Source of the DNA: Bartonella sp. HY038
GTDB lineage: Bacteria > Pseudomonadota > Alphaproteobacteria > Rhizobiales > Rhizobiaceae
Direction of reading: 5' to 3'
Length of the DNA stretch: 64,000 nucleotides
NCBI RefSeq assembly: GCF_014117425.1
Contig: NZ_CP059725.1
Location: forward strand, 1,736,001 to 1,800,000
Of this stretch, positions 1 through 64,000 are shown one piece after another. The position numbers and the translations under genes are program-made. The stretch's first letter is position 1. Every line of letters begins with the position of its first letter. The notes below the pieces were generated by a model that was not told the DNA's origin, did no database searches, and worked only from the letters and a program-made list of their open reading frames with translations.

Positions 1-534
1 GACGATAAAAAAGACCGTCTTATTTCATCTCTTGGTCTTTCAGCCTATGATGCATCAATCCTCATTACTGAAAAAGCCATTGCTGATTATTTTGAGGAAG
101 TCGCCAAAGGCCGTGATGGCAAACTTGCAGCAAACTGGGTGATTAACGACTTGCTTGGTGCTTTAAATAAAGCTGGTCTTTCAATTGAAGAAACGCCTGT
201 TAGCCCCTTGCAGCTCGGCACTATCATTGAGCTTATTGTTGAAGGCACTATTTCAGGTAAAATTGCCAAAGACCTTTTTGAAATCATCTGGGCTGAGGGC
301 GGTAATCCGCGTGAAGTTGTTGAAAGCCGCGGGCTAAAGCAGGTAACAGATACCGGCGCCATTGAAAAGGCGGTTGATGATGTTATTGCCGCAAATCCAG
401 ACAAGGTGGAGCAAGCCAAAGCCAAGCCAACACTTGCTGGCTGGTTTGTTGGGCAAGTGATGAAGTCAACAGGCGGCAAGGCAAATCCGCAAGCAGTTAA
501 TGACATTGTTAAGGCTAAACTAGGGTTGGAATAA
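1..534 (+). CDS. gatB: Aspartyl/glutamyl-tRNA amidotransferase subunit B, C-terminal fragment
   Basis: The reading frame is open from the first base, so the 5' end is cut by the window edge; 177 C-terminal residues remain. They match the helical tail domains of GatB (GatB_Yqey type): a segment ending [14 protein letters not shown] followed by the lysine-rich YqeY-like tail with [18 protein letters not shown]. GatB is part of the GatCAB complex that converts mischarged Glu-tRNA(Gln) or Asp-tRNA(Asn) to the correct aminoacyl-tRNA in the cytoplasm; the kinase-like catalytic part lies outside the window. It ends 5 bases before the next gene, suggesting co-transcription. The family call is from recognition of the conserved tail. 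Confidence 0.93.
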
Positions 535-539
535 ATATT

Positions 540-1037
540 ATGTGGCTTAGAACCGCTACAAAAAATGATATAGAATCAATTCGCGAACTTTTATTCGCCA
601 CTTGGCATGAACTATATGATGATCTTATCAGCAGTGAAGCTGTTGATAAGATTATCGGCAAATGGCAATCCGTTGATCATTTTAAAAAGTGCCTCACGCG
701 CCCCTCTTCTGAGTTTATTGTTGCAGATGATGGTGACGAACTACAAGGTGCAGCATATGCCTTACAAGGTGGCGTAAAAGGTTTTCCAGAAACTGTTCTT
801 ATTCAACAGCTGATGGTGCGCCCCAAATATCAAGGTCAAGGCATTGGTAAACGTCTTTTGATCGAGGTTGAAGAATCTTTTCCCAATGCACGTAAATGCC
901 GTGTTATAATATTGGAAAAAAGTACAGACGCACAGAAATTTTATGAAAGCCAAGGCTACAAGAAAATTGGATTTCCAACACCCATTCAAGAGCAAAAAGA
1001 TGTTTTTGAAATAATAATGGAAAAAGAACTATTCTAA
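540..1037 (+). CDS. GNAT-family N-acetyltransferase
   Basis: 165 residues, the usual size of a single GNAT domain. The acetyl-CoA binding motif A (RxxGxG/A type) is visible at residues 92-107 as VRPKYQGQGIGKRLL, and a C-terminal segment AQKFYESQGYKKIG fits motif B (the FY..GF/Y signature). The acceptor substrate cannot be told from sequence; candidates are small amines or a protein N-terminus. The ATG is 5 bases after the gatB stop, so it is probably read through from gatB. Substrate unknown, fold confident. Confidence 0.85.
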   Translation: MWLRTATKNDIESIRELLFATWHELYDDLISSEAVDKIIGKWQSVDHFKKCLTRPSSEFIVADDGDELQGAAYALQGGVKGFPETVLIQQLMVRPKYQGQGIGKRLLIEVEESFPNARKCRVIILEKSTDAQKFYESQGYKKIGFPTPIQEQKDVFEIIMEKELF

Positions 1038-1129
1038 TTATTTCTTGCATTTATGCAATTATAGGCTCATAAGAGACCCTACATATTCATTTTGTGCCCT
1101 TTGCTGGCATGATTGAGGAGTTTAAGGCT

Positions 1130-1525
1130 ATGGCCGGTTTAATAAGACAAGTTTTCACTTGGTGGAATGGTACGACAATTGGCACAAGATTTTTCACCTT
1201 TCGTAAAGGTAAACGCGTTGGTGAAGATGAGTTTGGCAATGTCTATTATGAAGGTGGTTGGCACGTAGATGGCTATAAACGCCGCTGGGTAATCTATAAT
1301 GGCTATTCTGAAGCGTCAACAATTCCACCCGGTTGGCATGGCTGGATGCATCACCGCGTTGACACGCCACCATCTGCTGAAAATTATGTACCGTTTGAGT
1401 GGGAAAAAGAACATTTGTCAAACCAAACTGGTTCAGCAAATGCTTATACACCTAAAGGCTCTATTGAGAATCACGGTAAGCGCCCCAAAGTTACCGGCGA
1501 TTATAATGCTTGGTCACCAGAATGA
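1130..1525 (+). CDS. NADH:ubiquinone oxidoreductase subunit NDUFA12 family
   Basis: 131 residues matching the NDUFA12 (B17.2) family, an accessory subunit of respiratory complex I that alphaproteobacteria share with mitochondria. Diagnostic stretches are FTWWNGTTIGTRFFT, GEDEFGNVYYEGG and WIHHR-like GWMHHRVD near the middle. The frame also offers GTG 1094 and ATG 1109, but GAGGAG at 1115-1120 lies 9 bases before ATG 1130, and the resulting N-terminus (MAGLIRQVFTWWNG) is the typical family start, so I use 1130. A strong terminator follows at 1609-1646. Confidence 0.9.
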   Translation: MAGLIRQVFTWWNGTTIGTRFFTFRKGKRVGEDEFGNVYYEGGWHVDGYKRRWVIYNGYSEASTIPPGWHGWMHHRVDTPPSAENYVPFEWEKEHLSNQTGSANAYTPKGSIENHGKRPKVTGDYNAWSPE

Positions 1526-1608
1526 GCAGCGGGAAATATTATACTGGACTTTGAAATTTAGCACCATTGATGCAGATTTTTTCTATTTCAGTTGATATAA
1601 AACATTCC

Positions 1609-1646
1609 AAACATGCATAATTAATTTTATGCATGTTTATTTTTTA
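1609..1646 (+). terminator. Rho-independent terminator after the NDUFA12 gene
   Basis: Perfect 12-bp inverted repeat, AAACATGCATAA at 1609-1620 and TTATGCATGTTT at 1627-1638, with a 6-base loop and the tail ATTTTTT. Oriented to end the gatB/GNAT/NDUFA12 transcript. A second, imperfect A/T-rich hairpin follows at about 1647-1690. Confidence 0.8.
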
Positions 1647-1763
1647 AAAAAAGCCAATTTAATTATGATTATTTGTAAATTTGGTTTTTTATTGCCATAG
1701 TTTGTGTTTAAAACTCATGACTTGTATTTATAACAAATACAGCCACATAATTTAAAGTTTCGA

Positions 1764-2186
1764 ATGGTCGCTATGATAAAATTGTTAAAGCCTTTTTCTT
1801 TTGTGAAATCTTTAAGCCTTGCTGTTTTGGCCCTAGCTGCTGTTGCAAGCCCAACATTGGCTGAGCGCATTAGCAATCCCATTGCCGAATTTTCTGGCCT
1901 TGATAAAATAACCGGACGCACGACAACTTTTCATATCACCATAGGTGAGACCTACCAATTTGGCGCTTTACAAGTGACACCACGTGCCTGCTTTACCAGC
2001 AGCGCCGATGAAGCAACTAAAACCGATGGTTTTGTTGAGGTAAATGAGGTCACTTTGGACCAAAAAATTAAACCCATTTTTAGAGGCTGGATGTTTGCCG
2101 ATAGCCCGGGTCTAAATGCGGTAGAACACCCAATTTATGATGTTTGGCTTACCAATTGCAAACAAAGGCTACCAGCGGCCAATTAG
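1764..2186 (+). CDS. DUF2155 domain-containing secreted protein
   Basis: 140 residues. The N-terminus is a clear signal peptide (Lys-rich start, hydrophobic SLSLAVLALAAVAS, cleavage around SPTLAE). The mature part has the DUF2155 signature: DKITGRTTTFHITIGE, QFGALQVTPRACF with one Cys, FRGWMFADSPGLNAVEHPIYDVWLTNC with the second Cys. The family is uncharacterised, periplasmic or secreted and alphaproteobacterial, and often lies beside the NDUFA12 gene as here. The two conserved cysteines (in TPRACF and TNCK) could form a disulfide. The function is unknown. Confidence 0.88.
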   Translation: MVAMIKLLKPFSFVKSLSLAVLALAAVASPTLAERISNPIAEFSGLDKITGRTTTFHITIGETYQFGALQVTPRACFTSSADEATKTDGFVEVNEVTLDQKIKPIFRGWMFADSPGLNAVEHPIYDVWLTNCKQRLPAAN

Positions 2187-2494
2187 TTTTTGTTTGGTGA
2201 TTTTTAAACCATATAGTCATCTGACGCTTTATAACTTAATTGCTGTGATATTTTATCATTGATCATCGCGCAATAAACTTGACTAGAAATAGTAAAAGAT
2301 CTCGCCATATAAAAGCGGTTGCGCGTCAATGCTTGCCTTATATTAATCGCTGTATTATTGTTTCCGTTAAAGCGTTTTTTTCGAAAAGTGTGAAGCGGTT
2401 TTCGGAAAAAAACGCGGTGTAAACAACGGATTAGAGCGCAGATCCGATACAATCAGATCGAAATGCGCGCTAATATAAATATGGGGATATAATC
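2187..2494. repeat. Intergenic region with a Rhizobiales-type palindromic repeat
   Basis: 308 bases without a gene. From about 2370 to 2474 it holds a degenerate element of the kind scattered between genes in many Hyphomicrobiales: a CGAAAAGTGTGAAGCGG block, then TTCGGAAAAAAACGCGG, then an imperfect inverted repeat at 2431-2473 whose ends are TTAGAGCGCA and TGCGCGCTAA. I recognise the pattern from other genomes; the copy number in this genome cannot be seen here. Confidence 0.6.
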
Positions 2495-3745
2495 ATGGCG
2501 TTTCGCTTCATTCATACGGCAGATATTCACCTTGATTCACCCTTACGCTCGCTATCCTTACGTGATGAAGAGTTGGGCAATCTTATCGGTAATGCCAGCC
2601 GCACCGTATTATCCAATATTATTAACCTTGCTATTGAAGAAAAGGTTAATGCAGTTATCATTGCTGGCGATCTTTATGATGGCAGCCAAACCTCGATGAA
2701 AACCGCACGCTTTTTAAGCATGGAATTAAAGCGGCTTGATGACGCTAATATTGCCTGCTTCATCATTCGCGGCAATCATGATGCAGCTTCTACCATTACC
2801 CATGAATTGACCTTACCACAAAATGTAACAGTTTTTAAAACACGCGCCGGCGTTGAAACCATTAAAACCGATACGCTCAATATTGCACTTCACGGCATTA
2901 GTTTTAAAGAAAAAACGGCCCCCGATAGCCTTTTACCGCTTTATAAAGCGCCACTTGCCGACCATATTAATATTGGCCTCATGCATACCAGCCTTGACGG
3001 CCAAAGTGGCCATGACCCTTATGCGCCTTGCAGTGTTAAAGATTTGCAAAATTGTGATTTTAACTATTGGGCTTTGGGGCATATCCATAAAAGACAAGTC
3101 ATTGAAGATAAAACGACAAAGACTACAATTGTCATGCCGGGTATTCCGCAAGGACGAGATATTAATGAAAATGGATATAAATCAGTAACTTTAGTCACGG
3201 TGGCAGATGATGGCAGCATAAGCTTAGATGAAAAGCCGATAAGCCTAGCGCAGTTTGACCCTATTGCTGTTGATGTTAGCGGTATTGAAAACTTTAATAC
3301 TATTGTTCCAAAAATCGAAAACGCTATGCTGCTTGCCAAGGAAAAAGCACTTTCTCAGCATCTGGTTGCCCGCATTGAATTAATTGGTGCAACGCCTTTA
3401 AACTGGCGGTTAATCAATGACAGCCAATTGTTAGAGGAAGCCAAACTCATTGGTGAGAGAATGGGCAATATGTGGATTGATAAGCTTTTGGTGCGCACCA
3501 CGCCCGCAATTGCGCAAAACAGCACCGCTGACCCAACAAGTGAACTTGCATTAATTATGGCAGATATTGCAAAAAACCGCAGCGATATACGCGAATTCAT
3601 CAAAGAAACAGCCACTTCACTACGCAATGATCCCCAACTAGGCCTCAATAGCCTTATGGGCAATGATGAGGAAAGCTTTGATAGCTTCATTGACCAGCTT
3701 ATTAATGAGGGGAGCCGTGATATTATTGCACGGTTAAAAGCATAA
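2495..3745 (+). CDS. yhaO: Metallophosphoesterase of the SbcD/Mre11-like YhaO family (DNA repair nuclease)
   Basis: 416 residues with the calcineurin-like phosphoesterase motifs of SbcD/Mre11 nucleases: HTADIHLDS (metal ligands D10, H12), AGDLYDG (D59), GNHDA (93-97), MHT (H164) and GHIHK (H195, H197). The C-terminal third is a capping/ATPase-docking region. The start is ATG 2495 behind GGGGATA. It overlaps the following large ATPase by one base (TAATG), the arrangement of the yhaO-yhaN pair, so the two products presumably form an SMC-like nuclease complex acting on DNA ends. The physiological substrate is not established. Confidence 0.88.
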   Translation: MAFRFIHTADIHLDSPLRSLSLRDEELGNLIGNASRTVLSNIINLAIEEKVNAVIIAGDLYDGSQTSMKTARFLSMELKRLDDANIACFIIRGNHDAASTITHELTLPQNVTVFKTRAGVETIKTDTLNIALHGISFKEKTAPDSLLPLYKAPLADHINIGLMHTSLDGQSGHDPYAPCSVKDLQNCDFNYWALGHIHKRQVIEDKTTKTTIVMPGIPQGRDINENGYKSVTLVTVADDGSISLDEKPISLAQFDPIAVDVSGIENFNTIVPKIENAMLLAKEKALSQHLVARIELIGATPLNWRLINDSQLLEEAKLIGERMGNMWIDKLLVRTTPAIAQNSTADPTSELALIMADIAKNRSDIREFIKETATSLRNDPQLGLNSLMGNDEESFDSFIDQLINEGSRDIIARLKA

Positions 3746-6700
3746 TGAGAATTAAGCAGCTCCACCTTACCCGTTATGGCAAATTTACCGATTTCACCTT
3801 GGATTTTGGCGAAAAACAAGCAGGTATCTGTGATTTTCATATTATTTACGGCTTGAACGAGGCTGGCAAATCAACCACTTTTACCGCTTGGCTTGATTTT
3901 TTATTCGGCATGGGAAAAGAAAATTCCTATAATTTTTTGCATGATTATCCATTGATGAAAATCGGTGCAAAGCTGGAAACAAGCGACCAAATATTAGATT
4001 TGCAACGCATAAAAGCCAATAAAAACTCCTTACTCGATGGCTCTGCCAACCCATTTGGTGAAATAGCCTTACTAAGCAATATGGCTGGTCTTAACCGCGA
4101 CAGCTATCAAGCCATGTTTTCGCTTGATGATGACAGCCTTGAGAAAGGCGGCAATGATATATTAAACAGCAAAGGCGATCTTGGCGAAATTTTATTTTCC
4201 GCCACCGCAGGGCTTGATGGTGTAAGCCAAAAACTTGCTGAAATAGAAAAAGCTGCCGATGCCATTTATCGAAGCCGCGCGTCATCCACTGCAATCCAGC
4301 AAAAAAAGAAGCGCTTAATTGAGCTAAAGCAAGAAAGTGCCGAAATTGACGTGGCGGCATCTGCCTATAAAAGATTGGTTAAAGAAAAGCGCGAGGCAGA
4401 AGAAGATTATAACCAAAAAAGTCAAACACTACTTAGCAAAACAAACGAAATAGACCGTTTAAACCAGCAAATTGAATTGCGCAAAAAATTAAAAAACTAC
4501 ACTGAAATAATTGAAAGCCTTGAGCATTTTGCTGGTTTTCCGGTGCCGCCAAATGATTTACTTAACCTTTGGCGCAGTGAAATGGCGCAGCTTTGGCAAA
4601 ATGATAGTGCTTTTAAGCAAAGGAAAGACTATTTAACCACGCAAATTGCAAGTTTAAAGGAAAAACTTCAGCAAAGTAATTTTGAACCAAAGCTTATTAA
4701 GCTTGGCGACACAATAAAGCTGCTGGCAGATGAACCAAAATCGCGCTTTATCACCGCAAAAAATGATATTGCAAAACGCCAAGATGAGCTTATGCAAAAG
4801 AAAGCGGAACTATCTGCACTTATAAAGCAGCTTAATCAACCAGAACGCTTAACGGATGAGCTTTTAATTGATAAATTACGCCTTGCGCCTTTAAAAGATT
4901 TGTTACACAAAAAGCCTTTAATCGATAGTCGGATTGCCTCCACACAAGGGGAATTACAACTGGCTGAAAAAACCTTGCAAGAGCTTGAAACAGGTTTTAA
5001 CACCCCATCACTAGCCTTTGATGAAGATAGAGTACTTTTGCTAGAAGCAAAGCTAACTGAGTTAACCGACAAAGGCTTGCTTGTTGAAAGCCAAAATCTT
5101 GCCAGCAATCTCACACGCTTGCAAAATGAACAACAGCAAGCTTTTGCTGCGCTTGCGCCATTTAGCGGCACAATAAATGATCTTAATGGGCTAATTATTG
5201 CTGACAAAGATTATTGGAACGAGCAATATCACCAGTTGCAGCGATTAAACCAACAATTGGATGATTTTGCTTTAGAAAAACGGCAAATTGCTGATAAGCT
5301 TGCCAACATTGAAACGCGGATTAAAACCCTTAAAAAACAAAGCAATCTGGTTGACAGCGAAACCTTAAAAACATTGGCACAACAAAAGCTGCTTGCTTGG
5401 CAAAACCATTATAAAAAACTTGACCATGAAAGCGCTAATCAATTTTCTCTTGCTATGGGCCATTATGATGATGCCTTACAAGGCCGCCTCACCCATTTTG
5501 AGCGCATTGCGCAGTTAGAGCAAGCGCAAATAGATTGGAATGAGGAACAAAAAAAGCAAACTAACCTTGAAGACAGCATGCAGCATAAAGAGCAAGAGCG
5601 CGTCAAGATTGATGAATTTGTAACTGAGACTTTGCGAAAAATTGGTATTGAACAAGTAATGCCAAGCCTTGCAGCCATGAAATTTTTGCAAGATTGGCTG
5701 ATAAAACGCCAAAATTATCAAACAATAAGCAATGAAATCATCACGATGCAGGCGCGTTTTGATGCGGTGCAAGCAGATATTGAAAAAATCCACGCTGATA
5801 TTTGCCAAAATGTACCAAATGCCAATGACACTATGGATATTAAAGCACTAATGGTGCTTGGCAAAAAATTTATCGAAAGCCAAACCGAACAAAAGCATAA
5901 AAAAAGCGAGAGCGAACGCGCTTTTAAAAAAGCCAATCATGATATTTCAGAAAGACGAAAATTAAGCGAGCAAGCCCTGCAAAAGGCAACGCAATGGCAA
6001 AATGAGTGGAATGAGGCATTAAACGGCCTTTGGCTTGCAGAAATATCCCCTATTGAAACTATTGAGCATTATATCAATAAGTTAGAACTTTTGCCTGATT
6101 TAAAGCAGCAATGCGATAATCTTCAGCACCGTATAACCGCAATGGAAAAGGATATGGCAAGTTTTCATAATGAGGTCTTGTCGCTTTATCGCATTGCCAA
6201 ACCAGATTTTGATGAAAGTGATTTTAACGATCCGCTTATTGCTTTTAGTGATTTACAAACAAATGTTATTGATGCAATCCAAAAAGCCGATCAAAATCAA
6301 AAAAACTATAATGAGTTGCAGGAAGTTGAAAAGCAATATCAAACCATCATTCATGACCTTGCGGCGCATCATCAAATAATTAAGCAACGGTTTGACCATT
6401 TTGCCAATTCCGATTTTGCCGTTGATGATTTAAATGATCTGGCACAAAAGCTGGAATTGGCTAAAGACATTAGCGATAAAAGACAAGAGCTAGCCAAATG
6501 CGTGCATGAAATAAAAAGCGACTATAATTGCAATGATATTCATGCAGCCCTTGAAAATATAGATTTAGATGGGGGACCAAGTGATATTATTGCGCTTGGT
6601 GAGTTAAAGCTTGCAATGCAACCTTTAAGCGCTGAAAAAGAACAAGCCTTTGCTTTATTTGATGAAAAGCGCAAACAACTTGATGCCATTGGCGGTGATG

Positions 6701-7239
6701 ATAAAGTGGCAAGGATTGAAAGTGAAAGGCAAACCATAAGGCTAGAAATAGAAGAACTGGCCTTTCAATATTTAAAGCTCAAAACAGGCGAAAGATTAGC
6801 ACAAGAAGCCTTGGTACACTATCGTGATCGCCATCGTAGCTCAATGCTAAAACGCGCGTCGCAAGCCTTTCATGAAATAACATCGGGTCATTATAGTGGC
6901 TTAACCACACAGCTAAAAGGCAGCCAAGAAACACTTATCGCCATCGCCAAGGACGGTAAATCTAAATTATCATCAGACCTTTCCAAAGGCACTCGCTTCC
7001 AGCTTTATCTTGCCTTGCGCTTTGCTGGCTATCAAGAATTTGCACAAAACCATGAGCCAATTCCCTTTATCGCTGATGACATTATGGAAACCTTTGATGA
7101 ACCGCGTGCAAGTGAAGCCTTGCGGCTGATGGGCTTAATGGCAAAAAGCGGTCAAGTCATTTACTTAACCCATCATCGCCATATATGTGATTTAGCGCTT
7201 GCGGCGGTTGATAATGTAACCATTCATAGTTTGACATAA
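3745..7239 (+). CDS. yhaN: SMC/Rad50-like ATPase, YhaN family
   Basis: 1164 residues. The N-terminus carries a Rad50-like Walker A, GLNEAGKSTTF (36-46). A long heptad-rich coiled coil fills about 160-1020. The C-terminal lobe has the signature/Walker B parts (LSKGTRFQLYLALRF, then PFIADDIMETFDEPR) and the H-loop region YLTHHRH. This is the head-coil-head plan of Rad50/SbcC, without a CxxC zinc hook in the middle that I can see, as in the YhaN subfamily. Its start codon overlaps the yhaO stop. Probable partner of the upstream nuclease in DNA repair. Confidence 0.86.
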   Translation: MRIKQLHLTRYGKFTDFTLDFGEKQAGICDFHIIYGLNEAGKSTTFTAWLDFLFGMGKENSYNFLHDYPLMKIGAKLETSDQILDLQRIKANKNSLLDGSANPFGEIALLSNMAGLNRDSYQAMFSLDDDSLEKGGNDILNSKGDLGEILFSATAGLDGVSQKLAEIEKAADAIYRSRASSTAIQQKKKRLIELKQESAEIDVAASAYKRLVKEKREAEEDYNQKSQTLLSKTNEIDRLNQQIELRKKLKNYTEIIESLEHFAGFPVPPNDLLNLWRSEMAQLWQNDSAFKQRKDYLTTQIASLKEKLQQSNFEPKLIKLGDTIKLLADEPKSRFITAKNDIAKRQDELMQKKAELSALIKQLNQPERLTDELLIDKLRLAPLKDLLHKKPLIDSRIASTQGELQLAEKTLQELETGFNTPSLAFDEDRVLLLEAKLTELTDKGLLVESQNLASNLTRLQNEQQQAFAALAPFSGTINDLNGLIIADKDYWNEQYHQLQRLNQQLDDFALEKRQIADKLANIETRIKTLKKQSNLVDSETLKTLAQQKLLAWQNHYKKLDHESANQFSLAMGHYDDALQGRLTHFERIAQLEQAQIDWNEEQKKQTNLEDSMQHKEQERVKIDEFVTETLRKIGIEQVMPSLAAMKFLQDWLIKRQNYQTISNEIITMQARFDAVQADIEKIHADICQNVPNANDTMDIKALMVLGKKFIESQTEQKHKKSESERAFKKANHDISERRKLSEQALQKATQWQNEWNEALNGLWLAEISPIETIEHYINKLELLPDLKQQCDNLQHRITAMEKDMASFHNEVLSLYRIAKPDFDESDFNDPLIAFSDLQTNVIDAIQKADQNQKNYNELQEVEKQYQTIIHDLAAHHQIIKQRFDHFANSDFAVDDLNDLAQKLELAKDISDKRQELAKCVHEIKSDYNCNDIHAALENIDLDGGPSDIIALGELKLAMQPLSAEKEQAFALFDEKRKQLDAIGGDDKVARIESERQTIRLEIEELAFQYLKLKTGERLAQEALVHYRDRHRSSMLKRASQAFHEITSGHYSGLTTQLKGSQETLIAIAKDGKSKLSSDLSKGTRFQLYLALRFAGYQEFAQNHEPIPFIADDIMETFDEPRASEALRLMGLMAKSGQVIYLTHHRHICDLALAAVDNVTIHSLT

Positions 7240-7255
7240 TGCTTAAAAAAACAAA

Positions 7256-7286
7256 AAACTGATTGCCTTTTAAAAGCAATCAGTTT
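7256..7286 (-). terminator. Terminator between yhaN and ccrM (convergent)
   Basis: Inverted repeat AAACTGATTGC (7256-7266) and GCAATCAGTTT (7276-7286) with a 9-base loop. Read on the minus strand it is followed by TTTTGTTTTTTT, so it is a strong terminator for ccrM. The plus-strand tail is poor in T, but the hairpin may still help end yhaN. Confidence 0.8.
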
Positions 7287-7309
7287 CACATCTTTAAAAA
7301 TGAAAAGAA

Positions 7310-8813
<1,504 letters not shown>

Positions 8814-9503
8814 ATGACTGCGATAAAACTGGTAATCTTCGATTGCGATGGTGTTCTGGTTGATTCAGAATATTTATCGTCGAAAGTTAAAGCCGAATTA
8901 TTAACTGATGCCGGCTTTGCCACAACTGGTGAAGAATTATCCGAACGATATAATGGCATGACCTTTGAAGACACTTTAATAGCAATTGAAAAGCAAATTG
9001 ATATTCCACTATCGGCCAATTTGCTCGATAAAGCCCATAGTGAATTTGTCCGTCGGATAGATAGTGAATTGCTTGCCATTGATGGCGTTCGTGATTTGGT
9101 CAACTCGCTTGATCTGCCCTATTGCATTTGCTCAAACTCTATCAGTGAAAATATTAAAAAAATGCTTCAGGCGACCGGTCTTTATGACCTGTTTGAAGGC
9201 AAGATTTTCTCGGCGCCAGAAACTGGATCAAAAAAACCAAAACCTGCCCCCGATGTTTTTCTGTCTGCGGCAAAATCTTTTAATATTGCGCCAGAAAATA
9301 CCGTTGTTATTGAAGATTCAGTTCCCGGCGCAACAGCTGCGGTTGCGGCTGGCATGCGCGTTATTGGCTTTACCGGCGGCACCCATGTCTATCCCGGCCT
9401 TGCAGACGCTCTAACTGAAGTCGGCGCAGCAACGGTCGTAAATCGCCACAAGGATATTAAAGCTGTCATTACCGCAATGGAAAGCTGGCAAGACGTTCTT
9501 TAA
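8814..9503 (+). CDS. HAD-superfamily hydrolase, phosphoglycolate phosphatase/beta-phosphoglucomutase-like
   Basis: 229 residues with all HAD motifs: motif I FDCDGVLVDSE (nucleophile D10, acid D12), motif II CSNS near residue 107, the catalytic Lys in GSKKPKPAPDVF near 138, and motif III IEDSVPGATAA near 164. The alpha-helical cap between residues 15 and 80 makes it subclass I, typical of Gph/YieH/YcjU-like sugar-phosphate phosphatases. Substrate unknown. The start is ATG 8814 behind AAGGAATAACA. It is transcribed divergently from ccrM. Confidence 0.85.
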   Translation: MTAIKLVIFDCDGVLVDSEYLSSKVKAELLTDAGFATTGEELSERYNGMTFEDTLIAIEKQIDIPLSANLLDKAHSEFVRRIDSELLAIDGVRDLVNSLDLPYCICSNSISENIKKMLQATGLYDLFEGKIFSAPETGSKKPKPAPDVFLSAAKSFNIAPENTVVIEDSVPGATAAVAAGMRVIGFTGGTHVYPGLADALTEVGAATVVNRHKDIKAVITAMESWQDVL

Positions 9504-9668
9504 CCAAGCCATTTAAGCTTAAAACTTGGGCCGCTATCCATAGAAATAGCGCCCCACTTTGTATTTGCCAAAAACCTACAGATTGAGCGCCATTAAAACG
9601 CAAAACAAGCCAAGTAAATTGAATAAAGATTCAACCAAAAATGAAATTAGCGATAAAGGAAAATGAGA

Positions 9669-9744
9669 TGGTGAGCGCGCAGGGATTCGAACCCTGGACC
9701 TACTGATTAAAAGTCAGTTGCTCTACCGGCTGAGCTACGCGCTC
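9669..9744 (-). tRNA. tRNA-Lys (anticodon TTT)
   Basis: Minus-strand cloverleaf with acceptor arm GAGCGCG/CGCGCTC, a D-arm with GCTC...GAGC, anticodon loop CTTTTAA on a five-pair stem, T-loop GGTTCGAATCC and an encoded CCA at 9669-9671. 76 nt including CCA. Isolated from other tRNAs. Confidence 0.97.
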
Positions 9745-10129
9745 CCTTACAGAAAGTTTCTGCGAGAAGTGGGCGGAACATACGTTCGAGAACCGCTAAC
9801 GTCAACAGTTTTTATCCAAAAAACACAATTTTCTTTTATCTTAAAGCTAATATACTGTTTTTAAACAAAAAAAATAATTGCATAAAATTTATATTAGATG
9901 AAAGAAATAGACAAGCCATCATTCTGCAAAGCCAATTTTTAAGAATCATGGCCTTTTTTCTGATATCAGTAAACTATTATCACGTAAGACAAAATCAACT
10001 TGGCAACGGATGAGTGAAATCGATTTTATGAAAACCAGCCGAAAGACTAAAGCAAAGACACAATCTAATAATTTTAATTTTTTGGGATAATTTGGAAAAA
10101 GACATAGATCAAACATCAATATGTCTAAA
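9745..10129. other. Intergenic stretch between two tRNA genes
   Basis: About 385 bases, very A+T rich. I see no ORF of credible coding quality and no clear hairpin. It presumably holds the promoter of tRNA-Lys (minus strand). Confidence 0.4.
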
Positions 10130-10219
10130 TGGCGGAGGGGGTGGGATTCGAACCCACGGTACAGTCTCCTGCACGCCGGTTTTCAAGACCGGTGCCTTAA
10201 ACCGCTCGGCCACCCCTCC
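10130..10219 (-). tRNA. tRNA-Ser (anticodon TGA)
   Basis: Class II tRNA on the minus strand, 90 nt including the encoded CCA (10130-10132). Acceptor GGAGGGG/CCCCTCC, anticodon loop CTTGAAA flanked by CCGGT/ACCGG, a long variable arm (GCAGGAGACTG region) and T-loop GGTTCGAATCC. Confidence 0.97.
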
Positions 10220-10594
10220 TTGTTAGGTGAACACCTCTTTATAGAAGTATTCTGAAACGTCAACATTAAAATGCATTTTTTTTAAAAAAAAGACATAGAT
10301 AAAAAAGAAATATTGTTTAACCTTTCAATAAAATTAATGATATCAATTAATTAGCAAAAAATTATAAAATTCATCAAAAAAAATACTCATGGATAAATTT
10401 CATTATCATTGGTCAGTTTGCCCTAATTTATATTAATTTTATAAAAATAGCCTGAGTGATTCCACCCAGGCCTTTCTTGATAGAACGCAATAGCCACTTT
10501 GATTTGGTAATTTCAAACTATATAGATAACTAAAAATGTCGCAATTATTCTATTACCAGCAAATCTCGACAAATGTCGTAAACGCGCATATTAC
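10220..10594. other. Intergenic region downstream of nfu
   Basis: About 375 bases. It contains the terminator at 10450-10471 and otherwise A/T-rich sequence, including the promoter side of tRNA-Ser(TGA). No gene seen. Confidence 0.4.
10450..10471 (-). terminator. Terminator of the nfu gene
   Basis: Stem GCCTGAGTG (10450-10458) and CACCCAGGC (10463-10471) with one mismatch and a 4-base loop. On the minus strand it is followed by TATTTTTAT. It lies about 125 bases past the stop codon of the Nfu-family gene. Confidence 0.65.
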
Positions 10595-11164
10595 CTATTG
10601 CGGCATCGCCTCAACACCAACAACATCAGGCACAAAATGGCGCAATAGGTTTTCAATACCATGTTTAAGCGTAGCAGTAGATGATGGGCAACCAGAGCAT
10701 GCGCCACGCATATTCAAATAGACAACACCGTGTTCAAAGCCACGAAACGTAATGTCGCCACCATCTTGAGCCACCGCAGGACGGACACGAGTTTCAAGTA
10801 ATTCCTTGATTGTATCAACAATTTCCTGATCCTGAGGGGCAAAGAATTCTTCCTCGTCATGATTAAGCTGATTTGCACTTATCGCCATTATCGGCAAATC
10901 AGCCATCATATGCTCCATAATTGTGCCAAGAATAGCAGGCTTCAAATGCGCCCATTCGCCATCAGCCTTAGTTACAGTTATAAAGTCAAAGCCAAAAAAC
11001 ACCCCTGAAACACTTGGTATTGCAAATAATTTAGCTGCAAGCGGCGAGCGCGCGGAGGCTGTTTCGGCATCGCGAAAATCTTCAACGCCATCTTGAAGAA
11101 CAATTTTACCGGGCAAAAACTTTAGCGTTGCCGGATTAGGGGTAGTTTCTGTTTGAATAAACAT
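10595..11164 (-). CDS. NifU-family Fe-S scaffold protein (Nfu/NfuA-like)
   Basis: 189 residues in two domains. Residues 1-87 are the Nfu N-terminal domain (MFIQTETTPNPATLKFLPGK at the start, SGVFFGFDFITV). Residues 115-185 are the NifU C-terminal domain with the cluster ligands C156 and C159 in GACSGCPSS. Such proteins carry a [4Fe-4S] cluster on a dimer and hand it to client enzymes in the cytoplasm. The start is ATG 11164 behind TAAGG. Same strand as the universal stress protein upstream, 177 bases apart, so co-transcription is possible. Confidence 0.92.
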   Translation of the reverse strand: MFIQTETTPNPATLKFLPGKIVLQDGVEDFRDAETASARSPLAAKLFAIPSVSGVFFGFDFITVTKADGEWAHLKPAILGTIMEHMMADLPIMAISANQLNHDEEEFFAPQDQEIVDTIKELLETRVRPAVAQDGGDITFRGFEHGVVYLNMRGACSGCPSSTATLKHGIENLLRHFVPDVVGVEAMPQ

Positions 11165-11341
11165 AGTGCATAACCTTATTCTATTGCTGCTATTAATAAG
11201 CTGCCATCACCAATAGGTGTCTTAAAGACAATTTCCGTTAACTAAATACTTAACCAGCGCGACAGAAAAATAATTCTAAAAAGAGAAATAATACTAAAAG
11301 CAGCCCAATTTTTAATATTCTTTAGGCAGTTATATAGGAAT

Positions 11342-11833
11342 TTATGTCACCGCATCAATATCAGCATCGCTTAGATTTGCCGGAATAATAGTAACAGGAA
11401 TTGCAAATGACGAATTGCGCCCTGCAACCGCCTCCACCAATGGCCCCGGCCCTTCGGCATTAGCACCAGCGGCAAGAATCAAAACCGCAATATCCTGATC
11501 ATCTTCAATCAGACTTGCTATTTCTAAGGCAGCTTTACCTTCGCGGACAATTTGTTCTGCTTCAATGCCCAAACCTTCACGTACCTCAGCTGCAATTTGT
11601 GACAAGGTGGTTTTGGCCCGTTCTTCCGCCTCAGCCCGCATCACATCGCCAACGCCAAGAAAATGCTGGAATTCTGAACTATCAATCACAAACAGCAAAA
11701 CAAGGGCGCCATTTGTATTTTTTACTCGCCGTGAGGCATAGGCAACAGCTCTTTTACATTCTGGCGTCTCATCAATAACTACCAAAAACTTGCGACGATG
11801 CCCATCTTCATGACTTAATCTTTTAGATACCAT
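11342..11833 (-). CDS. Universal stress protein (UspA family)
   Basis: 163 residues with one Usp domain. The N-terminal beta strand KFLVVIDETPECKRAVAYA and the acidic DE after it fit the family. The C-terminal ATP-binding motif GxxGxxxGS(S) is only loosely kept (VEAVAGRNSSFAIPVTIIP), so nucleotide binding is uncertain. Likely a cytoplasmic stress-response protein. It lies upstream of the Nfu-family gene on the same strand. Confidence 0.85.
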   Translation of the reverse strand: MVSKRLSHEDGHRRKFLVVIDETPECKRAVAYASRRVKNTNGALVLLFVIDSSEFQHFLGVGDVMRAEAEERAKTTLSQIAAEVREGLGIEAEQIVREGKAALEIASLIEDDQDIAVLILAAGANAEGPGPLVEAVAGRNSSFAIPVTIIPANLSDADIDAVT

Positions 11834-12188
11834 ATAATTAGCCTGCCATTTTTCTTTGGCTACCTGCTATGCAGTTGATAGGGACAAAAACAAGCGCCAT
11901 TTTTTAATTATAATCTAATTGGAAGAATTTTCCCCATTGCAACATATTTTATCATTGCGTGAAAAAAGTGAAAGTAATTATAGATCAATTTAACATCATA
12001 TTACTTTATCACAGCCGCAGATGCAAATGGTCTCTTGTTAACTTTTATATAGGAAAAAATTTAAAATGCTGGCTAAGCTGCCGCTGCAGATTTTTCAAAA
12101 ACTTTTTATTGATATATTTAGCTTTCTAATGGGAGCATAGAGAAAACTCCCATATAGATAACTTGCAAGAGATATGGCTATAGATAAC
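11834..12188. other. Intergenic region
   Basis: About 355 bases. One hairpin, ATGGGAG (12129-12135) with CTCCCAT (12147-12153), lies just past the DUF5330 stop and may end that gene, but it lacks a T-run. Nothing else identified. Confidence 0.35.
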
Positions 12189-12485
12189 TTATTTTTCGAC
12201 CACTTGACCGCCAAGCTTTTCATTTAAGAACTCATATGAAATACGAGCTCCTTCAAGCGCCTTATCTTTGATAGTGGCAAAAAATGACTTACCAGTTATA
12301 CATGTTTCTGGATTTCTATCACAAAACCCACCCATATCATTTACGGTTGATTTGAAAGCAAATATGCCATCAAGCATTGAATAAGATTGGCCATTACTAT
12401 GAGGCGCATGTTCTGAAGGCGCAAAATATGCAACTGCAACAAAAAGCAGTATGAGAAAAAAAGCAACTTTAATTAAGAATCTCAT
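12189..12485 (-). CDS. DUF5330-like small secreted or membrane-anchored protein
   Basis: 98 residues from ATG 12485, which has AAGG nine bases upstream; an in-frame TTG at 12503 is less likely. The first 25 residues are a signal peptide or anchor (MRFLIKVAFFLILLFVAVAY). The body has the conserved pattern TVNDMGGFCDRNPETC followed by a helix ending ISYEFLNEKLG, as in DUF5330 proteins of Brucella-like bacteria; the two Cys probably pair. Function unknown, envelope location inferred. Confidence 0.7.
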   Translation of the reverse strand: MRFLIKVAFFLILLFVAVAYFAPSEHAPHSNGQSYSMLDGIFAFKSTVNDMGGFCDRNPETCITGKSFFATIKDKALEGARISYEFLNEKLGGQVVEK

Positions 12486-13096
12486 GCAATCTAACCTTAG
12501 CAATCCTTACAAACCAATTAAAGAAATGCGATTAATTAATTGATTTTAAAGATATAAAACCTCTAACTTCATATTTAGACCGTAAAAATATTATTGACAA
12601 AGCGAGATCTTTAAATTTTGTAAAACCAGCGCCCCTATAATAAGTTTACAAGAGCTGCAAATCTAAATAATTAAGAAAAAATCATTTTCCAGCCCCTGAT
12701 AAATCCATAATTCTGAAATCTGATTATTTCAGTTTCACAATATCTCCTAAATATTGATGAATCATTTATTTAAAATATTTTTATCAAAATGCCGGCTACT
12801 TTCCGCGCTCTCCTCCCCAAAACATTCCATCAACATAAAAACTAATATAAACAACTGATTTGTTTAAAAAATATTTAGTCAAAAAATTTGTGCACCTCAA
12901 AACAACTATATTTTCTTCAAAAAAGCTCTTATCAAACCCAATTCACGGATTATAATTTATTAACCATAATTGCAGCTTCAAGGGTAAAATGCGGCAAAAA
13001 AAAGATCAGTTATCCTTTCATTAAGTCCTTACAAGGCATTTTGACGCAAACATACTCGTGGCCTATTGGCATATTAATGTTGGCTAGAGCAAAAAA
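12486..13096. other. Long A/T-rich intergenic region
   Basis: About 610 bases between diverging genes. The only open frame (12888-13103) has no ribosome-binding site or family resemblance and I do not call it. No RNA gene, terminator or repeat recognised. It must hold the promoters of the DUF5330 gene and of the histidine kinase. Confidence 0.4.
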
Positions 13097-14299
13097 ATGG
13101 TAACCATGAAACATAAAGCAATGATCAAACTCACCGTTTCAACTCAAGGCTACATTAGAGCTTTTCAGGGTGAAACACATCTCTATGGCTTTTTTCAAAA
13201 AGGTAAACACCTTGCCGAAAGCGTCCATATAAATGATAAAATTGCTTTAGTCACACTGCTGGACAATGCACGCATAGGCAAAAAAGACAGTGGCTATAGC
13301 AATTTTCGTTTTATCAACAAGGATGGTATGTTTATCATCTTTCAACTGGGCAATGTAACTCTTGGGATAAATGGCATAAACATTGACTGCCAATTAATTG
13401 ATAAAGCCGTATCAAGGCAAATATCCGCGCCTACTTCACCTATTGGCAACATGGAACAAGATAGCAATGCAATTTTAAATGAATTGCCACCTCTTACTCT
13501 TGTTGCCCATGAAATGCGTGAACCACTAAATGCCATCATTGGCTTTACGGATTTTCTACTTCATGAATTTTCTGGAAAATTTGAAACTTCGCTACAACGC
13601 CAATATGCCATGCATATTAAAGAATCTGGAAATCACCTACTGCAATTGATAACAACCTATCTTGAAAAACAACCAGAACAAGATAATGTCATTGATCAAG
13701 ATGTGGACAGCACCATTGCTGAGGCTATTGTGATGACTAGCCATTTAACCCAGCATAGCAAAGTAGTATTTACATCAGATCTCCATGGCAGCTGCTTTAC
13801 AACATTAAAGAGCTTACAATTAAAACAAGTAATGATTAATCTGATTACAAATGCTGCTAAATATAGCGGTGATGGCTCGATTATTACCATTCAACAACGT
13901 GTTTTAAAAAATAATCATCTTTTACTTACGGTTAGCGATACCGGCACCGGTATTGCTGAAGAAGAAATAGAAGAACTTCGCCACCCTTTCAAAAGAGCAA
14001 GTAATGTATTATCCTCCAATATTGATGGATATGGCATTGGTCTTTCACTGGTATTTGGTATTGTTGAAGCTGCTAAGGGTAGAGTTAATATCAGCAGTAG
14101 AAGAAACAGAGGTACAACCATTTCGCTCACCCTCCCCCTTGGGAATGGACCTCAACTAGATAAAGTGAATAAGCATCAAAAAATCGAAGCTGACAATTTG
14201 CATTTTTTTGCAATCAACAATAAAACCCAAACAGTAGAACTTCATGAAAAATATTTAGGCGATGGCAAAAGTAAACAAAAGATCGACAAAACAGCGTAA
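13097..14299 (+). CDS. Soluble sensor histidine kinase
   Basis: 400 residues without membrane segments. Residues 1-130 form an input region with no recognisable PAS or GAF motif. Then come the phospho-acceptor H-box VAHEMREPLNAIIGF (H138), N-box NLITNAAKY (248-256), G1 DTGTGI (281-286), F-box region HPFKRA, and G2 GYGIGLSL (311-318). The kinase is therefore complete in HisKA and HATPase domains; no receiver follows. No response regulator is adjacent, so it is an orphan kinase. Its last 38 bases overlap the next gene, implying translational coupling with the peptidoglycan-binding membrane protein. Confidence 0.9.
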   Translation: MVTMKHKAMIKLTVSTQGYIRAFQGETHLYGFFQKGKHLAESVHINDKIALVTLLDNARIGKKDSGYSNFRFINKDGMFIIFQLGNVTLGINGINIDCQLIDKAVSRQISAPTSPIGNMEQDSNAILNELPPLTLVAHEMREPLNAIIGFTDFLLHEFSGKFETSLQRQYAMHIKESGNHLLQLITTYLEKQPEQDNVIDQDVDSTIAEAIVMTSHLTQHSKVVFTSDLHGSCFTTLKSLQLKQVMINLITNAAKYSGDGSIITIQQRVLKNNHLLLTVSDTGTGIAEEEIEELRHPFKRASNVLSSNIDGYGIGLSLVFGIVEAAKGRVNISSRRNRGTTISLTLPLGNGPQLDKVNKHQKIEADNLHFFAINNKTQTVELHEKYLGDGKSKQKIDKTA

Positions 14300-14978
14300 A
14301 ACAAAAAAGAAAAAACAACACAACGTTACAGCGCTAATATCATCAACGATCACGCAGCTAATAAAATGGCTGTGTTATTCTGCTGCCCAAATAATCCGTA
14401 AAAACCCATTAATCTTTCTTGGTTTTTGTCTATTTTTATGCTTTTTTTCTTTCCTTGCTTATCACATGTTTTACAATCAAAATATGGTAACACGCAGTTT
14501 TTTCTTTTCTGAAAGCCATGAAAAGCAAGATAATTCAACATCAAACCAGCTTACTATTGAAGCTTTATTAAAAGAGCAAAACAATCTTCATCCTAACACA
14601 TTTGATAATCGTACCCCAGCAATACCAAAGCCTCGTCCACAAGCGCCTCTAACTCAAGCTACCGAAAACACACCTACTAACCAAGCTCCTATGGCACTAG
14701 CAGTGCCGCAAATAAAGCCAACGCCATTAAAAGATAATAAACCAACAGCAATATTGTCAAAAGAAAAAGCCCAAATAATGCGAATACAAACAGCACTACG
14801 CAGTTTTGGCAATACTCATCTTGTTGTAAACGGCATCAGCGATGATAATACCAAAAAGGCAATTTTGGCCTTTCAAAAAATGTTTTCATTGAAAGAAACC
14901 GGTATTATCACCCCTGAGTTAATAAACAAAATGCGAGAGATTGGACTTTTGGAAAATGACACCAATGGCCTTTATTAG
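14262..14978 (+). CDS. Membrane-anchored peptidoglycan-binding domain protein
   Basis: 238 residues. A very basic cytoplasmic N-terminus (KRSTKQRKTKKKKQ) precedes one transmembrane helix at about 48-68. A Pro/Gln/Thr-rich linker at 95-160 crosses the periplasm, and the C-terminal 60 residues are a PG_binding_1 repeat (IQTALRSFG, GISDDNTKKAILAFQKMF, TGIITPELINKMRE). It would anchor to the wall from the inner membrane. The 38-base overlap with the histidine kinase suggests a shared role in envelope signalling, which is inference. Confidence 0.82.
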   Translation: MAKVNKRSTKQRKTKKKKQHNVTALISSTITQLIKWLCYSAAQIIRKNPLIFLGFCLFLCFFSFLAYHMFYNQNMVTRSFFFSESHEKQDNSTSNQLTIEALLKEQNNLHPNTFDNRTPAIPKPRPQAPLTQATENTPTNQAPMALAVPQIKPTPLKDNKPTAILSKEKAQIMRIQTALRSFGNTHLVVNGISDDNTKKAILAFQKMFSLKETGIITPELINKMREIGLLENDTNGLY

Positions 14979-15175
14979 CTCGTATTTGATTATCCAACCA
15001 AGCTCCTAAAAAGATTGTCAGATATAAGCTAGCCTTTTTCTAAAAAATTAAGCAGTTTTGTAATGCATTTGAATTAATTGTTATTTTGTAATTATCACTC
15101 AATCTTCTTTCAAAACAGTTTTAAGAGCTAAATCTGAGTTATCAAAATACTAATGCGATTTTCCAAATATGCCTT

Positions 15176-16000
15176 TTATTTTTGAAAGAATTCTTTTGGA
15201 TAGCGATATAATAGCCAAGCCGTTAACAGTATCAATAGGCCTGTTTGAATGATTTTTGTATCAGGATTAGTTTGGAATAATTCGTTCGCGATACTTGCAG
15301 CAAGGTGAAAAATAATTGCAACAATAATGCTGCGACCAGCGCGGTAATATAACCAGTTCATAATAAGAACAAAAGGCAATAAGCTAATTGCAAAATTTAA
15401 ACTATATTGCCACCCCTCCTCTACAAGATTGGCTTGATAATAATTAGCAATAAAGCCAAGTGGCATATGCCAAAACACCCAATAAACTGCAAAAATAATC
15501 GAAGTCCAAAACATGCAAAAACTGCGCCGCAGACAATCGGTGCCATAACTATGCCAGCTTAACTCCTCAATAATTGGCGCAAGCAACAATGCCGCCCAAC
15601 CTGATAAAATACCAGCGCTAAAGGATGCATGTTTTGATATTAAAAACTGGCTTGAACTGTAGCCTAAAAATAAAGATATTACAGTTGCACCCAATATACT
15701 ACCAAACATAATGACAATCGCGATAAAACATGCCTTTAATTGCGGGGTTGAAAGCAGTGTTAAACGTGAATAAAAATCTGACTTTAACAACGTGTTTTTG
15801 CGCACCATCAACCAAGATACACAAAATGGAAAAATTAAGCCCAAAAGCTGTAAAATAGTAATTAAAGGCCAATATGAATTTTGTGGTAAATGGCTTAACC
15901 AAGCTGCCATAAACCAAAGAGCAAAACATCCAATTGTGACTATGCTATAAAAACGCCAAGGGTGAGAAAATAACCTCAAAATATTTTTTTCATTGGACAT
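15176..16000 (-). CDS. CPBP (CAAX/Abi) family intramembrane glutamic endopeptidase
   Basis: 274 residues, 7-8 hydrophobic segments. The three family motifs are present: EELSWHSYGTDCLRR (EExxxR-like, with SWH in place of the usual FR/WR), FWHMPLGF, and IFHLAASIANE. CPBP proteases process prenylated or other membrane proteins, or act in bacteriocin immunity. The start codon lies two bases past the stop of the TetR gene, so the pair is one operon and this gene is the likely target of that regulator. Confidence 0.85.
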   Translation of the reverse strand: MSNEKNILRLFSHPWRFYSIVTIGCFALWFMAAWLSHLPQNSYWPLITILQLLGLIFPFCVSWLMVRKNTLLKSDFYSRLTLLSTPQLKACFIAIVIMFGSILGATVISLFLGYSSSQFLISKHASFSAGILSGWAALLLAPIIEELSWHSYGTDCLRRSFCMFWTSIIFAVYWVFWHMPLGFIANYYQANLVEEGWQYSLNFAISLLPFVLIMNWLYYRAGRSIIVAIIFHLAASIANELFQTNPDTKIIQTGLLILLTAWLLYRYPKEFFQK

Positions 16001-16002
16001 TA

Positions 16003-16641
16003 TTAATCTTTCTTTTGGTATAAATGGTTACCTAAAAAGGCTTCAAGCAATTGGTTTGTTTTTACTCCCAATGCTCTTTCTGCCAATTTCAAGACAGAAA
16101 CAAAATGGGCTTGATATTCTATCTCGCTCCATGAAAACTGCTTATTGCCAAGTAAGTAGGCTTGACCTGCTAAAATGAATTGAAGAGTTGATAAGGCATC
16201 ATCAACATTAAAATCTCCTTCTCTTACCCCTCGCTCAACCAGAGGGGCGAGTGCTTTACCTATCTGCTTAACCCAAGCAACATTGATCTGCTCGTGCAGA
16301 TCAGCATTATTGGGCGTATCTAATGCTGCATGGAGATAAGGATGATTATTCTCAATTTCTTTCAAGGATGAAAAAGCAGCAATAAAGAGCTGAAAAGCAC
16401 GCTCGTCAGTTTTTGATGCAATTTCATTTACTTTGCCAACCATTTGACTAACCCAATCTTCTGCGAGATAGCAAAGCAACTCTTTTTTTGATGTAAAATA
16501 TAAATAAAACGTACCCTTAGCTATTCCTGCATTTCTTACAATTTCATCAATTGAAACGTCTTTTACGCTGCGCTGGCTAAAGAGTTGGGTTGCCGCTATT
16601 ATAATTGCTCTTTTCAGCTCATCGCCTTTTTTTACACGCAT
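16003..16641 (-). CDS. TetR/AcrR-family transcriptional regulator
   Basis: 212 residues from ATG 16641 (GAGAG six bases upstream; TTG 16653 also in frame). The N-terminal TetR helix-turn-helix is clear: KRAIIIAATQLFSQRSVKDVSIDEIVRNAGIAKGTFY in pieces, followed by LYFTSKKELL. The ligand domain is unassigned. An inverted repeat AATGAC-N5-GTCATT at 16695-16711, 54 bases upstream of the start, is a good autoregulatory operator. It forms an operon with the CPBP protease. Confidence 0.9.
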   Translation of the reverse strand: MRVKKGDELKRAIIIAATQLFSQRSVKDVSIDEIVRNAGIAKGTFYLYFTSKKELLCYLAEDWVSQMVGKVNEIASKTDERAFQLFIAAFSSLKEIENNHPYLHAALDTPNNADLHEQINVAWVKQIGKALAPLVERGVREGDFNVDDALSTLQFILAGQAYLLGNKQFSWSEIEYQAHFVSVLKLAERALGVKTNQLLEAFLGNHLYQKKD

Positions 16642-16694
16642 GAAATCTCTCAACTGGTTAAATCGCCATAGATAAACACGTCAAAATAGCTAAT

Positions 16695-16711
16695 AATGAC
16701 CATTAGTCATT
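16695..16711. promoter_or_regulatory. Probable TetR operator
   Basis: Perfect 6-bp inverted repeat AATGAC/GTCATT around a 5-base centre, in the leader of the tetR-CPBP operon. Size and symmetry fit a TetR dimer. Confidence 0.55.
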
Positions 16712-16885
16712 TATAGATTTTTAAAAAGATTGCAAGCGTATTTTGTTTGAAATTGAATAAGTTGCCCAGCAACCAGTCTAAAAGCACAAATTTTATGGGA
16801 TAAACGCAAGCTATTGCAGCTTGCTATTGATTAGTTTTCAAATACAGCTTTAATGGATGAAGTTAAATTTAATGGGGGTTAAACT

Positions 16886-17077
16886 ATGACTAATATTTTG
16901 AAAAACATTTTTGCTCTTTTGGTACTTGCTATTTTTTCTTTTGCAAGCCTACCAGCTTATAGTGCAAACACACCTTGTAGCGGCAAAAAAGGCGGTGTAA
17001 AGCAATGCACAAGCGATGGCAAATTTCTCTGCAATGATGGATCCACAAGCAAATCTAAACAAAAATGTAGCCGCTAA
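16886..17077 (+). CDS. Small secreted cysteine-containing protein
   Basis: 63 residues behind a strong GGGGG ribosome site. Residues 1-27 are a signal peptide ending PAYSA. The mature peptide of about 36 residues has four cysteines in TPCSGKKGGVKQC, FLCNDG and KQKC, with Gly/Lys/Ser-rich spacing, and is strongly basic. Similar short Cys-Lys peptides occur in Rhizobiales as unassigned proteins. The expected product is a small disulfide-bonded periplasmic or secreted peptide; function unknown. Confidence 0.7.
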   Translation: MTNILKNIFALLVLAIFSFASLPAYSANTPCSGKKGGVKQCTSDGKFLCNDGSTSKSKQKCSR

Positions 17078-17091
17078 CGTAACTGGGTAAT

Positions 17092-17475
17092 TTAGGCTTT
17101 ACGCTCATCATTTTCATGATTCAATAGTCTTGCAACCATTTTAGGGTGGGTAAAATACACCCCCCTAGCTGGTGGCGGCGTTGTACACAAAACCATCAAA
17201 ACTACCCATAAAACTGTAAAGACCACTTTGCCCAATATACTAGAATGAGATGCGCCCTGCTCCTGCTCAAGTCGATATGTGGCAATCAATTCTTTTACAG
17301 CTGGCCAATCACTTGTAAAAACCCACATATTTATACCTTCAGTGGCAAAAACATAATGCGGGGACGCTGCAGAAAAATAGCTATTATCTAACATCACCTC
17401 AATACCATAGCTATTAAGATAAGTTTTCAATGTATAAGTATCCAAAGTACCAAAACCAGTTGCGACCCTAATCAT
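17092..17475 (-). CDS. Putative DUF2007-like protein with C-terminal membrane segment
   Basis: 127 residues from ATG 17475. The N-terminal half (MIRVATGFGTLDTYTLKTYL, then GIEVMLDNSYF and VFTSDWPAVKELIATY) has the small alpha/beta pattern of DUF2007 'putative signal transducing' proteins. A hydrophobic segment near 78-97 (VVFTVLWVVLMVLC) would be a membrane anchor. The start is unsure: a GGGGGTAG at about 17499-17506 would suit a TTG at 17493 better than this ATG. Convergent with the small secreted gene, 14 bases apart. The family call is tentative. Confidence 0.55.
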   Translation of the reverse strand: MIRVATGFGTLDTYTLKTYLNSYGIEVMLDNSYFSAASPHYVFATEGINMWVFTSDWPAVKELIATYRLEQEQGASHSSILGKVVFTVLWVVLMVLCTTPPPARGVYFTHPKMVARLLNHENDERKA

Positions 17476-17672
17476 ATCAGGATTTTGATACAAAAATACT
17501 ACCCCCAATTTTTATAAAACAATCGAACCAACCCACTGCAACAAAGTAATTATACATAATCAATATATAATTACAAATAAAAATCGAGATAATTATTTAA
17601 TAAAAAAAGCATAAACCACAATGAAAAATCATCCTTATGGTTTAAATTCATGTAATTCTATTAATAAATAAA

Positions 17673-18764
17673 TTACATCTCTGCGACACCTATGCACTTA
17701 ACACCATCCGCATCCGTTACACCAGATGACGCACCGCAGGAAAAGCAAAAGGGTGAAAAATTACTTTTACGACTATGGCAATTATTGCAATGACTAAAAA
17801 TATGCAAACCGCAATGGGGACAAAAATCGGTTTTTCCATCCTTAAGCGGTATATTGCGCTCGCAACTTGGGCAGCGTTCTTTTTGTAAAAAAGTTAAAGC
17901 TTTGTCATATTCTATATTCTTGCGGCGCTGCAATTCCGGCTCGGCTTCAAGTTCCTTCATCCTGTACAAATAGCCCTGAAACGCACGAATTAAGTAAATG
18001 CCAATCACAACAGATGTTATAATACCAGTTATTATCCTTACATAACCACCATAACTTGGAAGATATGGCACCAATTCTACAAAAAACGTGAAAACTGCAA
18101 AAATAATAAAACCCCAAGCAAATGGCCAATAGATAGTTTTGCGCTTTTTAACAAAAGCCCAACCAGCGACAAGCAACAAAGGCAAGGTTAAAATTAAACG
18201 ATAGACAAATACTTTTAATTCTTGCCAAGCCACGGCCTTTTGCAACTGAATTTCAGCAGCGGCACGAATATTGGCAATATCTTTATCGATATCCTTACCA
18301 ATTGCATAAAACTCTGCTTGCGCTAACTGATATTGTATCTGTTGAACTTCATAATCATGCTCGGCTTTTTGCTTTGCTTGTTGTAAGGCATTCAAATCAT
18401 GCGTACGCGCAATCAAATTGTCATCTTGTGAATTAGATTGGATACTACGACGAGTTGCTAACCAATTATCAAATTCGGTTTTGCTGGAGTTGTACAAACT
18501 AGTACTTAACTCGACTTTTTCGCGAAGCGCGTGCAAAATCTCTTGCTGTTTTTGCATTTCTTGGAGAGGCTCTAAACGCTTGGTCTCGATATGCGCAATT
18601 GCGGCATCATCAATAAAATCACCAACTGTAAGCTTTGCCTCAACTTTAGGCAAATCCGCAATAATGTTACTACCAAGTTGCAACAAAAACCATGCAAAAA
18701 TGAAAGTGAGCCCCCAAAGGAATAACTTAAAACATTTTTCAGTCCATCGTTGAGATTTTTTCAT
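17673..18764 (-). CDS. Membrane protein with coiled coil and C-terminal double zinc ribbon
   Basis: 363 residues. Order: one membrane helix at about 12-32, a coiled-coil periplasmic loop (55-175), three membrane helices (about 182-265), then a cytoplasmic tail with two zinc-ribbon units: CPSC...CPHC, and CNNC...CFSC. The topology suggests a sensor or scaffold that binds metal or nucleic acid at its cytosolic end, but I recognise no characterised family. An exact inverted repeat lies 27 bases upstream of the start (18791-18807), so it is probably regulated there. Confidence 0.7.
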   Translation of the reverse strand: MKKSQRWTEKCFKLFLWGLTFIFAWFLLQLGSNIIADLPKVEAKLTVGDFIDDAAIAHIETKRLEPLQEMQKQQEILHALREKVELSTSLYNSSKTEFDNWLATRRSIQSNSQDDNLIARTHDLNALQQAKQKAEHDYEVQQIQYQLAQAEFYAIGKDIDKDIANIRAAAEIQLQKAVAWQELKVFVYRLILTLPLLLVAGWAFVKKRKTIYWPFAWGFIIFAVFTFFVELVPYLPSYGGYVRIITGIITSVVIGIYLIRAFQGYLYRMKELEAEPELQRRKNIEYDKALTFLQKERCPSCERNIPLKDGKTDFCPHCGLHIFSHCNNCHSRKSNFSPFCFSCGASSGVTDADGVKCIGVAEM

Positions 18765-19107
18765 TATATTACTCCGTGAATCCGATCAATAATGAACAAT
18801 GTTCATTTTTATTTGAAATTGCAAGTAATAATTATATTTTCATCGATTATTTATTAATTGAAAGGCATTTTCAAAAAATAAAACTTTATAGTTGAAATAA
18901 AATTTTGTTATTAAATCAATTATTTTTAAATCATATCTACCTTAACAAAATCTCGTAACTATTTATTTTCGTGTCTTTTTTCAATAAAAATCAGTTTAAA
19001 AACCTTACTTAAGATAGTGTTACCGACAACGAGGGATGAAATTCGACAATTATTTTAGCTTTTAGGGCTTGTGAAATATTAATTTTTCGCTATATTGCCG
19101 CCACAAT
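18765..19107. other. Intergenic region between the zinc-ribbon gene and tRNA-Ser(GGA)
   Basis: About 340 bases, A/T rich. Apart from the palindrome at 18791-18807 I see nothing definable. The tRNA promoter lies at its right end. Confidence 0.4.
18791..18807. promoter_or_regulatory. Palindromic operator candidate upstream of the zinc-ribbon gene
   Basis: Perfect inverted repeat AATGAAC-AAT-GTTCATT (7+3+7). It lies within 45 bases of the start codon on the promoter side. The binding protein is unknown; it differs from the operator at 16695. Confidence 0.5.
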
Positions 19108-19197
19108 GGTGAGGTGGCCGAGCGGCTGAAGGCGCACGCCTGGAAAGTGTGTATACGGGGAACCGTATCGAGGGTTCGAATCCCTCTCTCACCGCCA
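19108..19197 (+). tRNA. tRNA-Ser (anticodon GGA), prophage attachment site
   Basis: Class II tRNA, 90 nt including encoded CCA (19195-19197). Acceptor GGTGAGG with TCTCACC (one G-T pair), anticodon loop CTGGAAA, variable arm TATACGGGGAACCGTATC, T-loop GGTTCGAATCC. The integrase gene starts shortly after the 3' end in the same direction, so this tRNA is the likely attB/attL of the element; the tRNA itself is intact. Confidence 0.97.
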
Positions 19198-19255
19198 TTG
19201 AATTTTTGCAACTAATTGTTTTTATTGAACTTTTTCAATTGTAAAATGATTACTA

Positions 19256-19353
19256 TTGCAAAAACGCCAAATCTATCACACAATATAGCATACAAACTGT
19301 CACACAAATCGTTGGGGCTATGCATTATTGTGGTTGCAAAAACATCAAATCTA
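19256..19353. repeat. Short direct repeats in front of the integrase (possible arm-type sites)
   Basis: A 20-base direct repeat with two mismatches occurs at 19256-19275 and 19334-19353 (TTGCAAAAAC..CAAATCTA). Between them the octamer TCACACAA occurs at 19276-19283 and 19300-19307. This is typical of integrase/excisionase arm-site regions of attL. Confidence 0.4.
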
Positions 19354-20679
19354 GATCGTTACCTCATGCTACGCAATGGCAATTACGTCTATAAAAGACG
19401 TGTGCCCACACCACTTATTGTACTAGATAAACGCAGCCCTATTATTCAAATTTCACTTCGCACAAGTGATTTGATTATTGCTCGCACGAAACGCGATTTG
19501 CATGAAAAAGCTGACAATGATTTATGGGCAGCATTGATGCTAGGCACGAACAGCGATGCTGCGATGGAACGCTATAAGGCGGCAATGAAACAGGTTGAAG
19601 CATTTGGTTTTGCATTTAAAACCGCCGGCGATCTCGCCAAGGCATCATTAGATGAAATTATCAGCCGCTTTTCTGTTATCACTGACAAAACCTTGCCGCC
19701 GCCTCTACAACAAAGCTTGCTTGGTGCGGTAAAAGCGCCAAACACACTACTAAGCGATGCCATCAAGCTTTATTTTGAAGATATAATCCCCCATACGCTA
19801 ACGGGCAAAAGCCAACATCAACGTGAACGTTGGATACAAGGGCGAAGCGCAACTTTGCGTTTATTAAGCGATGCCATTGGTGACAAAGATATAGATGACA
19901 TCACACGCCAAGACGGTTTAGCCTTTTATAAAAGCTTGGGAAAATCAATCTTAGATTCAAGCGGTGCCGCCACCCATTCAGCAGCATGGGGCAATCGCCA
20001 AATTAGCAATGCCCGCGTTTTCTTAAACTCCTATTTTGCGCATATAGGTAAAATTGACTATAATAATCCATTGTCTGGCCTATCTTTTAAAGAAGTCAAT
20101 AAAACACGCCCTCCTTTTTCAACCAACTGGATTAAAGACAAGCTTTATCAACCAGGTGCTTTAGCAAAGCTTAATGACGAAGCACGGCATGTGGTTTTTA
20201 TTTTGGCTGATACGGGTGCGCGCCTTGGTGAAATTTGCAATCTTGGCACAGAAAATATTCACCTAAATGGCGAAGTACCCTTTATTGATATTGCACCGCG
20301 TATAGACCCTGCAGACCCACGCGAAATTAAAACAAGCTCTAGCGTTAGGCGCATTCCACTTATTGGCGTGGCATTAGAGGCTATAAAACTACATCGCAAC
20401 GGCTTTACCCGCTATCGCGATAAGGAAACCACCCTATCGAATACTTTAAATAAATTTTTTAGGGAAAATGGGCTATTTGAAAAAGACAATCAGGTGATCT
20501 ATTCCCTTAGACATGCCTTTGAAGATAGAATGAAAGAAGCCGATGTCGATCATGAATTACGTATGGCATTGATGGGCCACGCTAACAACCGCCCACGTTA
20601 TGGATCTGGCGGCGGTTTATTGTGGCAGTGGGAGCAACTTAATCGGATTGCTTTGCCGTTTGATTTTTCAATTTTTTAA
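19330..20679 (+). CDS. int: Tyrosine-type site-specific integrase
   Basis: About 449 residues from GTG 19330 (GGGG 12 bases upstream), or 437 from ATG 19366; upstream codons overlap the repeat-rich att region and are unlikely to be translated. The N-terminal part (LMLRNGNYVYKRRVP) is the DUF6538-type start of phage integrases. The catalytic set is present: Arg in TGARLGEIC, the RxxH-type box in YSLRHAFEDRM, LMGH and the tyrosine in RPRYG near 20598. It sits next to tRNA-Ser(GGA) and marks the left end of the prophage remnant. Its 3' end overlaps the opposing gene by 41 bases. Confidence 0.9.
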   Translation: MVAKTSNLDRYLMLRNGNYVYKRRVPTPLIVLDKRSPIIQISLRTSDLIIARTKRDLHEKADNDLWAALMLGTNSDAAMERYKAAMKQVEAFGFAFKTAGDLAKASLDEIISRFSVITDKTLPPPLQQSLLGAVKAPNTLLSDAIKLYFEDIIPHTLTGKSQHQRERWIQGRSATLRLLSDAIGDKDIDDITRQDGLAFYKSLGKSILDSSGAATHSAAWGNRQISNARVFLNSYFAHIGKIDYNNPLSGLSFKEVNKTRPPFSTNWIKDKLYQPGALAKLNDEARHVVFILADTGARLGEICNLGTENIHLNGEVPFIDIAPRIDPADPREIKTSSSVRRIPLIGVALEAIKLHRNGFTRYRDKETTLSNTLNKFFRENGLFEKDNQVIYSLRHAFEDRMKEADVDHELRMALMGHANNRPRYGSGGGLLWQWEQLNRIALPFDFSIF

Positions 20680-20893
20680 CAGCAGGCTTTTCTTGTTTTA
20701 GTTTGTTAGCCCGTGCATAAACAGCCGCCATGCGCTTTTCTTTATCTTTTAATATTTCAATCTCCGCCTCCAACCGTTCATAAAGCGGTAAACAAGCATC
20801 AAAATCTGGTGCATAATCCACCATAAGATGGGCCAAATGATCAAGATATGATTCTAACAATTCAACGGTAACGGGTGGATTACGCACGACCAT
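20639..20893 (-). CDS. Small prophage protein of unknown function
   Basis: 84 residues, with ATG 20893 behind a good GGGGGG ribosome site. Largely alpha-helical and acidic at first, Lys-rich at the C-terminus (KKLKNQTAKQ). No family recognised. It is the last gene of the leftward operon that starts at 22560, and its end overlaps the integrase 3' end antisense by 41 bases. Confidence 0.6.
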   Translation of the reverse strand: MVVRNPPVTVELLESYLDHLAHLMVDYAPDFDACLPLYERLEAEIEILKDKEKRMAAVYARANKLKQEKPAVKKLKNQTAKQSD

Positions 20894-20904
20894 AACAATC
20901 CCCC

Positions 20905-21296
20905 CTACTGTCTATTAAGCTTGTCGATAAATTGCGCTTGATATTCTTGTGATGAAAGAAGCCGCACAGTGCCACCCGTTTTGGCGGCTTTTTTATAAGC
21001 TTTTGCTAGACTTAAATATAAGTCGGCTTGTACGACAAGGCTGCCTTCAAATTGCGCAGGATTAGCAATAAACTCAACTGCTTTTCCTTGGCTATCGAAA
21101 CAACATAAACTCCTTTTTCTAACCCCTGCCCTTGCGTTGGCGCTTCTTTTATAAAGCCGCATTGCTCGGTAAAAATATTAAGGGCAAGGTTAAGCGCTTT
21201 TAACCATTCGTCATGGTCAAAAACATTGGCAAAACCTGCCTTTAAGCTTTCAACACCTGCTTTAATAGCTTTTTGGCGTGCTTCATCTTGGGTCAT
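20905..21296 (-). pseudogene. Frameshifted prophage gene, paralogue of the next gene
   Basis: Begins MTQDEARQKAIKAGVESLKAG (ATG 21296). The frame is broken near 21098-21100: up to ...LEKGVYVV it reads in one frame, and the sensible continuation FDSQGKAVEFIANPAQFEG...FIDKLNRQ is in another. Restoring one base in the A/T run there (GTTGTTTCG) gives a smooth protein of about 130 residues. It shares its 5' leader and first 16 codons with the gene at 21380-21718. Either a true decayed gene or a sequencing indel. Confidence 0.65.
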
Positions 21297-21355
21297 TGTA
21301 AAAACCTTATTAAAAGACAATAAAACTCCACTGCAAACGCTGCCGCGCTGCATGA
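21247..21355. repeat. Direct repeat, copy A (109 bp)
   Basis: Covers the leader and first codons of the frameshifted gene. It matches 21669-21777 with eight mismatches by hand alignment and no gaps. It marks a tandem duplication within the prophage. Confidence 0.75.
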
Positions 21356-21379
21356 AAAATACCTATTTCTGATGGGGCA

Positions 21380-21718
21380 TTATTTTATAGGATAAAAGTT
21401 GGGAGCCATTTCATCCATTAGCTTACCTATATGATAAGCATCACGAATAACTTCCGTAAACTCAACAATATCAGAGTTGCCATTGCTTAAAAGCCCGGTA
21501 AGCGCGTGGCCGCTAAAATAGTCGCAACGAGTAAATGCTGATATTATTGGTCTTTCCGCCTCATTTAAAAATGGTAAAATGCTTTGCTTAATATATGTAT
21601 CAATCACCGTTTCAAATGCTTGTCTAAGGTCAGCCTCACTAAACTCTGCATCAGTGTAGCCTCGCAATTTTTCAACGCCTGCATTAATGGCTTTTTGTCG
21701 TGCTTCATCTTGGGTCAT
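21380..21718 (-). CDS. Small prophage protein, paralogue of the frameshifted neighbour
   Basis: 112 residues from ATG 21718, the same position in the repeat as the start of the downstream paralogue. Starts MTQDEARQKAINAGVEKLRG; the rest (LRQAFETVIDTYIKQSILPF, DIVEFTEVIRDAYHIGKL) is helical and acidic. After the shared N-terminus the two proteins diverge. No family recognised. It belongs to the leftward operon from the promoter at 22591-22619. Confidence 0.6.
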   Translation of the reverse strand: MTQDEARQKAINAGVEKLRGYTDAEFSEADLRQAFETVIDTYIKQSILPFLNEAERPIISAFTRCDYFSGHALTGLLSNGNSDIVEFTEVIRDAYHIGKLMDEMAPNFYPIK

Positions 21719-21777
21719 TGTAAAAACCTTGTTAAAAGACAATAGAACTCCACTGCAAACGCTGCCGCGTTGCATGA
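21669..21777. repeat. Direct repeat, copy B (109 bp)
   Basis: Partner of 21247-21355. It includes the leader and N-terminal codons of the gene starting at 21718. Confidence 0.75.
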
Positions 21778-21810
21778 TGGTCTCTTAAAAAATGTGGGTT
21801 GGGTTATGGC

Positions 21811-22560
21811 TTAGTTGGCCAAAGGCGCTTTGGCTTTTCTACCTTCTTCTTCCGCTTCAATAATGCGGATAAAGGTAGCAATCGTCTCGTCTTTGCTCAT
21901 ATTAAGCGTATTACAAACCGCCATAAAGGTCATTGCTAATACTTGTTGTGCCAATTCGTCATTATCTATTGGTAAAATATCAACAATCTTAGCAACTGTT
22001 TCAATGGCTTGCGGTGCGATGGGTTTTTGCATGAGCCTACACTTTTGATAAAGCGGAATGGCCCGCAATTGCGCTTCGACTTGGCGGATAATGGCGGCGC
22101 GGCTTGCTTGGCCAATGTTAACCGCCGCTAAATATTGCGCAAGCATAGCAATGCAGCGCTCACGCACGGAGTGCCATGGGGGCAGCTTAAAAGCAGCGAC
22201 ACAAGCGCAATAATCGCGCCAAAACTTGCCTAGCTTGTCATTATTGATGATATTATCAAATTGCGGTGGGGTGGCTTCACTTGCCGCAATGATAAGCGGC
22301 ACTTGCGGCAAGCTCTATTTGGGTTTGCATACTGCTTTAACTGCAAAACTTTGGGCAAGGCTTGCGGCTTTATCGCTATGGGCGGCAATTTCATCATCAG
22401 CAAAGCCAGCATTTTATAAATCAGCAAAATCAACATTGCCCTTAGAAGCCGCAATATCTTGCATGGCATGCATCATAGCATGGCAGCGTGTGGGAATTAG
22501 GTTGTGTGTAAAATTGGTTGATGCAGCAGCACTGCGCTGCAAGGTCATGGAATGTGGCAT
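21811..22560 (-). pseudogene. Prophage early gene interrupted by two in-frame stop codons
   Basis: ATG 22560 has a perfect GGAGGG four bases upstream and a consensus promoter. Translation runs 48 codons to TAA (22414-22416), 32 codons to TAG (22315-22317), then 167 sense codons to the final stop, all in one frame. The text across the stops is continuous and protein-like: ...SKGNVDFADL, NAGFADDEIAAHSDKAASL, ...KAVCKPK, SLPQVPLIIAASEATPPQF. A TTG just after the TAG could start a 166-residue remnant. No family recognised. Two independent stops point to decay rather than programmed readthrough. Confidence 0.7.
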
Positions 22561-22590
22561 AATACCCTCCTAATCATAATGATTAAGAGC

Positions 22591-22619
22591 AATATAACGC
22601 GGTTAATTACCCTCGTCAA
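22591..22619 (-). promoter_or_regulatory. Leftward early promoter with embedded repressor operator
   Basis: Minus strand: -35 TTGACG (22614-22619), 17-base spacer, -10 TATATT (22591-22596). The spacer contains TAATTAACCGCG, a half of the operator also found in the spacer of the promoter at 26475. It drives the gene starting at 22560 and those downstream. Confidence 0.75.
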
Positions 22620-22629
22620 TCTAAATCAG

Positions 22630-22644
22630 TATAATTAACCGCAT
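22630..22644 (+). promoter_or_regulatory. Second operator half-site with TATAAT, upstream of the methyltransferase
   Basis: TATAAT (22630-22635) overlaps TAATTAACCGCAT (22632-22644) on the plus strand. The -35 is poor (TTACCC). It may be the repressor-controlled promoter of the cytosine methyltransferase, with a leader of about 120 bases. Confidence 0.4.
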
Positions 22645-22759
22645 TCTAACGAAATTTTTTAAATATATAAACTTTACCATTTCCTTTTTTTTAACCACTG
22701 TTAAATATGAGGTTTCAGTGTTACATACTGGTCGGCTTTATGTTAAAGGAATTTAAATA

Positions 22760-23827
22760 GTGACTAACCACTTTATAAAGAGTGACGAATGTTTAGCAAT
22801 TAATGTTATAGACTTGTTCTGTGGAGCTGGCGGATTAACGCATGGACTAGAACAAGCAGGACTTAATGTTAAAGTAGGAGTAGATATTGATCCTTCATGC
22901 AAAACACCACTTGAAGCTAACAACAACGCAGCATTTATATGCCGAGACATACGAACTATTACTAGATCTGAATTGGTTGAATGGTTCGGAACAAATGGTA
23001 TTAATGTTTTAGCCGGCTGTGCACCATGTCAGCCATTTTCTACTTATTCCAACACACGTAAATCTTTAGATGAGCGATGGTCTTTGCTAAAAGAATTCGA
23101 ACGCTTAGTACTTGCAACGAAACCAAACGTGTTAACCATGGAAAATGTCCCAGGTTTAGCACGTCAGCCAGTTTGGAAGGAATTTGTAAATAAATTAAAA
23201 GACAATAATTACTGCGTTAGCTGGTCAATAGTTGATTGCATCAAATTTGGTATCCCGCAAACTCGACGACGCTTAGTGTTACTTGCATCAAGTCTCGGTC
23301 CAATTGAACTCAATCAACCTAAAGATACAGCTATTAAGACCGTTAGAGATACTATATCGCTCCTACCTAAAATACCAGCAGGCAATACAAGTGATAAAAT
23401 AGACTTACATATATCAGCCAAACTATCACCTTTAAATCTCAAAAGAATAAAAGCATCAAAGCCGGGTGGCACATGGCGTGATTGGCCAATTGAAATACAA
23501 GCAAAATGCCATCAAAAAATTACGGGGAAAACATACCCATCCGTTTACGGAAGAATGGAGTGGGATAAACCATCACCAACATTAACAACACAATGCTTTG
23601 GCTACGGCAACGGACGCTTCGGTCACCCTGAACAAGATCGCGCCATCTCTTTACGAGAAGCGTCAATGTTACAATCATTTCCTCCCAATTATATATTTAA
23701 TAGTTTGACCAATAAATTAAGCTTCAATAAAATCGGCATGCTCATAGGAAACGCTGTCCCTCCCCTACTTGCGCTACACATAGGGAAAACAATCAAAACG
23801 CATATAGAAAAATATTACACAACTTAA
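22760..23827 (+). CDS. DNA (cytosine-5-)-methyltransferase
   Basis: 355 residues, GTG start behind AAGGA. All key C5-methylase motifs are intact: I DLFCGAGGLTHGLEQAG (18-34), IV GCAPCQPF with the catalytic C90, VI ENVPG (128-132), VIII QTRRR (167-171), a short target-recognition region about 230-265, IX SLREASMLQSFP, and X IGNAVPP. It should methylate cytosine in a short DNA site that cannot be predicted. No classical restriction endonuclease gene adjoins it. It is convergent, 12 bases apart, with the HEPN/DUF262 pair, and lies between the prophage leftward operon and the repressor, a usual place for cargo. Confidence 0.93.
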   Translation: MTNHFIKSDECLAINVIDLFCGAGGLTHGLEQAGLNVKVGVDIDPSCKTPLEANNNAAFICRDIRTITRSELVEWFGTNGINVLAGCAPCQPFSTYSNTRKSLDERWSLLKEFERLVLATKPNVLTMENVPGLARQPVWKEFVNKLKDNNYCVSWSIVDCIKFGIPQTRRRLVLLASSLGPIELNQPKDTAIKTVRDTISLLPKIPAGNTSDKIDLHISAKLSPLNLKRIKASKPGGTWRDWPIEIQAKCHQKITGKTYPSVYGRMEWDKPSPTLTTQCFGYGNGRFGHPEQDRAISLREASMLQSFPPNYIFNSLTNKLSFNKIGMLIGNAVPPLLALHIGKTIKTHIEKYYTT

Positions 23828-23839
23828 ACAATACAAATT

Positions 23840-24580
23840 TTAAGGATCCTCTTTCAAATATTTTTTTGAATCGATATACTGACCAAAGTTCGAAACCACA
23901 CTTTCAAGATACTTAAACACTACCCAACAAAAGGAAACTAAATCACGATAAACTACGCTGGCTGCACACTGCGCAAAAGAGATATCACCATGTGCAAGTT
24001 TGTTTCTTAGATCAACGACCATACCTAAAACACCTTTATCATCCTTAATATGTCGGTTAATAGCCCGCAACGTGCGACGAGGAATTCGTAACTCTAATCC
24101 TATCTTTTCACAATAAGACTTAATCTCTGTATGTCTCCATTTACCTCCGCCACCTTTAGAAATTTCCCACTCAGTAATATCACTACCGTTAGAAACTATA
24201 TCAAAGAGATTTCTAACTTTTTTTGCTCGTGCTTTTTCATTAATTTCTTTAGTCACACCTGCTGTATCGTTTATCCACATGTCTAGCAGCTTTGGAGATA
24301 AATTAATCGGAAACTTGGCATGGTGCTTACAGGCCAATAGCAACTCTGCTATACATTGATTAACTGTTCCTTCAACTAAATTATACAACATTAAATAAAT
24401 GCTTGAATACAAAATTTTCTGTTGCACCGCATTAATTTGATAACTAGGTGGCGTTGATAATTTAGCCGACAATATTGCTCTTCCGCTACTTGCTATACAT
24501 TTATCAATATTTTTTAAAAGCTTTAAAACATTTAATATTTCTGATTTTCTTTCTCTGTAATTTTTCATCAACTCAGTCAT
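23840..24580 (-). CDS. HEPN-domain predicted RNase (MAE_28990/MAE_18760-like)
   Basis: 246 residues. The start ATG 24580 overlaps the stop of the DUF262 gene by 8 bases and has AGG seven bases upstream; TTG 24610 is a worse option. Mostly helical; the C-terminal part contains the HEPN catalytic motif RxxxxH as DLRNKLAHGD (R192, H197). The overall pattern (SSIYLMLYNLVEGTVNQCI early, RNKLAHG late) fits the MAE_28990-type HEPN family, which comparative studies place with restriction and DUF262 genes. Expected to cut RNA when triggered. Translational coupling to DUF262 implies a complex. Confidence 0.75.
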   Translation of the reverse strand: MTELMKNYRERKSEILNVLKLLKNIDKCIASSGRAILSAKLSTPPSYQINAVQQKILYSSIYLMLYNLVEGTVNQCIAELLLACKHHAKFPINLSPKLLDMWINDTAGVTKEINEKARAKKVRNLFDIVSNGSDITEWEISKGGGGKWRHTEIKSYCEKIGLELRIPRRTLRAINRHIKDDKGVLGMVVDLRNKLAHGDISFAQCAASVVYRDLVSFCWVVFKYLESVVSNFGQYIDSKKYLKEDP

Positions 24581-25652
24581 TGGCAACCTGCAATAAACAA
24601 GATGCGACAAAATTGATACGATTTTCTATTTTGCTTTTTACGTTTGCCGAACCAGAAGAGACCAAATCAATAAACTCATTACAGTTAAGCCAACTAACAT
24701 CAATAGCTGTTGATTTTAAAAGTAATGGATTTTTTCTTATTGCCAAATCAACTCCTATTGCAATTGCTTCAAATCTAACTTGGGGGGTCGCTTTTGCTTT
24801 TGTTGATTTCGTAAAACCATTTGGGAAATGAAGATCAACAAACTTCAACATATTTTTAAAGCGCTCTTCATAGTCTTTTAAAAGCATTTGGGATTTTTGC
24901 ACTTGCTGATTCATTTTTTTTACATATGAGAATAAAAAATTTTTAGGACTATCTTTGTAAGTATCTAAGCCGTCACCATATGCAAAAAAACGGGTAACCA
25001 TATCATCATGCGTGCGTAAGTTTTTCGATACCTGTGATATCGGTGCAAGTTTAGATAGAAGATCCTCCTGAGCTAACTTTTCAATCAAGTTTTGGAACTC
25101 TCCACGCAATGCTCCACGCCTAACTTCAACAGGTTTAGCTGTAAGACTACCAGTATTAATTCTTTCGAACATATCAAATCTAACAGCCTCATCTGCATTT
25201 TCACCTAAAACAGCACCTCTAATTGGGATATTTAAGATTTTTAATTGCCTTGATCTTGGTAGATCTTCAAACTTTGTGCCTATCAGCGAAGGTATTTTAT
25301 CAAGATTAACCAATGTCAAATTATTAGTTACATATTGCTCAATAGTGCGTAGACGTTGAGAACCATCAATGACCTCCAACTCCCCTTTAGGTGTCTCCCA
25401 AAAGAATAGAAACGGCACCGGAAGCCCCATAATTAAAGATTCAAGAAATCGAGATTTCCGATCATCATCCCAAGTAAAATTTCGCTGATAATCAGGAATA
25501 TAAAACTCTTGTCTTTCCATTTTTAACGAAATAATTTCAAGATTATATTCGGTCATAAAAAAGTTCACTTCCTTTTTTATAGCCAGAATCTCCTTTTCAG
25601 CTTGCTCGACTTGCTGCACTTTAGTAATTGTTGAGGCAATCATGATTTTCAT
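24573..25652 (-). CDS. DUF262 (ParB-like/GmrS-N type) NTPase protein
   Basis: 359 residues, ATG 25652 with GGAG just upstream. The DUF262 signatures are IPDYQRNFTW (52-61), VIDGSQRLRTI (94-104, the DGQQR-type nucleotide site) and FERINTGS (162-169). In type IV restriction enzymes of the GmrSD, BrxU and SspE group this domain hydrolyses NTPs and reads DNA modification, but there it is fused to a DUF1524 HNH nuclease; here no DUF1524 motif is visible in the C-terminal 190 residues. The HEPN protein made from the same mRNA may replace that nuclease as effector (inference). Confidence 0.85.
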   Translation of the reverse strand: MKIMIASTITKVQQVEQAEKEILAIKKEVNFFMTEYNLEIISLKMERQEFYIPDYQRNFTWDDDRKSRFLESLIMGLPVPFLFFWETPKGELEVIDGSQRLRTIEQYVTNNLTLVNLDKIPSLIGTKFEDLPRSRQLKILNIPIRGAVLGENADEAVRFDMFERINTGSLTAKPVEVRRGALRGEFQNLIEKLAQEDLLSKLAPISQVSKNLRTHDDMVTRFFAYGDGLDTYKDSPKNFLFSYVKKMNQQVQKSQMLLKDYEERFKNMLKFVDLHFPNGFTKSTKAKATPQVRFEAIAIGVDLAIRKNPLLLKSTAIDVSWLNCNEFIDLVSSGSANVKSKIENRINFVASCLLQVAND

Positions 25653-25698
25653 TTACTCCAAAAATGTTGATGTTTTTGAAAGAGTGCACTTATGCGGT

Positions 25699-26421
25699 TT
25701 AAACTCCTAACAAATCATTCAAACTTAAAATGCGATGAATAGCAATTACGTTTTCCTCGTCAAAATTAAGAATATTCTGCGGATTTAGCTTTTCAATTTC
25801 AATTTTTGAACCGCTGCGCTTATGCAATATGCCAATAATTGCCTCTTGATAGTCTGCTTCCCCGCGTTTGAATTGCACCACAACTGAATCACCAATGCGT
25901 GCTGGACGGTATGGGTGGGCAATAATGAGATCGCCTGCATAATAGCGCGGCTCCATTGAATCACCCTCAACATAAACGGCATAAGCATCTTTAACAGCCT
26001 CCACCCCCGGAGGACGGCGGACATATTCAATAATATTGGCTTCAAGAGACAAAACACCATTTGTGTGGCTTCCCGCTGCTGTACCAAGCACCGGCAAATC
26101 CTTATGCATGTTAGTTTGGCTTGGAACTGGCATATTTACAGGCGTAACTTCATGCACTGTTTTTGTTGCTTTTCTATTAGTAGCAGCACTTTCCTTGGGT
26201 GAGACATTCACCACTTCCCCAACGCCATGCATTAACCACTCAGGTGAAGTTTCAAGCGCTGTTGCAAGCTTCGCCAATGTCTTAACTGTTGGTGAAGACT
26301 GTTGACGAAACAAGGTGCGCAAATAATCGCGCGTGAGCCCCGCCTTTTTTGAAGCTCCTTCAGGACTAAGGTCAAGCGCTGCAAGTCTTTGATTTATACG
26401 GTCAAAAATTGATTCTGTCAT
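25699..26421 (-). CDS. Prophage repressor, XRE helix-turn-helix plus S24/LexA-like peptidase domain
   Basis: 240 residues. HTH at about 8-65 (SPEGASKKAGLTRDYLRTLF, SSPTVKTLAKLATAL). A linker follows, then the S24 domain: cleavage site A116-G117 in TAAGSHTNG, and nucleophile S155 in VEGDSMEP. The general-base Lys expected in the strand QEAIIGIL looks replaced by G197, so RecA-stimulated self-cleavage may be lost. It keeps the early promoters at 22591 and 26475 shut, judging from their shared operator. Divergent from the cro-like gene. Confidence 0.9.
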   Translation of the reverse strand: MTESIFDRINQRLAALDLSPEGASKKAGLTRDYLRTLFRQQSSPTVKTLAKLATALETSPEWLMHGVGEVVNVSPKESAATNRKATKTVHEVTPVNMPVPSQTNMHKDLPVLGTAAGSHTNGVLSLEANIIEYVRRPPGVEAVKDAYAVYVEGDSMEPRYYAGDLIIAHPYRPARIGDSVVVQFKRGEADYQEAIIGILHKRSGSKIEIEKLNPQNILNFDEENVIAIHRILSLNDLLGV

Positions 26422-26474
26422 AATGCGGATTATCTCCCGCTTTTAAAAAAAGATAAACGAGGTTAAAAACATGA

Positions 26475-26503
26475 TTGACAAAGTGGTTAATTAACCGCAT
26501 ATT
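26475..26503 (+). promoter_or_regulatory. Rightward early promoter with full repressor operator in the spacer
   Basis: TTGACA (26475-26480), 17-base spacer, CATATT (26498-26503). The spacer contains GTGGTTAATTAACCGC, a near-perfect palindrome. The expected transcription start, about 7 bases past the -10, falls on ATG 26510, giving a leaderless mRNA. Confidence 0.75.
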
Positions 26504-26509
26504 TGAATT

Positions 26510-26779
26510 ATGAATTTACACGAGCAACTCATCACTGTTTCTGATCTTTACGGCCAGGCGCGTGGCATTGGTCGCATGCGTGTATCAACGATCGTGCTTA
26601 ACCAAGGTTCCAAATTAGATGCAATTGCTTGCGGTAAATCTGATGTAACCACCAAGACTTTTGAAAAAGCCATGGTGTTTTATTCACAAAACTGGCCGGA
26701 CGGGGTTGTTTGGCCAATAGGTATTTTGCGCCCTACTACAAATAGCAGCGTGCAAACTGCCAATGTGGAAAAGGTTTAA
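26510..26779 (+). CDS. Cro-like/antirepressor-position small prophage regulator
   Basis: 89 residues starting MNLHEQLITVSDLY, a pattern I know from proteins found divergent to S24 repressors in Rhizobiales prophages. It contains a helix-turn-helix-like stretch RMRVSTIVLNQGSKLDAIACG and ends with FYSQNWPDGVVWPIGI. By position it is the Cro or early regulator. No Shine-Dalgarno precedes ATG 26510; the promoter -10 ends six bases before it, so translation is likely leaderless, as for lambda cI. Confidence 0.72.
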   Translation: MNLHEQLITVSDLYGQARGIGRMRVSTIVLNQGSKLDAIACGKSDVTTKTFEKAMVFYSQNWPDGVVWPIGILRPTTNSSVQTANVEKV

Positions 26780-26802
26780 GGATTTGGAGCACCACGAAGA
26801 TT

Positions 26803-26838
26803 TTGCGCTTTTGACAACCCCCTCGCCCAAAAGCGCAA
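26803..26838. other. Strong hairpin after the cro-like gene
   Basis: Perfect 11-bp stem TTGCGCTTTTG (26803-26813)/CAAAAGCGCAA (26828-26838) with a C-rich 14-base loop. No T-run on either strand, so it may be a pause, antitermination or RNA-processing site instead of a simple terminator. Confidence 0.5.
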
Positions 26839-26973
26839 GATTTGAAGCCTGCAAATTGCGTAACAGCATTTTTGTAAACAGTGGTTTTAAAATTTGTTTC
26901 ATCAAATGTGCCTTTCGCCTTTGGTGCGGTTTTAAGTGTTTTTGGTAGCGCTATTAAAACCATAAAAAATCTA

Positions 26974-27017
26974 TTCCCACTATGGGAAAATTTTGCGGAA
27001 TTTCCCGCCACGGGAAA
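26974..27017. promoter_or_regulatory. Tandem palindromic operators upstream of the rightward operon
   Basis: Two perfect inverted repeats: TTCCCA-CTA-TGGGAA (26974-26988) and TTTCCCG-CCA-CGGGAAA (27001-27017), centres 28 bases apart. They lie 30-70 bases before ATG 27047 and are unrelated to the GGTTAATTAACC operator, so a second regulator must use them. Confidence 0.65.
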
Positions 27018-27046
27018 GCTTTGCTTAAATTAAGGGGTTGTTTAAA

Positions 27047-27535
27047 ATGGCAATGATTAACGAGGCTTGGTTTCACCGCTTAAAGGCGGCGCAGCGCGAT
27101 TTAATCAAGACATGCGGCGGCATTGAGCGCTGCGTTGAGATTACCTCACTTTCTAAAAGTCAGGTTGGCCGTTGGAACAATGCCACCGACCCCGATTTAA
27201 TGCCCACCAATGCAATTTATATGCTGGAAAATGAATGCGGCTTGCCACTTGTGACCACTGCTCTTGCTGCGCTTACCGGCTATCGTCTTATTGCCCCGGA
27301 TGAAGAGGGTAAAAGCATGGGCTCGGTTTTAGCCAAGTTTTCAGACCTTGTGGCAGCATCGGGTGATGTGATGGCAACAGGCAGCCGCGCCTTTGCGGAT
27401 GGTAAGCTAACCCCTGCCGAGGCTGCCGACATTGACCGCGCATGCAGTGCCATGGAAATTAAAATGCTTGAGCTGCGCCGGCAATTGTCACGCGCCAAGG
27501 TTTCCACACTGCATGTGGTTGGTGGAGATTACTAA
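27047..27535 (+). CDS. Prophage regulatory protein with N-terminal helix-turn-helix
   Basis: 162 residues from ATG 27047, with AAGGGG 10 bases upstream. The N-terminal 45 residues (RDLIKTCGGIERCVEITSLS, KSQVGRWNNATDPDLMP) look like a CII/XRE-type DNA-binding domain; ENECGLPLVTTALAALTGY follows as in phage regulatory proteins. The C-terminal helix is amphipathic (EAADIDRACSAMEIKMLELR). First gene of the rightward operon; its stop overlaps the next start by one base. Function as an early activator is inferred. Confidence 0.7.
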   Translation: MAMINEAWFHRLKAAQRDLIKTCGGIERCVEITSLSKSQVGRWNNATDPDLMPTNAIYMLENECGLPLVTTALAALTGYRLIAPDEEGKSMGSVLAKFSDLVAASGDVMATGSRAFADGKLTPAEAADIDRACSAMEIKMLELRRQLSRAKVSTLHVVGGDY

Positions 27536-28011
27536 TGAGCAGCACCGCCCCTTTAAATGCCTTTTGGACAAAAGAGCGCTTGGAAAAGGCTGCTTTTATG
27601 TGGAAGCGCGGCAAAAGCGGCGGTGAGATTGCACATGCCTTGGGCTGCAAGCCACAGCGCGTCCATGAAGCGATTTATAACCATTATCCGCAGCATTTCC
27701 CGCGCCGTGTCAAATCACAAATATTGCTTAATTTGCAAAAGCAGCGTGAAGGCACATGTGAGCAGCCCAATAAACCCAACTTGGGCGTCAACTTTAAACA
27801 ATTACAGCAAATACCCTTCATTGTGGTGCCAATGAGTTATGAGCGCGCCTTGCGTGAAGACCGCTGTTTGTTTTTTGCAGCAAGCCCGATGAGTGAGGCA
27901 GGGCCATTAATGCCTGTTTGTGGTTGCAAACGCGCTAGCAAACATGGCCGCCACTACTGCACCCACCATTTACGCGCGAGCCTTAGCCAAAATGAAAATG
28001 AGGGCGAATGA
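27535..28011 (+). CDS. GcrA-like prophage protein
   Basis: 158 residues. The N-terminus FWTKERLEKAAFMWKRGKSG, then GEIAHALGCKPQRVHEAIY, resembles the GcrA WT-x-E-R helix-turn-helix. The C-terminus has the zinc-like set CGCKR...YCTHH, as GcrA family proteins do. GcrA binds sigma70 holoenzyme and reads CcrM-methylated GANTC sites, and the host carries ccrM in this window. Starts on the TAATG overlap with the previous gene and shares ATGA with the next. Prophage GcrA homologues are known in alphaproteobacteria; the role here is inferred. Confidence 0.65.
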   Translation: MSSTAPLNAFWTKERLEKAAFMWKRGKSGGEIAHALGCKPQRVHEAIYNHYPQHFPRRVKSQILLNLQKQREGTCEQPNKPNLGVNFKQLQQIPFIVVPMSYERALREDRCLFFAASPMSEAGPLMPVCGCKRASKHGRHYCTHHLRASLSQNENEGE

Positions 28012-28328
28012 TGATGTGTACACTTACCCACCATAGCAAGCAAGTTAATGCACCAAGTTTAAGCACGCAGCGCGCCCAATTGATTGATTGGGGTGTTTTT
28101 GGCCTGATGATGGAGCGGCGGCGCGTTTTTGTAAAGCTAAGCCAACAACAGCTTGCGCAAAAAATTGGCTTGCCGGTACCGAGTATCATTGCGGCGGAAC
28201 AAGGTGCGCCCTTATGCACCAAAAGCTTTTTAAAATTATGCGCTTGGTATGGCATAGAACCAAAGATGTTTTACGCCGCTGCGCTGCAAACAAAACGCGC
28301 CAAATTCATGCAAAGCGAGGCCGTATGA
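28008..28328 (+). CDS. XRE-type helix-turn-helix protein
   Basis: 106 residues. The HTH is visible as LSQQQLAQKIGLPVPSIIAAEQG followed by LLKLCAWYGI-like FLKLCAWYGIEP. It starts at an ATGATGATG run overlapping the previous stop (ATGA), so the exact Met is unsure. Within the tightly overlapping rightward operon it is probably a regulator of phage genes. Confidence 0.7.
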   Translation: MMMCTLTHHSKQVNAPSLSTQRAQLIDWGVFGLMMERRRVFVKLSQQQLAQKIGLPVPSIIAAEQGAPLCTKSFLKLCAWYGIEPKMFYAAALQTKRAKFMQSEAV

Positions 28329-28531
28329 TGCCGCCCTTTGGATTTGAAAATTGCGTTGATGTAAAGCAGCTGCGCTTTATGCCGCTGGTGGAGCAAAAGC
28401 AGGGCATTTTGCTGCTGCAACAAATGGGCTTTAACAAGCGCAAAATCATGCAAATGACATGGCTATATAGCGAAGAATATGATGCCGCGCTAAAAACCCC
28501 GCCTTTTGCCCTTAGCTATAGGGATTATTAA
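28325..28531 (+). CDS. Small prophage protein
   Basis: 68 residues beginning MMPPFGFENCVDVKQL, with ATG 28325 overlapping the previous stop by ATGA. The middle (QGILLLQQMGFNKRKIMQMTWLYSEEY) is helical and may be a DNA-binding helix pair. A longer upstream frame reaches back to 28088 but is a shadow of the XRE gene. No family recognised. Confidence 0.55.
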   Translation: MMPPFGFENCVDVKQLRFMPLVEQKQGILLLQQMGFNKRKIMQMTWLYSEEYDAALKTPPFALSYRDY

Positions 28532-28532
28532 G

Positions 28533-28835
28533 ATGATAGAAACGCAAGCCAATAGTGCAACAAAGCATGATAGCGGCAAACCACGCCTTGACCTATTGCC
28601 AGTGGAGCCTTTGCTGCAAATAGCAAAGGTTTTAGCCTTTGGTGCGCAAAAATACGGCGACCATAATGGGCGCAGCCAAACAGATGGTGGGTTTGTGTGG
28701 GGGCGGCTTTACGCTGCCACCCTGCGGCATCTATTTGCCTTTTGGAATGGTGAGGATTTGGACGCGGAGTCCGGCTTGCCCCACCTTGCCCACGCCGCCT
28801 GCAATATCATCTTTGTGAAAAAGGAGGGCGTGTGA
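28533..28835 (+). CDS. dATP/dGTP diphosphohydrolase-like (DUF5664) prophage protein
   Basis: 100 residues from ATG 28533 with GGGA upstream. It matches the phage dATP/dGTP diphosphohydrolase N-terminal type: KPRLDLLPVEPLLQIAKVL, FGAQKYGDHNGR, LRHLFAFWNGEDLDAESG, LPHLAHAACNI. The HxxH/ED pattern in HLFAFWNGEDLD and LAHAAC supplies metal ligands of an all-alpha NTP pyrophosphohydrolase fold. It would change the nucleotide pool for phage replication. Last gene of the rightward run; the opposing cargo gene follows 32 bases later. Confidence 0.75.
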   Translation: MIETQANSATKHDSGKPRLDLLPVEPLLQIAKVLAFGAQKYGDHNGRSQTDGGFVWGRLYAATLRHLFAFWNGEDLDAESGLPHLAHAACNIIFVKKEGV

Positions 28836-28867
28836 TGGTGGGGTTAAAGAATATTTTCTTGATTTAC

Positions 28868-30199
28868 TCAAAGAAAAGAGGAGGAGGATTGGCTCAGAGG
28901 AATAATTCCATTGTTTTCGCAAAACTTAATTTTCCCAATGCCTATCATATCACTGTCATCATAATAACAATCAGTAAACAGATGGATCACATCAGAAGGG
29001 TGAGAACCATAACTAAAGTAGGATTGGTCTGTAACATTTACAAAAGTGCAATCCAAAAAATGAGACTGTCCAAGGGACTTGGCCCATGCAGTCGAAGAAC
29101 CGTCTTTAATTTTTTTAGTCTTAAAGCGAATCGCGCTGTCTATTTTACAGTTAAGGAAGGTACAAGTTTCGATGTAAAAGGAAGGAAAGTCATTAAAATC
29201 AATATCTTGAAAGCTAAAATTTTTATAATTTATTTCCTCAAGATTTGGCCAATATGTATCCTCTTTTTGCTTGGAATATCCTGTAAGTTCCACACCATAA
29301 ACAGATGTTTTTATATCATTCACGCTGGAATATTTCTGAAGAATATCCATCGCATAAAAAAACCATGTGTAACTGACATCATGAATATCAATTCCTTCAT
29401 TATTTTCTCTGCTAAAAGCAATAATGGAGGATTTAATTATATCAATCGCTTGTTTAACAAAACTACTTTTGCCGCCAATAATATTATCCAAGCAAGCAAG
29501 ACCAGCCATTTTTTCAGCTTCTGTCGTGTCTTTACCCAGAAATTTTGTACCATCAACCAGCAATTTTGCAATGTTATTGTTTTGCGTTTCTATGAGGTTT
29601 TCGGTCGCCAACTCAAATTGTTTATTCGCCAATTCAAATTGACGGTTACCCAAAATAATTTGATCTGCCGCGATTTTTGCTTGTTTGCTTTGTGCTTTTT
29701 CTTGGAGAGAGTGCAGCGCGCCGCGCCACACCGCAATCATAAGTGTACACAGAGCCAAAATGGCAATACAGACTTTAACAGCACTATCATATTTGAGTTC
29801 ACTCAGCTTAAAACCGAAATGATACAAAGCCAATTCCGAAAGCGTGTTATAGTAGTGAAGCACAGTATAAAGTACTATCAAATAGCACAAAACAATAAAT
29901 ACGCCAAAGCTAAATGCGCGAAAACTACCAAGCCCCTCTTTATTTTTGGTCTTGAACCTTTGCAGCTTTGGATAAACATATCTGCTTATGTGATAACCTG
30001 CAAAAATATAAACTCCTGCAAGCATGACGATCAGAAAAAAGCCCCATGGACCAATACTCGTTGCCCAACCGTAAAACGGCAACAATATACTAATGTAAAA
30101 AATACCACTTCCGATAAGTATCGCCATGAAGGTAGCAAATCCACTAAGTATAGCCTTTCTATTTTGCTTCGTGGCTTTAAGTATTTCGTTATCTCTCAT
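28868..30199 (-). CDS. Membrane-anchored pentapeptide-repeat-like protein (prophage cargo)
   Basis: 443 residues from ATG 30199 behind GAGGGAAA. Four hydrophobic helices lie within about 1-170 (AILSGFATFMAILIGSGIFYI as first, cut here for length), then a coiled coil (QEKAQSKQAKIAADQIILG, QFELANKQFELATENL). The C-terminal region has degenerate pentapeptide/beta-helix text: NYKNFSFQDIDFNDF, CTFLNCKID, HFLDCTFVNV. Opposite to the flanking phage genes and more A/T rich, so an inserted cargo gene. Pentapeptide membrane proteins of this plan occur near defence genes; function here unknown. Confidence 0.65.
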   Translation of the reverse strand: MRDNEILKATKQNRKAILSGFATFMAILIGSGIFYISILLPFYGWATSIGPWGFFLIVMLAGVYIFAGYHISRYVYPKLQRFKTKNKEGLGSFRAFSFGVFIVLCYLIVLYTVLHYYNTLSELALYHFGFKLSELKYDSAVKVCIAILALCTLMIAVWRGALHSLQEKAQSKQAKIAADQIILGNRQFELANKQFELATENLIETQNNNIAKLLVDGTKFLGKDTTEAEKMAGLACLDNIIGGKSSFVKQAIDIIKSSIIAFSRENNEGIDIHDVSYTWFFYAMDILQKYSSVNDIKTSVYGVELTGYSKQKEDTYWPNLEEINYKNFSFQDIDFNDFPSFYIETCTFLNCKIDSAIRFKTKKIKDGSSTAWAKSLGQSHFLDCTFVNVTDQSYFSYGSHPSDVIHLFTDCYYDDSDMIGIGKIKFCENNGIIPLSQSSSSFL

Positions 30200-30237
30200 G
30201 CTTTTCCCTCGCGTTTCACACAAGGGAGATAGTTAGC

Positions 30238-30621
30238 ATGAGTGGTTCAATAGTCAATCTTTTTATTGATGAAGCGGGTAGCATAAAAATTGCCAATTGT
30301 GTGGCTGATCTTGGCTTGCCAACAGTTTCCCACAATGGTGAATATGCTGGCCCATGCCCGCAATGTGGTGGCAAGGATCGCTTTTCTTACAATATCCGCA
30401 AAGATGTTTGGAATTGCCGTGGCTGCTCCAAAGGTGGGCATAGTGCTTTATCACTTACTGCCCATGTTTTGGGGCTTGATTTGCATGTGCGGGCGGATTT
30501 AATTAAAGCTGCTGAAACCGTGCTTGGCCGCGCTGCGCCGAAAAATGAAGTTAGCGAGGAAGAGCGTTTAAAAGCCAAATGGCTTTTTGAGCAAAGGAAA
30601 AAAAGGCAAAGCACCGCTTGA
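30238..30621 (+). pseudogene. Truncated phage/plasmid primase, zinc-ribbon N-terminal fragment
   Basis: 127 residues. Residues 25-75 hold the primase zinc ribbon CPQCGGKDRFSYN...WNCRGCSKGG with ligands C40, C43, C60, C63. After EEERLKAKWLFEQRKKRQ it stops; the Toprim and helicase parts expected in a 600-800 residue primase/helicase are absent. An A7 run at 30599-30605 separates it from the leucine-rich-repeat frame that follows. Probably the right-hand break point of the prophage. Confidence 0.7.
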
Positions 30622-32218
30622 CGACAAAAAAGGCAAAATTACGCTTAATCTTCTTGAGCCGCAAAATAGCGAAGAAAGCGTCTATATTGGTGAAGGGCTT
30701 TACAGTTATCTCAAGCAAAAGCGCGGTGATCGAAAAGTTACCTTTGCGGGCTTGCCCTATTGGGCTTCGCGTCAAAACATTGAAAAATGTGGTCGTGACG
30801 AACCTAACTTTCATGAAGGATTGATGGGTTATGATGGCGTGATTATGGAAGACATTTCATGTGTTAATATTTCAGCACAAAACGCAAAAGGTAAAACTGA
30901 TCTAACACCACTTACCCAATTTGATTCCATCGATAAAATCATTTTACCAAGGCTTCAATTTGCCCATATTGAAGCCTTATCTCAGTTAAAAGATTTACGC
31001 CTGCTTGACCTTTCTAAAACTGACATTGCGGATATAAGTCCTTTTGCTGCACTCCCCAAGTTACGTGGTATATTTTTAAGTGAAACCAATATTAGCGACT
31101 TAACCCCGCTTAGGCAAAATCAAGCTTTACGCACCGCTTTTCAAAAGGCGCTTTTTTATGATGATGCACCACAAGTTGGTTATCCTGCTTATGCAAGTTG
31201 GATCGATATATCGCGCACAAAAGTTAAATCCCTTGAAGGATTAGAAAATCTTACTGCATTAGAGAGAATTGATCTTGAAGAGTTGGAATTACAAAATCTT
31301 GCGCCTCTTCAAGGTGCGACAAGCCTAATAGAGCTCAATTTGCACAAAGCTAAAATAGGCTATGATTTTACCCCACTCAGTGCAATATCAAAGCTTAGAA
31401 TTCTCAATCTAAACCATAGCGATGTGACAGATATCTCATCGCTTGCTCATCATCCATCTCTTTATAAATTGAGCTTAATTGGTACTAAAGTTCAAGATTT
31501 AAGCATAATTTCAACTTTAAAGCAGCTTGATTTTCTTGATGTGCGTGGCATTGAAAATATTGATTTTAGCAAGTTTGTCGCTCCGCCTAATCTAAGCCGT
31601 CTTTATATTGGCAAAATACCAAACCAAAAAAATGAAGAATTAAGCTATTATATCCACATGCCAATAAATATAGAGGGGGAATATTATGAAGGCAGTGAGC
31701 TTGTAGATTTTCTGGTGAGCAAAGGCGCACCCGGACCTATTATAAATGGTAAACCAATCGCACTTGATAGCGTAACCCTCACCCTTCGCAACCTTGATCT
31801 TGGTGATATCTATGAAATTAGTCGATTAAAAAAATTAGAGCATCTTGATCTTACGCAAAGCCATATCAAAGACCTAGCATTTCTACCACTTTTGAAAAGG
31901 CTGAAAACCCTTAACCTTAAACAAGCAATAGTAGATAATCCCTCACCGCCTACTCCTTATAGTCACGTTCATGAAATTGATATAACCGGCGCTAAAATCA
32001 ATGATTACCAAAGCTTTTTCCAATCTTTGCCTTCTTTAAAAACCCTAAAAATTGGGCGAGCGGAGGATGTAGATCTAAGCTCGCTTCGTCAAGATAATGA
32101 AATTGAAACCTTGGTTATGACCGAAAATGGCAAAGAGGTGATTTTACAGGGTAAAGATGCTATAAAAGTTTATTTGAATAAAACCTATCCCCCCACACCA
32201 TCCACAAAGGCAGATTAA
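30587..32218 (+). CDS. Leucine-rich-repeat protein, start uncertain, fused out of frame to primase remnant
   Basis: 543 codons open from TTG 30587, but no ribosome site is visible there. About 14 LRR units of 22 residues run through the protein, for example LKDLRLLDLSKTDIADISP, LRGIFLSETNISDLTPL, LERIDLEELELQNLAPL and LRILNLNHSDVTDISSL, the SDS22/internalin-like type. There is no signal peptide or membrane helix, so either it is cytoplasmic or its N-terminus was lost at the junction. Losing one base in the A7 run at 30599-30605 would join it in frame to the primase fragment. Function unknown; LRR proteins bind other proteins. Confidence 0.7.
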   Translation: MSKGKKGKAPLDDKKGKITLNLLEPQNSEESVYIGEGLYSYLKQKRGDRKVTFAGLPYWASRQNIEKCGRDEPNFHEGLMGYDGVIMEDISCVNISAQNAKGKTDLTPLTQFDSIDKIILPRLQFAHIEALSQLKDLRLLDLSKTDIADISPFAALPKLRGIFLSETNISDLTPLRQNQALRTAFQKALFYDDAPQVGYPAYASWIDISRTKVKSLEGLENLTALERIDLEELELQNLAPLQGATSLIELNLHKAKIGYDFTPLSAISKLRILNLNHSDVTDISSLAHHPSLYKLSLIGTKVQDLSIISTLKQLDFLDVRGIENIDFSKFVAPPNLSRLYIGKIPNQKNEELSYYIHMPINIEGEYYEGSELVDFLVSKGAPGPIINGKPIALDSVTLTLRNLDLGDIYEISRLKKLEHLDLTQSHIKDLAFLPLLKRLKTLNLKQAIVDNPSPPTPYSHVHEIDITGAKINDYQSFFQSLPSLKTLKIGRAEDVDLSSLRQDNEIETLVMTENGKEVILQGKDAIKVYLNKTYPPTPSTKAD

Positions 32219-32258
32219 CCACCAACGAGATAGCACGACAATTTTAAGTACAACCAAA

Positions 32259-33926
32259 TTATTGCGAGATAAACTGACCATCTATCAGCTGATATATTTT
32301 GCTGCTATAATCTAGTAATTGCACCCTATGGCTAATACTAATAATGATTTTATCAGCAAAGGCTTTATATATTTGGTCGTAAACTAATTTTTCAGTTGAA
32401 ATATCCAAGCCTGAAGTCACTTCATCTAATATAATGACATCAGGATTACTCAAAAATAACCGCGCAATAGCCAAACGTTGTTTTTGGCCGCCAGATAATA
32501 AATTGCCATGGTGGCCAAGCAGTGTATCCATACCATCTGGTAGGGCGCAAAGTTCATCATAAAGCCCAACCGCTTTTACTGCATTTTCCATTTCTAAAAT
32601 AGTTGCATTGGCATTGGCAAGTTGCAAATTAAAATAACTGCTAGCATTTAAAATATAGCTATGCTGGGTAATGACACAGATCTTATCACGCAAATTAATG
32701 GCGGCTAAATCCAATGCATCTACATTAGACAAAAATAATGTTTGCGGCTTTGCAACATCAAGGTCGTATAAAATTTTTGCAAAAGTAGATTTACCAAGGC
32801 CACTTTTACCAATAAGTGCAATTTTATCCCCTGTCGCAATATCAAGGGACATATTTTTAAAAATTAAATTATCAGAATCTTTATAGGCATAAGAAAAATC
32901 AATAAAACGGATATTGTCAATGGTCTTCAGCATCCTGCCTTTTTGAGGCTCTTCTCCATTAAAATCAACTTCTTTGATGAAGTACAGCACTGCTGAAAAT
33001 GATTGTCTAAGCGCAGTATAAACACCGCCAATTTGTTCAATTGGCATTATCAGCATCATGAGATAACCATTCATCATAATGAAATACTCAATACCTTGTG
33101 GCCTAAAAACCACTTCGCTATAGCTGTAAAATAAAACAATATTACCAATTAAAAAACCCAAAAGATAATTGATAAAACTTAAACCTATGTAACACTTAAA
33201 ATAGGGCTTTTGAACTTTAAGGTCATCGGCAAGCTTAGATTTAAAAGCATCAGATAGAATTTTAAGCGTGTTAAACCTCACGGCTACATTAATATTATTT
33301 AAAAAATCCTCTAGCAAATCATAAACCGAGCGGCCAGATTCCATCAATTCAAGCTTATATTTCACAAAGAGCCGAGAAAAATAAAGTTGAATAAACATAT
33401 ATAAAGCAAGGTAAATATAAATGGCGATTAAAAATAAATATTGCTGTAAAAGCAAAAGGATAGCAGTGGAAAATACAAACTGGCAAAACGGAATCAATAT
33501 TTGTGAGGTAAGGTGATTATAAATAATATATATTTCATTATTCACTTGGTTTATATGGCTCGCCACTCGTGCCGGTGTTTTATATAAAGTTACGTCATCA
33601 CTATATTTTTTAAAATAATTTAAATAGGTATCGGTAACAAAGCCATAGGTTTCAGCTCTAATCTTTGCATTAAGATACGTAATTAATGGGCTCATTAAGC
33701 GAGCAAGCCCAATAATTCCAACAAAAGCAATAATTTGGACGAAAATTATTGAAGAATGGCTGTTAACAGTGAATGTTTTCAAATTTTTTATAATGTTTGC
33801 AAGCAATATAGGCGCATAAGATGAAAGCAATGCGACGAAAATCGAAATTACAAAAATTATTGTTAAGTAGTGAAGGCCTTTAGAACCAAAGGATTTTAAC
33901 AATAAGCGAATTAGATTTTTATTCAT
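32259..33926 (-). CDS. ABC transporter half-molecule (permease + ATPase)
   Basis: 555 residues from ATG 33926; ATG 33971 in frame is also possible. Six membrane helices in the first ~300 residues are followed by an ATPase domain with Walker A GKSGLGKST (373-381), signature LSGGQ (477-481), Walker B VIILDE (497-502) and an H-loop SHR. An exporter-type half-transporter acting as homodimer; cargo unknown. No accessory protein or peptide gene is next to it. It is convergent with the LRR gene 40 bases away, and lies between the prophage remnant and core genes, so it may be accessory. Confidence 0.88.
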   Translation of the reverse strand: MNKNLIRLLLKSFGSKGLHYLTIIFVISIFVALLSSYAPILLANIIKNLKTFTVNSHSSIIFVQIIAFVGIIGLARLMSPLITYLNAKIRAETYGFVTDTYLNYFKKYSDDVTLYKTPARVASHINQVNNEIYIIYNHLTSQILIPFCQFVFSTAILLLLQQYLFLIAIYIYLALYMFIQLYFSRLFVKYKLELMESGRSVYDLLEDFLNNINVAVRFNTLKILSDAFKSKLADDLKVQKPYFKCYIGLSFINYLLGFLIGNIVLFYSYSEVVFRPQGIEYFIMMNGYLMMLIMPIEQIGGVYTALRQSFSAVLYFIKEVDFNGEEPQKGRMLKTIDNIRFIDFSYAYKDSDNLIFKNMSLDIATGDKIALIGKSGLGKSTFAKILYDLDVAKPQTLFLSNVDALDLAAINLRDKICVITQHSYILNASSYFNLQLANANATILEMENAVKAVGLYDELCALPDGMDTLLGHHGNLLSGGQKQRLAIARLFLSNPDVIILDEVTSGLDISTEKLVYDQIYKAFADKIIISISHRVQLLDYSSKIYQLIDGQFISQ

Positions 33927-34085
33927 TTTCAAACATCGCTTCCTTCTACATTTATTTGGGATTAATCCCATGGCTCACCGCTATGCGGTATACTCCAAGA
34001 TCATAAATTTAAGGGATGCTTACCATATTGCATAGCAAGGATTTTGCAACAGTGACTTAGCGTGTAAAAAAACAAAAGACCATAA

Positions 34086-34117
34086 AAAAGGAAGACAAAA
34101 TACCATGCCTTCCTTTT
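34086..34117 (-). terminator. Terminator of the IalB-family gene
   Basis: Perfect 9-bp stem AAAAGGAAG (34086-34094)/CTTCCTTTT (34109-34117), loop of 14. On the minus strand it continues into a run of T (TTTTTTATGG). It lies 59 bases after the stop. Confidence 0.75.
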
Positions 34118-34175
34118 ATTTAACACATAAGGCAATCAATGATTGGTAATTCCAAGCAAAGATTACACCATAATA

Positions 34176-34808
34176 TTATTGAGCGTTTTTAGCCTTTTCT
34201 TGTGCTTCACGCATCTTATCATCTTCCTCTTGCTGCTTGTCTTGAATTGCCTTTTGCAATTTTTCTTGTTCAGCTTGGAAGTCTTGTTCACGCATACCAG
34301 GACCGTCGAAGACTTTAGCAAAACCAGCTAAAGACACTTCTAAAGGATTTGGTGCTCCTTGAAAGTTAACTGACGTCACAACAAGCTTGGTACCTTTTTT
34401 TAGTTGGGCAACAAGTTCATCGCTTAAACTATCATTAGCGATACATGTTGGACCATTACAAATCATGTAAGGAATGGTCTTTTCAGCATTACCATCAACT
34501 TTGACGGTAATTCCGGCAGGAATAAGACGACCGGTTGGCACCTGAATACCAATGCGTTTTTGGCTCTTGCCACCTTCCTTAACTTCGATAAGATTGATCA
34601 TTGTTAAATATTGGCCTGTTTCAGACACAATATTATTCATAGTGTTGCAAACACTAACTTTCTTTTTTTCAGCATTTTGCTGTTCGCTGCAAACCTTGTT
34701 CCAGCCATCCATCGCACTTTGTGCCGATGCGGGAACCACGAAAGCGGCAAGCAAGGCAGCAGCGCTGGCAAACAACGACAAAGTGGTAAGGGTTTTTGCT
34801 ATCGGCAT
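34176..34808 (-). CDS. Invasion-associated locus B (IalB) family protein
   Basis: 210 residues from ATG 34808 with AAAGGATA upstream; codons before it are leader. Signal peptide 1-31 (ASAAALLAAFVVPASAQS). The mature domain fits IalB: WNKVCSE, VCNTMNNIVSE with four conserved Cys (two in VCSEQ/SVCNT, two in MICNGPTCIA), and the GIQVPTGRLIPAGITVKVDG strand set. A charged coiled tail (QEEDDKMREAQEKAKNAQ) follows. IalB-type proteins are periplasmic or outer-membrane associated and aid erythrocyte entry in Bartonella; the biochemical function is unknown. Confidence 0.88.
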   Translation of the reverse strand: MPIAKTLTTLSLFASAAALLAAFVVPASAQSAMDGWNKVCSEQQNAEKKKVSVCNTMNNIVSETGQYLTMINLIEVKEGGKSQKRIGIQVPTGRLIPAGITVKVDGNAEKTIPYMICNGPTCIANDSLSDELVAQLKKGTKLVVTSVNFQGAPNPLEVSLAGFAKVFDGPGMREQDFQAEQEKLQKAIQDKQQEEDDKMREAQEKAKNAQ

Positions 34809-35131
34809 AATAAAATATATCCTTTCAACATTTGATATTTTATGGTCGAAACCATATCGAGAAATTCCTGCAATCGAATTAGGGCAATAACATGACCGGC
34901 CCAATCATCCAAGGCAATACAACAAATTAAAGACGTTTTTTTTAAATTATATTCAAGCAAGGCATATATCAACAACAATATTATATGCTGCGCTTACTTC
35001 AATAAATAATTGAAAAGAAAACAGAAAATCATAAAATTCTCAGCAATAGCCAACAGAGCGATCACTGAGAATTAAATAGAGTGCGCATCTAAAAACTAAA
35101 ACCGTGTTTTTAAATTAAACTCTAGCACCAA

Positions 35132-36241
35132 TTAAGCTACAATTTTAACCCAATTATGCGGATCAGCCTTTTCGCCGCGCTGAATATGCACCAATTGATT
35201 GCGCAAGGCACGGGTAACCTCTCCCGTCTCATTATTATTGACAACAAACTCACCACCTTCATAACGAATTGTGCCAATCGCCGTAATAACCGCCGCTGTA
35301 CCGCAAGCAAAAACCTCTTTTAACTTGCCACTTGCCGCGTCATTCTTCCATTCATCAAAAGAATAAAGACGCTCTTCAACCTTAAATCCATTATCATGAG
35401 CAAGCTGGATAAGCGATGCACGGGTAATTCCTGGCAAAATAGTACCCGTAAGTGGCGGCGTCACCAATACATTACCTTCATGAACAAAAAAGATATTCAT
35501 GCCGCCAAGTTCTTCAACCCAGCAATGTTCAGCCGCATCTAAAAACACTACTTGGTCGCAGCCTTTGTCATAAGCTTTTGCTTGTGCTGCAAGGCTAGCG
35601 GCATAGTTTCCACCGCATTTTACCGCGCCAGTGCCGCCACGCGAAGCGCGGGTCAATGTTTCTTCTACCCAAACGCTAACTGGCTTACCCTCACCTTTAA
35701 AATATGCACCAACTGGCGACGCAATAACGCAAAAAATAAAACTATGTGCGGGACGTACCCCAAGGAAACTCTCATTTGCAAACATGAAGGGACGCAAATA
35801 AAGGCTGCCATCTTCTTCTGTTGGTATCCAATCCTTATCAATTTTGACAAGCTGCTCAACAGCTTCAAGAAAAATATTTTCAGGTAAAGCAGGCATCCCC
35901 ATCCGAATGGCAGATTTTTCCATACGCTGTGCATTTTGATCTGGCCGAAATAATGTAACCTTGGCATTATTACCATCAGTATTGCGATAAGCCTTCATGC
36001 CTTCAAAAATTTCTTGGGCATAATGTAATACGGCACCTGCAGGATCCATTTCAAAGGGCTTACGCGCGCAAATTCGTGCATTATGCCAACCCTTTTCATT
36101 GCTCCATTCCACCACAGCCATGTGATCTGAGAACACTTTGCCAAAACCTGGATTCTTTAAAACTTCTTCACGTTCAGAAACTCCAACTGGATTTTCATTG
36201 GGAAGAATCTGAAATGTAAGATCCGAAGACGCCGTAGCCAT
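35132..36241 (-). CDS. ilvE: Branched-chain amino acid aminotransferase
   Basis: 369 residues from ATG 36241, the typical length of type II BCATs. The PLP lysine is in GTGAVKCGGNYAASL; LRPFMFA, VEELGGMNIFFV and LTGTILPGITRASL are further family blocks. It interconverts Leu/Ile/Val with their 2-oxo acids using glutamate. An in-frame extension to 36283 has no ribosome site. Monocistronic; the small-RNA candidate region lies on its promoter side. Confidence 0.95.
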   Translation of the reverse strand: MATASSDLTFQILPNENPVGVSEREEVLKNPGFGKVFSDHMAVVEWSNEKGWHNARICARKPFEMDPAGAVLHYAQEIFEGMKAYRNTDGNNAKVTLFRPDQNAQRMEKSAIRMGMPALPENIFLEAVEQLVKIDKDWIPTEEDGSLYLRPFMFANESFLGVRPAHSFIFCVIASPVGAYFKGEGKPVSVWVEETLTRASRGGTGAVKCGGNYAASLAAQAKAYDKGCDQVVFLDAAEHCWVEELGGMNIFFVHEGNVLVTPPLTGTILPGITRASLIQLAHDNGFKVEERLYSFDEWKNDAASGKLKEVFACGTAAVITAIGTIRYEGGEFVVNNNETGEVTRALRNQLVHIQRGEKADPHNWVKIVA

Positions 36242-36591
36242 TTTTAAATACCTTATCAAGATGACGTAAATTAATTGATACAATGATCATTAAACTTTAT
36301 GCCGCGATATTTCTGATTTTTCAATATAATTTTGTAAATAGGTCAGCATTTCAGACCAATTTCAAAAAAAATTGAATATTTTATAAAAAAAAGTTGGAAC
36401 TTTATTCTGTCTCAAGCATTTTACCTGCAACAAGACGAATGAAATGAAAGATTGCAAATCGTTTGGTTGATGTTTTCAACGATAACCAAACAAAAAATGC
36501 TTAAATAAAAGACTACCCCCCCTTTTTTTTAAGCTTTGGTGCACTAATTCTAAACATGAAATCTTGGATAGCTCCTAAGCGATTATCCTTT
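36242..36591. other. Intergenic region between ilvE and the small-RNA candidate
   Basis: About 350 bases with the ilvE promoter side. It contains an 8-bp inverted repeat GTTTGGTT...AACCAAAC (about 36459-36489) and a C7T8 tract near 36516-36530. No ORF. The promoter of the candidate RNA probably lies at its right end, but I see no consensus -35/-10. Confidence 0.35.
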
Positions 36592-36737
36592 GATACTTTT
36601 TAAGTCCCCCGCATAAAAAGTATCTATGCCCGGTAACTGGGCTAAACATACTGATCTTCCCCGTGCTCAGTATGTTTCATGACAACTCCACTTAGATTTT
36701 CCCTCTTTATTGCCTAAGTGGAGTTGTCTTTTTATTT
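36592..36737 (+). ncRNA. Candidate trans-acting small RNA with C-rich hairpin loops
   Basis: Four stem-loops in a row without coding potential. H1: GATACTTTTT/AAAAAGTATC (36592-36601, 36615-36624), loop containing CCCCC. H2: GCCCG/TGGGC (36628-36642). H3: AACATACTGA/TCAGTATGTT (36645-36654, 36667-36676), loop containing CCCC. H4: 15-bp terminator 36681-36728, loop containing CCC, then T5ATTTT. No plus-strand gene precedes the terminator, so it must end an independent transcript. C-rich loops facing outward resemble anti-Shine-Dalgarno loops of rhizobial sRNAs such as the alpha-r14 type. The 5' end is not determined. Confidence 0.6.
36681..36737 (+). terminator. Very strong Rho-independent terminator
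   Basis: GACAACTCCACTTAG (36681-36695) pairs perfectly with CTAAGTGGAGTTGTC (36714-36728); the tail is TTTTTATTTT on the plus strand. Read on the minus strand there is no T-run. Confidence 0.85.
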
Positions 36738-36814
36738 TGCTTCCTCCCATCTTAACCCATAATCAACCTTTGACCGTCTGTATTACACAGCTTATATTGA
36801 GTGTGAAACAGAAG

Positions 36815-38098
36815 CTAAATTTGCGCAAAAGACTGGTTTAAATCACCGATAATATCGTCAATACTCTCAATACCAATCGACAGACGGATAACTTCTGGCC
36901 CTGCACCAGCGGCATGTTTTTGTTCATCATTTAATTGACGATGCGTGGTTGAGGCGGGATGAATCACCAGTGAGCGCGTGTCACCAATATTAGCAAGGTG
37001 GGAAAACAGCTTTAACCCTGCAACAAATTTCACACCTGCCTCATAGCCGCCTTTAATGCCGAAGGTAAAAACCGAGCCAGCTCCAAGCGGCGCGATACGC
37101 TGCTGTAAAGCATAATAGGGGCTATCCTCCAAACCCGCATAAGAAACCCATGAAACTTGTGGGTGATTTTGCAAATATTCAGCTACCGCCAAAGCATTAT
37201 CACAATGCCTTTGCATACGCAGCGAAAGAGTTTCAACTCCTGTTAGCAGCATAAAAGCATTAAATGGCGATATGGTTGGGCCCAAATCACGCATGCCAAG
37301 CACGCGCGCCGCCAATGCAAAAGCAGCTTTTCCAAAAGCATCAGCAATGACAAGACCAGCATAATCGGGGCGCGGCTCTGTCAATTTATTAAATTTACCT
37401 GATTTATGCCAATCAAAATTACCGCCATCAATAATAACACCGCCCATAGAATTGCCATGACCACCAATAAACTTAGTCAGCGAATGGATAACAATGTTAG
37501 CGCCATGTTCAATTGGCCGCACAAGATAGGGGCTTGCCATTGTATTATCGACAATAAGTGGAATATTATGAGCCTTAGCCACCTTGGCAATTTCTGCAAT
37601 ATCAATAATAATGCCACCGGGATTAGCAAAACTTTCAATAAATATTGCTTTGGTACGCCCGTCGATTTGCGCCGCAAAACTCGCTGGGTCTGTAACATCT
37701 GCCCACCGCACCTGCCAATCAAAAGATTTAAATGCTTGGCCAAATTGATTGACCGAGCCGCCATAGAGTTGACGGGCGGCAATAAAATTATCACCTGCCT
37801 CCATCAAAGTATGGAAGGTTAAAAATTCTGCGGCATGGCCGGTAGCCGTTGCAAGCGCTGCGACACCGCCCTCCAATGCTGCCATGCGCTCCTCAAGCAC
37901 CGCTTGGGTGGGATTAGTTATGCGTGTATAAATATTACCAGCCTCTGCCAAAGCAAATCGATTTGCCGCCTGATCGGCATCTTCAAAAACATAAGCAGTT
38001 GTTTGATAAATTGGCGTTGCACGCGCACCAGTTGTCGGGTCAGGTGCAGCGCCTGCATGTATTGCTAAGGTGTCGAAATGCTTTGCATTGTCACTCAT
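36815..38098 (-). CDS. metY: O-acetylhomoserine aminocarboxypropyltransferase (O-acetylhomoserine sulfhydrylase)
   Basis: 427 residues, the length of MetY rather than MetB/MetZ (about 390). PLP lysine in HSLTKFIGGHGNSMGG; the N-terminus TLAIHAGAAPDPTTGARATPIYQT and the C-terminal SLVIHPASTTHRQL are typical. It makes homocysteine from O-acetylhomoserine and sulfide in methionine synthesis. The start is ATG 38098 behind AAGGGAATATATA. I looked for a SAM-II riboswitch upstream, common before such genes in alphaproteobacteria, and found none. Confidence 0.94.
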   Translation of the reverse strand: MSDNAKHFDTLAIHAGAAPDPTTGARATPIYQTTAYVFEDADQAANRFALAEAGNIYTRITNPTQAVLEERMAALEGGVAALATATGHAAEFLTFHTLMEAGDNFIAARQLYGGSVNQFGQAFKSFDWQVRWADVTDPASFAAQIDGRTKAIFIESFANPGGIIIDIAEIAKVAKAHNIPLIVDNTMASPYLVRPIEHGANIVIHSLTKFIGGHGNSMGGVIIDGGNFDWHKSGKFNKLTEPRPDYAGLVIADAFGKAAFALAARVLGMRDLGPTISPFNAFMLLTGVETLSLRMQRHCDNALAVAEYLQNHPQVSWVSYAGLEDSPYYALQQRIAPLGAGSVFTFGIKGGYEAGVKFVAGLKLFSHLANIGDTRSLVIHPASTTHRQLNDEQKHAAGAGPEVIRLSIGIESIDDIIGDLNQSFAQI

Positions 38099-38160
38099 TA
38101 TATATTCCCTTTTAATTTACAAACAACACAACAATAGTCGTCAATTAGTACAATTATATT

Positions 38161-38586
38161 TTAAGAAAATTTCTCTAACTCAATATGGGGGCAACGATCC
38201 ATCACTACATTAATACCCGCTTCAATCGCGCGTTTAGCTGAAATAATATCGGCAATGCCAAGCTGCATCCAAAAAAGAAATGGTTTATGGGGCAAAGCCA
38301 ATACTTCATCCAAAATTGCAGGAACAGCATCAATATTGCGGAAAATATCAATCATATCGATTGGTTCATCAATATCTGCCAAACGGGCATAAACTTTTTG
38401 CCCCAAAATTTCTTTGCCAGCCTGCCCCGGATTTACCGGAATGACCTTATAGCCGCGGCTTAACAAAAATTCCATTACTACAAAACTTGGTCGCGCCGCA
38501 TTGGGCGATGCACCAAGCAATGCAATGGTTTTTACACGATTAAGAGCTGATAAAATCTCATCATCATCTAAAAGTAAATCGGCCAT
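38161..38586 (-). CDS. CoA-binding (YccU-like) protein
   Basis: 141 residues, ATG 38586 with AAGGAGGA, an excellent ribosome site. Rossmann-like CoA-binding domain: TIALLGASPNAARPSFVVM, GYKVIPVNPGQAGKEILGQKVY, IDMIDIFRN, FLFWMQLGI, and the C-terminal VVMDRCPHIE. The family resembles the N-terminal domain of succinyl-CoA synthetase; its role in the cell is unclear. It lies 62 bases upstream of metY on the same strand, so the two are probably co-transcribed. Confidence 0.88.
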   Translation of the reverse strand: MADLLLDDDEILSALNRVKTIALLGASPNAARPSFVVMEFLLSRGYKVIPVNPGQAGKEILGQKVYARLADIDEPIDMIDIFRNIDAVPAILDEVLALPHKPFLFWMQLGIADIISAKRAIEAGINVVMDRCPHIELEKFS

Positions 38587-38931
38587 AAGACATCCTCCTT
38601 GATTCTTATAAAACTATACCGCTTTTTTCAGCTATTACACGTAAAATAAACCATGACTTTAGCCCCCAATAAGCAAAATCAAACCAAAATTATTATGGTA
38701 TTATAATACCCTACAAATAACAACTTGATTTAATTATATTAATTAATTTTATTGCAAAATAATTTTGCTTGCTTTTTAAGCTTTCACGCTTTATTGACAA
38801 GGACTGGATTGGGATATCACATCCCTCACCTTTTGTAGCATGTGATGCTGCAATATAAGCAACAAAAAAAGCCTGCCTCATTATGATTTATTATCATATT
38901 TGTGTATGGATCTATTTTAAGGAAAACTTCT
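38587..38931. promoter_or_regulatory. rplM promoter and leader region
   Basis: 345 bases between divergent genes. A plausible plus-strand promoter is TTGACA (38794-38799), a 17-base spacer and TCACAT (38817-38822), giving a leader of about 100 bases before rplM. The -10 is weak. No leader hairpin resembling the known L13 leader motif was recognised. Confidence 0.4.
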
Positions 38932-39396
38932 ATGGCAACCTTTTCACAAAAGCCAGCCGAAGTGGTAAAAAAGTGGGTTATTATTGACGCTGAAGGCCTA
39001 GTCCTTGGTCGTCTTGCCTCACTTGTTGCCAATCGTTTGCGCGGTAAACATAAACCAACCTTTACGCCTCACGTTGACGATGGTGACAATGTCATTATCA
39101 TTAATGCTGACAAGGTGGTTTTGACCGGTAAGAAATTTACTGATAAAGTTTACTATTGGCATACTGGCTATATTGGTGGCATTAAACAACGTACAGCTCG
39201 CCAAATTCTTGAAGGCCGTTTCCCTGAACGCGTCGTAGAAAAAGCCGTTGAGCGTATGGTTCCACGTGGCCCACTAGGCCGCCGCCAAATGAAAAACCTG
39301 CGCGTTTATGCAGGCACAAATCATCCCCATGAAGCTCAGCAGCCGGAAGCGCTCGATGTTGCAGCGCTAAACCGTAAGAATAAAAGGATTGCTTAA
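38932..39396 (+). CDS. rplM: 50S ribosomal protein L13
   Basis: 154 residues from ATG 38932, with AAGGAAAA upstream. Standard L13 text: [88 protein letters not shown]. Binds 23S rRNA early in assembly. Two bases separate its stop from the rpsI start: the conserved rplM-rpsI operon. Confidence 0.98.
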
Positions 39397-39398
39397 TC

Positions 39399-39890
39399 AT
39401 GGCCGAGCAAATCAATTCCCTATCTGACCTTGGTGCAGTAGCAGGCAATGTTGTTGCCGCTGCAGTTGAAAGCGCACCAGTTCACGTACAAAAGCTTGAC
39501 AGCCTTGGCCGTGCCTATGCAACCGGCAAGCGTAAAGACGCTGTTGCCCGCGTATGGGTAAAGCCAGGTTCAGGTAAGATCATCGTAAACGGCAAAGAAT
39601 TTGATAAGTATTTTGCCCGTCCTGTTCTTCAGATGGTTCTTCGTCAGCCAATCGTTGCAACAAACCGTGATGGTGAATTTGACATCATTGCAACCGTTGC
39701 TGGTGGCGGTCTTTCAGGCCAAGCTGGTGCAGTTCGTCATGGTATTTCCAAGGCGCTTACTTATTATGAACCAGCATTGCGCGCTATTCTTAAAAAGGGT
39801 GGTTTCCTTACCCGTGATAGCCGTGTTGTTGAACGTAAAAAATACGGTAAAGCTAAAGCTCGTCGTTCTTTCCAGTTCTCAAAGCGTTAA
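39399..39890 (+). CDS. rpsI: 30S ribosomal protein S9
   Basis: 163 residues. The first 35 residues are an alphaproteobacterial extension; the S9 domain starts at [17 protein letters not shown], with [18 protein letters not shown] and the invariant C-terminal tail [11 protein letters not shown] that reaches the tRNA in the P site. A perfect terminator follows 26 bases on, so the operon ends here. Confidence 0.98.
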
Positions 39891-39916
39891 TATTTCGCTT
39901 TATATTTTTTGGAAAA

Positions 39917-39940
39917 CCCCGCTTTATGCGGGGTTTTTTA
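39917..39940 (+). terminator. Terminator of rplM-rpsI
   Basis: CCCCGC (39917-39922), 5-base loop, GCGGGG (39928-39933), then TTTTTTA, with AAAA before the stem extending the pairing. Confidence 0.9.
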
Positions 39941-40028
39941 TTGTTTTTTTTCCATTGCAAATTAAGTAAAATTATCCATTATAAATGATAACCAATCAAA
40001 CTAAGCATTAAAGCGCAAAGAGTTATCA

Positions 40029-41954
40029 ATGGAAAACCAAGCCCATAACGCAGAAGTTGCAGCCTATATTAAAGATTATCTCAACAATGAAAACTTCGCA
40101 CAATTTGCCGTATTACTAACTGGCAAATGGGGCAGCGGCAAAACCCATTTTATTTTTGATTTAAAAAAGCAATATGAAAATTTAACACCATATGAAAAAT
40201 ATTTAGGCAATAAAGAATTTAATTGGATTTACGTAAGCCTTAATGGCATAGAAACAGTTGAAGAAATTGAAAAACGTATCATTCTTGCTGCGTATAGTTG
40301 GCTTAACAATAAAGCTTTAAATTTGGGACAAAGCTTTTTGAGCAGCATCGTTGCTTCACCGCAAATCTACGGCGTTGGCTTTGATACTAAAAAATTTGCA
40401 AAAGATTTAAAAGAATTATTGCCGAAAGTTAAAAACACCGCTTTTATTTTTGATGATATTGAGCGCTGCCGCCTGCCCTTATCCAACCTCTTTGGCTACA
40501 TTAATAATTTTATTGAGCATGATAGACTAAAAGTTATTTTAGTTACCGATGAAGACAAGCTCAAAGAATATTACGCTAAGGAAATAACTGCCCCACAACA
40601 AGATCGCAGCTTTTCGAGTTACGAGCAAGTTAAAGAAAAACTTGTTGGGCAAACTTTGGAAATAAAGCCAGATATTACAAGCGCTATAAATAAATTCATA
40701 ATCAATTTAAAAGCTGATGATATTCGTAAAATTATCTTAAACAATCAAAATGATATTTTAGAAATTTTCAAACAGTCAAAAGCAAAGAATCTACGCAGTT
40801 TAAAAACAGTGTTATTTAATTTTAAGAGGTTATTTGATTATTTAAAGACTATAAAAACTGCGTCAACATACGACCACCATATCTTTGATGACCAAATAAA
40901 AGATGTACTATTAAAAATTTCAGCCATTACTTTTGCTCATCTGAATGGCGACATTAGCGATACGAATGAAATTTATCTCGGCACGAGCGCTCAAATGAAA
41001 AATGTAATCGATAGCCTCTCAAACACGAGCAAAAATACTGCTTCCGCAGCCTCGAAACGCCATTATCCCAATTTTTCTTTTTCTGAGGTACACAGATCAC
41101 TTAATTGGTATCAAAACCCAATTAACCTATTCGAACTTGGTAATTTTGTAAAAAGAGGCATTTTACCTTCGGAAAAATCGATAATCACATCTTTTAAAGA
41201 AGACTTTCAGACACGCAAGGCAAAAAAAGAAGCTGAGGATGTTTCGATTTTATGGATAAAATTAGTTAGGTGGCAATTTAATGACCCGAATAAACTTGAT
41301 GAAAACCTACAACCTGTAATGAAGGCATTAAGAAATTTTAAATTCACAAGAATGGGAGATATCTTACAAGTTGCAAGTCAAATCAATCTATTGATCGAAA
41401 TGAATTACAACCCTCTGCCTAATGGAGAGAGTTTGGAGGAATATTTTACTAAGTATTTAACTTCGCTAAACGCTCAAAATATACCTGCTAGCTTTGATGA
41501 ATTAAACGACTTGAGATTTAATGGATATAGTGGATATGAATATTATTTAGAAGGCGCTCAGAGTCTAGTGGCTAAAATTAAAGCTAACACTACAAAAAGA
41601 GCTATAAAAACTTTAAGAAACAGCCGAAGACTTATCGATTTTATATCAAAAGATGATTTCAAAAATATGAGTGAGGAACAGTATATTTCATTTCCGCTAA
41701 TGAATTATGTTGATGTAAAAGACTTTGCCAGACTAATTAATATAGCGGGCGAAATACATGACACGCCCCCTTTGGCTATTAGAGCACTAATAAACCGCTA
41801 CCAAAACGCAGCCAACTTGAAACAAGAAGAACAAAGCTGGTTAAAACAACTAGAAGACGAATGTCAAAAACAAATAGCAATGCTGCCCGAGCCATTTAAA
41901 ACCCATAGACAACTTCTTTTAGATGTGTATTTTAAAAATTTAATTTTGAATTAG
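40029..41954 (+). CDS. KAP-family P-loop NTPase
   Basis: 641 residues. Walker A GKWGSGKTH (32-40) and the KAP-type Walker B FIFDDIERC (140-148); then VILVTDEDKL (sensor region). The rest is helical without a recognised domain, and no membrane helices are visible, unlike many KAP proteins. It has its own terminator-bounded place between rpsI and lrgB. The ribosome site is weak (GAG, A/T-rich leader). KAP NTPases appear in prophages and defence loci; here it is a lone insertion of low G+C, suggesting a one-gene defence or signalling element (inference). Confidence 0.82.
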   Translation: MENQAHNAEVAAYIKDYLNNENFAQFAVLLTGKWGSGKTHFIFDLKKQYENLTPYEKYLGNKEFNWIYVSLNGIETVEEIEKRIILAAYSWLNNKALNLGQSFLSSIVASPQIYGVGFDTKKFAKDLKELLPKVKNTAFIFDDIERCRLPLSNLFGYINNFIEHDRLKVILVTDEDKLKEYYAKEITAPQQDRSFSSYEQVKEKLVGQTLEIKPDITSAINKFIINLKADDIRKIILNNQNDILEIFKQSKAKNLRSLKTVLFNFKRLFDYLKTIKTASTYDHHIFDDQIKDVLLKISAITFAHLNGDISDTNEIYLGTSAQMKNVIDSLSNTSKNTASAASKRHYPNFSFSEVHRSLNWYQNPINLFELGNFVKRGILPSEKSIITSFKEDFQTRKAKKEAEDVSILWIKLVRWQFNDPNKLDENLQPVMKALRNFKFTRMGDILQVASQINLLIEMNYNPLPNGESLEEYFTKYLTSLNAQNIPASFDELNDLRFNGYSGYEYYLEGAQSLVAKIKANTTKRAIKTLRNSRRLIDFISKDDFKNMSEEQYISFPLMNYVDVKDFARLINIAGEIHDTPPLAIRALINRYQNAANLKQEEQSWLKQLEDECQKQIAMLPEPFKTHRQLLLDVYFKNLILN

Positions 41955-41972
41955 ATTAAAAATTGATTGTTT

Positions 41973-42689
41973 TTAAAGCAAATGCAGCACATAGCCAAGC
42001 ACTGGTGCCAACATTACATTAACGATACCCACCAACACCATCACAAGGCCGGCGATTGATCCTTCTTCAACGCCTATTTGGTGGGCGCGTGCCACCCCTG
42101 CGCCATGCGCGCCCATACCAAATAGTGCGCCGCGCGCAATTTTGCTGCGCAAAGGCAAAACTTTCATAACCAACTCGCCAAGAGCTGCACCAAAAACACC
42201 GGTTAGAACAACGAAAATTGCCGTTAAATCAGGTATGCCGCCAATATCACTTGATACGGTCATGGCAAAAGGCGTACTCATCGAACGAGGCAAGAGACTA
42301 AGCCGCATAGATTCATCTAACTGCAACATAGTTGCCAAACCATAGGCGGTAAGCATGGCAGTTGTGGAACCCGCAAAAACACCAATAGCTAAAATCACCC
42401 AATTTTTCCGGATAACCTCACGTTGCTGCCAAATGGGAATTGCAAAAGCAACGGTAACGGGCCCTAAAATTGCCATTAACCAATGGGTGGAGCTGATATA
42501 ATGCGCATAATCGCCTTTTAGCAGCACCACAAAAACCATGACCAGTAAAGGTGTTACGGCAAGCGGTGTTAGCCACCAAAAGGTAAAGCGGCGATAAAAT
42601 GCTTTTGCAGCATAATAAAGCCCAATAGTAAGCAAAGACCAAAAAACAGTTTGCACAAGTGGATTATAGAAAAAATCAACGCTGCTCAT
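41973..42689 (-). CDS. lrgB: LrgB/CidB-family membrane protein
   Basis: 238 residues with 6-7 membrane helices. LrgB signatures: FWWLTPLAVTPLLV, ILGPVTVAFAIPIWQQREVI, LLPRSMSTPFAMTVSSDIGG, and GMGAHGAGVARAHQIG. Pairs with the holin-like LrgA to control murein hydrolase activity or export of small metabolites. Its start overlaps the lrgA stop by 14 bases. Confidence 0.92.
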   Translation of the reverse strand: MSSVDFFYNPLVQTVFWSLLTIGLYYAAKAFYRRFTFWWLTPLAVTPLLVMVFVVLLKGDYAHYISSTHWLMAILGPVTVAFAIPIWQQREVIRKNWVILAIGVFAGSTTAMLTAYGLATMLQLDESMRLSLLPRSMSTPFAMTVSSDIGGIPDLTAIFVVLTGVFGAALGELVMKVLPLRSKIARGALFGMGAHGAGVARAHQIGVEEGSIAGLVMVLVGIVNVMLAPVLGYVLHLL

Positions 42690-43080
42690 GACGTAAAGTC
42701 CAACGGTAACAAAGATCTATCGTCAAAGCGGTAACGCTCATCACCACTAAGGTCCCTGCAAGAATGACTAATAGAATTTTTAAACCAAGAAAACCAATAA
42801 ACTCTTTATGGTCAAGCAGGGCCAATACTGCCGGAATAAAAAACAACAGCATTTCAGCCAATAACCAATTGGCACCGCGCTTCATGCTTGAAAGACTAAG
42901 CCAGCCAAAACCCAATGCTATTAAAACAAGACCAAGACCAATAATGCCGCCAGGCAAAGGTAAATGCGCATAGCGAGCGATCACCTCACCCAACAGCCAA
43001 AAAGCACCAATAAGCATCATTTGTGCAATTAAACTGCGATGCATAAAAAAGCGTGACTGAATGAATAAACGACGGCTCAT
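42676..43080 (-). CDS. lrgA: LrgA/CidA-family holin-like protein
   Basis: 134 residues from ATG 43080, which has AAGGAG nine bases upstream; the frame extends to 43113 without a better start. Four membrane helices; signature GEVIARYAHLPLPGGIIGLGL and EMLLFFIPAVLALL. First gene of the lrgAB operon, divergent from the LysR regulator with two matching operator sites in between. Confidence 0.92.
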   Translation of the reverse strand: MSRRLFIQSRFFMHRSLIAQMMLIGAFWLLGEVIARYAHLPLPGGIIGLGLVLIALGFGWLSLSSMKRGANWLLAEMLLFFIPAVLALLDHKEFIGFLGLKILLVILAGTLVVMSVTALTIDLCYRWTLRHEQR

Positions 43081-43121
43081 GGCAAAAACTCCTTGACCTT
43101 TTATATAGATCATTATTATCT

Positions 43122-43167
43122 ATTCTTAAAGTGAATTGATTTCATCAAAACTATTCTAAAATGGAAT
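43122..43167. promoter_or_regulatory. Paired LysR operator sites between lrgA and its regulator
   Basis: Two copies of ATTC-N7-GAAT (T-N11-A type): ATTCTTAAAGTGAAT at 43122-43136 and ATTCTAAAATGGAAT at 43153-43167, centres 31 bases apart, i.e. three helical turns on the same face. They fill the divergent promoter region, as expected for a LysR tetramer. Confidence 0.75.
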
Positions 43168-43170
43168 ATC

Positions 43171-44049
43171 ATGCATACACGTTCGTTAAAAGCCTTGGTT
43201 GAAGTAGTACGTTTAAACAGCTTTTCGGCCGCAGCCCTTGCCATGAATGCGACCCAGTCAACCATCAGCAAGGCGATTAGTCAGCTTGAATCATTTTATG
43301 ACGTGACCTTGCTTGAACGCGGAAAAAACGGCGTTCGCCTTACTGCAATTGGCAAGCGCGTTCACCAACATGCATTGCGAATATTGGCAGAAGAAGACGC
43401 TATTTTACGTGAGGTTGCGGATATAAAAGGCATGAAGCGTGGCTTGTTGCGTATTGGCCTACCACCTATTGGTAGTTCGGTACTATTTGCCCCTGTTTTA
43501 GCACAATACACAACGCAATACCCCAATATTGATATTGAAATTGTGGAACATGGCGGCAAAAAACTTGAAGAAATGGTGCGTCACGGTGATATAGAACTTG
43601 CGGCAACCTTGGTCCCAACCACCAAAGGCTTTAACTACCAAGAAGTACGGAACGAGCCCTTAGTCGCCTTAATGTCGGACAATGCTGCGGCAGGGCGAAA
43701 AAAAGCATCATTGGCAGAACTTGCCATTCATCCCTTTATTTTATTTGAAAGCCAATTTGCTTTAACACCAATTGTTTTAGATGCCTGCACCGAAGTTGGA
43801 ATTGCACCTAAAATATCAGCCAAATCAAGCCAGATAGACTTTATCTTTGGTTTGGTTGCCGCAGATATGGGGGTTGGATTTTTACCTAAAATGATTGCTG
43901 AAGCCCGCCCTTATCCCGGCGTGCAACGTATTGAAATTGAAGACCACCCGATCGCATGGCATATGGTAATTCTTTGGCGAGAAAATGCACATCTATCAGA
44001 GGCAGCAAAAGCTTGGCTTCAACTATCAAAAAAATTCCACAATAATTGA
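43171..44049 (+). CDS. LysR-family transcriptional regulator of lrgAB
   Basis: 292 residues. The winged HTH is clear: MHTRSLKALVEVVRLNSFSA, MNATQSTISKAISQLE, LLERGKNGVRLTAIGKRV. The substrate-binding domain follows (RIGLPPIGSSVLFAPVLAQY and onward). Its start is 91 bases from lrgA on the other strand, and the two operator copies lie between. Probably activates lrgAB in response to a small molecule and represses itself, like CidR (same family). The ligand is unknown. Confidence 0.9.
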   Translation: MHTRSLKALVEVVRLNSFSAAALAMNATQSTISKAISQLESFYDVTLLERGKNGVRLTAIGKRVHQHALRILAEEDAILREVADIKGMKRGLLRIGLPPIGSSVLFAPVLAQYTTQYPNIDIEIVEHGGKKLEEMVRHGDIELAATLVPTTKGFNYQEVRNEPLVALMSDNAAAGRKKASLAELAIHPFILFESQFALTPIVLDACTEVGIAPKISAKSSQIDFIFGLVAADMGVGFLPKMIAEARPYPGVQRIEIEDHPIAWHMVILWRENAHLSEAAKAWLQLSKKFHNN

Positions 44050-44102
44050 ACAAAATTGCAGATAAATATCAATGAAGGTCTAATATTGTAGAGATTTATA
44101 AA

Positions 44103-44981
44103 ATGAAAAATAAGCATTCAATATTGAAAATAATCTTTTCAACTGCTGCAATCATTTTATTGCTTATTATAGGATATCAAACTTATAATCATATGACTTT
44201 AGTGCCAACCCCACAATCTGATCGTTTGTTTCGTGATTATGATCGTGATGTCTATCATTTGGCACAAAAAATTGAAAGACATCAAGATATCGGCGAAAGC
44301 GATTTAGCAAAACTTCCGCAGGGAGCAATAAATCAACGTTATGGACAAGAAATAACTTTGCTTTTCCATGCCTTGTCGAGGCGCAATATACAAGCAATTG
44401 ATACGTTGATTGGTAATGGCGCGGACATAACTATGGTAGATAGACCATCAAAGCGTCTTCCCATGAATTTTATGAATTATTTAGGAATGCCGGGTGGTGG
44501 CAATGATGAGGCTGAAGATTTAATATTCATCAATGAACTTATAAAAATTTATCTTAAAACTGGTGGCGATCCTAATTATATACAAATAAACAGTAATGAT
44601 ACACCACTGGTTTTAGATGTTGCTATTGCACAAAATTTTGAAGGCGTTGCTATTCTTATAAAGGCTGGAGCAGATATTTGGACACGCAATGAAATAGGAA
44701 TTAATTTAGTTGATTGTTTAGCCATGGATCCTTCAGGATATAATGAGTTATCAGCAATTTTAAATCAAGGATACCTGGATAATGGAAAAATAGACGATAT
44801 TATTAGTGTTATCATTCATCTTTCAGGATATACTCAGCGCGGTGATGAGCGCAGCATCAGAAATCTTAACTTAGCGATGAGAATATTAAAACGCTATCCC
44901 GAATATCAAGATGATCAATTTACTAAAAGGCTATTTGATGGACCAATTCCCTGGATTAAAATCAAAGCTCTAAATAATTGA
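44103..44981 (+). CDS. Membrane-anchored ankyrin-repeat-like protein
   Basis: 292 residues: one N-terminal membrane helix (about 8-25) or uncleaved signal, then at least two ankyrin-type units, EITLLFHALSRRNIQAIDTL with IGNGADI, and DTPLVLDVAIAQNFEGVAIL with IKAGADIW. The rest is helical with no other domain. Expected in the periplasm, facing outward from the inner membrane. No characterised homologue recognised. It has no strong ribosome site; 53 bases after the LysR gene on the same strand. Confidence 0.65.
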   Translation: MKNKHSILKIIFSTAAIILLLIIGYQTYNHMTLVPTPQSDRLFRDYDRDVYHLAQKIERHQDIGESDLAKLPQGAINQRYGQEITLLFHALSRRNIQAIDTLIGNGADITMVDRPSKRLPMNFMNYLGMPGGGNDEAEDLIFINELIKIYLKTGGDPNYIQINSNDTPLVLDVAIAQNFEGVAILIKAGADIWTRNEIGINLVDCLAMDPSGYNELSAILNQGYLDNGKIDDIISVIIHLSGYTQRGDERSIRNLNLAMRILKRYPEYQDDQFTKRLFDGPIPWIKIKALNN

Positions 44982-45015
44982 AGACATCAAATCTTTAATA
45001 AATTCCCCAAAAATC

Positions 45016-45041
45016 TAATGCCTTTGCAAACAAAGACATTA
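45016..45041 (-). terminator. Terminator of the PfkB-family kinase gene
   Basis: TAATGCCTTTG (45016-45026)/CAAAGACATTA (45031-45041) with one mismatch and loop CAAA; on the minus strand followed by GATTTTTGG. Confidence 0.55.
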
Positions 45042-45116
45042 AAAATAAAAAATATGGTTAGCCCCTAGATGAAAGCATCACTTCAAGAACTGATATTGAG
45101 CCATAACTATATTTTA

Positions 45117-46082
45117 TTATTCTGGATCAATAGGTAAAACCGCAAATGCACCATCGCTCGGAGTAAGATATTGGAATAGCTCCTCGATATTTTGAAGCTG
45201 ACATAGACCTGTACCCTTTTCCATCACCGCTGCGCTTCCGCAAGCAACACCTAAACGGAAAGCATCCTCGATTGATTGACCATGAGCTAGCGCGTGCACC
45301 ATGCCACCAATAAAACTATCACCTGCCCCAGATGCACTAATAACTTTAACCGGGGGTGATGGCAAATAAAGTGTCTTATCATTCATCGCCAAAACTGCGC
45401 CTTGATGCCCAAGAGTAACAGCAATAATCTGGCTCTTTTTTTGGCATACCAGCTTATGTGCAGCTTCAGCCAAATCAGCAACGGTTCTAAATTCCCGTCC
45501 CATGGCGTTTTCAAATTCGCCCTGACTTGGCTTAATAAGCGTCAATCCACCAAGATCAAGCACATGGCGCAATGCTGGCCCAGATGTATCGATCACAATC
45601 TCACCGCCACGTTGACGAGCAATCGCTATCATTTCATCATAAACATCCATCGGCACGCCGCGCGGCAGAGAACCACTAACAACAAGCCAGTGCCAAGACG
45701 CAGATTTTACTGAGTCAACTACGGCTTTCCAATCATCCTCGGTAAAAATAGGCCCTTCGGCAATAAAGCGATATTCCATACCAGTCGATGTTTCATAAAT
45801 CACATTATTGATACGGGTATTACTAGCAATTTGTATTATATGAGCATCTACACCACGTTTTGCCAATAGCTGATCCAAAACGCTACCCATAACGCCACCA
45901 CGAGCGTAAAGCGCCTTTACCGAACCACCAAGACGATGAATAACACGCGCCACATTAATACCACCGCCACCTGGGTGAAAACTTTCATCACGCGTGCGTA
46001 CTTTATGGGTTGGCTGTACACGATCGACTTCACTAGCTGCATCAACCGTTGGGTTAAAGGTAACCGTTAAAACATTCGCCAT
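45117..46082 (-). CDS. PfkB-family hexose-phosphate kinase (1-phosphofructokinase/6-phosphofructokinase II type)
   Basis: 321 residues from ATG 46082. N-terminal VTFNPTVDAASEVDRVQP and the substrate motif FHPGGGGINVARVIHRLGG are those of FruK, LacC and PfkB phosphokinases; the ATP motif SASGAGDSFIGGMVHAL has the catalytic Asp. It phosphorylates fructose-1-P, tagatose-6-P or fructose-6-P. No PTS or sugar-transport gene is adjacent, so the substrate is undecided; PfkB-like (fructose-6-P) seems as likely as FruK. Confidence 0.85.
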   Translation of the reverse strand: MANVLTVTFNPTVDAASEVDRVQPTHKVRTRDESFHPGGGGINVARVIHRLGGSVKALYARGGVMGSVLDQLLAKRGVDAHIIQIASNTRINNVIYETSTGMEYRFIAEGPIFTEDDWKAVVDSVKSASWHWLVVSGSLPRGVPMDVYDEMIAIARQRGGEIVIDTSGPALRHVLDLGGLTLIKPSQGEFENAMGREFRTVADLAEAAHKLVCQKKSQIIAVTLGHQGAVLAMNDKTLYLPSPPVKVISASGAGDSFIGGMVHALAHGQSIEDAFRLGVACGSAAVMEKGTGLCQLQNIEELFQYLTPSDGAFAVLPIDPE

Positions 46083-46237
46083 AAATACAACCCCTGATCT
46101 CACAAAAATAATGCTTGCGTAAAATCAATGTTATTTAAATCGATTTAAAAAGCAATAAAAGATTTTAATAATTGCAATTTTTTTAGCCAATAAAACGAAG
46201 CTTTCGGATTTTTAAAAACTAATAACAAAATAAAAAT

Positions 46238-46294
46238 ACCGCCTAGCAATGCTAATAAATAAGCTAAGCCAATTTATCAGATTTCTATGGCGGT
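46238..46294 (-). terminator. Possible terminator of rnd
   Basis: ACCGCC (46238-46243) pairs with GGCGGT (46289-46294), extended by a few pairs, around a long loop; the minus-strand tail is ATTTTTATTTTG. The loop is unusually long (45 bases), so less certain. Confidence 0.45.
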
Positions 46295-46305
46295 TTTATT
46301 GCAAA

Positions 46306-47463
46306 TTATTTTACCGTTTCGATAAGTTTAATCCGGTTATTTTCAAAACTAATAGCAAGGGAACCTTCAAGCATTTGCAAAGCTTTTTTACCAAACATTT
46401 CATAGCGCCAACCATGCATAGCTCCTATTTTCGCAGCAACGCCATCAACCACTATTTTTTCAATATCATCACTGCTTGCGATAATTTTTGCAGCAACATT
46501 ATTTTCTTCACTAATAATTTTTAATAATAGCTTTAAAATATCAATAGCACTATTGGCACCTTCAGGCAGATTTTTAGGCGGCTTTACAATTGGTAATTGT
46601 TCTTTAGGCAAGGCCATAGCCTCTTTAATTGCAGCTAATAAATCATTGGCAAAATGCGAACGCTCAAAACCTTTGGGTAAAGCACGCAACCGTGATAAGG
46701 CATCCATAGTTTGCGGTTGCTGTATAGCTATTTCAACTAATGCATCGTCTTTAACAATACGCCCACGCGGCAAATCACGTTTTTGTGCCTCCCTTTCACG
46801 CCAAGCCGCAATTTTTTGTAAAACTGCAACTTCACGAGGTTTCTTAAACCGCCCCTTGATCCTCGCCCATGCGTTTTCCGGCAAATATTCATAGGTTTTT
46901 GGACTGGTTAAGATTTGCATTTCCTCATCAAGCCAATTTGTGCGCCCACTCTTTTTCAACTGGCGAACAAGATCTAAATAGACATCACGTAAATAGGTAA
47001 CATCTGCTAAAGCGTATGTGAGCTGGCTTTCACTTAATGGCCGGCGACTCCAATCAGTAAAGCGTGACGACTTATCAAGCTGTTTGCCGGTAGTTTTTTG
47101 CACAAGATGATCATAAGAAATCGAGTCGCCAAAACCTAAAACCATCGCCGCAATTTGTGTATCAAATATCGGCATGGGGATAAGGTTGCCAAGATGATAG
47201 ACGATTTCAACATCTTGCCTTGCCGCATGAAAAACTTTCAAAACTTTTTTATTACCCATCAATTCAAAAAATGCGGATAGATCAATTCCAGTCGCTAATG
47301 GATCAATCAGCACCTCTAAATCGGGCGAAGCCAATTGGATTAAACATAATTGCGGCCAGAAAGTCGATTCGCGCAAAAATTCTGTATCAACGGTCACAAA
47401 GTCAGACTTGCTCAAGGCGGCAATGGCGGCTTCAAGGTCTTTTGTTGTTGTAATTGAGTGCAT
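46306..47463 (-). CDS. rnd: Ribonuclease D
   Basis: 385 residues. DEDD 3'-5' exonuclease domain: DFVTVDTEFLRESTF (D and E of motif I), VFHAARQDVEIV (motif II), LTYALADVTYL with the Tyr/Asp of motif III. The HRDC domain follows (KIAAWREREAQKRDLPRGRI) and a second HRDC-like tail. It trims tRNA and other stable RNA 3' ends. Start ATG 47463. Separate from aspS, which diverges. Confidence 0.95.
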   Translation of the reverse strand: MHSITTTKDLEAAIAALSKSDFVTVDTEFLRESTFWPQLCLIQLASPDLEVLIDPLATGIDLSAFFELMGNKKVLKVFHAARQDVEIVYHLGNLIPMPIFDTQIAAMVLGFGDSISYDHLVQKTTGKQLDKSSRFTDWSRRPLSESQLTYALADVTYLRDVYLDLVRQLKKSGRTNWLDEEMQILTSPKTYEYLPENAWARIKGRFKKPREVAVLQKIAAWREREAQKRDLPRGRIVKDDALVEIAIQQPQTMDALSRLRALPKGFERSHFANDLLAAIKEAMALPKEQLPIVKPPKNLPEGANSAIDILKLLLKIISEENNVAAKIIASSDDIEKIVVDGVAAKIGAMHGWRYEMFGKKALQMLEGSLAISFENNRIKLIETVK

Positions 47464-47620
47464 AATTGCCCCCTATATCTCTTTTCTTTGAATCTGTCTT
47501 GCACCATTGCGCTAAATTTTGCATCAATCAATCTGTTAGGCTTGACAAATCAAGGGTAAAATGTGCTTTTGCCCAATAGTTTTACATATTTTTTGAATTT
47601 TTAGCAGAAAGCAGTTAAAA

Positions 47621-49408
47621 ATGCATCGTTATCGCACCCATAATTGTGCAGCTTTGCGCAAATCCGATGTTGGTTCTACCGTTCGCCTCTCTGGCTGGGT
47701 TAATCGCGTTCGTGATCATGGTGGAATTCTATTTATTGATATTAGAGACCATTATGGTTTGACGCAAATTGTAGCTGATCCTGATTCTTCTGCCTTCAAA
47801 ATGGCAGAAACCTTACGTGGCGAATGGGTTATTCGCGTTGATGGCGAAGTTAAAGCCAGATCAGAAGACACCGTAAACAACCAACTTCCTACTGGTGAAG
47901 TCGAAATTTTTGCCAAAGAGATTGAAGTCCTCTCTAAAGCAGATGAGCTTCCCTTGCCAGTATTTGGTGAGCCAGACTATCCTGAAGATATTCGTTTAAA
48001 ATATCGCTTTTTGGATTTGCGCCGCGAAACATTGCACAAGAATATCATGCGCCGCCTTGATATTATCAAGTCAATGCGCCGTCATATGCATGATATTGGC
48101 TTTTCAGAATTTTCAACCCCTATTTTGACCGCCTCTTCACCTGAAGGTGCGCGTGACTTCTTGGTACCAAGCCGTATCCATGAAGGCAAATTCTATGCTT
48201 TGCCACAAGCTCCGCAGCAATATAAGCAGCTTTTGATGGTTTCCGGCTTTGATCGCTATTTCCAGATTGCACCATGCTTCCGCGATGAAGATCCACGCGC
48301 AGATCGTTTACCTGGTGAGTTCTATCAGCTTGACCTTGAAATGAGCTTTATCGAGCAAGAAGATGTTCTTACCACAATGGAGCCGGTTATCCGTGACATC
48401 TTCAAGGAATTTGCCGGCGTTAAACCAGTCAATGATGTAATGCCACGCATTACCTATGATGATGCGATGCGTAAATATGGTAGTGATAAGCCAGATCTTC
48501 GCAATCCAATTATTATGGAAGAAATCTCTGAGCATTTCCGTGATTCAGGCTTTAAGGTATTTGCCAATATTCTTGCCAATGATGACAAGGCTGAAGTTTG
48601 GGCAATCCCGGCCAAAACCGGTGGTAGCCGAGCATTTTGTGACCGCATGAATAGTTGGGCTCAAAAAGAAGGCCAACCAGGTCTTGGCTATATTTTCTGG
48701 CGTAAAGAAGGTGAAGTGCTTGAAGGCGCAGGTCCAATTGCCAAAAATATTGGTCCAGAACGCACTGAGGCTATCCGCGTACAGCTTGGGCTAAATGATG
48801 GTGATGCTTGCTTCTTTGTTGCAGGCGACCCTAAAAAGTTTGTGTCCTTTGCAGGCGCGGCTCGTACACGCGCGGGTGAAGACCTTGGTCTTGTCGACCA
48901 TAATCGTTTTGAACTTGCTTGGATTATCGACTTCCCATTCTATGAATGGAATGAGGATGAAAAGCGCATTGAATTTGCACATAATCCATTTTCTATGCCA
49001 CAAGGTGGAATGGATGCGTTGGAAAATCAAGATCCACTTACCATTAAAGCATTCCAATATGATATGGTTTGTAACGGCTTTGAAATTGCATCTGGCGGTA
49101 TTCGTAACCACATTCCAGAAACAATGGTTAAAGCCTTTGAAATTGCAGGCCTATCGCGTGAAACAGTAGAAGAGCGTTTTGGCGGTCTTTATCGTGCATT
49201 CCAATATGGCGCACCGCCGCATGGTGGTATGGCAGCAGGTGTTGACCGTATTGTCATGTTGCTCACAGGCGCACAAAACTTGCGTGAAATTTCACTCTTC
49301 CCGATGAATCAACAAGCATTTGACTTGTTGATGGGCGCACCTTCTAATGTCTCGCCTGCGCAAATGCGTGATTTGCATATTAGATTGGCGCCAACAACAA
49401 AGGCATAA
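47621..49408 (+). CDS. aspS: Aspartate-tRNA(Asp/Asn) ligase
   Basis: 595 residues, bacterial AspRS plan: N-terminal OB-fold ([21 protein letters not shown] in parts), class II motif 2 [22 protein letters not shown] insertion domain in the middle ([10 protein letters not shown]), and motif 3 [18 protein letters not shown]. As the window also has gatB, this enzyme may be the non-discriminating form that also charges tRNA-Asn. A perfect terminator follows. Confidence 0.97.
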
Positions 49409-49422
49409 TACAAAACAACATA

Positions 49423-49446
49423 AAGGCCGGTTTTACCGGCCTTTTT
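49423..49446 (+). terminator. Terminator of aspS
   Basis: AAGGCCGG (49423-49430), 5-base loop, CCGGCCTT (49436-49443), then TTTAT. May work both ways between the convergent aspS and dinB. Confidence 0.88.
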
Positions 49447-49465
49447 ATTTCATGCAGTTTTTAAT

Positions 49466-50776
49466 TTACTCTTTGGATGATTTTATCGGATTTTTGCCAA
49501 AGGTAAATCCGGTCTCTACTGCTTTTGATCCAAATTTATCACGCAATTTATCTATCGCTGTTTCAGCGGCAGCTCGTTTTGTAGCCTGTTCATCAACTAA
49601 ATCAATCGGATCAGCTTGTTCATCATCACTTAATTGCTGAACACCAATGCCAAGAAGGCGAAAAGAACTACCATCTAATTCACGATCCAATAAGTCCACC
49701 CCTACACGAAAAATGCGATCGGCTATTTGCGTCGGATCACTCAAATGACGATTGCGCGTACGTAATTTAAAATCCTTGGTTTTTAATTTTAACACTACGG
49801 TTTGCCCCGCAATATCACCTTTTTTCAAACGCTGTGAAACCAGCTCACTTAAATGGCGTAAAACCGCAATAAGGTCTTCACGTTTTGATAAGTCTCTTTC
49901 AAAAGTGCGCTCAGCTGAAACGCTCTTCATTTCATTTTCAGGCTCAACACTGCGATCATCGACACCACGGGAAAGACGAAACAAACGTTGCCCCATCACG
50001 CCGTAGCGGCGCATGAGCTCAACCTCTTCCATTTCTTGCAATTGGCCAATCGTGAATATGCCATCATTATTAAGTTTTGCCGCCATCATTTTACCAACGC
50101 CCCAAATCATTTTTATTTCTTGGGTAGCTAAAAAGGACAAAGCTTCATTTTGGCCAATAATTGAAAAACCGCGAGGCTTATCAAGATCAGAGGCAACTTT
50201 GGCCAAATACTTACAATAAGAAAGCCCGATAGAAACACTAATGCCAATTTCATTCTCAATGCGCTTGGCAAAACGTGCAAGAGTAAAGGCCGGTGGCGAC
50301 TTATGCAATTTCTCAGTGCCATGCAAATCCAAAAACGCTTCATCAATGGAAAGCGGTTCAACCAATGGCGTAAGTTCTAGCATCATCTGGCGAATTTCTT
50401 TACCTACTTTACCATATTTTGCCATATCTGGAGGAATAACCACTGCTTGCGGGCATGCTTCTAATGCTTTAAACATCGGCATGGCTGAACGCACACCATA
50501 AATACGCGCAATATAACAGCATGTAGACACTACGCCGCGCGTGCCGCCACCAATAATTACTGGCTTATCGCGCAATTCAGGCCTATCACGCTTTTCAACA
50601 GAGGCATAAAAGGCATCACAATCAATATGCGCGATGGAAAGGCTATAAAGCTCATCATGAGCGATAATGCGGGGGCTGCCACATTTCACACATCGCTTTC
50701 GCTTATCGCGCTGTATGGTGAGGCAATCTCGACAAAATCCAATAATTGGTGTTGAGAAATCGTTTTGCTTTTCCAT
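49466..50776 (-). CDS. dinB: DNA polymerase IV with N-terminal zinc ribbon
   Basis: 436 residues, longer than E. coli DinB (351). Residues 12-36 form a CxxC...CxxC zinc ribbon (C15, C18, C29, C32), then the Y-family core: [14 protein letters not shown] (D52 metal ligand), [13 protein letters not shown] with catalytic [17 protein letters not shown], and the little-finger domain. Error-prone translesion synthesis. Its start shares one base with the DUF3572 stop. I saw no GTTC-N7-GTTC SOS box upstream of the pair. Confidence 0.93.
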
Positions 50777-51063
50777 TAAAACTCAATCGGTGAGCCACCT
50801 GGCAGCGCAGCAAATGCTTCGGCAACCCGCTCTGGTTGAATATTGGAACTCTGGCAAAACATCAACAAACTTGGCTCATGATTTAGCAAAAAGCTCAAAA
50901 CACCTGCTAAAAAACCTGGACTGCTAGCGGCTTGCCGGATATCTTGACCAGCAATGCCACTTATTGCCATAAACCGCTCCAATAATTCTTGATCACCAGC
51001 TAAAAAGCCAAGCGCAGTAATTGCGATAGCTTCAGCCTGCTCATGATTAACATTATGTTTCAT
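50776..51063 (-). CDS. DUF3572 family protein
   Basis: 95 residues, all helical, with the family pattern [46 protein letters not shown] and [14 protein letters not shown]. The family is short, alphaproteobacterial and without known function. It overlaps dinB by one base, and in related genomes lies next to divK as here, so it may be involved in DNA repair or cell-cycle functions only by association. Confidence 0.85.
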
Positions 51064-51316
51064 TAACCCATTTACCTCATTATGTGAGTTGATCCATGCT
51101 ACACCTTGCTAATAGCACTAAAATAACTACTTATGCTTTTGAACGTGCAAAAGCTTGCCATTTCCTTATAGCAAATAATCTGCTAATTGGTATCATGTAA
51201 TTTTGTCGAGCTTTTTGTAAAGCTGAGCAAAAAATATTCATTCAAAGGCGCTTTAAATTCTCGGAATTTTGCAAATTGCCGCAAAAAGACAAAATTAGAG
51301 CAGGAAGACTTAAACC

Positions 51317-51682
51317 ATGGCTAAAAAAGTTTTAATTGTTGAAGATAATGAACTCAATATGAAGCTCTTTCGCGATCTTGTTGAAGCGACCGGCTATGAA
51401 ACAGTAACAACACGTAATGGTTTAACGGTTCTTGAGTTAGCGCGCGAGCACCAACCAGACCTCATTTTAATGGATATTCAATTACCAGAAATTTCAGGCC
51501 TTGATGTAACACGGCAATTAAAAGCTGATAGTGAACTTGCATCTATTCCAGTTATTGCGGTGACAGCCTTTGCTATGAAAGGTGATGAAGAGCGCATAAG
51601 AGAAGGCGGCTGCGAAGAATATATGTCAAAACCAATATCCGTTCCGCAATTTATGGAAACAATTAAACGCTTTCTTGACTAA
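51317..51682 (+). CDS. divK: Single-domain response regulator DivK
   Basis: 121 residues, receiver domain only. Acidic pocket E9-D10, phospho-acceptor D53 in [10 protein letters not shown], Thr/Ala switch [10 protein letters not shown], Lys in EYMSKPIS. DivK links histidine kinases DivJ/PleC to CckA and controls the cell-cycle regulator CtrA. Ribosome site AGGAAG. In Caulobacter and Brucella it is followed by pleD; here 465 gene-free bases and then dxs follow. Confidence 0.92.
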
Positions 51683-52147
51683 AACGACAACGGGGCTTTA
51701 TTGCCGCTACACCATGATGTCCATAAACCCGAAAATGGCTTTAAACTGTAAAATTTAATCGCAGTATCATTTGTTTCAAGGCCTATTATCGTTGCAGTTT
51801 CGCCTTTTTTCCGATTAACATCGTCAAAAAAAGACAATACCATGCGATTTTCATGCTTTTAGCTATTTTTTAAATTAAAACAAATTTAATAGCTGTTATT
51901 GAAAAAAGACTATTTTTTAGCATATTATAAGAGTAAAGTGACTTTGTTTAAGAGCCATTTTGCTTTGCTCAAGTGCTTAAATTATTCACACTATGAGCAA
52001 TTTTTACAAACCATCATAAATGATGAAGCGAAATCCCTTAGGATATTAAAATAAATTATATCATTTTTCTGTAATTTGCGTTAAGGCAGCTATTTTAGAA
52101 AAATAGAAATATTTTAAAAGACCAAGTTGCAGCAACGGAGTTTTATA
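51683..52147. other. Gene-free stretch downstream of divK
   Basis: About 465 bases, A/T rich, without ORFs, terminators of good quality or pleD remnants that I can recognise by eye. It holds the dxs promoter region. Confidence 0.4.
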
Positions 52148-54067
52148 TTGTCACGTCCTACGACACCGCTACTAGATAAGGTTCAATTCCCAGCTGATAT
52201 GCGCAAAATGTCAGAAGCTGACTTGCCGCAATTGGCTGAAGAACTACGTAGCGAAACGATTGATGCAGTTTCGGTCACGGGCGGTCATTTGGGTGCGGGA
52301 CTTGGTGTTGTTGAACTAACCGTTGCGCTGCATTATGTTTTTGACACACCCCACGACCGCATTATTTGGGACGTAGGCCATCAAGCTTACCCACATAAAA
52401 TCTTAACTGGACGACGCGATACTATCCGAACATTGCGCCAAGAAAATGGGCTTTCAGGTTTTACCAAACGTAGCGAAAGTGATTATGATGCTTTTGGTGC
52501 GGGGCATTCTTCAACCTCGATCTCAGCAGGCCTCGGCATGGCCGTTGCCGCCGAACTTAATGATGAAAAGCGCAATGTGATTGCCGTTATTGGTGATGGA
52601 TCAATGTCAGCCGGCATGGCTTATGAAGCAATGAATAATGCAGGCGCTATGGATGCCCGCCTCATTATCATTTTAAACGATAATGATATGTCCATTGCGC
52701 CATCGACAGGGTCAATGAGCGCTTATCTTGCACGCCTTGTTTCTAATCCCGGCTTTAGAACTTTGCGCGAACGCGCCAAAGAACTTACAAAAAAATTGCC
52801 AAAATTCTTTTGGGATAGAATGCGCCGCTCTGAAGGCTATGCACGCGGCATGTTAACCGGCGGCACATTGTTTGAAGAGTTGGGTCTTTATTATGTTGGC
52901 CCAATTGATGGCCATAATCTCGACCATCTATTACCTGTGCTAAAAAATGTTCGTGAAAATCCCTTTGGTCCTGTCCTCATTCATGTGGTCACCAAAAAAG
53001 GTAAAGGTTATCCACCAGCAGAGGCCGCAAGCGACAAATATCACGGCGTTAACAAATTTGACGTTATCACTGGTAAGCAAGCAAAAGCACCAAGCAATAC
53101 GCCAAGCTATACCAAGGTTTTCTCATCAAGCCTTATTGAAGAAGCGCGCCATGATGATAAAATTGTGGCCATTACAGCCGCAATGCCAGGTGGCACTGGA
53201 CTTGACCAATTCGGGCTTGAATTTCCAAAGCGCATCTTTGACGTAGGTATTGCCGAGCAACATGCTGTAACCTTTGCAGCCGGACTTGCGGCTGAAGGTT
53301 TCAAACCGTTTACTGCCATTTATTCAACCTTTTTACAACGTGGCTATGATCAAATTGTCCATGATGTATCGATACAAAATTTGCCTGTTCGTTTTGCCAT
53401 TGACCGCGCTGGCTTTGTTGGCGCCGATGGCGCAACCCATGCAGGTAGCTTTGACACAGGATTTTTAACCGCCCTACCGGGTTTTGTAGTTATGGCACCG
53501 TCGGATAATCTTGAATTGATGCATATGGTGCGCACTGCTGCAGCTTATGACCAAGGGCCTATTTCCTTCCGTTATCCACGTGGTGAAGGCGCCGGCCTTG
53601 AATTACCGCAACGCGGTGAAATCATTGAAATTGGCAAGGGCAGAATTATACGTGAAGGCACAAAAATAGCGCTTTTATCCTTTGGCACGCGCCTTGGTGA
53701 AGCTATGCTGGCTGCAGATGAGCTAGCTGCCGCAGGTCTTTCGACCACTGTTGCAGATGCGCGTTTTGCAAAGCCGCTAGACGAAGACTTAATCGCACGC
53801 CTTGCTAAAGAGCATGAAGTGTTAATAACCATTGAAGAAGGCGCAATGAACGGCTTTGGCGCACAGGTATTACAACTTTTGGCGCAAAAAGGCCTACTTG
53901 AACATGGCTTAAAAATCCGCACACTGACACTACCTGACAGCTACCTTGCCCATGGCAATCAAGATAAAGTACTTGCACGTATTGGCCTTGGTCATGACGG
54001 TATTGTTGAAGCAGTATTTAATGCGCTTGGACGAGATCTCGCCAAGCAGCCACAAATTAGGGCTTAA
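52148..54067 (+). CDS. dxs: 1-deoxy-D-xylulose-5-phosphate synthase
   Basis: 639 residues. The start is TTG 52148: GGAG at 52137-52140 is seven bases upstream and the protein then begins [12 protein letters not shown], the typical family N-terminus; the frame upstream to 52127 has no support. ThDP motif [18 protein letters not shown]...[15 protein letters not shown] with a catalytic His, [12 protein letters not shown] with the general-acid Glu. First step of the MEP isoprenoid pathway. Followed by tlyA after 6 bases. Confidence 0.95.
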
Positions 54068-54073
54068 AATAAA

Positions 54074-54859
54074 GTGCCAAAAGAGGATGATCAACAGCCT
54101 GATCAAATAGGTGTTAACACACGGCTACGACTTGACCAATTATTGGTTGAACGCAAGTTTTTTTCATCGAGATCAAGGGCACGCGATGCAATTGAACGCG
54201 GTACAGTTAAAGTTGGCAATACAGTAATAACCAAAGCTGGCGCTTTAACGCCTTTTGACGCAAATATTGAGGTTGACGATCCTGCCAAGGCCTATGTGTC
54301 ACGCGCAGCTCTAAAGTTGATTGGTGCGCTTGATCATTTTAAGATTGATGTAAAGAATAGTCATTGCATAGATGTTGGCGCTTCCACTGGTGGCTTTAGC
54401 CAAGTACTTTTAGAACGTGGTGCAAGCCATGTAACTGCTATTGATGTTGGGCATGGGCAATTTCACCCATCTTTGCAAGGTGATCCGCGAATTACCCTGC
54501 ATGAAGGTTTGAATGCCCGTAATTTACAAAAAATACACCTTGGCGGTGAAAGGCTAAGTCTTGTGGTTTCAGATGTTAGTTTTATATCTCTAACCCTTGC
54601 ACTGCCACCAGCACTCGAACTTGCTGATAATAATGCTAAAGCGATTTTATTGCTAAAGCCTCAATTCGAAGTTGGGCGTGAAGCCATTGGCAAAGGCGGT
54701 CTTGTTAAAGACAAAAAGGCAGTAGAACGCGTTAAGGCATCGCTTTTTGAGTGGTTGGATAATTTACCACAATGGCGCGCTATTGATCTTATTGCCTCGC
54801 CCATTGAAGGCGGAGATGGCAATCAGGAATTCTTACTTTATGGAGTGAAAGACAAGTGA
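54074..54859 (+). CDS. tlyA: TlyA-family rRNA (cytidine-2'-O)-methyltransferase/hemolysin-like
   Basis: 261 residues, GTG start. N-terminal S4 RNA-binding domain (RLDQLLVERKFFSSRSRARDAI cut here to LVERKFFSSRSRARD, then GTVKVGN), then an FtsJ-like methylase: CIDVGASTGGFSQVLLERGA as motif I, DVGHGQF, SDVSFISL, LLKPQFEVGRE. Methylates 16S and/or 23S rRNA ribose. Sits in the dxs-tlyA-rlmD arrangement usual in this group. Its stop overlaps the next start (GTGA). Confidence 0.92.
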   Translation: MPKEDDQQPDQIGVNTRLRLDQLLVERKFFSSRSRARDAIERGTVKVGNTVITKAGALTPFDANIEVDDPAKAYVSRAALKLIGALDHFKIDVKNSHCIDVGASTGGFSQVLLERGASHVTAIDVGHGQFHPSLQGDPRITLHEGLNARNLQKIHLGGERLSLVVSDVSFISLTLALPPALELADNNAKAILLLKPQFEVGREAIGKGGLVKDKKAVERVKASLFEWLDNLPQWRAIDLIASPIEGGDGNQEFLLYGVKDK

Positions 54860-56109
54860 CGAAAGATGTTATAATAAGCGCCGTTGGAGCTGGTGGCGAT
54901 GGTATTGCCAAAGGCTCATCGGGCAATATTTACGTCCCTTTCACCCTGCCAGGCGAAAAGGCTAATGTTGCAACCGAGAGTGATAAAGGCACGCTCATTG
55001 CGCTTACAAGCAAATCTAATGAGCGTATTGAACCTACTTGCGTCTATTTTGAAGATTGCGGTGGTTGCTCGTTACAACATTGGAACCGTGAAAATTATGA
55101 AGCTTGGAAACGTGACCTTGTTGTTCATGCATTAGAAGCGCGTGGTTTGAAGACTGAAGTTGCACCACTCATTTCCTGTGAGCCACAAACGAGACGGCGT
55201 ATCGTCTTAACCGCTAAAGCAACACCAAAAGGTTTAGTACTTGGATTTAACCGCTACCAAAGCAACGAAATTGTTGAGATTCATGAATGTCCTGTTACCG
55301 TTGAGGCTATAACATCACGCTTTGATGATATTCATGCCATTGCAGCAGTTTTGCAAGATAATGCCCGTAGTTTTCATGTGACGGTGACGGCTGCTAATAA
55401 CGGTCTAGACATCATGATTTCTGGTGTTGAAAATATCGAAGATCGCCACCGCCAGCGTCTTACAACCCTTGCTATCAAACTAAACATCGCAAGAATTGCC
55501 ATTGACGATGAAATCATTATTGAAGTTGCAAAACCCTTAATTGATTTTGATGGCGTCGAAGTTATCCTGCCACCGGGTGGTTTTTTACAAGCTACCAAGG
55601 AAGCAGAAATTGCAATGACGGGCACTGCAGTTAATTGGCTAAAAAAGACAAAAAATGCAGTTGATCTGTTTTCAGGATCAGGCACATTTACTTTCCCAAT
55701 GGCAAAAAAAATGAACGTCAAAGCCGTTGAGAATACTTCAGCTGCATTACAAGCCTTGGATCGCGCTAGTCGTTACGCAACGGGGTTAAAGACAGTTGTC
55801 CACGAGGAACGCGATTTGTTCCGCCGACCATTAAACGCCAAGGAACTTGCACAATTTGATGGCCTTGTTTTTGATCCACCGCGCGCCGGCGCTGAAGAAC
55901 AAGCTAAGGAAATAGCCAATGCTATTATTAGCCGCGTGGTTGCTGTTTCATGTAATCCTGTGACATTGGCACGTGATTTATCAATCCTTGTTAAAGGCGG
56001 TTATAAGCTTGAAAAAGTGATACCAGTTGACCAGTTCTTATGGTCACCCCATGTGGAGGCTGTCGCCCTTTTAAGCAAAAGAAATCCAAAACCTGGTTGG
56101 AAGCTGTAA
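54856..56109 (+). CDS. RumA/TrmA-family RNA (uracil-5)-methyltransferase (RlmD-like)
   Basis: 417 residues, GTG start inside the tlyA stop. N-terminal TRAM-like domain (GAGGDGIAKGSSGNIYVPF), then a [4Fe-4S] motif CVYFEDCGGCSLQHW. The SAM domain contains DLFSGSGTFTFPMAK, VFDPPRAG and the catalytic cysteine in AVSCNPVTLARDL. It modifies uridine at C5 in 23S rRNA or tRNA. Which position cannot be told from sequence. Confidence 0.88.
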   Translation: MTKDVIISAVGAGGDGIAKGSSGNIYVPFTLPGEKANVATESDKGTLIALTSKSNERIEPTCVYFEDCGGCSLQHWNRENYEAWKRDLVVHALEARGLKTEVAPLISCEPQTRRRIVLTAKATPKGLVLGFNRYQSNEIVEIHECPVTVEAITSRFDDIHAIAAVLQDNARSFHVTVTAANNGLDIMISGVENIEDRHRQRLTTLAIKLNIARIAIDDEIIIEVAKPLIDFDGVEVILPPGGFLQATKEAEIAMTGTAVNWLKKTKNAVDLFSGSGTFTFPMAKKMNVKAVENTSAALQALDRASRYATGLKTVVHEERDLFRRPLNAKELAQFDGLVFDPPRAGAEEQAKEIANAIISRVVAVSCNPVTLARDLSILVKGGYKLEKVIPVDQFLWSPHVEAVALLSKRNPKPGWKL

Positions 56110-56193
56110 AGTTGAAAAGATCCTGTTTTCTTTACATTAAGTGATATAAATAATTAGCAATAACTCACGCAATATTCAAATCATGTATAGCAG

Positions 56194-56225
56194 CTGTTGA
56201 TTAATATCCGGATATTAATCAACAG
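56194..56225. repeat. Perfect 32-bp palindrome
   Basis: CTGTTGATTAATATCC (56194-56209) followed directly by its reverse complement (56210-56225), no loop. It straddles the TAA (56215-56217) of the minus-strand secreted-protein gene and lies 85 bases after the rRNA methyltransferase. No T-run flanks it. Confidence 0.85.
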
Positions 56226-56862
56226 TAATAACATAATGATTATCTTGAGAAAATTCGTCTTTAGTACCAAAATTTAATTTATATTCTCCAGGCACAGAAA
56301 ATTTCAATAGAACCCAATAACCATCTGATGCATAGATATAGCTATCATTTGGTATTTTGAAACAACTTTTTGTTGAAACACGTGTAATTTGGTTTTTAGA
56401 TAATGAACTATCACTCAGATCAACATAGATCCCACTGGCAGTATCCATTATATCCTTAACCTCGCGGCTTACTTCGCTACAAATAGCAGACCGAGGGTTT
56501 TCGCCAATAATAAAATTAACTACTGGAAAAAAAATATATTTATGTTTTGGTATATTACAATGCCTAGTGACTGGCATGCCATCATAAGTACCTGCTAAAA
56601 ACCAAACATGATCCTTATTGCCCAAATAGCATAGATGGCCATCCTCATCATCAATAGGATCATCCGATGTATTTTCAAAGCTACTAGCCCACATCCACCA
56701 TTGCTTAGATAATTCTTCTAGAGTCGTCCCATCTTCTAATTGCAATGAAATTTCATAGCCATCTTTGGCATTAACCTGAGTTGTTAATAACAACGATATT
56801 ATCCATAACAAAAATAATCTAGAAACTAATTTATAGTTAAAGTTGGACGCTATAAATTGCAT
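56215..56862 (-). CDS. Secreted protein of unknown function
   Basis: 215 residues from ATG 56862 (GAGGGAAG upstream). Signal peptide up to about residue 33 (LFLLWIISLLLTTQVNAKDG). The mature text WWMWASSFENTSDDPIDDEDG, then CYLGNKDHVWFLAGTYDGMPV, HCNIPKHKYIFFPVVN, is that of an uncharacterised secreted family seen across Proteobacteria; four Cys likely pair. C-terminal FSVPGEYKLNFGTK is a beta sandwich-like strand set. Its stop lies inside the 32-bp palindrome. Confidence 0.65.
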   Translation of the reverse strand: MQFIASNFNYKLVSRLFLLWIISLLLTTQVNAKDGYEISLQLEDGTTLEELSKQWWMWASSFENTSDDPIDDEDGHLCYLGNKDHVWFLAGTYDGMPVTRHCNIPKHKYIFFPVVNFIIGENPRSAICSEVSREVKDIMDTASGIYVDLSDSSLSKNQITRVSTKSCFKIPNDSYIYASDGYWVLLKFSVPGEYKLNFGTKDEFSQDNHYVITVD

Positions 56863-57264
56863 AAATCTTCCCTCAATAAAAATTATAATTAAAAAGTAGT
56901 TCAGCAATATTAGGCTCAATTTTTAAATTTTAAAATGCAGCAAAATATAAAATATAGCCGAAGTTGCTGGGTCAAAATTAAGCAACAGCTTCATGAACTG
57001 ACTATGGAGTCCCCATCTCATTGCAAACTAATAATTTCTTATCGAATTTTTTTTGAACTGATAAAGACAATTTTCATCTGCTTTTAAAATACTATTATAT
57101 CAACAAACAATAATGTTCATAGCTTTTTGGCAAAATAAAAAACACTTGTATTTTGCTAATGCGCAAAGATGCAAAAATTACAGCTGCTATTGCTTCTAAA
57201 GCATTTGAGCATACCTTAAATACATCCCATACCTTTCATATATTATATGATGATTATAGAAACA
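56863..57264. other. Intergenic region before the rplQ terminator
   Basis: About 400 A/T-rich bases. No ORF or clear hairpin. It includes the promoter of the minus-strand secreted protein. Confidence 0.35.
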
Positions 57265-57298
57265 AAAAAGCCCGCTTTGTTTCCAAAGCGGGCTTTTT
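57265..57298 (-). terminator. Terminator of the secY-adk-rpsM-rpsK-rpoA-rplQ cluster
   Basis: Perfect 15-bp stem AAAAAGCCCGCTTTG (57265-57279)/CAAAGCGGGCTTTTT (57284-57298), 4-base loop, minus-strand tail TTGTTTC after T6. Confidence 0.92.
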
Positions 57299-57321
57299 CA
57301 ATACTAAACGGGCTTAAATAA

Positions 57322-57750
57322 TTAAGCAGCGCTTGCTTCTTCTTTTGCAGCAGCTTCAGTGCGAGCACGATCAGCTGCGCCTTTTGCATTAACATCGCGT
57401 TCAACAAACTCGATTACAGCTAAAGGTGCATTATCACCAGCACGGAAACCGGCTTTCATAATACGCAAGTAGCCACCATTACGAGTAGCATAACGAGGTG
57501 CAAGTGTATCAAACAACTTAGCAACAAGTTTGGCATCGCGAATAGCTGAAATGGCTTGACGACGAGCGTGTAAACCGCCGCGCTTACCTAGAGTTACTAG
57601 CTTTTCTACGATTGGACGAATTTCTTTAGCTTTTGGCAGCGTAGTCACGATCTGCTCGTGTTCGATTAACGATGCCGCCATATTGGCGAACATTGCTTTA
57701 CGATGACTTGCAGTCCGGTTCAGCTTGCGGCCTGAATTACCATGGCGCAT
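57322..57750 (-). CDS. rplQ: 50S ribosomal protein L17
   Basis: 142 residues: [77 protein letters not shown]. The C-terminal Ala/Glu-rich tail is common in Rhizobiales. Last gene of the cluster, 24 bases after rpoA. Confidence 0.98.
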
Positions 57751-57774
57751 GAGCTTTCTCCTTCAATTAATGGC

Positions 57775-58788
57775 TCAATATTGATCTTCATAGCGCTTTG
57801 CAAGATCATCGATATTCTCTGGCGGCCAAGCTGGTATTTCCATACCAAGATGTAGACCCATGCCAGCGAGAACTTCTTTAATCTCGTTAAGCGATTTACG
57901 GCCAAAATTCGGTGTCCGCAACATTTCGGATTCCGTCTTCTGGATAAGGTCGCCAATATAAACGATATTATCGTTTTTAAGGCAATTGGCTGAACGAACA
58001 GAAAGCTCCAGCTCGTCCACTTTCTTAAGAAGTGCAGGATTGAATGCAAGTTCAGAAACTTGCTCTTGCGGAGCTTCTTTTTGTGGTTCTTCAAAATTAA
58101 CAAAAACAGAAAGTTGGTCTTGCAAGATACGAGCTGCAAAAGCCACTGCATCTTCACCACTAACTGCACCATTGGTTTCAATGGTTAAAGTCAACTTATC
58201 ATAATCAAGAACTTGTCCTTCACGGGTATTTTCTACCTTGTAGGATACTTTGCGAACCGGTGAGAAAAGGCTATCAACTGGAATAAGACCAATTGGTGCA
58301 TCTTCAGCGCGATTACGATCGGAAGGCACATAGCCTTTACCATTATTAACGGTAAACTCCATGCGGATTTCCGCACCTTCATCAAGTGTACAAATAACAA
58401 GATCAGGATTGAGAATTTCACTATCGCCAACGGTTTGAATATCACCAGCGGTAACAACACCAGGTCCTTCTTTACGAACAACCATGCGCTTTGGACCATC
58501 ACCATCCATACGGATAGCAATTTCCTTGATATTCAAAATAATATCCGTCACATCTTCGCGAACACCTGGGATTGATGAGAATTCATGAAGAACACCATCA
58601 ATCTGCACAGCAGTAACAGCCGCACCACGAAGAGATGAAAGAAGAACGCGTCTTAGCGCGTTACCGATAGTCAAACCAAAACCACGTTCAAGAGGCTCAG
58701 CTACCAAAGTGGCTTTCGTAAAAGAAGCATCACTTTGAAACTCAACCTTACTAGGCTTGATTAGTTCCTGCCAGTTTTTTTGGATCAT
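57775..58788 (-). CDS. rpoA: RNA polymerase alpha subunit
   Basis: 337 residues from ATG 58788 (AGGAATTTAATC). N-terminal dimerisation domain ([22 protein letters not shown]), a linker, and C-terminal domain ([36 protein letters not shown]) with the helix-hairpin-helix that contacts UP elements and regulators. Standard length. Confidence 0.98.
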
Positions 58789-58881
58789 GATTAAATTCCT
58801 GTCCTTAGCTTTTGTCACCATCCATTCGTGACAATGAGCATGAACGCTAAAGGGGCCCCTTTAGCTAATAAAACAGCCAAA

Positions 58882-59271
58882 TTAAACGCGGCGCTTTTTA
58901 CGTGGACGACAGCCATTATGTGGAATTGGCGTCACATCGCGAATAGAAGTAATCACAAAACCAGCAGCTTGCAACGCACGAAGTGCAGATTCACGGCCAG
59001 AACCTGGACCGCAAACTTCAACTTCCAATGAGCGCATGCCATGCTCTTGAGCTTTTTTCGCACAATCTTCTGCGGCAACCTGTGCTGCAAATGGAGTGGA
59101 TTTACGTGAACCCTTGAACCCCTGCGCACCGGCTGAAGACCATGCAATTGCATTGCCTTGAGCATCGGTAATTGTAATCATTGTGTTGTTGAATGTTGAA
59201 TTAACATGCGCAACACCTGATGAAATATTTTTACGTTCGCGCCGGCGAACACGTGTGGCTTCCTTTGCCAT
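58882..59271 (-). CDS. rpsK: 30S ribosomal protein S11
   Basis: 129 residues: [74 protein letters not shown]. Full length. A 93-base gap to rpoA and 143 bases to rpsM, larger than usual in this operon. Confidence 0.98.
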
Positions 59272-59414
59272 ATTCTACCTTTCAATCGATCTCTACACTG
59301 CCGTAACTTCAGCAGCTCCACCCATTCCTATTTTTGACTTATCAATTTAACAAGCCGCAAGAAAGGGACAGCAAATCTTAAAATAGACACCCAGAGCAAT
59401 CTGGCTAGCTATGA

Positions 59415-59783
59415 TTATTTCTTTTTACCAGCAATTGCCTTTGCAGGGCCCTTACGAGTACGCGCATTAGTATGTGTACGTTGACCACGAACAGGCAATG
59501 AACGACGATGACGAAGACCGCGATAGCAACCAAGATCCATCAAACGCTTGATGTTCATGGAAACTTCACGACGAAGATCACCTTCAACCTGATAGTCACG
59601 ATCAATAGTTTCGCGAATCTGCAAAACTTCAGCATCAGTGAGCTGATTAACGCGACGTTCAGCAGGAATACCTACTTTTTCGCAGATCTCTTGAGCAAAT
59701 TTTGGTCCAATCCCGTGAATATACTGAAGCGCAATTACTACGCGCTTATTAGTCGGGATGTTGACGCCAGCAATACGAGCCAC
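59415..59783 (-). CDS. rpsM: 30S ribosomal protein S13
   Basis: 122 residues: [72 protein letters not shown]. Full length. In its usual place before rpsK; adk precedes it as in other Rhizobiales. Confidence 0.98.
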
Positions 59784-59960
59784 GCCTTTTCTCCTTGGTT
59801 CTGGTTAACAACTGCAAATACCGCATATATTTACAGTGAAAAAATAGCCCTTAACAGAAAACCATCAGGGCTATAACATTTTAAAAATGAATTTGCTGTC
59901 TTAATCCTATTTTAACGAAAAAGTCAAGCAAATTTATATAGAACTGAAATAATACCTAGT

Positions 59961-60539
59961 TTATTGTAATAGGCTTTGAATTTCAGCTGTTACGGCATGA
60001 ACTTGCGCCATACCATCAACCTCTTTTAACTGGCCATTCTGTCGATAAAAATCCGACAATGGCGCAGTTTTTTCTCTATATTCTACTAAACGCTTGGCAA
60101 ATGTTTCTGGATTGTCATCCGAACGAATACTACCACCAGCTTCCTGCGTTTCTCTTATCCGACTTTCGAGTCGGCTAATCAAAGCATTCTCATCAACCTT
60201 CAGCTCAATGACGGCGTCAAGATGCGTATTGCGAGCTTTAAGAATTTCTTCAAGAGCTGTAGCTTGAGCTGCAGTTCGAGGATAACCGTCAAGAATAAAG
60301 CCGTTTACGCAATCAGCCTCACTAATTCTGTCAGCAACGATTTGATTGACTATCTCATCAGAAACGAATTGACCAGCTGCCATAACTTCCTTAGCGCGCT
60401 TACCAACTTCAGTTTCAGCAGCAACAGCTGCACGTAACATATCACCAGTTGATAGTTGTGGAATATTATATTTTTCAGTCAAAATCTTAGCCTGAGTGCC
60501 TTTTCCAGCACCGGGTGGTCCTAATAAAATAAGTTTCAT
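59961..60539 (-). CDS. adk: Adenylate kinase
   Basis: 192 residues, short-lid type. P-loop [10 protein letters not shown] (7-16), [20 protein letters not shown] and the short LID region. Reversibly converts ATP+AMP to 2 ADP. Its ATG overlaps the secY stop by 4 bases (ATGA). Confidence 0.97.
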
Positions 60540-61867
60540 CGTGTTTTCTTACCTCCCCTAAGTTTCGACTTTTTAATTAGGCCTTCATATTGATGCGCAA
60601 CGAGATGACCTTGAACCTGTGAAATTGTATCGAGTGTTACCGTTACGATAATAAGAAGCGATGTACCGCCAAGCTGCATACCAATTCCGGTCGACGAAAT
60701 AAAGAATTCTGGCAACATACAAACACCAACAATATAAATCGCACCAAGGACAGTGATACGCGTCAATACATAATCAATATATTCCGCTGTACGTTCACCA
60801 GGACGGTAACCTGGGATGAAGCCGCCATGTTTTTTTAATTGATCTGCAGTTTCCTTGGGGTTGAATACGATTGCAGTATAGAAAAAGCAGAAGAACACCA
60901 TCAAAGCAGCGTATAGCGCCATATATACAGGATGACCATGTTGAAGCACAACTATAATTGGTTGAGCCCAACTTGGTGGATTTTGCGTAAATGCACCGAG
61001 CGTAGATGGCATCAATAATAAAGAAGACGCAAAGATAGGCGGAATAACGCCAGCTGTATTGATCTTCAATGGAAGGTTTGAAGTATCACCTTCAAACATG
61101 CGATTACCGACTTGTCGCTTAGGATAACGCACCATTAACCGGCGCTGCGCACGTTCAACAAAAACAACAACAGCAATAAGTGCAATAACAAGAACGATAA
61201 CAGCAAAAACAATAAATGCAGAAAGCTGACCATCTCTATTAAGCTGTAGCATTTGAGCAACAGCACCAGGTAACGTTGCAACGATACCTACATAGATGAT
61301 CAATGAAATACCATTACCCACGCCGCGTGATGTAATCTGCTCACCAAGCCACATCATAAACATAGTACCACCAACTAGGGTAATAACTGCAGACAGACGG
61401 AAAGCCCAACCCGGATCAACCACAAGATTACTTGCTTCAAGCCCTATAGCAATACCATAAGCCTGAACAATAGCCAAAAGCACAGTACCATAGCGTGTAT
61501 ATTGGCTAATAATCTTACGCCCAGACTCGCCCTCTTTCTTCAAAGCTTCAAGAGAAGGAATAACTGCAGTCATCAATTGGATGATAATAGATGCCGAAAT
61601 ATAAGGCATAATACCCAATGCAAAGATAGCCATACGGCTAACAGCACCACCGGAAAACATATTAAACAAACCAAGAACACCGCCAGCATGATTGGTAAAT
61701 GCATCTTCCAAAGCTTGTGTATCTATGCCAGGCATAGCAATATAGGTCCCTAATCGGTAAACCAATAAAGCAGCCAATGTAAACCATATACGTTGTTTTA
61801 ATTCGCTAGCGCGCGAAAATGCTGAAAAATTCAGATTTGACGCCAATTGTTCTGCGGCTGAAGCCAT
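60536..61867 (-). CDS. secY: Protein translocase subunit SecY
   Basis: 443 residues from ATG 61867 with GGAG seven bases upstream. Ten membrane helices; signatures [31 protein letters not shown] and [19 protein letters not shown]. The frame stays open to 61984 but that part has no ribosome site. First gene of the cluster here: no rplO, rpmD or rpsE lies upstream, so transcription must start in 61868-62280. Confidence 0.97.
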
Positions 61868-62378
61868 ATATTTTCTCCGGTATGTCGCCAATCGGGTACT
61901 ACCCGGAACTGACACTGAAAAAACAGTAATCAATCCAAATTTAGAATCAGTTACTAATAGCAACCAACTACTATCATAAGCCATAAGTTAAGGATGTTTT
62001 TACAAAAAACACCGTAACTAATTATTTTTATTAATTAATTATGAAGGCAACAAAGCACCCTCAATGATACATCTTTAATGATACCTTTAATTATTAAAGG
62101 CAATCAATAGCAAACGCATAATAAGTGTCGCAACGATACACATTAATGCAGCTTGCTCAAGCATTTTTTGTCAAAACCATCAATATTATTCAATTAGCGC
62201 ATGTAATTTGATAATCGGTTCACACAAATTTTGTCCCACACAATAATGGGCCAATATTGTATTAATACTTTAACCAAAATAAAGGCCCATCAAATGACGG
62301 GCCTTTATCTATGATACTAAGGGATATACCCTATAAGAACCATCCTGCCGCAATGATAATTTGCACCAGAAAAATTAA
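61868..62378. promoter_or_regulatory. secY leader and promoter region
   Basis: About 510 bases. A possible minus-strand promoter has TTGACA at 62169-62174, with no good -10 (CTGCAT at 17 bases). That would give a leader of about 270 bases, long enough for regulation. The rhlE terminator (62281-62306) is at the far end. No gene seen. Confidence 0.4.
62281..62306 (-). terminator. Terminator of rhlE
   Basis: AAAGGCCC (62281-62288)/GGGCCTTT (62299-62306), loop of 10, minus-strand tail ATTTTGG after TTT. Confidence 0.75.
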
Positions 62379-63929
62379 TTAGGCTGCATAAGACTCGCGA
62401 TTTGGGCGACGTGAACCACGCCCACCTTGGAAACCGCTTTTCTTTTTCGCTGAAGCATTAGCATTTGAGCCACGTCTTTCACCTTGCCCGCCATTACGCT
62501 TTTTGCCCTCGTAGCTTTGGCGTTCGCCAGCTGATGAACGCTCTTTACGATCACCATCAAAAGAAGAATCTTCACGTTTACGGCCGGCACCTTGGAATGA
62601 CCTATCATTACGACCGCCTGAACGGCTGCCTCTTGAACCTGTATCTTCTCCGCCACGTTTACGTTCGGCACGCCCCTTGGCAAAACGCGAAGTATTTGGC
62701 TTGCCTTTACCATTACGACCACGTGAAGGACGCTCGTCCTCCTCTGGAGGTAATTCAACTGGCACAGGCTTGCGCTTCATTACTTCATCGCTTAACGGCT
62801 CAACTGCAAATTTTTTGCGCGTTACACGCTGCACACCGCGCAATCTTACTGTTTCAGTCTCTGCATCAAACAAGGTGATTGCCTCGCCCGAAGCACCATT
62901 ACGACCGGTACGACCAATACGATGGACATAGCTTTCAGCTTCATCAGGCAAATCATAATTGATAACATGACTGATACCAGGCACATCAATACCGCGTGCC
63001 ACAATATCGGTTGCGACAAGAACCCGTAAAGCACCACTACGGAAACCATTCAATGCTTTTTGACGCGCATTTTGGGTTTTATTACCATGAATAACGCCAG
63101 ATAAAACACCAGCACGATCAAGATCACGCTTAATCGCATCCGCACCATGCTTGGTGCGAGAGAAAACAATAACAGAACGCAAAGCGTCATCTGCCAATAG
63201 ACCTAAAAGACCATCTTTTTTATTGCGGCGATGAACACCATAAACAATCTGATTAATATCAGCTGCTGTCGTGCCTTGTGGAGCTGTCTCAACTCTTACC
63301 GGATCATTCAACAAGCTTGCAGCAAGCGCGCTAATTTCCTTTGGCATCGTTGCAGAGAACAATGCGGTCTGACGATCTTTACGCAATAATGACGCAATTT
63401 TACGCACATCGTTAATAAAGCCCATATCAAGCATACGATCTGCTTCATCAAGCACTAAATATTGGGTTTGTGATAGATCAATTTCCTTATCACGAACGAG
63501 ATCCATCAAGCGACCGGGAGTTGCAATCAAAATATCGACACCCGGCCCCACACGCTTGATTTGCTTTAAGCGCGACACACCGCCTAGGACAAGACCTAAT
63601 GACAAATGCATATCTTTCGTCATTGCGCTGATAGCATCAAGAATTTGCTGCGCAAGTTCACGTGTTGGCGCAAGAATAAGCGCGCGTGCGCTTTTGGGGC
63701 GGCGCTTATCACCTTTTTTGATAATTTGGGCAATAATCGGCAAACTGAAAGCCAAGGTTTTACCAGAACCTGTCTGAGCAATACCTAAAAGATCTTTTCC
63801 ATCGAGCATAACAGGCAAAGCTTCTTCTTGAATAGGCTTTGGTGATACCATACCGGCGCGATCTAAATTTTTAAGCAATAGCTCAGGCAATCCGAAATCA
63901 GCGAAGCCGGATGAATTAGAATTTGTCAA
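62379..63929 (-). CDS. rhlE: DEAD-box RNA helicase, RhlE-like
   Basis: 516 residues from TTG 63929 (AAGAAAG upstream); TTG 63953 is the outer limit. Helicase core: Q-motif, AQTGSGKT, PTRELA, GG, TPGR, DEAD in VLDEADRMLD, SAT, RGIDVPG, HRIGRTGR. The C-terminal ~120 residues are Arg/Gly/Lys-rich repeats (RGSRSGGRNDR, GGQGERRGSN) binding RNA without order. RNA remodelling, ribosome assembly and cold adaptation are the usual roles. It replaces the spc-operon genes normally upstream of secY. Confidence 0.93.
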   Translation of the reverse strand: MTNSNSSGFADFGLPELLLKNLDRAGMVSPKPIQEEALPVMLDGKDLLGIAQTGSGKTLAFSLPIIAQIIKKGDKRRPKSARALILAPTRELAQQILDAISAMTKDMHLSLGLVLGGVSRLKQIKRVGPGVDILIATPGRLMDLVRDKEIDLSQTQYLVLDEADRMLDMGFINDVRKIASLLRKDRQTALFSATMPKEISALAASLLNDPVRVETAPQGTTAADINQIVYGVHRRNKKDGLLGLLADDALRSVIVFSRTKHGADAIKRDLDRAGVLSGVIHGNKTQNARQKALNGFRSGALRVLVATDIVARGIDVPGISHVINYDLPDEAESYVHRIGRTGRNGASGEAITLFDAETETVRLRGVQRVTRKKFAVEPLSDEVMKRKPVPVELPPEEDERPSRGRNGKGKPNTSRFAKGRAERKRGGEDTGSRGSRSGGRNDRSFQGAGRKREDSSFDGDRKERSSAGERQSYEGKKRNGGQGERRGSNANASAKKKSGFQGGRGSRRPNRESYAA

Positions 63930-64000
63930 TTTAAAATACTTTCTTAAGTTCAAAAATTTTGGGACAGTCTATGTTTCATTTATGTTTAAAACATTCCGTG

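What the first reader, a model, noticed from the sequence alone, without database searches (positions are those of the whole stretch)
22760..25652. Candidate defence system: C5-cytosine methyltransferase with a coupled DUF262-HEPN pair
An intact C5-methylase (motifs I, IV, VI, VIII-X) faces, 12 bases apart, a two-gene unit in which DUF262 (IPDYQRNFTW, DGSQR) overlaps a HEPN protein (RNKLAH) by 8 bases. DUF262 domains in GmrSD, BrxU and SspE hydrolyse NTP and respond to DNA modification but carry a DUF1524 nuclease; none is seen here. HEPN proteins with RxxxxH are RNases. My inference is a system where the methylase marks self DNA, DUF262 senses unmodified or foreign DNA, and HEPN cuts RNA to abort infection. 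It sits in a prophage immunity region, a usual spot for superinfection-exclusion cargo.
Basis: partly seen in the sequence, partly recalled or inferred. Interest (0 to 1): 0.88.

Follow-up and report, generated by a model that had tools for sequence, protein, structure and literature searches.

The report
Methylase-linked DUF262–HEPN phage defence cassette
A phage remnant in a bacterial chromosome carries a compact, widely shared three-gene unit that probably marks the cell's own DNA and shuts the cell down by cutting RNA when unmarked DNA comes in; the gene set was noted in print in 2013, but I found no report that it has been tested.

Summary
A C5-methyltransferase (22760-23827 +) lies 12 bases from a convergent HEPN gene (23840-24580 -) that overlaps a DUF262 gene (24573-25652 -) by 8 bases. 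DUF262 has no DUF1524: no Pfam match, no motif in 93 aligned sequences, all-helical C-terminus in a confident model. The unit is real: in 104 clusters of relatives HEPN follows DUF262 in 102, and a C5-methylase is adjacent in 94, in three arrangements. Started from HEPN, 11 of 11 genomes have DUF262 beside it, but only 3 the C5-methylase; one has an N6-methylase. Vsr lies against 16 of 104 units, suggesting real 5mC. The methylase's wider clade also pairs with helicases or HSP90-like ATPases, so DUF262-HEPN seems to fill a 'restriction' slot. The neighbourhood was listed in 2013; PD-T4-2, a related DUF262+HEPN system, blocks T4. I file it as a new member of a known kind. Sensing of unmethylated DNA followed by RNA cleavage is inference (about 0.5); a restriction-like system whose only evident effector is an RNase would be notable. 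The 'prophage' looks like a remnant beside tRNA-Ser.

The parts
22760..23827 (+). C5-cytosine DNA methyltransferase, 355 aa, GTG start
   Evidence: PF00145 4.3e-56; PADLOC MTase_II 8.6e-90, DrmMII 2.7e-79; C90, E128 and N129 in 88 of 88 triples; the only PF00145 match at E 0.001 in the host genome
23840..24580 (-). HEPN protein (MAE_28990 type), 246 aa, predicted RNase effector
   Evidence: PF18737 6.5e-16; R192 and H197 in 88 of 88 and invariant in 94 aligned sequences; AlphaFold2 pLDDT 93.4, mostly helical
24573..25652 (-). DUF262 (GmrSD_N) protein, 359 aa, predicted NTP-using DNA sensor; N-terminal alpha/beta, C-terminal all-helical, no DUF1524
   Evidence: PF03235 1.4e-23; PADLOC NsnA 1.5e-51, PD-T4-2_A 4.1e-29; P53 Y55 Q56 R57 W61 D96 G97 Q99 R100 in 88 of 88; model pLDDT 92.8, no strand after residue 149
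24573..24580 (-). 8-base overlap of the DUF262 stop and the HEPN start
   Evidence: read from the sequence
25699..26421 (-). CI-like S24 repressor, 46 bases upstream of DUF262 on the same strand (probable lysogenic operon, inferred)
   Evidence: PF00717 1.2e-9, PF01381 4.5e-8, phrog_4 6.6e-26; such a repressor within 400 bp upstream, same strand, in 6 of 104 clusters, the window included
19216..20679 (+). tyrosine integrase of the element
   Evidence: phrog_1 1.3e-27, PF00589 5.4e-7
19108..19197 (+). tRNA-Ser(GGA), probable attachment site (inferred from position)
   Evidence: ARAGORN; no second copy of 16 bases or more of this stretch found in the window
27038..27535 (+). CII-like activator
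   Evidence: phrog_101 1.5e-22

Best explanation
It is an anti-phage cassette with restriction-modification logic. Step 1 (domain and residues shown, activity inferred): the C5-methylase puts 5mC on a target sequence in host DNA. Step 2 (inferred): the DUF262 protein, a ParB/Srx-like NTP-binding protein with a helical C-terminal half and no recognised nuclease domain, binds DNA and reads the state of that target; unmethylated entering DNA triggers NTP-dependent activation. Step 3 (residues shown, activity inferred): the coupled HEPN protein, held inactive by DUF262, cuts RNA through its RxxxxH site and stops the cell, so the infection aborts. The DUF262-HEPN pair is probably transcribed with the prophage repressor, so the lysogen is guarded. 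The pair is the core; the methylase is an exchangeable module, absent from some relatives and replaced by an N6-adenine methylase in at least one.
For: Linkage: HEPN directly downstream in 102 of 104 clusters and C5-methylase adjacent in 94 of 104; HEPN-first, 11 of 11 with DUF262. Linkage survives rearrangement: at least 9 changes of methylase position or orientation on a quick DUF262 tree. Co-inheritance in 88 triples: distance correlation DUF262-HEPN 0.90, DUF262-methylase 0.53, HEPN-methylase 0.57, each with 0 of 999 permutations as high. Signature residues invariant. Vsr in 16 of 104 clusters, all within 217 bp of the unit and none farther out in the held flanks (four checked by Pfam), consistent with real 5mC. 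Methylase-first: 49 of 94 with both DUF262 and HEPN, 45 with neither; of ten large neighbours of the latter given to Pfam, two are SNF2 helicases, five HATPase_c_3 proteins, one a NERD-helicase, two unmatched, so DUF262-HEPN appears to fill the restriction slot; at least 10 partner changes on the methylase tree, 5 forced by well-supported branches. N6_Mtase convergent 3 bp from HEPN in L300. Precedents: PD-T4-2 and SspE.
Against: No activity has been tested, as far as I found. C5-methylase is found in only 3 of 11 HEPN-first loci (one of the 11 is cut by its contig end), and 5 of 104 clusters lack it with 2.3 kb or more held on both sides of DUF262, so the pair persists without it. In BrxU the DUF262 protein acts on modified DNA, and in SspE the modification triggers the NTPase (PMC10952713 passages), so the sign of the signal may be opposite. 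The HEPN model has no significant match among solved structures (best Foldseek E 0.23), so HEPN rests on profile match and RxxxxH. DUF262-methylase co-inheritance is looser than DUF262-HEPN. Direct tblastn with the HEPN finds far fewer records than with DUF262 (9 against 26 phage records, 4 against 254 plasmids): HEPN diverges fast (L003, L009 and L010 have it but are missed), and many of those DUF262s probably belong to other systems.
Confidence: 0.5

Rival explanations
1. DNA restriction with an RNase guard: DUF262, which the 2013 survey calls a ParB nuclease, itself cuts unmethylated DNA; HEPN is a PrrC-like second line released when restriction is blocked.
For: PMC3710099 passages propose this for HEPN domains in R-M operons; the PADLOC REase_II model matches the window DUF262 weakly (5.9e-08) and 3 of 9 DUF262s at 1e-10; a Vibrio phage record labels its DUF262-like gene 'Type_II_REases'.
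Against: No known nuclease domain: Pfam finds only GmrSD_N, 0 of 93 sequences have a [DE]H[IVLF][YWFVI]P motif in the C-terminal half, no strands after residue 149. In SspE the DUF262 part is the NTPase and DUF1524 the nuclease (passages).
Confidence: 0.2
2. Modification-licensed or type IV-like sensing: DUF262-HEPN is activated by modified DNA (phage hypermodification, or, as in SspE, needs the host mark), and the methylase provides the licence rather than protection.
For: BrxU acts on modified cytosine and the SspE NTPase is triggered by phosphorothioate (passages); PD-T4-2, a DUF262+HEPN system, blocks T4 (passages; that T4 DNA carries glucosylated hydroxymethylcytosine is recalled); methylase-less pairs exist.
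Against: A methylase kept beside a system that attacks 5mC would be suicidal unless licensing holds; other members of the methylase clade sit beside helicase or ATPase genes in loci that look like R-M (inference).
Confidence: 0.2
3. Mainly an addiction (toxin-antitoxin) module that stabilises the mobile element: HEPN toxin held by DUF262 and by methylation, with defence secondary.
For: Carried on plasmids, phages and viral contigs; overlapping genes; HEPN proteins occur in TA pairs (PMC3710099 passages).
Against: TA alone does not explain a methylase, Vsr and an NTPase-type sensor related to PD-T4-2_A and NsnA.
Confidence: 0.07
4. Inactive relic in a decaying prophage.
For: The element looks like a remnant (short primase-like gene 30238-30618, no structural genes seen); the window DUF262 has a long end branch, 0.99 against a median of 0.36.
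Against: All three frames are open; the window copy departs at 0 of 16 (HEPN), 7 of 72 (DUF262; 18 of 93 rows have as many) and 5 of 119 (methylase; 19 of 88) conserved columns.
Confidence: 0.03

Closest known systems
MAE_28990 HEPN + ParB nuclease + DNA methylase operons (Anantharaman et al. 2013, PMC3710099, Table 1; passages read)
   Same: Same HEPN family by Pfam PF18737, same kind of neighbours
   Different: In the passages I read this is one table row, without experiment, counts, Vsr or partner exchange
PD-T4-2 (Vassallo et al. 2022, PMC9519451; PMC10952713; passages read)
   Same: DUF262 + HEPN; the window DUF262 matches PD-T4-2_A at 4.1e-29; all 9 DUF262s of A1 match it
   Different: The HEPN differs: PD-T4-2_B (168 positions) was found in 0 of 10 records or genomes that carry this cassette, and 0 of 9 HEPNs match any PADLOC model
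PADLOC NsnA (by recall a Menshen subunit) and DUF262+DUF3696 operons (L306, L308)
   Same: The best PADLOC match of the DUF262, nearly full length, 1.5e-51
   Different: In L306 and L308 the partners are DUF3696 and a third protein, not HEPN and methylase
SspABCD-SspE and GmrSD/BrxU
   Same: DUF262 with DGxQR; in SspE a modification partner with a DUF262 effector
   Different: No DUF1524 here; the mark is predicted 5mC, not phosphorothioate
DISARM (DrmMII) and other R-M-like loci using the same methylase clade
   Same: The methylase matches DrmMII at 2.7e-79
   Different: The neighbours examined in the window are not DISARM genes; the effector is DUF262-HEPN

Membership tests
MAE_28990-HEPN / ParB / methylase neighbourhood (2013) | HEPN matches PF18737 above its cut-off | tested here: met
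   59.6 bits against 26.8
MAE_28990-HEPN / ParB / methylase neighbourhood (2013) | adjacent ParB-like (DUF262) and DNA methylase genes | tested here: met
PD-T4-2 | A subunit (DUF262) matches PD-T4-2_A | tested here: met
   4.1e-29, but NsnA scores higher
PD-T4-2 | B subunit matches PD-T4-2_B | tested here: not met
   no PADLOC match for the window HEPN up to E 0.1 or for 9 HEPNs at 0.01; 0 of 10 cassette-bearing records or genomes
GmrSD / BrxU type IV restriction | DUF1524 (HNH) nuclease | tested here: not met
Menshen (NsnABC, name recalled) | NsnA-type DUF262 | tested here: met
   1.5e-51
Menshen (NsnABC, name recalled) | NsnB/NsnC partners beside it | tested here: not met
   the window's neighbours are HEPN, methylase and repressor; NsnB was sought in 5 cassette-bearing records, found in 1, about 18 kb from its cassette, and the model also matches in 14 of 14 control genomes; NsnC not sought
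Type II restriction-modification | DNA methyltransferase | tested here: met
   PF00145
Type II restriction-modification | cognate DNA endonuclease of the same specificity | tested here: inconclusive
   no known DNA-nuclease domain found in the three proteins at E 0.1; specificity unknown
Anti-phage defence system | protection in a plating assay | not testable with these tools
   needs the bench

The most novel reading that the evidence does not exclude
A restriction-modification-like immune system whose restriction arm does not cut DNA: absence of the host 5mC mark is read by an NTP-using DUF262 sensor and converted into RNA cleavage by HEPN. Methylases (C5, and in one case N6) and effectors are exchanged as modules, several unrelated effectors using one methylase clade and perhaps one shared target sequence.
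Probability: 0.4. Interest if true: 0.8.

Novelty: new member of a known kind. Interest (0 to 1): 0.55.

Why it matters
If the mechanism holds, self/non-self marking of DNA is coupled to an RNA-cutting suicide effector without DNA cleavage, and DUF262 is a general swappable sensor (HEPN, DUF3696 and DUF1524 partners). Relatives occur in many phyla by the record titles, and in E. coli P2-like prophages, yet none of the 9 HEPNs tested matches a PADLOC 2.0 model, so surveys that rely on it would record only parts. The host here has a single C5-methylase gene, which makes a clean test of the mark possible.

Tried and rejected
DUF1524 hidden in the DUF262 C-terminus: rejected. The string DLHFP (273-277) resembles the DUF1524 motif, but position 275 is H in only 14 of 93 aligned sequences, and the model has no strands there.

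PD-T4-2 membership: rejected for the HEPN subunit. Conserved target recognition as a hallmark of the cassette: rejected; residues 226-296 of the methylase are more conserved than the catalytic part, but equally so in 24 dereplicated methylases without the cassette (the borders of the region are mine). A shared target for the clade stays possible.

Consensus scans for promoters and terminators: no more sites than in shuffles. Attachment repeat: none of 16 bases or more. HEPN model against the PDB: nothing significant. Fold search of the DUF262 model was never accepted. Paper searches for the Nsn names showed nothing relevant among the rows listed (20 of 55, 10 of 98, and none found).

From 173 records I dropped L001, L171, L172 and L004 (duplicate of L091) before counting. 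For residue counts and correlations 88 of 104 clusters were used (HEPN present, methylase E<1e-100). Structure alignments used 93 and 94 rows. Neighbours of methylases without the cassette: 18 of 45 loci listed, ten proteins given to Pfam.
Full report
Observation. Pfam gives DNA_methylase 4.3e-56, HEPN_MAE_28990 6.5e-16 (RiboL-PSP HEPN 1.5e-6) and GmrSD_N 1.4e-23, with no DUF1524 at E 0.1. A CI-like S24 repressor on the same strand ends 46 bases before the DUF262 start, so the pair is probably expressed with the repressor (inference).

Surroundings. tRNA-Ser(GGA) 19108-19197 lies next to an integrase, followed by small genes, the cassette, the repressor, a CII-like activator and a short primase-like gene. 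Reading the translations beyond I saw chromosomal genes and no phage structural genes. In the one other genome of the genus that I searched, the flanking DNA matches up to 19198 and again from 32269, with the right-hand part inverted. So this looks like a phage-derived element or remnant of roughly 13 kb. No attachment repeat was found.

Is the unit real? 169 loci (80 genome, 80 viral, 8 named phage and plasmid loci, the window) fall into 104 clusters at 80% DUF262 identity. HEPN is immediately downstream on the same strand in 102 of 104; the other two are cut by the locus end. A C5-methylase is adjacent in 94 of 104: 40 convergent downstream, 32 downstream same strand, 22 upstream same strand. 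Of the ten without, five (L045, L054, L076, L114, L165) are cut soon after DUF262 and five (L056, L084, L090, L136, L163) have at least 2.3 kb on both sides of it and no C5-methylase. The position or orientation of the methylase changed at least 9 times on a quick DUF262 tree while linkage held. Examples: Moraxella phage Mcat24, Rhodococcus, Roseomonas, Phaeobacter and Klebsiella plasmids, and three E. coli P2-like prophages, between the portal and replication genes. In near mode 7 of 5,426 E. coli genomes match the P2_4B2 DUF262-HEPN DNA, 3 over at least 80% of it.

A less biased test. Searches started from HEPN (61, 385 and 398 genomes, overlapping sets) gave 11 distinct genomes besides the window's. 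DUF262 is directly upstream in 11 of 11. The C5-methylase is present in 3 of 11, two with Vsr. One more, L300, has an N6-adenine methylase convergent 3 bases from HEPN; one (L295) is cut off by its contig end. So the core is the DUF262-HEPN pair; the methylase is a frequent but exchangeable addition. Plain tblastn with the window HEPN finds only 9 phage and 4 plasmid records against 26 and 254 for DUF262: HEPN diverges fast, and many of those DUF262s probably belong to other systems.

Conservation. In 88 complete triples HEPN R192 and H197 are 88 of 88 and N193 87 of 88; DUF262 P53, Y55, Q56, R57, W61, D96, G97, Q99 and R100 are 88 of 88; methylase C90, E128 and N129 are 88 of 88. Pairwise identities correlate 0.90 (DUF262-HEPN), 0.53 (DUF262-methylase) and 0.57 (HEPN-methylase), none reached in 999 permutations. 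The window copy is not an outlier in conserved columns, though its DUF262 has a long end branch, next to the Azospirillum unit L091.

Structure. HEPN: pLDDT 93.4, pTM 0.90, helical except for short strands; no significant PDB match. DUF262: pLDDT 92.8, pTM 0.79, an alpha/beta N-terminal part and only helices after residue 149, which leaves no place for the beta-beta-alpha fold of DUF1524. No [DE]H[IVLF][YWFVI]P motif occurs in the C-terminal half of 93 aligned sequences.

The methylase and Vsr. In a clustering of neighbours within 3 kb, Vsr is the most frequent extra family (four members confirmed as PF03852): 16 of 104 clusters, all within 217 bp of the unit and none farther away in the held flanks. 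Vsr repairs T:G mismatches from 5mC deamination (recalled), so these methylases probably do make 5mC. Started from the methylase, 49 of 94 loci carry both DUF262 and HEPN and 45 carry neither (80 viral loci, the best of 218, and 14 genome loci with about 1.5 kb of flank). Of ten large neighbours of the latter given to Pfam, two are SNF2 helicases, five HATPase_c_3 proteins, one a NERD-helicase, and two had no match. On the methylase tree the partner changed at least 10 times, 5 forced by well-supported branches. DUF262-HEPN therefore seems to occupy the place where other loci have a restriction-type effector. This is the main argument for R-M-like logic; it is an inference. In the host genome this is the only PF00145 match.

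Known relatives. The neighbourhood is named in Table 1 of PMC3710099 (passages). PD-T4-2 contains DUF262 and a HEPN (PMC10952713 passages) and protects against T4 in its native strain and in K-12 (PMC9519451 passages). Our DUF262 matches PD-T4-2_A and, better, NsnA; our HEPN matches no PADLOC model. DUF262 relatives also sit with DUF3696 (L306, L308) or with HEPN and no methylase next to it (L305, L307). SspE is the nearest precedent for a modification partner with a DUF262 effector (PMC12707154 passages). In my searches of the held library (two searches listed 20 of 56 and 12 of 23 papers) I saw no experimental test of the three-gene unit; the library lacks most subscription-journal papers and holds no bioRxiv collection.

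Verdict. Real, conserved, very probably defence; a new member of a kind noted in 2013, not a new category. The open and interesting step is whether the missing mark triggers RNA cleavage. I put the full mechanism at about 0.5 and interest at 0.55.

Noticed in passing
window 21012-21353 and 21380-21775 (-): Two neighbouring ORFs begin with nearly the same 30 residues (MQRGSVCSGVLLSFNKVFTMTQDEARQKAI) and then differ: a tandem duplication with diverged ends.
   Followed up: no
window 30238-30618 (+): 127-aa primase-like protein (phrog_510, 3.9e-13) matching positions 31-119 of a 667-position profile; likely a truncated phage primase near the end of the element.
   Followed up: partly
window 28868-30223 (-): 451-aa ORF with hydrophobic N-terminal stretches between phage genes, with a 466-aa ORF on the opposite strand over the same stretch; no PHROGs match for the - strand frame.
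   Followed up: partly
window 40029-41954 (+): 641-aa protein with a P-loop (GKWGSGKT) that reads like a KAP-type NTPase (recalled), possibly another defence gene.
   Followed up: no
L300:4678-5931: N6-adenine methylase (PF02384, 8.9e-10) in place of the C5-methylase, convergent and 3 bases from the HEPN frame.
   Followed up: partly
L090, L136, L163: DUF262-HEPN pairs without C5-methylase have other neighbours: a putAbiC protein, a YhcG/DUF1016 nuclease, and a second short DUF262 ORF.
   Followed up: partly
L003 (Peduovirus P24B2), gp41-gp42: Next to the pair the phage record annotates two short genes (one 'DNA methyltransferase'), while an E. coli prophage with the same DUF262-HEPN DNA (L179) has one cytosine methyltransferase gene there.
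   Followed up: no
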